Of a stretch of DNA of 35,432 nt, positions 1 to 35,432 are shown piece after piece. The stretch lies in contig CASDXQ010000015.1 in NCBI GenBank assembly GCA_949285145.1, forward strand, positions 1-35,432, in the 5' to 3' direction. Each line of letters begins with the position of its first letter. The first letter of the stretch is position 1. The position numbers and the translations under genes are program-made. Below the pieces are notes generated by a model that did no database searches, was not told where the DNA came from, and saw nothing but the letters and a program-made list of their open reading frames with translations. The DNA comes from an uncultured Spirochaetales bacterium (lineage in GTDB: Bacteria > Spirochaetota > Spirochaetia > Sphaerochaetales > Sphaerochaetaceae).

Positions 1-1568
1 TTTCCGCTTACCATTGCTGTGAAGTCATCGACAACTTTCCTGAAAAGCGGGGTTGCGCTTACGTCAAGACCGAAGATCTTCTCATTTGAGAGCAGAGGTC
101 TGAGCTGGCTGGAGAAATCTCCTGTCGAGCCGAGCGTTATGCCTTTCAGCATCGGCTGGAGAGTATCTGTCATCGGATCAGGAGAGAGCGTGAATTCATT
201 GCCATCATCGTCAACTGCAAGGAGGTATCGGAGATAGAGTGCATATACAAGCGGAACAACATTCAGGCTTGATACATCAAGCGTGCTGCTTGCCATGTAG
301 CTCTTGATTGTCTCGCCGAAGCGGATTGAGAGCTTCTGGCTTGTATCCGTCGCGATTCTCTGCGGGGTATCCGGCATGAACGGGTTCGGGATTCTCTTTT
401 CAAGCACTTCGTCAATGAAATCCTTCGGATTGATGATGCCCGGATCCGTCACGACAGGCAGGCCTTCCTTGTAGCCGAGAATGTGCACCATCTTGTTCAG
501 ATCCTCATCCTGCATCTCTTTGTTGATGAGTGTGTAGCCAAGGAGACAGCCTGAGAGTGCGAGGGCTGTGTGAAGCGGGTTCAGGCAGGTTGTGACCTTC
601 ATCCTCTCGACCTTGTCAACAGTTTCCCTGTCGCAGAAATACACACCGGCTTTCTCAAGTGCCGGACGTCCTGCAGGAAATTTGTCTTCGATTACGAGGT
701 ATTCAGCTTCTTCCGCATTTACAAAAGGTGCGATATAAGTGTGTTTTGAGGTGATAACAGGCTCGTTGTCCTCAAAACCGTCCTTTGCAAGCATTTCCTT
801 CACGCTTTCATCCGGACGCGGTGTGATCTTGTCGATCATTGAGATGGGGAAACTAACCTTTGTCTCATCGCTGATGTAGGCAATGAATCCTTCATCAACG
901 CTCCCGTTTCCAAGATATGCTTCAGCAATGGTCTGCACTGCGGCTTTCAGCTTGTCTCCGTTGTGAGAGCAGTTGTCCATTGAGACAAGTGCCAGCGGTG
1001 CGGCGTTTTCCTTATAGCGCAGGTAAAGCAGATATGTGAGGCAGCAGAGGAACACGCTGCATTCCTCTACAGGTTTATCAAAATCGGCTTTGTAGAACGG
1101 GAAGAGCTCTCCTGCCGGATTGTAAAGGGCATAGCCTTTTTCCGTTATCGTGAATGAAACCATCTGAAGTGACGGATTCCTGAATGCTTTTTCGAGAACA
1201 GACCATTCTTCTGTACTGTTTCTCTCACATTTCACGGCTTCTGTGACGGAAGCGATGACTTCCTTTTCGATCGATCCGTCAGCTTTCAGAGTGACGGCAA
1301 GAGTGAGGTTGTCATGCGGCTTGTATATATTGTCGATGATCTCGCCGTCAAAACCCTCTCCGGCAATGATACCGCTGTCATAAAGGCCTGCATCAAGCAG
1401 CCTCTGACAGAGTTTTGCGGGGAATATGCGGAATATATTGCCGCTTCCGAAATGGATCCATTTCGGTCTTTCCTGTGTGTTTTTCCTGATTTTCTCATAG
1501 TCGAAGGCAGGCAGGCGGTAGCCTTTCCAGTCTTCTCTGTTCTTAAGTGATTCCAGATTCAGTTTCAT
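1..1568 (-). CDS. uxuB: Fructuronate reductase / mannitol dehydrogenase family protein (3' end cut by window)
   Basis: NAD-dependent polyol/hexuronate dehydrogenase, expected to interconvert D-fructuronate and D-mannonate in the cytoplasm. About 522 codons are visible and the frame leaves the window still open, so the C-terminus is missing. Family motifs seen: SMDNCSHNGD (about residues 187-200), MIDKITPRP (about 240-250), and a Lys followed by CLNPLHTALA (about 318-332), which fits the catalytic lysine segment of the mannitol dehydrogenase family. The start is the ATG at 1566-1568, which overlaps the stop of the upstream gntR gene in an ATGA, so translation is probably coupled. Mannitol or tagaturonate dehydrogenase would be alternatives from sequence alone; linkage to uxuA favours fructuronate reductase. 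Confidence 0.9.
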   Translation of the reverse strand, partial: MKLNLESLKNREDWKGYRLPAFDYEKIRKNTQERPKWIHFGSGNIFRIFPAKLCQRLLDAGLYDSGIIAGEGFDGEIIDNIYKPHDNLTLAVTLKADGSIEKEVIASVTEAVKCERNSTEEWSVLEKAFRNPSLQMVSFTITEKGYALYNPAGELFPFYKADFDKPVEECSVFLCCLTYLLYLRYKENAAPLALVSMDNCSHNGDKLKAAVQTIAEAYLGNGSVDEGFIAYISDETKVSFPISMIDKITPRPDESVKEMLAKDGFEDNEPVITSKHTYIAPFVNAEEAEYLVIEDKFPAGRPALEKAGVYFCDRETVDKVERMKVTTCLNPLHTALALSGCLLGYTLINKEMQDEDLNKMVHILGYKEGLPVVTDPGIINPKDFIDEVLEKRIPNPFMPDTPQRIATDTSQKLSIRFGETIKSYMASSTLDVSSLNVVPLVYALYLRYLLAVDDDGNEFTLSPDPMTDTLQPMLKGITLGSTGDFSSQLRPLLSNEKIFGLDVSATPLFRKVVDDFTAMVSG

Positions 1569-2284
1569 TTTCTGTCATTCTCCTTTTTCCTGGATTCTTC
1601 CGTGAAATAAGCAGGATAAAGCCTTACAAGCTCCTCGACTTCATCATTCAGCTTGCTGAAATGATGTGAGAGAACCACGAGAACTTCATCCCCCCTTTCA
1701 TCCTCGATGGCCTGAGTCATCGCAAGATGCTCTTCATACACAGCCTGTGCCGCATCATGATTCATGTTGTTGAGGATTCTTATGCGCCGCTCGTTTCCTG
1801 TATGTGCTTCAATGACCTTGTATATTCTCTCAAAGCCTATTTCAATGTAGAAATTTCTGTGGAAGTCCACATCAAGGTCAATGAATGCCCTTATATCGTT
1901 TATCGAAAGACATGCACTCTGCTGTACAAGATTTGCCCTGAGCTGTGATGAGAAGCGTATTTTCCTTTCTTCATTCTCAAGAACATTCTCAATGCACACC
2001 CTGAAGACATTCTCCTCGACACTGAGGCGCAGAAATCTTTCCTGCATGATGTTCTTCACATCAAGCCTGGAAACCCATGTGCCTCGCTGAGGGTAGATGT
2101 CTATCAGCTTGTCTCTCTCCAGCCTGAGAAGCGCATCCCGGACCGGGGAGCGCGAGACTCCCAGATCCTGCGTAAGTTCAGTGATGGACAGTTCGCTGCC
2201 CGGCTCATAATAAAGATCCTCTATCCTGCTGCGGATAGTCTCATATATTCTAGAACCTGCCGTCTGATCGTACTTACTGTTCAT
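1565..2284 (-). CDS. GntR-family (FadR/FCD subfamily) regulator of the uxu operon
   Basis: A 239-residue transcription factor. The N-terminal winged helix-turn-helix (about residues 10-75) contains the typical LGVSRSPVRDALLRLE recognition segment. The C-terminal all-helical FCD domain carries the expected metal/ligand residues in DVDFHRNF, EEHLAMTQAI and LSHHFSKL. FCD regulators of this kind usually sense sugar acids; UxuR and ExuR in enterobacteria are family members that control hexuronate genes. The gene sits between uxuA and uxuB, overlapping both by the 4-base ATGA, so it is made from the same transcript it probably represses. The effector (fructuronate, mannonate or KDG) cannot be read from the sequence. 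Confidence 0.93.
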   Translation of the reverse strand: MNSKYDQTAGSRIYETIRSRIEDLYYEPGSELSITELTQDLGVSRSPVRDALLRLERDKLIDIYPQRGTWVSRLDVKNIMQERFLRLSVEENVFRVCIENVLENEERKIRFSSQLRANLVQQSACLSINDIRAFIDLDVDFHRNFYIEIGFERIYKVIEAHTGNERRIRILNNMNHDAAQAVYEEHLAMTQAIEDERGDEVLVVLSHHFSKLNDEVEELVRLYPAYFTEESRKKENDRK

Positions 2285-3357
2285 ACACCCCTTGATTCAG
2301 CCTTGTCGATTGCTTCCCACAGACCCTGGATATAGCAGGCACCGAGCGCTCTGTCATAAAGGCCGTAACCGGGCATGCACTTCTCACCCCAGATCGTGCG
2401 GCCGTGATCAGGACGGATCGGTCCGTCGAATCCTGTATCATGAAGAGCTTTAACGGCTTCGTACATATCGAATGTACCATCGCTTGAAAGGTGTGCGGCT
2501 TCTTCGAACACTCCGGGTGCGAAGTGGTGGAGATTCCTCACATGCGCAAAGTGAATCCTGTCACCCGCCGCGCGTATGATTGCAGGAAGGTCATTCTCCG
2601 GATTCGTTCCGAGACTTCCCATGCAGAATGTGAGACCGTTATATGGCTTGTCCACAGCCTTGAACAGCCTGAGGATGCTTTCCTTTCCTGTGATGATCCT
2701 CGGCAGTCCGAAAACAGGCCATGCGGGGTCATCCGGATGGATTGCCATTCTGATGCCGTATTTTTCGCACACAGGTCCGATTGCCTCAAGGAAGTAGACA
2801 AGGTTTGCAAACAGCTTTTCGCTGTCTACATCTTTATAGGCTTCAAAAAGTTCCTTCACATGTGAAAGTCTCTCCGGTTCCCAGCCCGGCATCACAAAGC
2901 CGTTTGAATTGTCATTTGTCTGGTTGAAGAATGTCTGCGGATCAATTGTATCGACAACTTTCTGGTCATATGCGAGAACAGTCGAACCATCAGGCCTCAT
3001 TTTCGCAAGATCGGTTCTTGTCCAGTCAAAAACCGGCATGAAGTTGTAGCATACGATGCTGATTCCTTCTTCACCGAGGTTCTCAAGCGTCTCAATATAG
3101 TTCTTGATGTATTTATCCCTGTCCGGTGTCCCGATCTTGATTGAGTCGTGGACATTGACTGATTCTATTCCTTCGATCTTGAGTCCTGCATCCTCAACGG
3201 TTTTCTTGAGTTCCCTGATTCTTTCTCTTGGCCATTTCTCTCCGGCCGGTATATCATAAAGAGTAGTGATGACACCTGTTACTCCGGGAATCTGTCTGAT
3301 TTCTTCGAGGGTCACGGAATCGTAGCCGGGCCCATACCATCTCAATGTCATTTTCAT
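2281..3357 (-). CDS. uxuA: Mannonate dehydratase
   Basis: Dehydrates D-mannonate to 2-keto-3-deoxy-D-gluconate in the cytoplasm; a divalent-metal (Fe/Mn) TIM-barrel enzyme. The 358-residue length is normal for the family. Metal-site segments seen: AIHPDDPAW, FCMGSLGTNP, HFAHVRNL and IRPDHGRTIWGE near the C-terminus. The start ATG at 3355-3357 has AAGGAG seven bases upstream on the minus strand (3365-3370). It is first in the uxuA-gntR-uxuB operon and its stop overlaps the gntR start (ATGA). A TTTACA-17-TAATAT promoter lies directly upstream. Confidence 0.96.
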   Translation of the reverse strand: MKMTLRWYGPGYDSVTLEEIRQIPGVTGVITTLYDIPAGEKWPRERIRELKKTVEDAGLKIEGIESVNVHDSIKIGTPDRDKYIKNYIETLENLGEEGISIVCYNFMPVFDWTRTDLAKMRPDGSTVLAYDQKVVDTIDPQTFFNQTNDNSNGFVMPGWEPERLSHVKELFEAYKDVDSEKLFANLVYFLEAIGPVCEKYGIRMAIHPDDPAWPVFGLPRIITGKESILRLFKAVDKPYNGLTFCMGSLGTNPENDLPAIIRAAGDRIHFAHVRNLHHFAPGVFEEAAHLSSDGTFDMYEAVKALHDTGFDGPIRPDHGRTIWGEKCMPGYGLYDRALGACYIQGLWEAIDKAESRGV

Positions 3358-3383
3358 ATGGAAGCTCCTTTGTTTTTCGATAT

Positions 3384-3397
3384 ACTAGAATATTAGT
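3384..3397. promoter_or_regulatory. Candidate GntR operator, ACTA-N6-TAGT
   Basis: ACTAGAATATTAGT is an imperfect inverted repeat (10 of 14 positions symmetric) that covers the -10 box of the uxu promoter, where a repressor would block RNA polymerase. The partner is inferred to be the operon's own GntR protein; the sequence does not match the classical enterobacterial UxuR site. Confidence 0.4.
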
Positions 3398-3418
3398 TCA
3401 ATAAATCCCTGCTGTAAA
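3390..3418 (-). promoter_or_regulatory. Promoter of the uxuA-gntR-uxuB operon
   Basis: On the minus strand: TTTACA (plus 3413-3418), a 17-base spacer, and TAATAT (plus 3390-3395), about 33 bases before the uxuA start codon. Five of six -35 positions and four of six -10 positions match the sigma-70 consensus, with ideal spacing. The -10 box lies inside the inverted repeat at 3384-3397. Confidence 0.65.
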
Positions 3419-3782
3419 GCAAAAACTCATAATAATATTATAAAAAGCAGTATTTTACAGAAAAAGCAAAATTTGAACATGATGCAGTGAGCAGGATCAG
3501 TGCAGACTGAGAAAATCCGTTTTTAAACTGTTGAGAGATGTCACTCCAGTTATTATTATTTTTATATATTAATAATACCTAATTAGGAATGATAATAATC
3601 AATATTATAATATAATCGGAAAGTCCGAAAACAGAAGATGTAGAACGTGCTCACACGGCGAAAAGTGACACCACATGAAAAAAATATAACAAAAAGTTTT
3701 ATAATAAAACAAAATTTAAAATTTAAATTTTAAATAATAAATTTAGTAAAATTATATAATATAAATTTTTATTAAAAATATG
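3398..3782. other. Non-coding AT-rich upstream region
   Basis: No coding frame is supported here. Seen: a CCTAATTAGG palindrome (3578-3587), a short hairpin TCGGA-aag-TCCGA around 3617-3629, and a block at 3681-3780 with only 4 G/C bases in 100. The block is made of A- and T-tracts such as AAAATTTAAAATTTAAATTT. It runs directly into the promoter at 3783 and could act as an UP element, curved DNA or a nucleoid-protein site. Confidence 0.6.
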
Positions 3783-3811
3783 TTGACATTGAAAATAATG
3801 CATGTTAACAT
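3783..3811 (+). promoter_or_regulatory. Strong sigma-70-like promoter of an orphan unit
   Basis: TTGACA (3783-3788), a 17-base spacer and TAACAT (3806-3811), directly downstream of a nearly pure A+T block. The -35 is a perfect match and the spacing is ideal. No recognisable protein gene follows; the next intrinsic terminator is at 4378-4416. Confidence 0.6.
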
Positions 3812-3817
3812 AAAGCT

Positions 3818-4416
3818 ATAAATAATAGTTTTATTATCTAACAATAAGACTGTTATTGTTCTTTGACATCGGTGAAAACGGATCTTTCAAGTGTGTTTTG
3901 TTTTATTCCGGGAACCTGTTTCAGAGTTCCGCTTACGGAATTGCCAGTGTTTTGTATTTCATCTTGAGATCCGGATATCAGATAGAGAGCCGGTATGTTT
4001 TCGGGTGTGTGAATACCGGTTATGGTGTGGGGGAACTTTCTGTCTGCTGCTGTCTGGATAACAGCGGCAGCAGACTTTGCTTCTTATGTGATGCCTTTCT
4101 GCCGGAACATATGGGCAATTCGTTCACTTCGGGTGAAATCATTGGGAAGCTGATGATGTTACTGCATATGGAGGAAATGATTCTGATTTCCCTCTGCTGA
4201 TCAGAGTTGTGCGTCTGATTGCCGTTATTGATGAAAAGGAAAAAAAGAAATGTGTTCTGTCTATAAATATCCGGCGGCACAGGTATATATATGCATGAAT
4301 GAAAATGACCTTTCTTCTGTTTTTTTCATTATGTTTTTCCTCCTGATATGTGTTTGTGCTGTATTCCATTGCAGCGTGAGACTGGAGATGACGGGTTTTC
4401 TCCAGTCTCTTTTTTT
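3818..4416 (+). ncRNA. Candidate structured non-coding RNA (orphan transcription unit)
   Basis: About 600 bases lie between a consensus-like promoter (3783-3811) and a strong intrinsic terminator (4378-4416). Inverted repeats inside: AACAATAA/TTATTGTT (3840-3860); GGAAC/GTTCC (3911-3930), which competes with TTCCG/CGGAA (3927-3940); CCGGTAT/ATACCGG (3990-4019); GTCTGCTGCTGT pairing with ACA and GCAGCAGAC (4042-4075); and TTCAC/GTGAA (4123-4137). It lacks the hallmarks of tmRNA, RNase P RNA, SRP RNA and 6S RNA that I looked for. The only long frame inside (3856-4200) starts at a TTG within a hairpin, has no Shine-Dalgarno sequence and resembles no family I know. A small unrecognised protein gene or a decayed gene remain possible. 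Confidence 0.4.
4378..4416 (+). terminator. Intrinsic terminator
   Basis: A perfect 10-bp stem, GAGACTGGAG (4378-4387) with CTCCAGTCTC (4400-4409), a 12-base loop and seven T residues. It is a classic rho-independent terminator on the plus strand, although no recognised gene precedes it on that strand. Confidence 0.85.
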
Positions 4417-4846
4417 CAATAATGGCAGTAAGGCATCTCATCAGTATCCTCTGCACATCTCAGAAAATGCAAAAGGACAGAGCCGAGGCGGCTCAGAGCT
4501 GCTCTGTTGTTTTCAAGCATATATCTTCTTGCTGTATCTTTTATTTACCTCTGATAGCCTTATTTGACGCAATGATGTTAAATTCTGTTTCTTTTATAGC
4601 TTTCAGGCTTTTTTTCATGCAGAAAATACCGTTTTCAAGCCTTAAAAAGGTAAAAAATGTGATAATAATCCAAATAAGCGCATATTCAAATCTTAATATG
4701 CATAAAATACGATTCATATCGAATCAGCAGAACATCAGAAGATCTTTTTCCGGTGTGTACGATAGTTGAGATGCATCTTGAGGAAATGACGGAAAGAAAG
4801 AGATGGATTCTCACATAAGTGGTAGGGAGAATTTAGTTAAACCGGC
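4417..4846. other. Intergenic region with adjacent hairpins
   Basis: No gene is supported here. Two perfect inverted repeats lie side by side, GAGCCG-agg-CGGCTC (4480-4494) and CAGAGC-t-GCTCTG (4494-4506). A further repeat GATTC-N5-GAATC lies near 4711-4726. The short frames through this stretch have no ribosome binding site and no family resemblance. Confidence 0.5.
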
Positions 4847-4877
4847 TGGACAATACATGAAGAAATTGGGGTATAAT
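4847..4877 (+). promoter_or_regulatory. Promoter of the split transketolase operon
   Basis: TGGACA (4847-4852), a 19-base spacer and a perfect TATAAT (4872-4877), followed by AAGAGG (4898-4903) eight bases before the GTG start at 4912. The spacer is longer than ideal. Confidence 0.5.
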
Positions 4878-4911
4878 AGACACAGACATATAACCATAAG
4901 AGGTATTGTAA

Positions 4912-5757
4912 GTGTTAGACGCATCAACTTTGGCAATGCTCAGGAAAGAAGCGCTTGATGCCAGGATCAAAACGATTGAATGCATTAGCTCTTTCGGCTC
5001 GGGACATATCGGCGGATCAATGTCCATAATGGAAACACTCGTATATTTATACTATGTCGGGATGAACGTGAAGAGCAGTGATCCCGGGTGGAAGGAAAGG
5101 GATCGGCTCGTGCTTTCCAAGGGGCATTCCGGCCCTGCTCTTTATGCTGTCCTGGCAAAGAAGGGATATTTCCCTGTCAGTGAACTTGTGACTCTCAACC
5201 AGGGAGGAACGAAGCTTCCAAGCCATGTTGATATGCTGAAGACTCCCGGTGTTGATTTCACAGCCGGTAGTCTCGGACAGGGCTTCAGTGCAGCACTCGG
5301 CATCGCAGCCGCACAGCGTCTCCAGGGGTTCCCCGGAGCTTATACATATGCAGTTATCGGAGACGGGGAGAGCCAGGAAGGCCAGATATGGGAGGCTGCT
5401 GAATGCGCAGGCGCATGGGGCGTTGATAATCTCATTGCTTTCACGGATGTGAACGGCCAGCAGCTTGACGGATACACTGAAGACATCATCCCCATGCATC
5501 ATCTGAAGGAACGTTATGAGACTTTCGGCTTTGATGCCTATGAGATAAACGGGCATGACTTCAATGCGATTGCAGATGCTGTGTCAAGTGCGAAGAAAGT
5601 GAAGGGCAAGCCTCACATGATCATCCTCAACACAATCAAGAGCTATGGCTATATTCCAGGAGAAGGTGTGAAATCGAACCATTCGATGAGCATCAATGAA
5701 GAGATGAGGAAGTCTTCAATCGAAGCACTTATAAAGAGAGAGGAGGCAGGAGAATGA
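4912..5757 (+). CDS. Transketolase, N-terminal (thiamine diphosphate-binding) subunit
   Basis: Carries the diphosphate-binding half of transketolase, which moves two-carbon units between sugar phosphates in the pentose phosphate pathway. At 281 residues it corresponds to the N-terminal half of a normal enzyme of about 650 residues. The cofactor/metal motif is seen as GDGESQEGQIWEAAE followed by DVNGQQLDG (about residues 145-185); GSGHIGGSMS near residue 30 and SLGQGFSAALG near residue 118 are also typical. It starts with GTG at 4912 behind AAGAGG. Its stop overlaps the start of the C-terminal subunit gene by four bases, so the two halves are translated as a pair. A related two-subunit ThDP enzyme acting on another sugar cannot be excluded. 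Confidence 0.93.
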   Translation: MLDASTLAMLRKEALDARIKTIECISSFGSGHIGGSMSIMETLVYLYYVGMNVKSSDPGWKERDRLVLSKGHSGPALYAVLAKKGYFPVSELVTLNQGGTKLPSHVDMLKTPGVDFTAGSLGQGFSAALGIAAAQRLQGFPGAYTYAVIGDGESQEGQIWEAAECAGAWGVDNLIAFTDVNGQQLDGYTEDIIPMHHLKERYETFGFDAYEINGHDFNAIADAVSSAKKVKGKPHMIILNTIKSYGYIPGEGVKSNHSMSINEEMRKSSIEALIKREEAGE

Positions 5758-6698
5758 AAGATCTTTCAGTTTATGCGAATTACAGGGATGTTGTAGTCGG
5801 TGCTGCCATGGATCTTGCAAAGGAGCATCCTGATGTAGTCTTTCTTGATGCCGATCTTTCTTCCTGCATCGGTTCAACCGCCTTCCAGAAAGAATTCCCT
5901 GACAGGTTCTTCAACTGCGGCATAGCCGAGGCGAATATGGCGGGTGTCGCTGCCGGTATGGCCAGCGCCGGGCTTACGCCTTTCATTCACAGCTTTGCAT
6001 GCTTTGCTTCAAGAAGGGATTATGACCAGCTGTTCATTTCAGTCGGCTATACCCGTCAGGTGGTTCACGTGATCGGTTCTGATCCCGGAATTGTCGCACA
6101 GTACAACGGCGGTACCCATATGCCTTTTGAAGATATCGCGCTTTTCCGCCAGATCCCCGGTTTCAACATCATCGAGCCATCTGATGCCACATCCCTGTAT
6201 TCTCTCACGCGGCAGCTTTATGACGCGAAGAAGGCAAGCTATATCAGAACGCCGAGAAAAGGTATAAGCTTCCGATATACATCTGATGACACAATTGAGC
6301 TCGGAAAGGCGAAAGTCCTCAGGGACGGCAGTGATGCAACGATCGTGGCAACAGGTGTCATCATGGTTGATACCGCGCTTGCGGCTGCCGATGCACTTGC
6401 AGCAGAAGGCATAAAGGCTGCAGTGATCGATCTTCATACAATCCGTCCTCTTGATACTCATACGATTGAATCATATGCACAGCGTACAGGTCATGTCGTT
6501 GTCTGCGAGAACGGCCGTTATCCGGGCGGTACAGGTGAAATGATCGCAAGACATCTTGCCATGACATGTCCCGTGAAGATGGATTTTCTGTGTGTGGGTG
6601 ACGAGTTCGGTCAGGTCGGAAGTCTTGCCTACCTGAAGTCTGCCTACGGCTTCACGCCTGAGATTCTTACTGACAAGGTCAGGAAGCTTCTTCACTGA
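5754..6698 (+). CDS. Transketolase, C-terminal (pyrimidine-binding) subunit
   Basis: Supplies the pyrimidine-binding and C-terminal domains that complete the transketolase active site with the preceding subunit. The 314 residues contain FFNCGIAEANMAGVAAGMA (about residues 46-65), which includes the conserved activating glutamate, then the FASRRDYDQL segment and a C-terminal Rossmann-like domain with ENGRYPGGTGE. The start ATG overlaps the stop of the N-terminal subunit in an ATGA and has AGGAGG-type sequence upstream inside that gene. A long stem-loop follows the stop. Confidence 0.94.
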   Translation: MKDLSVYANYRDVVVGAAMDLAKEHPDVVFLDADLSSCIGSTAFQKEFPDRFFNCGIAEANMAGVAAGMASAGLTPFIHSFACFASRRDYDQLFISVGYTRQVVHVIGSDPGIVAQYNGGTHMPFEDIALFRQIPGFNIIEPSDATSLYSLTRQLYDAKKASYIRTPRKGISFRYTSDDTIELGKAKVLRDGSDATIVATGVIMVDTALAAADALAAEGIKAAVIDLHTIRPLDTHTIESYAQRTGHVVVCENGRYPGGTGEMIARHLAMTCPVKMDFLCVGDEFGQVGSLAYLKSAYGFTPEILTDKVRKLLH

Positions 6699-6750
6699 AA
6701 GAAAAGGTGAAATATCTGTCTGCTCCGCTGTGGAAGCGGAAACAGGAGAA

Positions 6751-6782
6751 AAGAGCCGCTGCAGAAAGCTGTAGCGGCTCTT
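6751..6782. terminator. Stem-loop between convergent genes, probably bidirectional terminator
   Basis: A 14-bp stem with one G-U pair, AAGAGCCGCTGCAG (6751-6764) against CTGTAGCGGCTCTT (6769-6782), with a 4-base loop. It sits between the convergent transketolase and DUF1275 genes. The T-tracts are short on both sides (TTTT on the minus strand), so it may act in both directions but is not a textbook terminator. Confidence 0.6.
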
Positions 6783-6840
6783 CCCTCATTCTGAAATCCA
6801 GCATGAAATATAAAGTAAACAGTGCTTACAAATTAATTGT

Positions 6841-7536
6841 TCAGGCTTGTGATCCATGCTTTCCGCTGTTCTTTCTGTCCTTCTGAACTTCAATCAGCAC
6901 AAAGAATAACGGGATGATTGCAAGTGCGATTGTACGGCTCATCAGCACTCTGGATGAGAAGGAGCACAGCATGGCTCCCGCAATGAATGTGAGTATCATC
7001 CCGATATGGTAGAAAGCCTTTTTGCAAGCAGTCCCGTCTTTTGATCTGAGTGCATTGTAAAGACAGGAACCGCCTCCTCTCAGGTGTGCCGTGCAGAAGA
7101 GTGTGGACAGCTGCACGCCACGGGCTTCACGGAATGTGTTGTACTGCATGCTGCTTATGAGTGCTATCATCACATGGAAGATGGTGAAGGGAGCATTTTC
7201 AGGCAGCAGGGCGAGGAATGCCAGGAGGATCATCTCACTGAAGATGAGCAGGGACGGCCAGCGGTGCTTCAGCTTGTCCTTGAACATTTCGGAGAAGAAA
7301 GTACCGATGAAAAATGTGCTGATTGGTACTAGCACTTTTGCCGCATCAGAGAAACTGCCCTGTGAGAGGTGCATTGCGAAGATCAGAAGATTCGCAGTCT
7401 CTGCATTCGCAAAGACCCCGCCTTTGAGGTAATAGGAGTATGCTCCCATGAAACCGCCTGAGAGCATGAGAAGAATGAATGTATGATAGCGCCTTTCCGC
7501 TGATATTTTTTCCTGCATGGAAATGACTATATCCAT
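6841..7536 (-). CDS. DUF1275 (YoaK-like) membrane protein
   Basis: A 231-residue polytopic inner-membrane protein of the DUF1275 family, whose biochemical role is not established. The diagnostic N-terminal pattern is present: GGFMGAYSYYLKGGVFANAE followed by TANLLIFAMHL (about residues 27-58). Hydrophobic segments occur at about 17-37, 66-85, 95-113, 118-135, 173-193 and 200-218. It ends in a basic, polar tail. The start at 7536 has no clear ribosome binding site; Met7 (7518) is an alternative. It is divergent from the macro-domain gene with only 29 bases between the starts. Confidence 0.85.
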   Translation of the reverse strand: MDIVISMQEKISAERRYHTFILLMLSGGFMGAYSYYLKGGVFANAETANLLIFAMHLSQGSFSDAAKVLVPISTFFIGTFFSEMFKDKLKHRWPSLLIFSEMILLAFLALLPENAPFTIFHVMIALISSMQYNTFREARGVQLSTLFCTAHLRGGGSCLYNALRSKDGTACKKAFYHIGMILTFIAGAMLCSFSSRVLMSRTIALAIIPLFFVLIEVQKDRKNSGKHGSQA

Positions 7537-7565
7537 TTTGTATTTTCTAGGCTACCATTTTTCAT

Positions 7566-8060
7566 ATGATCAGAGTCGAAGTTGCAAATATTGTGAAAAT
7601 GAAGACTGATGCCATAGTCAATGCTGCAAATGAAAGCCTTCTAGGCGGAGGAGGTGTTGACGGTGCGATACATGCCGCAGCAGGGCCTCTCCTTCTTGAA
7701 GAGTGCAGAAAGCTCGGAGGATGCAGGACAGGTGACGCAAAGACTACCGGTGCATACAACCTGCCGTGCAGGTACATAATCCATACTGTGGGACCTGTCT
7801 GGAGAGGAGGCTCTTACGGTGAAGATGAGAAACTTGCCTCCTGTTACCGCTCTGTGCTCAGAGAGGCCGCATTGCATGACATCCGCAGCATTGCCATTCC
7901 CCTGATCAGCACTGGAGTCTATTCTTTTCCGCGTGACAGAGCCGCACGCATTGCGCTGAGGGAACTCAAGGACTCTGATCTTGATATCACGATAGTCTGC
8001 TACTATCCCCGGGAGAGGAAGGAATACGACGAGCTTCTCAATGAAGGCATTCCTCTGTGA
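7566..8060 (+). CDS. Macro-domain protein (O-acetyl-ADP-ribose deacetylase-like)
   Basis: A 164-residue stand-alone macro domain that should bind ADP-ribose and may hydrolyse O-acetyl-ADP-ribose or remove ADP-ribose from targets, like YmdB/MacroD proteins. Motifs seen: [20 protein letters not shown] (about residues 15-34), covering the adenosine/ribose-binding loop with the catalytic Asn-Asp region; [19 protein letters not shown]; and [14 protein letters not shown] (about 117-130), the phosphate-binding loop. No Shine-Dalgarno sequence precedes the ATG. No ADP-ribosyltransferase or sirtuin is visible nearby, so its substrate is unknown. Confidence 0.93.
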
Positions 8061-8131
8061 TGAGTGTGTATGGCAGGATTCTCTTTCTGCCCGGCGACAT
8101 GCAGAAATTTTGTCTTTTTCCTCATCTCTGA

Positions 8132-8160
8132 TTGACCATCATGTCCGCCATAAATAAACT
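8132..8160 (+). promoter_or_regulatory. Promoter of feoAB
   Basis: TTGACC (8132-8137), a 17-base spacer and TAAACT (8155-8160). The predicted start of transcription falls near 8167, about 18 bases before the feoAB start codon. Confidence 0.5.
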
Positions 8161-8177
8161 CAATTCCAGGAATTGAG
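8159..8177. promoter_or_regulatory. Perfect 9-1-9 palindrome at the feoAB promoter (candidate metal-regulator operator)
   Basis: CTCAATTCCAGGAATTGAG is a perfect inverted repeat of nine bases around one central base. It covers the end of the -10 box, the predicted transcription start and the beginning of the GAGG ribosome binding site (8175-8178). Its position suits repression of an iron importer. The single central base recalls the geometry of Fur-family sites, but the bases do not match the Fur or PerR consensus, so the binding protein is unknown. Confidence 0.6.
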
Positions 8178-8184
8178 GTTTTCT

Positions 8185-10533
8185 ATGAAGCTATCAGAAC
8201 TGGCAATCGGACAGGATGCCGTCATAACAAGTGTCGAGACAAAGGATGTGCCGCTTCGCAAGCACATTCTGGAGATGGGGCTTACTCCCGGGGTGGAGGT
8301 TTCACTGCTCAAGTGCGCTCCTCTAGGGGATCCTGTTGAAATACAGCTTCGCGGCTACAATCTCACGCTGCGTAAAAGCGATGCCGAGAACATAAATATC
8401 TCCGGCGTGCATGAATCGGACGCTTCTGAGGATGAGGAAGTTGTCAGAAGACGTATAAACGAGACTATCCATCCGAATCTGGGCGAGGAGCAGCCGCTTG
8501 TGCGCGGCAGCAGGAGAAAGGCGGGCACACCTCTGTCTCTTGCGCTGGTCGGCAATCAGAACTGCGGAAAGACAACTCTTTTCAATCAGCTGACAGGTTC
8601 AAACCAGCATGTGGGAAACTTTCCCGGAGTGACGGTTGACCGCAAGGACGGTCAGATACGGGGCCATAAGGAAGTGACGGTGACCGATCTTCCGGGAATC
8701 TACTCCCTTGCTCCATACACTTCAGAAGAGATCGTCACCCGCGATTTCATCATCAAGAATCAGATTGACGGGATAATAAACATCGTTGATGCAACAAATA
8801 TAGAGAGGAATCTCTACCTCACAACACAGCTCATGGAGCTGGACAAGCCGATGGTCATCGCGCTCAATATGATGGACGAGGTGAGGGAGAACGGCGGCAC
8901 AATAGACATAAACGCACTTGAAAGTGCGCTCGGTGTTCCCGTTGTCCCCATTTCCGCCAGCAAGGGGGAAGGCATAGATGAGCTCGTCGAGCACATTATG
9001 ACAGCCGCACTCAGCAGTCAGTTGCCGCGTCGTACCGATTTCTGCCTTGCTGACGGCAAGGACGGCGGAGCGGTGCACAGAGCCATCCATGCAATAATCC
9101 ACCTGATCGAAGATCATGCTGCGGCAAGCGGCTATCCTGTACGCTTCGCAGCCACACAGATATGTCAGGACGATCATCTCGTGATTGAGGAGCTCAACCT
9201 TGAAGACAACGAGAAAGACATGATCGGTCATATACTGAAACAGATGGAGGATGAAGCACATACAGACCGCATGGCGGCCATTGTGGATATGAAGTTCACC
9301 TTCATAGAAACTCTCACACGTTATTCTGTCGTGCGGCCCAGGGAAAGCAGGGAGCAGATCAGGAGCCGTAAGATAGACAAGGTTCTTACGGGAAAGTATA
9401 CGGCAATACCGTTTTTCGTCCTTGTCATGGGACTTTCCTTCTATCTCACATTCGGTCCTGTCGGCGGTTTCCTGTCGGATCTGCTTGCATATCTTATTGA
9501 GAAGCTCGGGGCTGTTGCCGGAGCTGCAATGACGGATTTCGGCGTTAATCCTGTCGTGGTCTCCCTTGTCATGGACGGAATATTCTCAGGTGTCGGCACT
9601 GTTCTTTCCTTCATGCCGTTCATTGTCGTGCTTTTCTTCTTCCTCTCCATACTGGAAGATTCAGGGTATATGGCACGTGTCGCGTTTGTCATGGACAGAC
9701 TGCTGAGAAAACTCGGCCTGTCCGGCAGAAGTTTCGTTCCCATGCTTGTGGGCTTCGGCTGTTCTGTTCCTGCAATAATGTCGGCACGCACTCTTCCAAG
9801 TGAAAGGGACCGCAAGATGACAATACTGCTGGTGCCTTTCATGTCATGTTCGGCAAAAGTTCCGATTTATGCCCTCTTCAGTGCATATTTCTTTCCATCC
9901 TGTGCTGCTTTTGTCATGATAGGACTTTATTTCGGCGGCATAATAGTCGGAATAATTGCGGCTCTTATCCTCAACAGGACATTCTTCAAAGGTGATGCGG
10001 TACCGTTCGTAATGGAACTTCCGACATACAGGTTTCCGTCTTTCATTTCCGTTGTCCGCCTGATGTGGGACAAGGCGAAAGATTTCATCACGAGAGCATT
10101 CACGATAATATTCATCGCAACGCTCATTGTCTGGTTCCTTGAGAATTTCGATATAAGACTGAATGTCGTGAGCGACTCAAGCACATCGCTGCTTGCCCTG
10201 ATCGGATCTTTCGTCGCACCGGTGTTCACCCCGCTGGGACTCAATGACTGGAGGATATCGACAAGCCTGTTCACCGGATTCATTGCAAAAGAGAATGTCG
10301 TGAGCTCGCTAACGATACTTCTTGCAGGGGAGAGCCTTTCGTCTCTCTTCAGCAGTCTGAGTGCGATAACCTTCCTCACATTCTGCCTGCTGTATACACC
10401 CTGCGTGGCTGCGATAAGCGCGGTGAAGAGGGAGCTTGGCGGCAAGATGGCACTCATCGTCGTGATCGCCCAGTGTGTCATCGCCTACCTTGCCGCACTG
10501 CTTGTGCATACAATCGGCCTGCTTTTCGTCTAG
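8185..10533 (+). CDS. feoB: Fused FeoA-FeoB ferrous iron transporter
   Basis: Imports Fe(II) across the inner membrane. Residues 1-75 form a FeoA (SH3-like) domain. After a charged linker comes the FeoB G-domain: G1 GNQNCGKT (123-130), G3 DLPG (168-171) and G4 NMMD (228-231), then a helical segment. The membrane part contains two Gate repeats, one with VGFGCSVPAIMSARTL followed by VPFMSCSAKVPIYALF, the other with FTGFIAKENVVSSLTIL. I chose ATG 8185, with GAGG six bases upstream, over an in-frame TTG at 8173 that lies inside the ribosome binding site. The product is 782 residues. The gene ends tail-to-tail with the nuclease gene, the two stops sharing CTAG. Confidence 0.97.
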   Translation: MKLSELAIGQDAVITSVETKDVPLRKHILEMGLTPGVEVSLLKCAPLGDPVEIQLRGYNLTLRKSDAENINISGVHESDASEDEEVVRRRINETIHPNLGEEQPLVRGSRRKAGTPLSLALVGNQNCGKTTLFNQLTGSNQHVGNFPGVTVDRKDGQIRGHKEVTVTDLPGIYSLAPYTSEEIVTRDFIIKNQIDGIINIVDATNIERNLYLTTQLMELDKPMVIALNMMDEVRENGGTIDINALESALGVPVVPISASKGEGIDELVEHIMTAALSSQLPRRTDFCLADGKDGGAVHRAIHAIIHLIEDHAAASGYPVRFAATQICQDDHLVIEELNLEDNEKDMIGHILKQMEDEAHTDRMAAIVDMKFTFIETLTRYSVVRPRESREQIRSRKIDKVLTGKYTAIPFFVLVMGLSFYLTFGPVGGFLSDLLAYLIEKLGAVAGAAMTDFGVNPVVVSLVMDGIFSGVGTVLSFMPFIVVLFFFLSILEDSGYMARVAFVMDRLLRKLGLSGRSFVPMLVGFGCSVPAIMSARTLPSERDRKMTILLVPFMSCSAKVPIYALFSAYFFPSCAAFVMIGLYFGGIIVGIIAALILNRTFFKGDAVPFVMELPTYRFPSFISVVRLMWDKAKDFITRAFTIIFIATLIVWFLENFDIRLNVVSDSSTSLLALIGSFVAPVFTPLGLNDWRISTSLFTGFIAKENVVSSLTILLAGESLSSLFSSLSAITFLTFCLLYTPCVAAISAVKRELGGKMALIVVIAQCVIAYLAALLVHTIGLLFV

Positions 10534-11531
10534 ATCAGGCCGAACGTGCGGGCAATGTCCTCAACGCCGAGGATGGAGAACACTTCTTCCTTAACCATGT
10601 AGAAAACTTCATTGAAACGAGTCCTGAGCCTGTCGGCGGTGCTCATTGACTCAAAGTTCTGACTGGGCGTGTAGTCTTCACTTATGCTTGAGGCGCTGAA
10701 CTGCCTGAATGACCATCTGGAAGGATCTGCCTCGCTTTCCACTATCTCCTCGATGTCATCAGGAAGAGCAGGATAGAAATCCAGCAGTGTGAGTTCCTCA
10801 ACCTCATCCACTGAGCGGACATATGCAGTGATGTCTTCTTCCGGATCATCATTGGGGAGGATGAACCCGATTGCCTTTATATCAGGATCGGTGTAATCGA
10901 GGACAACCTTGTAGTACTGATGTGGCACCGCGACCTCATTTTCTCCTATCGTTTCAAACGGGCCGTCAGTAAGTACCGGCCCTGTCACCACATATACCTT
11001 CTCGTTATCGACAGCCATCTGGCGCACGATCGCCTCGAGATCGGCCCAGAGTCCCCTGTTGAGCGCTCCTGTCTGCGGCGACATGTTCGAAAGATAGAAC
11101 GTGCCGCTCATTGCCTCTTCAGACCATTTGAAGTCGGCAGCCGGAGCCATGTGTCCCCTGTCGTAGCCGGAACCTCTGTAGTCGGCAAGAGTGGCAGAGC
11201 CTGTTCTGACAGCCTTGTCTTCCCTGAAGTTGTCCTCTCTCTCAGCATTGTCGGCAAGAACCTCATCCCTTGTAAGCTCATAGGCAACCCAGCTGGGCTG
11301 TTCTGCTTCTTCGTTGTAGCTCAGCGTATAGCCCAGGTGTTCTATTATCTGCTCGCCTTCAACAGGAGAGGGAAGTTCCAGACCTTCTATTTCTCCTCCG
11401 GCGGCAGAGAGCTTCATCTCGCTTTCACCCGGTGTGATGAGGCACAGGGCGAGGAAGATGAGGACAAGAAGAATGACCAGTATGATCAGACGCCGTGTGA
11501 TATGTCTTTTTTTCTTTGTTTTCTTAGCCAT
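10530..11531 (-). CDS. Membrane-anchored DNA/RNA non-specific endonuclease (NUC1 family)
   Basis: A sugar-nonspecific metal-dependent nuclease of the NucA/NUC1 (beta-beta-alpha metal) family. The N-terminus is very basic, then a single hydrophobic segment (about residues 14-33) should anchor or export the protein, leaving the catalytic domain outside the cytoplasmic membrane. The active-site motif is DRGHMAP (D124, R125, G126, H127), with NMSPQ (149-153) and N158 giving the metal-binding asparagine region. Length is 333 residues. AAAGGAAA precedes the ATG. Its C-terminal stop shares CTAG with the feoAB stop. A role in nucleic-acid scavenging or in defence against extracellular DNA is possible but not shown. 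Confidence 0.9.
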   Translation of the reverse strand: MAKKTKKKRHITRRLIILVILLVLIFLALCLITPGESEMKLSAAGGEIEGLELPSPVEGEQIIEHLGYTLSYNEEAEQPSWVAYELTRDEVLADNAEREDNFREDKAVRTGSATLADYRGSGYDRGHMAPAADFKWSEEAMSGTFYLSNMSPQTGALNRGLWADLEAIVRQMAVDNEKVYVVTGPVLTDGPFETIGENEVAVPHQYYKVVLDYTDPDIKAIGFILPNDDPEEDITAYVRSVDEVEELTLLDFYPALPDDIEEIVESEADPSRWSFRQFSASSISEDYTPSQNFESMSTADRLRTRFNEVFYMVKEEVFSILGVEDIARTFGLI

Positions 11532-11581
11532 TGCAATTTCCTTTCAAGAAGCTAAATGCAGAATACCGGATTTTGTAACAC

Positions 11582-12400
11582 TTAAGATGCTTCTTCTTCA
11601 AGCACACTCTTGCTGGCTGTGAAATGTACGGAGGCTGTGATGATCAGCATCTCGAGTATCATGAGGGTGATGGGCGATATTCCGTTTTTCATGAAAAGCG
11701 GTGCGCTCTCATAGGCAGAGCCACGGTAGTTCACAACGCATGCTATGAACAGGTTGTTGATTATATGGATGCCGAGTGCTTCTTCTCCTCCGCCTGAGGC
11801 AAGAGTGATGAAGAGGAATGAAAAGCCGGAGATGAAGTAATACAGGAGCAGCATCAGGCGGCTTTCCCCAGTGCTGAATTCACTTCCTCCCAGATGCAGC
11901 AGGGCAAAAACAGCAGAGGAGAATGCACAGACAAGGATTTTCTTCGGCAAGGAGACATCATAGCTTTCATAACAGAATATCCTTGCAATGAGGGTGCGTG
12001 TCAGAAGTTCTTCTGACAGACACTGCAGCGGTATCAGGATCACTGCTGAAGTGAAGAACAGAATCCTATGAAACATTGTGTGTTCTTCATACTGTGCATT
12101 GCCTTCAAAAAGGGAGAAGATGATGAGCAGTGCAAGTGTCACCGCCATGCTGAGTGCACACGTTTTCCACCTGAATTTCCCTCTGTCCGTGAAAAGCGAT
12201 AGCCATGATCTTTTCAAAAGAAGAGGGGACAGAATGATGATAGAGACCAGAATGATTATATGAGGTATATTGATGCATATGAACTGCGCATATGGTTCTC
12301 TGACTGCCGCAGTGATGAAAAAGACAGCATACGGTGTCAGGAGAATGTAAAAAAACAGGGAAATCAGTATAATCGTACATATGAGCAGTGTATGGACCAT
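11582..12400 (-). CDS. CPBP-family intramembrane metalloprotease
   Basis: A 272-residue multi-spanning membrane protein with the CPBP (CAAX protease / Abi) motifs: EELLTR (E130, E131, R135) as the EExxxR motif, FALLH (F165-H169) as FxxxH, and a later HIINN (H212-N216). The family includes Rce1-like proteases and bacteriocin self-immunity proteins; the substrate here is unknown. About seven hydrophobic segments are visible. It is followed by the nuclease gene on the same strand after a 50-base gap and is divergent from addB with a 31-base gap. No bacteriocin gene is visible nearby. Confidence 0.88.
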   Translation of the reverse strand: MVHTLLICTIILISLFFYILLTPYAVFFITAAVREPYAQFICINIPHIIILVSIIILSPLLLKRSWLSLFTDRGKFRWKTCALSMAVTLALLIIFSLFEGNAQYEEHTMFHRILFFTSAVILIPLQCLSEELLTRTLIARIFCYESYDVSLPKKILVCAFSSAVFALLHLGGSEFSTGESRLMLLLYYFISGFSFLFITLASGGGEEALGIHIINNLFIACVVNYRGSAYESAPLFMKNGISPITLMILEMLIITASVHFTASKSVLEEEAS

Positions 12401-12431
12401 ACTGACGATTGTAGCTGATTGAGGAAGTGTT

Positions 12432-14915
12432 TTGAAAGAGAGACTGTTTGAATTGCTTGATGATGAGAGAAATGTGCTTGTCGTTCCAACAGAACGGGCG
12501 GCACGTCATCTGCTTGTCTCCTATGCAATGGAGAGGAAGTGCGCTGTAGCATCTGAGAGCGTGATTTCCTTCGATACCTTCTCATCCCTTTTCCGTGAGG
12601 ACACAGGTACAAAGACTCCTGCCGGTCAGATAAGCCGCTTCATATTCTCATCTCTTTTCCTGGCTGACAAGGCTGACAGGCTGTGCTATCTGTACAATCC
12701 CTCCTTCCCCTCATCCGGTGAACGCTTTGTCTCATTCCTTTCTTCTATCCTTCCTTCCCTCGGGGGCAGCGGCAGCGTGTTTTTCTCCGATGAGCGGCTT
12801 TACAGGGATATCATGCTGATAAAGGAAAGCTATGAAAGCTTTCTTGAAAGGCACTCTCTTTATGAGGACAGCTGGCTTGAAAGATCCCCTGATCTCTTCC
12901 GCGGTGACAGTACAAGGACGTACTGTCTTGTGAATCCTGAAGCGGAAGTCAATATGATGAGACTTCTTGATGCCATAGGCAGTGCTCCTTTCATAAGGAA
13001 AATCAGTGTAACGGATGCATCTGTCCATCCCCGTATCAGAGTGTATGAGAGTGAGAAGGCCGAGCTTGCCGCACTCTTTGACGAGCTGGAAAAGCTCAGG
13101 GATGAGGGGACTGCAATGCAAGAGATAATCCTTTCCTCTCCTGAAATCAGCCGGCTGAGGCCGTATCTTGAGATAGAAGGTGCAAGGCGCGGCATACCGC
13201 TGAGTTTTGAAAGGGATGAGGATCTTCTGAAGACCAGGGTCGGAGGCTATCTTGAAAGCATAAGGGAAATAATGTCAACGGCTTTTTCCTTCTCATCGCT
13301 TGAAAGACTTTTCATGAACAATTCACTTCCATGGAGACATGAGATAAAACTTCTCAACCGTTCACTCCTGAACACCATGGTTGATCTGTCAATCACGGGA
13401 GACATGGACGGCGGCATGCTTTCCCGGCTTTCCGGATGCGGGAACGGGGAACTGGCCGCCCATTACAGGAGATTCCGCTCGGCAGTGAGGGCTGTCACAT
13501 CTGCAGGCGACGGGGACACTCTGGTTTCCTCCCTGCAGGTTATGGCCACATATCTTTTCGGGCCTGACCAGTTCCGCCTTGATGAGAAGGACAGGGACGT
13601 GTATTCATTCATCATGGACAGGCTGTCTGCATTCTCATCCCTTGCCGCAGAATGTTCCCTGAAGACGGATGGCCTTTTTTCAATTTTCATGAGCTCACTT
13701 GCAGGCATGACATACGTAAGCCGGAAGAGGAATGAAGGCATACGGGTGATGGCATACACCCATGATTACGATATGTATGTCCCATACCGCTTTGTCTTCG
13801 CACTCAGCGACGAGAACTGCCGCATGCAGAGTGCTGACTTTGATTTCCTCGGGGATTGCGAAGTAAGAGGACGCCATGTGTATGATGCAGGCAGCGCCCT
13901 GCTGAATGCATATGCCGTCTCTGCAGAGAATGTAGTTTTCTCATCAAGCCGCCAGACCTATGCCGGAAGATCATCGGTTCCATTCTTCTTCGCTCAGCAG
14001 GGTGCGGTTGATGAGAGTGCATACGATGAAGGGAAGGGATTCAGACGTATGGAAATAATGAGCTTTGTAAAGGGAAAGCGTTTCCTGCCTCTTGGAAGGG
14101 AGAAACTGTTTTCCGGCACTCTCTGTCATCCTTTGCCTCTTCCGTCAAAAGGCCTTTCATACTCATCCGTAAGCACGTATGCCATCTGTCCTTTCCGCAG
14201 TGCGATGAGCGTGATCTTCTCTCTTGAGGACAGGACATTCTCTCCATCTGACTTTGATGCGAGAAGGGCAGGCAGCCTTCTTCATGAATGCATAGAGTCT
14301 TTTCTGAGAAGACATGAGGGTGAGTACCTTCAGCATGATCTGCTTCCATCCTATGAAGATGAGATTGAAAAGCTGTTTGAAAAGCAGCTTGATGGGAGTC
14401 CTTTTGATTCATATACCCGCGGCTATCTCAAGGCTAATTACCTTGCAGGTCTTGTCAGTTTTCCATCAAAACTGATGAAGAAGACAGACGGCTCACTCAG
14501 AGCGTACAAAGTTGAGGAGACTGTGCGCACCAACACCCTGAACGGACGCATCGATGCCATCGTGTACAGCGGTGATGACATGATCCTCATTGACTTCAAG
14601 ACACGCCGCACCCCGTCCTCAAAACGCTATCAGCTGCTGATGTACCGCATGATGGTTAATGAGATGGAAGGTCATGAGTGTGTCAGTGTCTCAAACCTTT
14701 ATTACTACAAAATTGCGGACGGGACATTTGAGAATGAGGTCAGGACTTCTTCCCGCTCCCGCACTGCAGATGAGGTCATTGCGGAGATGAATGCCGACAT
14801 AGATGCTGCCGGAAACGGCTACAGAGCCGGCATCTGGCAGTGCACTGATGATTATGACAACTGTCAGGGCTGTGCGTTCCGCTGTGTGTGCAGAAGGAGG
14901 TTTGCACTGCAATGA
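12432..14915 (+). CDS. addB: AddB-like PD-(D/E)XK nuclease with Fe-S cysteines
   Basis: Probable second subunit of an AddAB-type helicase-nuclease that resects double-strand breaks for RecA recombination. The C-terminal PD-(D/E)XK domain is clear: LLHECIE helix, D708 in GRIDAI, and D721-F-K723. A cysteine set that would hold a 4Fe-4S cluster brackets it, C586 in ICPFRS and C811-x2-C814-x5-C820, as in AddB and Cas4-like nucleases. The N-terminal half looks like a degenerate superfamily 1 helicase: the Walker A position reads VPTERAARH and lacks the GxGKT signature. At 827 residues it is shorter than Bacillus AddB. It starts with TTG behind GAGGAAG (12421-12427). Its stop overlaps the addA start in an ATGA. 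Confidence 0.8.
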   Translation: MKERLFELLDDERNVLVVPTERAARHLLVSYAMERKCAVASESVISFDTFSSLFREDTGTKTPAGQISRFIFSSLFLADKADRLCYLYNPSFPSSGERFVSFLSSILPSLGGSGSVFFSDERLYRDIMLIKESYESFLERHSLYEDSWLERSPDLFRGDSTRTYCLVNPEAEVNMMRLLDAIGSAPFIRKISVTDASVHPRIRVYESEKAELAALFDELEKLRDEGTAMQEIILSSPEISRLRPYLEIEGARRGIPLSFERDEDLLKTRVGGYLESIREIMSTAFSFSSLERLFMNNSLPWRHEIKLLNRSLLNTMVDLSITGDMDGGMLSRLSGCGNGELAAHYRRFRSAVRAVTSAGDGDTLVSSLQVMATYLFGPDQFRLDEKDRDVYSFIMDRLSAFSSLAAECSLKTDGLFSIFMSSLAGMTYVSRKRNEGIRVMAYTHDYDMYVPYRFVFALSDENCRMQSADFDFLGDCEVRGRHVYDAGSALLNAYAVSAENVVFSSSRQTYAGRSSVPFFFAQQGAVDESAYDEGKGFRRMEIMSFVKGKRFLPLGREKLFSGTLCHPLPLPSKGLSYSSVSTYAICPFRSAMSVIFSLEDRTFSPSDFDARRAGSLLHECIESFLRRHEGEYLQHDLLPSYEDEIEKLFEKQLDGSPFDSYTRGYLKANYLAGLVSFPSKLMKKTDGSLRAYKVEETVRTNTLNGRIDAIVYSGDDMILIDFKTRRTPSSKRYQLLMYRMMVNEMEGHECVSVSNLYYYKIADGTFENEVRTSSRSRTADEVIAEMNADIDAAGNGYRAGIWQCTDDYDNCQGCAFRCVCRRRFALQ

Positions 14916-17900
14916 CGGAAAGAGAAGAACGCTTTGCTGCCGCTGTGAGAAAAGCCGGCGGAAAGAACATGAATGCCGAACAGACTGCAGCGATAATGAG
15001 TGATGTGAACACAGTCGTATGCGCCGGAGCCGGAAGCGGCAAGACCACCGTGCTGTCACTGCGTTTCCTCCGCCTGCTTTTTGAGGGTAAGGCCAAAGCC
15101 GATGAGATCCTGACTCTCACATTCACGCGCAAGGCTGCCCTGGAGATGAGCGAGAGGATAAAAACTCTCGTGAACTCCTGCGGCGGTATATCGCAGGAGA
15201 ACCGCGAGCTGCTTTCCCTTGCCTCCATTTCCACACTTGACTCGTTCAACTCTTCCATCGTCCGTCTGGATGCACCGCACTACGGTCTTGCCCGTGATTT
15301 TTCCGTTGAGGACAGTCTTGCCAGAGATGACAAGGTGCGACGTCTTGCGGCCGCTTTCATGGCCGATCCTGCAAACAGGAAGGAATGCCTTGCCCTCTCA
15401 CGTATATTCAGTCCCGTCTCTCTGATCTCGTCCTTCTTTTCCCTCATCGATGAAAATGTCGTGATGTGCGGCACTTACGATGCTGATGCCATAACATCAT
15501 GGCTGCGCTCCGATATCAGGAGGATTTATGACAAGCTCAAGGACAGGGCTCTGTCGCTGCTGTCCTTCATCGAAAGAGAAGGCAAGGAGAAGAACAGAGA
15601 TGCCGCATCAAAGCTGATTGAATGCGTATCCTGCGACAAAGCGCCTGATGAGAGCGTGAAATTCAACAAGGCGGGAGAAAAGATGGCAGGAGAGGCGGTG
15701 GATGAATGGAGAAATGAGATGGCAGAACGCTATGAAGGACTGCGCTCATATCTTTTCTCGGACGGGGAGGATATCCTGCAGAGTGCGCTTTCCAGGTTCG
15801 CCTCCATGCTTATTGAAGAGAAAAGGAGAACATCCTCCCTTTCATTTGACGACATCTCCCATCTCGCCGTCGATATCCTGAAGAATAACGGAAATGTCAG
15901 GAATTACTTCAAGAACCGCTACAAGTACATCATGATTGATGAATTCCAGGACAATAACTCGCTGCAGAGAGACCTGCTTTTCCTTCTTTCAGAGAAGAAG
16001 GAGCTGTGCGCTCTTCACCGCATTCCTTCCGCTGACGAGCTTGAAAGAGAGAAGCTTTTCTTTGTAGGGGATGAGAAACAGAGCATTTACCGCTTCCGGG
16101 GAGCGGACGTATCCGTTTTCAGGAAGCTTCAGGATGAGATCACGCTGCACGGCGGAGCAAGCCTGAAGCTTTCGAAGAACTACAGAAGCACACCTGTCCT
16201 GATCAGTCATTTCAACAGCATATTCGAAAAAGTCTTCTCATCATCCGATGAAGATTACAAGGCCCGTTTCGAGGAGACTCTGCCCGGCAGGGACATTGAC
16301 TCTTCCTCATCCATCGTGCTCCTGACTGCGGACAGGGACAGCATCGACACCTCTGAGAGAAGTGCGAATGAGACAGAGGCGGAAGCGGTTGCGGCCCTTA
16401 TATACCGCATGCTCACCACGGATGATTTCCTCATCGACGGAAAGCGCCCCTGTGAAAGCGATATCGCACTGCTGTTCGCCAAGTCCAGCTATCAGGTGGC
16501 ATATGAACTTGCCCTCAAGAAGAGGGGGATAAAGTATCAGGCGGGCATCAGCAAGTCCCTCATGCAGCAGGCTGTCTCTTCAGATTTCTACTCTCTGCTG
16601 CAGTATGCGCTCTATGAAGATGACAGGATCGCGCTTGCATCCCTGCTGCGCTCTCCTTTCGCACGTGTCAGCGACAGCGGCATTGCCCTGATACTCTGTG
16701 GCAGGAGCGTAGAGCTTGATGATGCTGACAGACAGAATTACGAGGCGTTTTCCGCCTTTATCGGGGATGTGAGGGAACGTCTTTTCACCTTCACCCTGCC
16801 TTTGCTCGTTTCCTATGTGTATTACGAAGGTGGTTATTATGCCTATCTCCAGATGGATGATAACCATAAGAGTTTCGAGGAGCATTATGAGTACCTTGTC
16901 TCATATGCCGTGAGCTATGAGAATGCAGGACTGTGCCTTACGGACTACCTTGCTTTCCTCCGTTCAAATCTCGGCAGCCGGGAGCGGCTTGATGAGGTAA
17001 GCGTGCTGCATGAGAAGAGGGAGGGCGTGCAGATCATGACTGTGCATTCTGCCAAGGGGCTTGAGTTTCCGATAGTGATCACGGCATCCGCGGCACTGAG
17101 GGACAATCCTGTTGAGGGTTCATTCGTGTTCTCTTATAAAGGCCGTCTCATCGCCACGGAGAACCGCGCTCTTGCCAGAGTGCTTGAAGAGGATGCGCGT
17201 GAGAGGGCGGAAGCGGAAAGCCGCCGTCTGCTGTATGTTGCGCTCACACGGGCTGAAAGGCATCTTGTTGTAAGCGGCACGTACAAGCGGAACAGGGAGG
17301 GAAGCCTTTCCTCTGTCAACGGATCTTTCTTCAATTCCTATCTTGAGGCTGCGGGCTTTGATGCTGAAAGCGGAAGTTGCTCTCTTGCCGGTATGAGGGT
17401 TCTTGACACATCAGAACTCGCATCATCGCAGTGCGTGAAAGCGATTGAGGATCATTCTCCTCTTTCACAGCTTGAAGAAGCCTCATTCTCTTATTCTGAG
17501 AAGCCTTTTGTCTCAATACCTCCGACCATAAGGCCGAGCGAAGGAGAAGATCTGAAGGATGAAGAGATCACAGTACTTGAGAGCTTTCCCTCCGATTCCC
17601 TTTATTCAGATGAAGAGGCATCGCTTTTCGGCACGGCTGTCCATGCTTATCTTGAGTGTGCGCTGAAGGGTATGGACACACAGAGTGTGTTCAATCGGGA
17701 ATTCTTCTCATCCTCCGTTATAAGGAACGATCTTGTCTCAATGGCTGACAATTTCCTCTCATCTGATTTCTGCAGGAAAATAATGGAGTATGATTATGAA
17801 TGCGAGTACCGTTTCTTCTCATACAGCAGCGATCATGATGCAGTATGGGAAGGTGTGATGGATCTTGTTGTGGATATGGGTGACAAGGTGCTCATTGTCG

Positions 17901-18079
17901 ACTATAAGTCCGACCGTTTCAAATCGGAGAACAAGCACAAGGCCCAGATAATGACATACATCGAGTGTGCGGAGAAGCTTTTCCATAAACCCTGCTACGG
18001 AACGCTTTTCTATCTCAGGGAGAAGAGCAACTCAGTCATATGGGACAGAAACGGGAATGCAGTCGGAATCAGTCTGTGA
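14912..18079 (+). CDS. addA: AddA-like UvrD helicase-nuclease
   Basis: ATP-dependent helicase with a C-terminal nuclease, partner of the preceding AddB-like protein in double-strand break repair. Helicase motifs in order: Walker A AGAGSGKTT (38-46), TLTFTRKAA, Walker B MIDEFQD (about 339), GDEKQSIYRFRGAD, NYRSTPVL, VHSAKGLEFP and YVALTRAERH (about 775). The nuclease domain near the C-terminus has FGTAVHAYLE, a GVMDLV aspartate (about 982) and VDYKSD (about 997). Length is 1055 residues from ATG 14912, which overlaps the addB stop in an ATGA and has GGAGG upstream (14896-14900). An in-frame GTG at 14888 is less likely because it precedes that ribosome binding site. A stem-loop terminator follows. 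Confidence 0.88.
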   Translation: MTEREERFAAAVRKAGGKNMNAEQTAAIMSDVNTVVCAGAGSGKTTVLSLRFLRLLFEGKAKADEILTLTFTRKAALEMSERIKTLVNSCGGISQENRELLSLASISTLDSFNSSIVRLDAPHYGLARDFSVEDSLARDDKVRRLAAAFMADPANRKECLALSRIFSPVSLISSFFSLIDENVVMCGTYDADAITSWLRSDIRRIYDKLKDRALSLLSFIEREGKEKNRDAASKLIECVSCDKAPDESVKFNKAGEKMAGEAVDEWRNEMAERYEGLRSYLFSDGEDILQSALSRFASMLIEEKRRTSSLSFDDISHLAVDILKNNGNVRNYFKNRYKYIMIDEFQDNNSLQRDLLFLLSEKKELCALHRIPSADELEREKLFFVGDEKQSIYRFRGADVSVFRKLQDEITLHGGASLKLSKNYRSTPVLISHFNSIFEKVFSSSDEDYKARFEETLPGRDIDSSSSIVLLTADRDSIDTSERSANETEAEAVAALIYRMLTTDDFLIDGKRPCESDIALLFAKSSYQVAYELALKKRGIKYQAGISKSLMQQAVSSDFYSLLQYALYEDDRIALASLLRSPFARVSDSGIALILCGRSVELDDADRQNYEAFSAFIGDVRERLFTFTLPLLVSYVYYEGGYYAYLQMDDNHKSFEEHYEYLVSYAVSYENAGLCLTDYLAFLRSNLGSRERLDEVSVLHEKREGVQIMTVHSAKGLEFPIVITASAALRDNPVEGSFVFSYKGRLIATENRALARVLEEDARERAEAESRRLLYVALTRAERHLVVSGTYKRNREGSLSSVNGSFFNSYLEAAGFDAESGSCSLAGMRVLDTSELASSQCVKAIEDHSPLSQLEEASFSYSEKPFVSIPPTIRPSEGEDLKDEEITVLESFPSDSLYSDEEASLFGTAVHAYLECALKGMDTQSVFNREFFSSSVIRNDLVSMADNFLSSDFCRKIMEYDYECEYRFFSYSSDHDAVWEGVMDLVVDMGDKVLIVDYKSDRFKSENKHKAQIMTYIECAEKLFHKPCYGTLFYLREKSNSVIWDRNGNAVGISL

Positions 18080-18127
18080 AAACGAAAAGCCGCTGATGCT
18101 CTTTCGCATGAAGTACCGCTAGTGAGA

Positions 18128-18165
18128 GAATCCGGCTCCGTTTCCTTGCCGGATTCCCGTTTTTC
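18128..18165 (+). terminator. Intrinsic terminator after addA
   Basis: Nine-bp stem GAATCCGGC (18128-18136) with GCCGGATTC (18148-18156), an 11-base loop and a downstream CCGTTTTT. It separates addA from the convergent aminotransferase gene. Confidence 0.75.
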
Positions 18166-18172
18166 ATATGCA

Positions 18173-19399
18173 TTACAGCTTTGTAATGTAGTCGTATGCT
18201 TTCTTTATGCCTTCAAGTCCTTTGCCGAAAAGATCGTCGCCGCAGCCGAAATTGAAACGCACGTATGCCTTATAATTTTCTCCGCCGAACCATGTGCCGT
18301 CATTCACGCAGATACCGCCTCTCTGTCCGAAGAAATGCGACATGAGGTAGTACTCTTCATAAAGCTCAGGATGCCTCTTCCTGTCTTCAATCACCTTGTC
18401 GAGGATTGCCGAACAGTCAATGAAAGCGATGAAGGACGCTTGCGGAAGGATGAAAGAAAGCAGAGGACAGTTTTCCTTTATGAAGGAAGCGGCTCTTTCC
18501 GCCTTGCGGGAAAGCTCTGCACACAGTGCCCTGTTGTATTCAAGACCGTCCCTGTAAGCTGCCTCTGCCATGACGGAAACACTGTAGCCGGGGCTGGTGA
18601 GGTAAAGTCTCTTCTGAAAGCGTTCATATACTTCCCTGTCACTTTTATGCGAGAAAGAGGCGAAGGCGCAGTGTTCGCCTGCAATATTGAAGCTCTTTGA
18701 TGCAGCAGAGAAGGTTATGCATCTTGCCCCGATATCTTCATTTGCCCTGATGAGCGGGGTATGCGTGTAAGACGGGTAGGAAAGATCGCTGTGAATCTCG
18801 TCGCACAGTACTATCTGGCCTCTTTCCTTCGCTGAAGTCAGCACGCATTCAAGTTCGGCTTCAGTGAACACGATGCCTGTCGGGTTGTGGGGAGAGCAGA
18901 AAAGCACTGCGCTGCACTCTCTGCATGCCTCTGTGTATTTTGCGCAGTCGAATGAAAAGCCGTTTGGGCTCCTGTCGAGACGGAAGGGTACGATCACGCG
19001 GTGGTTGTTCTCTATCATGTCGATGAAAGGATGGTAGCTGGGGTAGACAAGCAGCACCTTGTCGCCTTCATGGGTGAAGAGATTCAGCGCAAGCGCGATT
19101 GCATGAAGCATGCCCTGTGCGAAGGCAACCTTTTCAGGATCAAGCACTGTGTTGTGCCTTTCCTTCATGAAAGAGATGAAAAGAGGTTTCAGATCCCCGC
19201 TTTCCCTGTAACCGATGACGCCTCTTTCAGCTTCCCTTATGAGACCGTTTTTTATTTCATCACTCACCGGAAGATCCATGTCGGCAACCCAGAAAGGAAG
19301 GGCATTCCTGCTGCCGCACATATCCTCAATGTTCTTTTCGGACCATTTCTCTGCCTTTGAACCAAGCCTGTTCACCGATTTTGTGAAATCAAAGCTCAT
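18173..19399 (-). CDS. MalY/PatB-type PLP aminotransferase or cystathionine beta-lyase
   Basis: A fold-type I pyridoxal-phosphate enzyme of 408 residues. PLP contacts seen: SPHNPTG (169-175), D200 in CDEIHSDL, and the Schiff-base lysine K235 in SAASKSFNIAGEH. The N-terminal PFWVADMDLP is characteristic of the MalY/PatB group, whose members cleave C-S bonds (cystathionine to homocysteine, or cysteine to pyruvate, ammonia and sulfide) and sometimes act as aminotransferases. It is the last gene of an aroA-ltaE-malY/patB operon, overlapping the ltaE stop by four bases. Which activity dominates cannot be told from the sequence; a C-S lyase is my first choice. Confidence 0.9.
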   Translation of the reverse strand: MSFDFTKSVNRLGSKAEKWSEKNIEDMCGSRNALPFWVADMDLPVSDEIKNGLIREAERGVIGYRESGDLKPLFISFMKERHNTVLDPEKVAFAQGMLHAIALALNLFTHEGDKVLLVYPSYHPFIDMIENNHRVIVPFRLDRSPNGFSFDCAKYTEACRECSAVLFCSPHNPTGIVFTEAELECVLTSAKERGQIVLCDEIHSDLSYPSYTHTPLIRANEDIGARCITFSAASKSFNIAGEHCAFASFSHKSDREVYERFQKRLYLTSPGYSVSVMAEAAYRDGLEYNRALCAELSRKAERAASFIKENCPLLSFILPQASFIAFIDCSAILDKVIEDRKRHPELYEEYYLMSHFFGQRGGICVNDGTWFGGENYKAYVRFNFGCGDDLFGKGLEGIKKAYDYITKL

Positions 19400-20400
19400 A
19401 TCCTGAACTCCTTTATTGCCTTTACGACTTCTTCCGCCTGCTTCCTGTCAACATTGAGGGAAGTGACGATCCTTATGTATCCCGCATCCTCAAGAGCGAG
19501 GATGCCTTTTGACCTGAAATAGCTGATCAGGGAAGCATTGTCTGCTCCATGCACCGAGAAGAAGACCATGTTGGTTCCGTAGCGTTCAATCTCCGCCCAG
19601 TCTGTCTCTTCAAGTGCCTCTTTGATCATGCGGGCATTCTCATGATCATCCGCAAGCCTTTCCACATTGTTCTCAAGAGCATAAAGGCCTGCTGCCGCCA
19701 TGAAACCGATCTGCCTCATGCCGCCGCCAAGCAGCTTTCTCATTCTTCTTGCCTTCTCGATGAAAGATGCACTGCCGCACAGCAGGCTTCCCATCGGAGC
19801 TCCGAGCCCTTTGGAAAGACAGAAGGTGATGCTGTCGGTGTACTGTGCCCACTTTGAAAGCGGAATGCCGGTCTGGACAACCGCATTGAATATCCTGGCA
19901 CCGTCCGTGTGGACATTCATGCCGTTCTTCTTTGCAAAGGCGTGAATGCTTTTCACACTTTCAAGAGGGTAGACGATGCCTGATGTCGTGTTCTCCACTT
20001 CAATAAGGGGTCTGTCCGCCATATCGTATGCGTACTCTCTTATGAAGCTGTCCAGGCCTGATGGGATAATCAGGCCTTCGCCTGTGCCCGGGACGATCAT
20101 CGGCTGTGTGAGCCCGATTGATGAAAGCGCGCCGATTTCATGACATACGATGTGGCTCTGTGCGGCGCACAGGACCTCCGCACCGCGTCCTGCCTGGATG
20201 CTGATCGCAATGAGGTTTCCCATGCAGCCGGATGAAACGAAAAGGCAGGCTTCCTTTCCAGTGAGTTCACATCCTTTTTCCTCCAGCCTCCTGACTGTCG
20301 GATCTTCACCGTATACATCATCGCCGACTTCGGCCTTGTAAATCGCATCCCTCATCGCCTGAGATGGAAGGGTAAACGTATCCGAGCGTAAATCTATCAT
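19396..20400 (-). CDS. ltaE: Low-specificity L-threonine aldolase
   Basis: PLP enzyme that cleaves L-threonine and allo-threonine to glycine and acetaldehyde. Motifs: MIDLRSDT at the N-terminus, GDDVYGEDPTV (26-36), HTDGAR with D166, and the PLP lysine K197 in FCLSKGLGAP. The length of 334 residues is normal. I start it at ATG 20400 because the family begins with MIDLRSD, AAGGAG lies just upstream on the minus strand, and the ATG overlaps the aroA stop in an ATGA. An upstream in-frame start at 20424 would extend into aroA without benefit. The stop overlaps the next gene by four bases as well. Confidence 0.95.
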   Translation of the reverse strand: MIDLRSDTFTLPSQAMRDAIYKAEVGDDVYGEDPTVRRLEEKGCELTGKEACLFVSSGCMGNLIAISIQAGRGAEVLCAAQSHIVCHEIGALSSIGLTQPMIVPGTGEGLIIPSGLDSFIREYAYDMADRPLIEVENTTSGIVYPLESVKSIHAFAKKNGMNVHTDGARIFNAVVQTGIPLSKWAQYTDSITFCLSKGLGAPMGSLLCGSASFIEKARRMRKLLGGGMRQIGFMAAAGLYALENNVERLADDHENARMIKEALEETDWAEIERYGTNMVFFSVHGADNASLISYFRSKGILALEDAGYIRIVTSLNVDRKQAEEVVKAIKEFRI

Positions 20401-21671
20401 TTGTCTTTCTCCTTTTTCACACAATCAAGCAGGGTGAAGAAAGTGGGGAACGTAACTTCCGCAGCTTTCTCATCATCAATCGTGAGTCCTCCATCAATGA
20501 CCAGTGAGAGCACTGCCATCGCCATTATTATCCTGTGGTCTCTGTATCCTGAAACGGTGATGCCTCCTTTCAGAGACCCCGGATGGATGATCATTCCATC
20601 CTCCTCCTCATCGACCTGAAGACCGAGCTTCCTGAGATTCTCACTCATGCATGCTATCCTGTCAGTTTCCTTTATGCGGGCATTCTTCACGTTGGTCAGA
20701 TGGAGGGGACTGTCCGTGAGCGCACCCAGAATTGAGAGGGATGGAAGACTGTCCGGCATGGCATTGATGTCGAATGTTCCGCCTTTGAGCCGTGACGGCC
20801 CTGTCACTGTGATCGCATCTTCACTGTGCGACACCGTGCATCCCATCGCGCTGAGGATGTCTAGCACGCCTTTGTCTCCCTGACTGTCACTCATGTCGAG
20901 CCCCCTGAGAGTCAGTGTGCATCCTGTGAGAGCGGCTGCGGTGAAAAAGAACGATGCGGATGAGAAATCGCCTGTTATGGTTTCGTCAAATGGCGTGTAA
21001 TGCTGTCTTCCCTCAACTTCAAGATGCTGGAGATCACTGCTTATCCTGTATTTTATCTTCTGCCTGTCCAGCCAGGAAAGCGTCATCGAGACGTATGGCT
21101 TCTCGTAAAGCAGGGGAACATCGACCACGCTGTCTTCATCTGCCAGAGGAAGGGAAAGCAGCAGGGATGAAAGATACTGGCTTGTGCGGCATTCGATGCT
21201 TGTCCTTCCTCCCCTCAGATGCCCCGTGATCTGTACCGGAGGAGTTCCTTCAGCAGTGCATGATGCAGTCATCCCGAGATCATTGTAGGCATCGGCAAGA
21301 GGTTTAACTGGCCTTCTTCTCAGCTGCCCGTCTCCTGTGAGGATGATCTTCCTGAATGGAAGGGTTCCAAGCAGTCCGTACAGGAGATACGCCGTTGTGC
21401 CGCTGTTGCCGCAGTCAAGGTTTATTTCATCATTCTCAGTGAGGGTGATGGAAGAAGAATCGACATGAAGGGAGTTGTTCCGGTATTCAATTGATGCACC
21501 GAGTGTTTCAAGAACGCTGATGCAGCTTTGTGTGTCCGCACTTATAAGAGGATTGCGGATGATGGATCTGCCGTGAGAAAAAAATGCAATCAGAAGAGCC
21601 CTTATCGTCTGGCTCTTGCTGGAGGGAATCCATACCTCCCCGCTTATGGATGATGGATGAAGAGTTATCAT
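20397..21671 (-). CDS. aroA: 3-phosphoshikimate 1-carboxyvinyltransferase (EPSP synthase)
   Basis: Sixth step of the shikimate pathway: joins shikimate-3-phosphate and phosphoenolpyruvate. Motifs: SSKSQTIRAL (17-26) with the substrate-binding lysine, CGNSGTTAYLL (87-97), GDGQLRRRPV (113-122), DMSDSQGDKG, the catalytic aspartate in NAMPDSLPSL, and ARIKETDRIA. The length of 424 residues is normal for the family. It is first in a three-gene coupled operon. The start codon at 21671 has no Shine-Dalgarno sequence; a TATTAT box ends only seven bases before it. Confidence 0.96.
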   Translation of the reverse strand: MITLHPSSISGEVWIPSSKSQTIRALLIAFFSHGRSIIRNPLISADTQSCISVLETLGASIEYRNNSLHVDSSSITLTENDEINLDCGNSGTTAYLLYGLLGTLPFRKIILTGDGQLRRRPVKPLADAYNDLGMTASCTAEGTPPVQITGHLRGGRTSIECRTSQYLSSLLLSLPLADEDSVVDVPLLYEKPYVSMTLSWLDRQKIKYRISSDLQHLEVEGRQHYTPFDETITGDFSSASFFFTAAALTGCTLTLRGLDMSDSQGDKGVLDILSAMGCTVSHSEDAITVTGPSRLKGGTFDINAMPDSLPSLSILGALTDSPLHLTNVKNARIKETDRIACMSENLRKLGLQVDEEEDGMIIHPGSLKGGITVSGYRDHRIIMAMAVLSLVIDGGLTIDDEKAAEVTFPTFFTLLDCVKKEKDK

Positions 21672-21678
21672 AAAAAAG

Positions 21679-21684
21679 ATAATA
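21679..21684 (-). promoter_or_regulatory. -10 box immediately before aroA (possible leaderless start)
   Basis: On the minus strand TATTAT is followed by seven bases (CTTTTTT) and then the aroA ATG. This spacing would place the transcription start on or next to the A of the start codon. No good -35 hexamer is seen, and no ribosome binding site fits between. Confidence 0.4.
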
Positions 21685-21715
21685 CCCGCTCTTTAGTGAG
21701 TTTTTCCATAGGTTT

Positions 21716-22762
21716 TCAGGTTAATCTGAGCTTTTCTTCACCTGCTTTCCCGACTCCCGGATTTATCCTGAGCTGCGAGCCGAAATCCCTTCCGCCGTCC
21801 CTTGCACTCTGTGCATAGCGGTGCGATGTCTTCCTTTTCACAAGCCTTGTGCTGCTGAATACGAAATCCCTTACGATCCTTTCATTCTCATCCCTTCTGA
21901 GGACAAGTGCCTTTTCTGCGCTCTTTCCGGCACGGCTTGAATTCTCAAAGCGGCTTTTCAGGGCTTCGTACACACCGAGGTAGAAACTGTTGCTGCCGGT
22001 CACTCCGTAATAAAGGGAGGGGTTCTTTCTGCGTCTTTTCACAAGTTCCTTTCTCACCGCACCCTCCAGCACGTCTGCAAGATACGATGTGACTTCAAGC
22101 TCATCTTTCGAACCATATGCCCTGAGCGAGGTTGAGCTGCCGGAGCGGACCTGTACGATGAAGGCTCCGGTCTGCATTGCGGCAAGACGTGCGATGATCT
22201 GACAGGGGTAGCTGATCCTCGATGCGGATGTGAAGAGGTCGGTGCAGTAAATGCATTCCTCTTCTTTTTCTTCTTCTTCGTCTATCGCATATGATGCCAT
22301 GAGCTGGCGGACTTTCTTCAGCGCACTCTGGCTTTCAGCTTCAAAGGGAGAGGATGAGAGCGCCTTCAGCTTCCTGACTTTCTCAAGCACGCTCCCCCGT
22401 GTCCTTAGCCTGACATGTGCCCTGCTGTATTGCGCCTGTGCACCAAGAAGCGCACACATTTTCCTGAAATCCTCATCATGGGAAAGACTGCCGCATTTCA
22501 CGAAGGTGAGGAAATGGGCGCATTCATGCAGTGCGATCTGAAGAATTTCGTCATATGAACACAGCAGAAGTTCCTCACTGAGGAAGATGCACATTGACTC
22601 AGACGAGAAGAGTCCCAGCTGCTTTTCATCAAGCGGGGCGAAGAAAAGAGGAGGGCACTTTTCGCTGAATCCTTTCTCCGTCAGGAGTGATGAAATGTCT
22701 GCCGCGAGCTTTGAGGCGGTGTCATTTGCTTTCCTGCTGTATCTCAGTATGCTTCTGTCCAT
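21716..22762 (-). CDS. SprT-like zinc metallopeptidase fused to DUF2786 region
   Basis: A 348-residue two-part protein. The N-terminal part has a SprT-like zinc site, HECAH (H79-H83) with a third histidine H95 in SLSHDEDF. The middle (about 125-160) matches the DUF2786 pattern: VLEKVRKLKALSSSPFEAES leading into ALKKVRQLMASYAI. The rest resembles the domain that usually follows DUF2786, with NSFYLGVYEALKSRF and a late ALVLRRDENERIVRDFV. SprT-like proteases in eukaryotes (Spartan) degrade DNA-protein crosslinks; the bacterial role is not established. No membrane segment or signal peptide is seen, so it should be cytoplasmic. It lies just downstream of no obvious operon partner and upstream of the separately started aroA operon. 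Confidence 0.75.
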   Translation of the reverse strand: MDRSILRYSRKANDTASKLAADISSLLTEKGFSEKCPPLFFAPLDEKQLGLFSSESMCIFLSEELLLCSYDEILQIALHECAHFLTFVKCGSLSHDEDFRKMCALLGAQAQYSRAHVRLRTRGSVLEKVRKLKALSSSPFEAESQSALKKVRQLMASYAIDEEEEKEEECIYCTDLFTSASRISYPCQIIARLAAMQTGAFIVQVRSGSSTSLRAYGSKDELEVTSYLADVLEGAVRKELVKRRRKNPSLYYGVTGSNSFYLGVYEALKSRFENSSRAGKSAEKALVLRRDENERIVRDFVFSSTRLVKRKTSHRYAQSARDGGRDFGSQLRINPGVGKAGEEKLRLT

Positions 22763-22867
22763 CGTCCGCTATTCTCTCATTTTCCTCCCTTCGTTTCCAT
22801 ACCTTCTTCAAGTGTGACAGCATCCTATGGCGCTGAAAGCGCAAATCCGCTAATATTCTCATCAGCT

Positions 22868-24205
22868 ATGAAAAAGATATATGTGGAAAGTCTTGGATGT
22901 GCCAAGAATCAGGTGGACAGCGAGATCCTTCTCTCTCTTGCCCGGAAGAAAGGATATGAGAAAACGGACAGCGCACAGGACGCGCATGTCGTTGTGATCA
23001 ATACCTGCGGTTTCATTGAAAGTGCGAAGAAGGAAGCCATCGACACCTTCTTCGCCTTCCGCAATGCGCTTCCTGAAGCGAAAATCGTGCTTGCAGGCTG
23101 TCTGGCCGAGCGCTACTTTGATGAACTTGAACTTCCCGAAGCGGATGCACTCTTCGGCAACCATGATCTTTCCTTTTTTCCTGAACTTCTTGATAAGCTG
23201 GAAAATGCAGGGAACGGTGAGCAGGTGAGGCTCCGTCCTGAAACGGACAGGACAAAGAGCGAGTGTGAAAGAACACAGTTCCTTTCCAGAAAAGGTTCTG
23301 TGTACCTCAAGATAAGCGAAGGGTGCAACCACAGGTGCAATTACTGCGCCATCCCGCTTATAAGGGGGCCTCTTGTCTCCCGCAGCAGGGAGGATATAAT
23401 CAATGAGGCCAGATATCTCATTGAAAGAGGATATTACGAGATAAATATTGTCGCACAGGATCTGGGAGCATGGGGAAGCGATCTTTACGGGGATGGGGAT
23501 CACTTCACTTCCCTGATGAAAGATCTTGCCTCGCTTGATGGCGATTTCGTCCTTCGCATGCTTTACATCCATCCGGATACATTCCCTGTGGATCTCATTC
23601 AGACTGTGAAGGAGAACAGAAAGATACTTCCTTATTTCGACATCCCGTTCCAGCACAGCTGGCCGGCTGTGCTTCGCGGCATGAAAAGAAGCGGGGACAG
23701 AGAGACCTATGTCGGCCTTGTCCGGAAGATAAGAGAGGCGCTGCCGGATGCCGTGATCAGGACGACTCTTATGCTCGGTTTCCCCGGTGAGGATGAGGAA
23801 GCCTTCGAAGATCTTGTGAAATTCGTGAAGGAAGCCGAGTTCGACTGGATGGGCTCCTTCCTTTATTCACGTGAGGAGGATACCCCGGCATATTCAATGC
23901 GCGGAGAAAGGGAGCATAAGAAGGCACACAAGCAGGCCGCACTCTGGCAGAAGGAACTTGAGAATGTGCAGAGTGAGATAACAAGCCGCCGCCTTGAGCG
24001 TTTTGCCGGAGGCACATATACCGCCCTTGTCGAGGAACCCATACAGGGGGAAGATCTTGCGATTGCGAGAATATATTCTCAGGCTCCCGATGTTGACGGC
24101 CTCACCGTGATAATGGGAGAAGGACTGAAGGAGGGAGACGTCGTCCGTGTGGGCATCAGGGCGGTGCGCGGTCTTGATCTGGAGGCTGTGCTGATCAATG
24201 AGTGA
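22868..24205 (+). CDS. rimO: Ribosomal protein S12 methylthiotransferase
   Basis: Radical-SAM enzyme that adds a methylthio group to an aspartate of ribosomal protein S12. The N-terminal MTTase domain has cysteines C11 (SLGCAKNQVDSE), C47 (NTCGFI) and C78 (AGCLA) for the second 4Fe-4S cluster. The radical-SAM triad is C153, C157 and C160 in EGCNHRCNYCAIP. A TRAM-like C-terminal domain follows. The usual N-terminus MKKIYVESLGCAKN fixes the start at ATG 22868, giving 445 residues, although an in-frame GTG exists at 22814. No Shine-Dalgarno sequence precedes it; TAATAT lies at 22851-22856. It overlaps pcrA by eight bases. Confidence 0.96.
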   Translation: MKKIYVESLGCAKNQVDSEILLSLARKKGYEKTDSAQDAHVVVINTCGFIESAKKEAIDTFFAFRNALPEAKIVLAGCLAERYFDELELPEADALFGNHDLSFFPELLDKLENAGNGEQVRLRPETDRTKSECERTQFLSRKGSVYLKISEGCNHRCNYCAIPLIRGPLVSRSREDIINEARYLIERGYYEINIVAQDLGAWGSDLYGDGDHFTSLMKDLASLDGDFVLRMLYIHPDTFPVDLIQTVKENRKILPYFDIPFQHSWPAVLRGMKRSGDRETYVGLVRKIREALPDAVIRTTLMLGFPGEDEEAFEDLVKFVKEAEFDWMGSFLYSREEDTPAYSMRGEREHKKAHKQAALWQKELENVQSEITSRRLERFAGGTYTALVEEPIQGEDLAIARIYSQAPDVDGLTVIMGEGLKEGDVVRVGIRAVRGLDLEAVLINE

Positions 24206-26432
24206 AGATTACCTTGCCTCTCTCAACGGCCCCCAGAAGGAAGCCGTACTTGACTGTGACCACACTCTTCTCGTCCTTGCCGGAGCGGGAAGCGGAAAGA
24301 CCAGGGTCATCACGACTAAGATAGTCTATGCGATACAGGCCCTCGGACTCAGACCATGGCAGATTCTTGCGGTCACGTTCACAAACAAGGCCGCAAACGA
24401 GATGAGAAGCCGCGTGGAGTCCATGCTCGGTCCTGAGTATGATATTTCATCCCTTGAGATCAAGACATTCCATTCCTACGGAGCATCCCTTCTTCATAAA
24501 TACGGCAGCGCCGTAGGACTTGCATCAGGTTTCAGCATCTACGATGATGCCGACAGCCTTTCCCTGCTGCAGAACCTGTATCCGGATGAGAACAGGAATA
24601 CTCTGAAGGAATGTGCGAGGATAATATCGAAGGTGAAGGACAGAGGCTATGGCCCTGAATCAAAGGAAATTTCCTTTTATGAAAATCAGGTGGCGAATTT
24701 CCGCATACGCTTCAGGGAGTATGAACACAGCATGAGGACGAACCAGTGCGTGGACTTTGCGGATCTCATACTCAGGAGCAATGAGCTGCTTGAAGACAAT
24801 CCTGATATAAGGGATCACCTGCATAAGCGCTACCGTCTCATCCTTGTCGATGAGTATCAGGATTCGAACGGAGGCCAGTTCAGGCTTCTGAGGAATCTTG
24901 CGGGAGAGCATACCCAGCTCGTGGTTGTGGGTGATGATGACCAGAGCATCTACCGCTTCCGCGGCGCGGAAATCGAGAACATCCTTAACTTCAGCAAGAT
25001 CTATCCCGGCACCCGTGTGATAAAGCTTGAGGAGAACTACCGCTCGACAAAAAGCATAATCCGTCTTGCAGGGGATGTCATCAGACGCAACAAAGGCCGC
25101 CATGAGAAGACGCTCTTCACAAACAACGAGGAAGGTTCAAAGCCTGTGGTGCTCACATGTTATGATGCCGCAGGAGAAGCCAGAAAGGCTGTCGGGATAA
25201 TAAGCCGTGATCTGGGAGAAATGGATACGGCCGTGCTTTTCAGGACCAATGCACAGTCACTTGCTTTCGAACTCGCACTTACCGAGGAAGGCATAAAATA
25301 CCAGACGGTGGGAACCCTGAAGTTCTTCGAACGTGAGGAGGTCAAAGACATACTTGCCCTGTTCCGGCTTTTCATAAATCCCCGTGATGTCATCTCGTTC
25401 TCCCGTGTGATCAACAAGCCGGTGAGGGGAATCGGAAAGGCTTCTATACAGAAGATCATCTCTGTGAATCCGCATGTCATTGATGCAATGGATGAAATCC
25501 TCAAGGGAGGAAGTCTTCCTGCAAAGGCAAAGACAGGTGTCATCCAGTTCATGGATGCATACAGCAGTGCGTCAAAGCTGCTTGACGGTAATGAGAACCT
25601 TGTAGAGTTCGGAAAGACAGTTGTGAAAAGCTTCGGCATTTACGATCTTTATGACAGTGAAAGCGACAGGAACATAAGGGAAGGCAAGATGCAGAACATC
25701 GAAACACTCATCAGCCAGCTTGCCCATTACGAAGCTTCCTATGCGGGCCTTTCTTCTTTCCTTGATTCCATCACGCTTGACTCATCTTCCCTGCCGGGAG
25801 AGGATAACCGCATCTCTTCTGACAAGAATGTGATAAAGCTCATCACCATGCACAACACCAAAGGTCTTGAGTTTGACCGCGTCTTCGTCACGGGACTTGA
25901 GGATTCCATCATACCGGGAAACCGCAGCGGACAGAGCGACAAGGACATTGAGGAGGAAAGACGTATCTTCTATGTTGCCATCACCCGTGCGAAGAAGGAA
26001 CTTTATTTAAGCTGGGCAACCCGCAGGATGCTGTGGGGCCGTTATGAGGATCAGGAACCCTCCCGTTTCCTCCGGGCTGTGAATGAGGATCTTTACACCG
26101 GAACACTTGAAACGCCGAAGATTGTAAGAACTTCCCCCTCAAGTTACGTCAACCGTTACAGCTACACGCCGCGCTATTCGAATATGTACAGGGAAGGAAA
26201 CAGTGAAGAAAATACTTCCTCAGTCTTTGCCGAACCCTGGACAAAGCCTGTGGAAAGGGTGAAGAATGACACTGTCTTCTCTCTTGACGACAGGGTCCAT
26301 TCTCCCGATTACGGGGACGGTACTGTTGTCTCCTGCGAGAGAAAGAATGAGAAGACAATAATAAGGGTGTCATACGACAACGGCCGCAAGGCCGTGTACA
26401 ACACTGCTTTCTGCAATCTGAAAAAGATCTGA
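24198..26432 (+). CDS. pcrA: PcrA/UvrD-type DNA helicase
   Basis: Superfamily 1A 3'-5' DNA helicase for nucleotide excision repair, replication restart and removal of stalled RNA polymerase. Motifs in order: N-terminal LNGPQKEAV, Walker A AGAGSGKTR (28-36), VTFTNKAANEM, Walker B VDEYQDSN (about 217), GDDDQSIYRFRGAE, NYRSTKSI, MHNTKGLEFDRV and YVAITRAKKELYLSW (about 592). The C-terminus (about 690-744) has the Tudor-like VHSPDYGDGTVVS segment found in PcrA/UvrD and linked to RNA polymerase contact. The length of 744 residues is normal. It begins inside rimO (8-base overlap). Confidence 0.95.
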   Translation: MSEDYLASLNGPQKEAVLDCDHTLLVLAGAGSGKTRVITTKIVYAIQALGLRPWQILAVTFTNKAANEMRSRVESMLGPEYDISSLEIKTFHSYGASLLHKYGSAVGLASGFSIYDDADSLSLLQNLYPDENRNTLKECARIISKVKDRGYGPESKEISFYENQVANFRIRFREYEHSMRTNQCVDFADLILRSNELLEDNPDIRDHLHKRYRLILVDEYQDSNGGQFRLLRNLAGEHTQLVVVGDDDQSIYRFRGAEIENILNFSKIYPGTRVIKLEENYRSTKSIIRLAGDVIRRNKGRHEKTLFTNNEEGSKPVVLTCYDAAGEARKAVGIISRDLGEMDTAVLFRTNAQSLAFELALTEEGIKYQTVGTLKFFEREEVKDILALFRLFINPRDVISFSRVINKPVRGIGKASIQKIISVNPHVIDAMDEILKGGSLPAKAKTGVIQFMDAYSSASKLLDGNENLVEFGKTVVKSFGIYDLYDSESDRNIREGKMQNIETLISQLAHYEASYAGLSSFLDSITLDSSSLPGEDNRISSDKNVIKLITMHNTKGLEFDRVFVTGLEDSIIPGNRSGQSDKDIEEERRIFYVAITRAKKELYLSWATRRMLWGRYEDQEPSRFLRAVNEDLYTGTLETPKIVRTSPSSYVNRYSYTPRYSNMYREGNSEENTSSVFAEPWTKPVERVKNDTVFSLDDRVHSPDYGDGTVVSCERKNEKTIIRVSYDNGRKAVYNTAFCNLKKI

Positions 26433-26463
26433 TGTAAAAGTTAATTTCATTGCAGCAAAGCAC

Positions 26464-26493
26464 TAGACAAGGGGATGGAAAAAAGTCTATTCT
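26464..26493 (+). promoter_or_regulatory. Promoter of the rplM-rpsI operon
   Basis: TAGACA (26464-26469), an 18-base spacer and TATTCT (26488-26493). The predicted transcript has a leader of about 210 bases before rplM, which contains the folded element at 26526-26681. Confidence 0.4.
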
Positions 26494-26525
26494 CTTAGAC
26501 GCTGTTCTCTTATGGGAAAAGCATG

Positions 26526-26681
26526 TCAGCTCTCTTGGATGCAGGACATGTCCTGCTTCTGCGGAGGATTCCTCCGGGGTCGAAAGAAAGGGCAGATGTG
26601 ACGGAGAAGCCTTCCCACACTCCGCATGTTTCCCTCTCTTCCCGTGTGGAAAGGTGAGCCTCTTTGCCGGTGGAGAGCTGA
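26526..26681 (+). ncRNA. Structured 5' leader of rplM (candidate ribosomal-protein autoregulatory element)
   Basis: A multibranch fold is visible. The closing helix pairs TCAGCTCTCT (26526-26535) with GGAGAGCTGA (26672-26681), ten pairs including one G-U, 28 bases before the rplM ATG. Inside are GCAGGA/TCCTGC around CATG (26541-26556), CGGAGG/CCTCCG with loop ATT (26562-26576), and CCACAC/GTGTGG (26615-26620 with 26644-26649). The rplM-rpsI operon is known to be autoregulated by L13 in E. coli, and an L13 leader motif is known in Firmicutes. I cannot say whether this fold matches either. Confidence 0.55.
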
Positions 26682-26709
26682 AGAAAACTGAAGAATAAGG
26701 AAAAATGGT

Positions 26710-27138
26710 ATGAAAACTATTTTTGTAAAGCCGCAGTCAGTTGAGAAGAAATGGTATCTCATTGACGCTGAAGGTAAGAATCTGGGACGCGTTGCAGTTG
26801 CAGCAGCCAGAATTCTCAGAGGCAAGAACAAGCCTGAATATGTTCCTCACCAGGACATGGGTGACTACGTGATCATCATCAATGCTGCCAAGGCTACAGT
26901 TACCGGCAACAAGGTTGTTGATAAGAAGTACTACCGCCATTCAATGTTCCCGGGCGGACTCACAACGGAAAGCTACGGTGAAGTGATCGAAAGAAAGCCG
27001 ACATTCCCGATGGAGCACGCTGTAAAGGGCATGCTTCCCCACGGAAAGCTCGGAAGGGCATTATTCACCAATCTCAAGGTCTATGCCGGTGCAGAGCATC
27101 CTCATATGGCACAGAAGCCGATCGTTGTTGAACTTTAA
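26710..27138 (+). CDS. rplM: Large ribosomal subunit protein L13
   Basis: A 142-residue early-assembly protein of the 50S subunit that binds 23S rRNA. Typical sequence throughout: [15 protein letters not shown] near the start, [18 protein letters not shown] in the middle, RHSMFPGGL and [20 protein letters not shown] toward the end. The start is ATG 26710 with AAGG at 26697-26700. A two-codon frame, ATG GTA TGA, begins at 26705 and its stop overlaps this start codon. First gene of the rplM-rpsI operon, with an 11-base gap to rpsI. Confidence 0.98.
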
Positions 27139-27149
27139 GGAGCAGGAAA

Positions 27150-27572
27150 ATGGCTAAGAAAGCAGTAGAAAAGAAAGAAATAGTTAATCTCGGACACGGT
27201 GTAGGCCGCCGCAAGACTGCTGTCGCCCGTGTTTACCTCAGAGAAGGCAACGGCAAGATCACTGTAAACGGCAAGAGCCTCGAAGATTACTTCGTGGATG
27301 CGATTTCTGTTTTCACAGTTAAGCAGCCGCTCGTCGTCACAGAGACAACAGACAAGTACGATATCCTCATCAACGTATGCGGAGGCGGTATCAAGGGACA
27401 GGCAGGTGCCTGCCGTCACGGTATCGCACGCGCACTTTGCGATGAGAACAACGAAGCTTACAGAAAGGCTCTCCATGCAGCCGGCTTCATGACCCGCGAC
27501 CCGAGAATGGTCGAGAGAAAGAAGTACGGTCGCCGTGGTGCACGCCGCCGCTTCCAGTTCTCAAAGAGATAA
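27150..27572 (+). CDS. rpsI: Small ribosomal subunit protein S9
   Basis: A 140-residue 30S protein whose C-terminal tail reaches the P-site tRNA. Seen: [19 protein letters not shown] (about residues 18-37), the [16 protein letters not shown] region, and the conserved basic C-terminus ending QFSKR. The rplM stop codon TAA merges with the ribosome binding site (TAAGGAG) of this gene. A stem-loop terminator follows within 60 bases. Confidence 0.98.
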
Positions 27573-27605
27573 CTTCTCGATGGAATTATCAACAAACTTG
27601 TTCAA

Positions 27606-27633
27606 GGCCGCCTTTTCCGGGCGGTCTTCGTTT
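27606..27633 (+). terminator. Terminator of the rplM-rpsI operon
   Basis: Seven-bp stem GGCCGCC (27606-27612) with GGCGGTC (27620-27626), including one G-U pair, followed by TTCGTTT. The T-tract is interrupted but the position after rpsI fits. Confidence 0.65.
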
Positions 27634-27719
27634 ATTCTGCTGATACAGAGGAAAACAATTCTGCATAATCTCTCAAAGTTAGCTGCTGTGGCAATAGCGA
27701 AAGGAATGACTGAAAACTT

Positions 27720-27748
27720 TTGACACTCTTCAGGATGAGACATAGAAT
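27720..27748 (+). promoter_or_regulatory. Promoter of the DUF2442-XRE gene
   Basis: TTGACA (27720-27725), a 17-base spacer and TAGAAT (27743-27748): all six -35 bases and five of six -10 bases match. The predicted leader is about 20 bases, with GAGG (27763-27766) before the GTG start. Confidence 0.7.
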
Positions 27749-27774
27749 TTGACCGATTTCAAGAGGTAACTGTT

Positions 27775-28236
27775 GTGACTCATAACACCAAGGAAATCAA
27801 GATGAAAGACAATCTGATTGTCGAGGCAGTATTCTTCTGCGGGGTTGTGAAAGATTTTGGTGTCTCGCTGGTGTTCGAAAAGCATCCAGAGTACAAGGTC
27901 CTGAAAGAGGATAATAACTTGTGGCAAAATGCTGAACTGCTACCTCAGGGGAGCGGGGTCTACATCAATGATGAAATGGATCTCACTGCTGAGGAAATCT
28001 GGAAATACGGAAAAACAGTCGACAAAGTTCCGGTCGAAGCGAAATATGAGATTGCCTGTGCCATATCTTCCGCAAGGGAGGAGAAGGGGCTCAGTCAGAA
28101 ACAGCTTTCCCTGCTTTCTGGTGTCACTCAATGTGACATTTCAAGAATTGAAGGCGCTGCTACAAATCCTACGATGGAAACACTGTGCAGAATATGCAAA
28201 GTGCTGGGGCTTGAGCTGAGTGACGTGAAAATCTAA
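27775..28236 (+). CDS. DUF2442 domain fused to XRE-family helix-turn-helix
   Basis: A 153-residue protein. Residues 5-80 match DUF2442: TKEIKMKDNLIVEAVF, a FGVSLVFEKHPEYKVL strand region, and LTAEEIWKYG. Residues 90-153 form a Cro/C1-type HTH: SAREEKGLSQKQLSLLSGVT, then QCDISRIEGAATNPTMETL. DUF2442 proteins are often the antitoxin-like half of two-gene modules, and HTH domains let antitoxins repress their own promoter. No toxin gene is seen beside it, so it stands alone. Start GTG 27775 is preferred because the DUF2442 domain needs the TKEIK segment and GAGG lies eight bases upstream; ATG 27802, with AAGGA, is an alternative. Confidence 0.8.
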   Translation: MTHNTKEIKMKDNLIVEAVFFCGVVKDFGVSLVFEKHPEYKVLKEDNNLWQNAELLPQGSGVYINDEMDLTAEEIWKYGKTVDKVPVEAKYEIACAISSAREEKGLSQKQLSLLSGVTQCDISRIEGAATNPTMETLCRICKVLGLELSDVKI

Positions 28237-28551
28237 AACCAGTTGCATAATATATTGTAATACAAAACTTTATAAGTTCAGGATATGTCTTTGTCAGTCA
28301 ACTCGGATAAATACAGGATAAAAACAGACTTTTAGTAATCCTCCTGTAATACCGGCATAGACTTCATCAATCATCTCATCCTGAATGATACCGTTCTTCA
28401 CGCATGTATCAGGAACAGATGAGATGACTGCAAACTGCTTGAGGACAGATTGAACTTACCCATGACTGCAACAGTGGCTTGCAGAGATGATGATGTTCTC
28501 ATCCTTCCTCTGACTGCTTTGAAGACTGAGTTCCAGTAATTTTCCATTTCT
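28237..28551. other. Intergenic region before recX, possible gene remnant on the minus strand
   Basis: No intact gene is supported. On the minus strand a frame from ATG 28569 to the stop at 28294-28296 is open except for one TAA at codon 38 (28456-28458). Its translation contains natural-looking runs such as KNGIIQDEMIDEVYAGITGG, but I cannot assign a family. See the separate pseudogene entry. Confidence 0.4.
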
Positions 28552-28569
28552 GGTATGATCATCTGCCAT
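28294..28569 (-). pseudogene. Possible interrupted small gene, unrecognised
   Basis: A 92-codon frame starting ATG GCA GAT GAT at 28569, broken by a TAA at codon 38. The second part includes VLKQFAVISSVPDTCV and IIQDEMIDEVYAGITGG. No family is recognised, no ribosome binding site is clear, and its start overlaps the recX start on the other strand. One stop in 92 codons is uncommon but not rare by chance, so this is weak. Confidence 0.2.
28551..28559 (+). promoter_or_regulatory. Extended -10 promoter of recX
   Basis: TGG followed by TATGAT (28554-28559): a TGn extended -10 with five of six consensus bases. The recX ATG is at 28568, eight bases after the box, and no Shine-Dalgarno sequence fits between, so the mRNA may be leaderless or nearly so. 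Confidence 0.45.
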
Positions 28570-28972
28570 GACTGCATACGATAAAGCGCTATACTATCTT
28601 TCAATAAGGGAACACTGCAGAAAGGAACTTGAAACCAAACTCAGGGCAAAAGGATACAATGCCGGTGAGATTGAAGCGGCACTGGACAGACTTGAAGAAG
28701 AGAACTTCCTCTCTGATGCCCGCTATGCGGAAGTCTTCATACGCTCAAGGCTGAGAAAGAACCCGGAAGGAAGGGAAATAATAATCATGCGCCTTATTGA
28801 GAAGGGTGTTTCTCCCTCTCTTGCAAGAAATTCTGTCACTTCATATTTTGAAGAAAACAGCACGGAAATTGAAGCAATATATTCATCTCTCCGTGCCAGG
28901 GCTGTATCACAGAAGGGTGAAGAGAAGGCCAGAGCCTATCTCTTCAGAAAAGGAATAAGATTCAGGGATTGA
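28568..28972 (+). CDS. recX: Regulatory protein RecX
   Basis: A small helical protein that modulates RecA filaments. The 134 residues contain the RecX repeat pattern: ALYYLSIREHCRKELETKL near the N-terminus, then LEEENFLSDARYAEVFIRSR (about 39-58), NPEGREIIIMRLIEKGVS, and ARAYLFRKGIRF at the end. Length is at the short end for the family. No recA is in this window. The 3' end overlaps the convergent adenine deaminase gene by 11 bases. Confidence 0.9.
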   Translation: MTAYDKALYYLSIREHCRKELETKLRAKGYNAGEIEAALDRLEEENFLSDARYAEVFIRSRLRKNPEGREIIIMRLIEKGVSPSLARNSVTSYFEENSTEIEAIYSSLRARAVSQKGEEKARAYLFRKGIRFRD

Positions 28973-30695
28973 CGGAGGTGAAGGCGAAAGCCGTCACATC
29001 GAAAAGTCCTGAATCCGTGATCTTCAGTGCCGGTATGACAGGAAGCGCCATGAATGAAAGAGTCATGAAGGGATCAATGTTCCTGTTCACACCGAGCTTT
29101 TCGTATGCGATCTCATGCATTTCCCTGAGGGTGTCGTAAACCACCTGTGCGCTTTCATCAGTCATCAGGCCGGCTATTTCCAGAGGATGTGTCATAAGCA
29201 CTTTACCCTTCTGGATAATGGTGACACCGCCACCCGTGCTTATAAGCTCATTCACCGCCCTCTCCATATCTTCATCACTGGTTCCGACAACTATGATGTT
29301 GTGGGAGTCATGCGAGATTGAGGTTGCAACGGCTCCGCTTTTCATTCCGTAGCCTTCTATAAGCCCGAGCCCGACATTGCCTGTACCCTTATGGCGTTCA
29401 ACCGATGCGATCTTGAGTATGTCCGTCTTCTCATCGCGTGTGAAATTTCCTTTTTCATCCCTTGAGACTTTCCTTATGCAGTTCTCTGTCACAACCGAGC
29501 CGGGGATGATCTTTATGACACGTGCCTCATCTCCTTCAAGAGGCAGGACAAGGCGCTGCGATGAGAAGTTTTTCACATTCATCATTCCTGAAACCTTCTC
29601 AGGTTTTATGTGAGAGGAGGGAGAGAGTATCTTTCCGCCTTTTGCAGTGAGCTTTCCAGATACAAAGACTTCATCGGGAACTATCTTCTCAAGACTGTCG
29701 CAGATGAAGAAATCGGCCTTGAGACCCGGGGCGATGGCGCCTCTGTCTCGCAGGTCATAGCAGAGTGCAGCATTCAGCGTTGCCGCGCTGAGTGCCTTTT
29801 CCGCTTTCAGCCCGGCTCCGATGGCAAGGTTCACTCCGTTGGATATGTGACCTTCATCAATGATAGTCTCACACTGGCAGTCATCCGTACAGAACATGAT
29901 GCGTGAGAGATTGTCGTCATTGACGCCGGGAAGCAGGTCAAGGACGTTCTTGCATGCGGTTCCCTGCCTGAGCGCGACATACATTCCCCTTCTCACCCTG
30001 TCTCTGAGTTCCTCAGGCGTTGAGCATTCATGATCTGTCTTTATCCTGCATGCGCTGTATGCATCAAGATCCCTGTCCTTCACATCAGGGGCGTGTCCGT
30101 CAATGAACTTGCCGCGTGAGTAGGCACACTCAAGCTTGTCGAGCACGAAGTCGAGACCGGCAGCGATTCCCGGGTAGTTCATCATTTCTCCCAGTCCGAG
30201 GATTCTCTCGTCGTCAATCATCGTGTCTATGTCAGAAGCAAGAAGCACGGCACCTGCATGTTCGCTGTCCGTTGCAGGAACGCAGGATGGGAACATATAG
30301 TAGACACTCAGCGGCAGGTCAGCACTTGCCATTAGCATGTAGCGCATGGCATCCAGTCCTGCGACATTGCATATCTCATGCGGATCGGCAATGACTGTCG
30401 TCGTGCCTTTTGGAATGATGAGATCGGAAAATGCGGCAGGCGAGAGGTGGGAGGATTCAATATGGCAGTGAGCATCGATAAAGCCGGGCACGACATAGCG
30501 GCCGCCTGCATCGATCACTTCATCCGCCTCTATCTCGTCAGAGAATGATGCGAAGTGCCCGTCTATTACTGAAATTGAACCTTCAAATACGGTTTTGCTG
30601 AATACATCCACAATCCGGCAGTTTCTGATCAGAAGATCTGCCTTCTTTCTTTTCTCACATACGTCAATAAGAGTTTTTGCAAGAGTCCTATCCAT
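28962..30695 (-). CDS. ade: Adenine deaminase
   Basis: Converts adenine to hypoxanthine and ammonia; a metal-dependent amidohydrolase of 577 residues in the cytoplasm. Motifs: VPGFIDAHCHIESSHLSP with H76 and H78 as metal ligands, GTTTVIADPHEICNV (97-111), HAPDVKD, KTDHECSTPEE and CTDDCQCE in the barrel. The C-terminal domain has SHDSHNIIVVGTSDEDM, as in the bacterial Ade family. CAGGAG precedes the ATG. It diverges from an AzgA/PbuG purine permease gene, which suggests a joint role in purine salvage. Confidence 0.96.
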   Translation of the reverse strand: MDRTLAKTLIDVCEKRKKADLLIRNCRIVDVFSKTVFEGSISVIDGHFASFSDEIEADEVIDAGGRYVVPGFIDAHCHIESSHLSPAAFSDLIIPKGTTTVIADPHEICNVAGLDAMRYMLMASADLPLSVYYMFPSCVPATDSEHAGAVLLASDIDTMIDDERILGLGEMMNYPGIAAGLDFVLDKLECAYSRGKFIDGHAPDVKDRDLDAYSACRIKTDHECSTPEELRDRVRRGMYVALRQGTACKNVLDLLPGVNDDNLSRIMFCTDDCQCETIIDEGHISNGVNLAIGAGLKAEKALSAATLNAALCYDLRDRGAIAPGLKADFFICDSLEKIVPDEVFVSGKLTAKGGKILSPSSHIKPEKVSGMMNVKNFSSQRLVLPLEGDEARVIKIIPGSVVTENCIRKVSRDEKGNFTRDEKTDILKIASVERHKGTGNVGLGLIEGYGMKSGAVATSISHDSHNIIVVGTSDEDMERAVNELISTGGGVTIIQKGKVLMTHPLEIAGLMTDESAQVVYDTLREMHEIAYEKLGVNRNIDPFMTLSFMALPVIPALKITDSGLFDVTAFAFTSVNP

Positions 30696-31073
30696 AAATT
30701 TTCTCCTGTTGTCTAAATATTAACACCAAAAGGGAAGGCGGGGTGAAAAAGATGGAAAGAGAATGTGACGTAAGACTGAAATGCCGGCATTGTGCACAAA
30801 AATGCTGAAAAATGTCCGCATATGCTGTTGTCTGAAATTCAGCACTGCGTGGTGCGATGTGTATGTGATGCATTGAGATTATGATGAATATTAACAAGGA
30901 ATGGTTATTCGCTTCAGGTCCTGTAAATTCACTTTCGGCAATGATTTTCATTTTTTTTCTTGCGCCTTTCATATTCCTACCTTAGAATTTAATCAGCAAC
31001 ACAATGCAACATTTGACCTGGAAACAGGAGGCCGGGTTAAAAGATGTGTTCAGAAAAACAAGGAGGAAAACAG
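30696..31073. other. Divergent control region between ade and the purine permease
   Basis: No gene is supported. Two palindromes are visible: AATGCCGGCATT (30780-30791) and CTGAA-A-TTCAG (30832-30842). A TAATAT box on the minus strand (30717-30722) could serve ade; TTGACC (31013-31018) with TTAAAA (31037-31042) could serve the permease. I looked for a purine riboswitch and did not find its conserved core. A 94-codon minus-strand frame through this region has no recognisable family. Confidence 0.5.
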
Positions 31074-32441
31074 ATGAAGGATTTTTTCTGTTTAAAAGAA
31101 AAGAACACCTCGGTAAGGACTGAAATATTCGCCGGTCTTACCACGTTCTTCACAATGGCCTACATTATTTTCGTAAACCCGAACATGCTGGCTGAAACCG
31201 GAATGAGCTGGGATGGTGTATTTGTGGCAACCTGTCTTGCAGCAGCGGTCGGTACACTTATAATGGCACTGTTTGCAAATGTCCCATATGCTGTTGCTCC
31301 TGGAATGGGACTGAATGCACTTTTCACCTATACAGTGTGTCTCGCCGGCGGCTTCGTATGGCAGGAAGCGCTCGCAATGGTTTTCATCTGCGGTCTGATC
31401 AATATCGTCATCACTGTCACGAAGCTGAGAAAGTCAATTGTGAAGTCGATTCCTGAAGGACTTCAGAATGCCATCGGCGGTGCTATCGGTCTCTTCATCG
31501 CATACCTCGGTCTCAACAATGCCGGCCTCATTTCTTTCACCGGTGCATACCCGAGCGTCACACCCGGCATGCAGCCTTTCAATGCACCACATCTCGTGCT
31601 TGCGGTAATCGGCCTGCTCATCATCGTCATTTTGATGACACTTAACATCAAGGGCGCGATCCTCATCGGCATCGTCGCGACAACAATCATCGGCATTCCG
31701 TTCGGCGTAACAGTGATTCCTGAGTCCATCTTCTCATCATCCCACACCGTACAGGGATTCAGGGATGTGGCGTTCAGCTTCTTCGGCAGCCCGGGATTCG
31801 GATCTCTCTTCTCCGATCCGTCCAAGATCGCATTCGTCATAGTGACCATCTTCTCAATGAGCCTTTCAGATACATTCGATTCCATCGGAACCTTCATCGG
31901 AACCGGCAGGAAGAGCGGTATCTTCGATGCTGAAGACGAGAAGGCACTTGAAGGCTCCGGTTTCAAGAGCCGTCTTGACAAGGCTCTGGTTGCAGACAGC
32001 TTCGCGACAAGCATCGGCGCACTGCTGGGTACAAGCAACGCAACCACATACGTCGAAAGCTCAGCCGGTATCGCAGCAGGCGGACGCACAGGTCTCACAT
32101 CACTCACGACAGCCATCATGTTCCTCATCTGCCTGCCGTTTGCAGGTCTCATCGGAATGGTTCCCTCCGCAGCCACATCTCCGGCTCTCATCGTTGTCGG
32201 TATCCTGATGGTCGAGCCTTTCGGCAAGATCAACTGGAAGGACTTCAGCGAGGCGGTTCCCGCATTCTTCACCGTTGCCATCATGAGCTTCACCTACGGA
32301 ATCACAAACGGTATCGCAGCCGGATTCATCATGTACTGCATTACGAAGATCTGTACGAAGAAGGCAAGGGAAATCCACCCGATCATCGCAGGTGCGACAA
32401 TTCTCTTCATCATCGACTTCATTCTCAAGGCAACAGCCTGA
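31074..32441 (+). CDS. AzgA/PbuG-type purine permease (NCS2)
   Basis: Proton-linked importer of hypoxanthine, guanine or adenine in the inner membrane; 455 residues with about 12 to 14 hydrophobic segments. Diagnostic parts: EIFAGLTTFFTMAYIIFVNP (about residues 16-35), VAPGMGLNALFTYTVC, DTFDSIGTFIGTGRKSG and LGTSNATTYVESSAGIAAGG. I start it at ATG 31074, with AGGAGG seven bases upstream, rather than at the in-frame ATG 31044. Divergent from adenine deaminase. The exact purine cannot be told, but deaminase linkage suggests adenine or hypoxanthine. Confidence 0.94.
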   Translation: MKDFFCLKEKNTSVRTEIFAGLTTFFTMAYIIFVNPNMLAETGMSWDGVFVATCLAAAVGTLIMALFANVPYAVAPGMGLNALFTYTVCLAGGFVWQEALAMVFICGLINIVITVTKLRKSIVKSIPEGLQNAIGGAIGLFIAYLGLNNAGLISFTGAYPSVTPGMQPFNAPHLVLAVIGLLIIVILMTLNIKGAILIGIVATTIIGIPFGVTVIPESIFSSSHTVQGFRDVAFSFFGSPGFGSLFSDPSKIAFVIVTIFSMSLSDTFDSIGTFIGTGRKSGIFDAEDEKALEGSGFKSRLDKALVADSFATSIGALLGTSNATTYVESSAGIAAGGRTGLTSLTTAIMFLICLPFAGLIGMVPSAATSPALIVVGILMVEPFGKINWKDFSEAVPAFFTVAIMSFTYGITNGIAAGFIMYCITKICTKKAREIHPIIAGATILFIIDFILKATA

Positions 32442-32464
32442 GAAAGACTTTTACAACAGTTCTG

Positions 32465-32489
32465 CAGGCCGCCTCAGACAGGCGGCCTG
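32465..32489 (+). terminator. Terminator after the purine permease
   Basis: Nine-bp perfect stem CAGGCCGCC (32465-32473) with GGCGGCCTG (32481-32489), a seven-base loop, then TATATTGTTT. The T-tract is interrupted. Confidence 0.7.
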
Positions 32490-32553
32490 TATATTGTTTC
32501 AGGCGTATTCATGAATTTAAGGTAATTTATACAGTGTGCTGCAATGCTTTGTC

Positions 32554-33919
<1,366 letters not shown>

Positions 33920-33942
33920 GAGTAAGTTTTAAAATGAAGCGG

Positions 33943-33968
33943 GGCAGGGCGTAAGTCCTGCCTTTTTT
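33943..33968 (+). terminator. Intrinsic terminator after enolase
   Basis: GGCAGG (33943-33948) pairs with CCTGCC (33957-33962) around an eight-base loop, followed by six T residues (33963-33968). Confidence 0.85.
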
Positions 33969-34287
33969 AATCTCTTTTCCTCCTTTCTGCACCTTTTACT
34001 GCACTTCGATATTAACGGGTTGCAGCAGGCAGCATCCTGCCGTTATTCCGGTAAATCACATTTAAAGCAGATCAGATGTTAAAATTTCTGTAAAAAAGCA
34101 GAAGAAATTTTTCCGTATTCCTGAACAAAACAGAATGTTTTTGTCTGTTATCTTTTAAAAAAAAGCAAAAAACAATGACTAAAAGTGAATAAAATTGTCT
34201 TAAAGTATAGTTTTTAACAGTTTTTTCAACTTTTATACTATTTTTGTTGAATATATGTGTAACTTTTGTACGGTTTGTGAATTTATC
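33969..34287. other. AT-rich intergenic region with 10-bp phased A/T tracts
   Basis: No gene is seen. T-tracts begin at exactly 34211, 34221, 34231 and 34241, and A-tracts centred near 34160, 34170, 34182 and 34192 extend the phasing upstream. Tracts in phase with the helix turn bend DNA. The bend lies about 45-130 bases upstream of the -35 box of the envelope-protein gene. Confidence 0.65.
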
Positions 34288-34316
34288 TTGACAGTTGCGG
34301 TCACTGATTTTAAAAT
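34288..34316 (+). promoter_or_regulatory. Strong promoter of the outer-membrane-type protein gene
   Basis: TTGACA (34288-34293), a 17-base spacer and TAAAAT (34311-34316): 6/6 and 5/6 consensus matches with ideal spacing. The predicted leader is about 65 bases and ends in GGAGG (34380-34384). Confidence 0.75.
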
Positions 34317-34388
34317 TGTGATCGAAATAACTTAAAAAAGGGGATTATTTGGTTCTTGTGAATCTAACCCGAATTTTTTGGAGGAATT

Positions 34389-35432
34389 ATGAAAAAAACC
34401 ATTGCAATACTTTTAGTTGCAATTCTCGCAGTCGGTTCTGCATTTGCTGCCCTCACAGGTAGTGCACAGGTAGGATTTGGCGCTAACTTTGACAACAATC
34501 AGTATGGTTTCATCGACAACAGCAGCAGTGTGGATGTGAATTTCGTACTTGCCACCGATTCCGGTGAAGCAGCAGGCGAAGGCGACATCTATGCATCTAT
34601 CAAGGGTTCTCTGACACTTGAGGTTTTCACAGCAGATGATGCAACATCCGATAATAAAAAAGATGGAACAATTAATATTGTTGGTGATTGGGGTGATACA
34701 TATTTTGTTGGTCTCGGTGCTTCTGTTGATGAAGCAACAGTTGGCGGTGAGAACTGGCATGTAAGCCTTCTCGGTGTACCAGACGGCCCTGATTTCGCAA
34801 AGTCCGCAATCGACACATATGATGATGCAACAAAGAAGTATGATATTGTTGTTGATTCAGACGGCACAACAAAGAATGCGACATGGGCTCTTCCCTATGT
34901 GAAGGCTCCTGGTGTTGAAGTCGGAATCTATGATTACGTCATAGGTGCTGGTTTCAAAGCTGAAGCCGGAGATGATCCAGAGCTCAATTTCTTCAAGAAC
35001 TATGGCGCCACACTCTATGTTGCAACACCGGAGTACGACTTTGATGGACTTACCCTCCAGGTAGCAGGAGCATGGTCAGCAACAAATTATTCAGGAAAAA
35101 ACACATCATTTACAAACAAGGATGACGGAAAGCCATACAATGCAGTAGGCGGATCACTGAAGCTCGGTTTTGCCAACGATACTCTCTCTGCAAGTGTTGC
35201 TGCTGATCTTGGCTACGACATTCAGAATGAAAAATTCGGTGCTGATGTTGCAGCCAACTTCACATATGACTTTGTGACAGTTGACGCTTACTATGGAACT
35301 AATCCAACCACAGGTACTGGGTCAAAAACAACAAAGGATCTTCTTTCTGCACAGGTCGTGACAGATCTCAACAGCTTTGAAGTTCCTGTAAAGCTCACAG
35401 TTACAGGCAAGGATCTTGTTAATGATCAGGAT
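34389..35432 (+). CDS. Exported outer-membrane beta-barrel-like protein (3' end cut by window)
   Basis: The first 348 codons of an envelope protein; the frame is open to the window end. A Sec signal peptide is clear: MKKTIAILLVAILAVGSAFA with likely cleavage at AFA before residue 21, and no lipobox cysteine. The mature part is rich in Gly, Asp, Asn, Thr and aromatic residues, with alternating polar/apolar strands such as VDVNFVLAT, GSLKLGFAND and FTYDFVTVDAYYG, typical of spirochaete and other Gram-negative barrel proteins. I do not recognise a specific family. Strong promoter, GGAGG four bases before the ATG and curved upstream DNA all suggest an abundant protein. Confidence 0.8.
   Translation, partial: MKKTIAILLVAILAVGSAFAALTGSAQVGFGANFDNNQYGFIDNSSSVDVNFVLATDSGEAAGEGDIYASIKGSLTLEVFTADDATSDNKKDGTINIVGDWGDTYFVGLGASVDEATVGGENWHVSLLGVPDGPDFAKSAIDTYDDATKKYDIVVDSDGTTKNATWALPYVKAPGVEVGIYDYVIGAGFKAEAGDDPELNFFKNYGATLYVATPEYDFDGLTLQVAGAWSATNYSGKNTSFTNKDDGKPYNAVGGSLKLGFANDTLSASVAADLGYDIQNEKFGADVAANFTYDFVTVDAYYGTNPTTGTGSKTTKDLLSAQVVTDLNSFEVPVKLTVTGKDLVNDQD

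Follow-up and report, generated by a model that had tools for sequence, protein, structure and literature searches.

Long untranslated transcripts are targets of Rho in bacteria. Protection by boxA, which reads TGCTCTTTAACA in the rRNA leaders of E. coli and TGTTCTTTGAAA in those of B. subtilis, is established for rRNA operons and CRISPR arrays; the complexes that assemble on boxA act chiefly against Rho and not against strong intrinsic terminators. In E. coli, boxA keeps Rho from terminating long untranslated RNA (PMC4807359). According to the part of PMC7862264 that cites Stringer et al., boxA is also found upstream of natural CRISPR arrays, whose transcription it increases (PMC7862264). The bacterial RNAs ROOL, GOLLD and OLE are long (~500–800 nt) and elaborate, occur in limited lineages and have no coding frame, and the cryo-EM paper that describes them does not mention boxA (PMC12286853). 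An abundant long noncoding RNA of 520 nt in Lactobacillus salivarius is megaplasmid-borne, independently transcribed and confined to a single species group; boxA is unmentioned there (PMC5643018).

In the window analysed here (the whole stretch of DNA, 35,432 nucleotides), which comes from an uncultured spirochaete, the ordinary sugar-metabolism genes uxuA (2281–3357, minus strand) and transketolase N (4912–5757, plus strand) are separated by a gap of 1,554 bases (3358–4911) without a matched protein gene, which corresponds to the 1.5-kb gap of a preliminary description made from the same DNA. No reading frame in this gap matched Pfam or PHROGs, in agreement with the earlier statement that no recognisable protein is encoded. 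We propose that positions 3783–4416 form an autonomous gene whose product is a ~600-nt structured noncoding RNA, that its boxA loads Nus factors against Rho, and that an intrinsic terminator marks its end, and we put the probability of this reading at roughly 0.7. Elsewhere in the window, a DUF1275 membrane protein gene (6841–7536, Pfam match) adjoins a frame at 7566–8060 which by eye resembles a macro-domain protein.

The sigma-70-type promoter TTGACA-17-TAACAT, already noted in the preliminary description, is present on the plus strand at 3783–3811 (-35 at 3783–3788, -10 at 3806–3811), and TG precedes its -10. The window's genome (W, or G000) was compared mainly with G001 and G012; all genomes compared are apparently metagenome assemblies. 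An AT-rich region directly upstream (3691–3782, plus strand), with A/T tracts immediately before the -35 that may act like an UP element, is strongly conserved in the three genomes, and its -35-proximal part contains an 18-nt identical run. Since 17 promoter-like sites were found in the AT-rich stretch against 8.2 expected, the promoter on its own is weak evidence; it becomes credible because TTGACW-N17-TANNMT is retained in both G001 and G012 despite a spacer that has mostly diverged. The TTGACA within TTTGACATC was rejected as the start of a second promoter, since it lacks a -10 at a distance of 16–18 nt and since another relative, G014, keeps TTCTTTG but not TTGACA.

The transcribed unit (3812–4416, plus strand) is a predicted noncoding RNA of ~600 nt which probably starts near 3818. 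At its end, the terminator and seven T residues reported earlier were recovered as GAGACTGGAGA-N10-TCTCCAGTCTC (4378–4409, plus strand) followed by T7 (4410–4416), with a stem measured at 11 bp and a 10-nt loop. The automated terminator scan overlooked this element because it accepts loops of at most 8 bases. In the relatives, the stem is restored by double changes, with 10 of 10 pairs formed in G012 and 8 of 10 in G001, where two pairs are broken.

The preliminary description had suggested blastn and covariance-model searches of related genomes, and these revealed syntenic homologues. By blastn, the unit lies at the same place in G001 and G012, two other species of the genus, and a covariance model of its 5' half (R1) recovered only the W, G001 and G012 loci from 139 genomes of the family. 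A match of G089 to this model (E 0.4) was regarded as chance, and blastn matches in G010, G021 and G037, which fall in the AT-rich upstream stretch, were left out as homologues.

Identity of the unit in the three pairs of W, G001 and G012 is 71, 68 and 82% (0.71/0.68/0.82), against 55, 50 and 70.5% (0.55/0.50/0.705) for the fourfold-degenerate sites of transketolase N in the corresponding pairs, which indicates that the unit is under constraint; the fourfold sites of uxuA are 63% identical between W and G001. Between G001 and G012, identity ranges from 0.65 to 0.93 over the stretch that begins 5' of the promoter and closes with the terminator, but is ~0.5 directly past it. This fall shows that the conserved entity is the transcription unit.

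A conserved frame with a bias towards synonymous substitution had been named beforehand as the observation that would speak against a noncoding RNA. What we found instead were substitutions spread evenly over codon positions, with counts of 48/56/61 and 62/57/67 for the three (against 93 of 112 in transketolase), without codon periodicity among W, G001 and G012, and common gaps of 1, 2, 4, 5, 7 and 8 nt, mostly not multiples of three, so that the unit shows neither the periodic substitutions nor the gaps in threes of a protein-coding sequence. The 123-codon stop-free run in W and a similar 30-residue stretch in G001 and G012 (HGYKDQLDIQLVDEDAEAF / HDYKDQLDVQLVDEDTEIL) could point to mRNA for a small, rapidly evolving protein or to a protein gene in decay. 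However, changes within the 30-residue stretch are mostly nonsynonymous, no frame is open in all three genomes, gaps break the frames, 3-periodicity is absent, and there is no Pfam or PHROG match; a decayed gene, moreover, would not change more slowly than fourfold sites. We therefore regard both protein-based explanations as very unlikely.

The preliminary description had also noted inverted repeats along ~600 bases, and folding bears this out. The predicted energy of 3817–4416 is -188.2 kcal/mol against -156.3 ± 5.9 for dinucleotide shuffles (z -5.4), and since none of 100 shuffles reached the energy of W, the structure exceeds chance. The relatives gave z values of -6.7 (G001) and -3.8 (G012). 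Together, constraint, the missing codon signal and the fold z support the long structured noncoding RNA proposed in the preliminary description, which is the best reading.

When the first 285 nt of W, G001 and G012 were folded separately, the five helices P1–P5 (all on the plus strand) were common to the three, P1 being shorter in G012. P1 is a hairpin at the 5' end (3821–3857) with arms nearly invariant in the three genomes, and it is part of the minimum free energy structure of W and G001. In P2, a 5' strand at 3858–3870 pairs with GGTGTGGGGGAAC at 4024–4036; neither strand varies among the three genomes, and their pairing probability is ~0.7–1.0 in the three independent folds. The 5' strand overlaps the boxA-like element described below, and we refer to its partner as anti-boxA. 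P3 (3881–3972), a helical domain between boxA and P4, is present in the independent folds and by eye contains two double-sided changes between W (GATCTT/GAGATC) and G001 (GAGCCT/AGGCTC). P4 (AGCCGGTAT/ATACCGGTT, 3988–4021) has 9 bp in all three genomes, four double-sided changes and a conserved GGTGTGT loop. P5 (GTCTGCTGCTGT...CAGCGGCAGCAGAC, 4042–4075) is conserved in the three, with one-sided changes that preserve pairing.

The consensus energy of the plain MAFFT alignment is -57.3 against -35.1 ± 3.9 for shuffled alignments (z -5.7, 0 of 100 as low). With P4 re-registered by hand it is -63.4 against -35.6 ± 3.8 (z -7.3, 0 of 100 as low); as this re-registration favours structure, the figure to trust is the MAFFT z of -5.7. 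Double-sided pair changes are not above chance in these three sequences (6 against a mean of 4.7 in shuffled alignments), and covariation is hence not significant.

About 40 nt into the transcript lies a boxA-like element of rRNA type, TGTTCTTTGACA (3857–3868, plus strand), and TGTTCTTTGACATC from position 3857 is invariant in W, G001 and G012. The presence of an rRNA-type boxA word in the unit is a new observation of this analysis, one that the preliminary description had not made. The rest of the 170 kb checked did not contain TGTTCTTTGACA. In the open-access literature that we searched, no earlier account of a free-standing structured RNA with a boxA came up, a negative result of little weight. 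By computation, then, the locus is a conserved unit that evolves as noncoding sequence, has a common fold and carries a boxA-like word at an rRNA-like position.

Examination of the transketolase loci of the genus brought up two further genomes, G014 and G009, with a long gap at the corresponding place. Both lack a match to the R1 covariance model and cannot be aligned with the unit, and both have the same order of motifs. The promoter is followed by a boxA-like word and then by GCCAGTGT, a motif which is invariant in W, G001 and G012 (3943–3950 in the window, plus strand) and which in G014 and G009 is similarly spaced from the boxA-like word. The order reads TTGACA-18-TATGTT, GTTCTTTGGAATC, GCCAGTGT in G014 and TTGACA-17-TACAGT, AGATTTTTGAAAGA, GCCAGTGT in G009. 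Judged by motif order and synteny, G014 probably carries a homologous unit and G009 possibly does. In G009 (L029:632-692), a strong hairpin with nine T was seen by eye ~320 nt past the promoter, which would make this unit half as long as the others; the fold z of the ~320 nt is -3.5. The terminator scan did not list this end hairpin, which is followed by GC-rich sequence, and in the G014 unit it gave no convincing terminator.

In the 139 family genomes, 30 loci matching a pattern of boxA plus GCCAGTGT were inspected, and a promoter preceded the pattern nowhere but at the unit's position. In GTDB contigs, the pattern matched three Spirochaetales loci with a promoter, which are those of G001, G012 and G014, and seven others without one. 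In viral contigs, 19 matches were obtained, mostly within long open frames, and the few promoter-like cases were not credible.

The unit words resemble a consensus of the YGYUCUUURANA type in all five genomes: TGTTCTTTGACA in W, G001 and G012, CGTTCTTTGGAA in G014 and AGATTTTTGAAA in G009. In four genomes, the -35 begins 76–80 nt 5' of the TTCTTTG core, which is an early-leader position. The word of the G009 unit, AGATTTTTGAAA, is identical to the boxA-like word in the 16S leader of G001. TGTTCTTTGGCA occurs in the 16S leaders of two relatives at class level. In the 16S leaders of this genus, the corresponding place is occupied by another boxA-like word, AGATTTTTGANA, which is also the one in the G009 unit; these genus words were recognised from position and resemblance alone. 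Nothing clear was found as a boxA before the 23S rRNA in G017. As the window's assembly contains no 16S rRNA, its boxA is not comparable with a leader of its own.

The five genomes were then searched with a pattern consisting of the promoter, 35–50 nt and KTTYTTTGRMA. Five matches were obtained, the unit in W, G001, G012 and G014 and one rRNA leader in G014, and the reversed pattern used as control gave none. Since the pattern was devised after viewing the unit loci, the four unit matches were expected; G009 falls outside it because its boxA word differs. What is informative is that almost no other genomic site matched and that the sole extra one is, to judge by its close resemblance to the 16S leader of G012, an rRNA leader. 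This leader (L123:1500-1703, G014:C8 end) is located at a contig end, and the assembly lacks the 16S gene that belongs to it.

It may be asked whether TGTTCTTTGACA has anything to do with Nus factors, or is a mere P2 strand of a structured noncoding RNA gene that pairs with GGTGTGGGGGAAC. The invariance of both P2 strands in three genomes, their pairing probability of 0.7–1.0 and the other word carried by the genus's own rRNA leaders are all consistent with a purely structural role. Nevertheless, TTCTTTGGAATC is retained at this position in G014, where no partner strand was recognised and the word pairs instead with a local arm on its 5' side. In G009 the position is taken by AGATTTTTGAAAGA, the rRNA word of the genus, and the spacing from promoter to boxA retrieves an rRNA leader. 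On this balance, a purely structural strand seems rather unlikely to us, and we retain a boxA with a role in Nus-factor loading.

In every genome carrying it, the unit is directly 5' of transketolase on the same strand. This holds also for G014 and G009, where uxuA is upstream of the unit but parted from it by other genes. In G014 (L116:2777-4123, G014:C6), uxuA is set apart from the RNA unit by a long open frame that by eye resembles an IS605/OrfB-type transposase and by a second gene, so that the RNA has remained with transketolase and not with uxuA. The constant linkage to transketolase would suit a long 5' region acting on the transketolase operon in cis, as regulatory leader or attenuator, with a terminator that is bypassed in some condition. 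However, transketolase has a separate promoter, TGGACA-19-TATAAT (4847–4877, plus strand), conserved in W, G001 and G012, and another of its own in G014 (TTCACA-17-TATAAT); the terminator intervenes, followed by ~500 nt of poor conservation before the gene; and complexes on boxA are in general known to oppose Rho more than strong intrinsic terminators. Control in cis thus appears unlikely, and as transketolase has its own conserved promoter, a structural RNA acting in trans seems to us the likelier alternative.

Several features of the region past the terminator were also recorded. The promoter at 4847–4877 and its flanks are near-identical in the three genomes, and a conserved TATATAACCATAAGAGGTATTGTA leader precedes the GTG start. 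The stretch from the terminator to this promoter (4420–4830) is poorly conserved and contains a strong GC-rich hairpin, GAGCCGAGGCGGCTC, at 4480–4494; in the matching stretch of G001 and G012, a short patch is better conserved between these two genomes.

For the autonomous gene, we infer transcription, Nus-factor loading and the order of pairing as follows. RNA polymerase would start just 5' of ~3818 and make the short 5' hairpin. The boxA would emerge within 40–50 nt and, by analogy with rRNA leaders, recruit NusB-NusE (S10) and other Nus factors; we propose that it binds NusB-NusE and suppresses Rho. The loaded polymerase would then resist Rho while elongating across the untranslated RNA, until the intrinsic terminator ends the transcript. 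The boxA strand would next pair with GGUGUGGGGGAAC ~165 nt downstream and close a multibranched domain in the mature RNA. In all three sequences, the predicted unpaired fraction of boxA is ~0.25–0.45 just before anti-boxA is made and 0.09 just after. One could go further and suppose that the RNA acts on the antitermination machinery itself, nascent boxA capturing the NusB-S10/Nus complex and anti-boxA then burying boxA, so that it would serve as a timed decoy for Nus factors, or as their regulator, and through them influence rRNA output; we consider this extension distinctly improbable.

If the proposed reading is correct, a stand-alone structured RNA with an early boxA would be a third kind of boxA user. 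A promoter with the species' own boxA ~40 nt further on, and no rRNA after it, could then serve as a handle in searches for long noncoding RNA genes, and the short list of large RNAs would gain a member whose fold is conserved and whose place in the genome is fixed.

A diverged form of a known large RNA (ROOL, GOLLD or OLE), a known housekeeping RNA or the remnant of a CRISPR leader might come to mind, given the comparable size, the ornate fold and the boxA words upstream of CRISPR arrays (PMC7862264). Yet the window gave no Rfam match at the gathering threshold, and the ROOL, GOLLD and OLE models matched neither the window's unit at E up to 10 nor the four related loci at E up to 1. There is no repeat array in 3000–5200, no tRNA gene across the whole window and no match of the unit's locus to phage or plasmid DNA. 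Membership of a known family seems scarcely probable. Permissive Rfam matches (plastid psbA 3' UTR, snoRNAs, atoC, AniS) scored far below gathering and were taken as chance.

By description, not by sequence, the proposed gene can be likened to the L. salivarius RNA of 520 nt, which is also long, independent and limited to a single species group; the latter is on a megaplasmid, whereas the unit has no plasmid match. Like ROOL, GOLLD and OLE, which are marked by homo-oligomeric RNA assembly, it is long, elaborate, lineage-limited and noncoding. Unlike ROOL and GOLLD, which are carried by phages or prophages and often lie near tRNA genes, it occupies a syntenic chromosomal locus without tRNA or phage. 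With the CRISPR arrays preceded by boxA it shares a nonribosomal noncoding transcript and a boxA near its start, but its locus is devoid of repeats, spacers and cas genes. The leader of rRNA operons (NusB-NusE, SuhB, NusG) has in common with the unit a strong promoter, a boxA ~40 nt in and a long untranslated structured RNA. The unit differs in having no rRNA behind it, a boxA strand predicted to pair downstream, and a single transcript of ~600 nt with its own terminator. If the inference holds, its first 60 nt would work like an rRNA leader.
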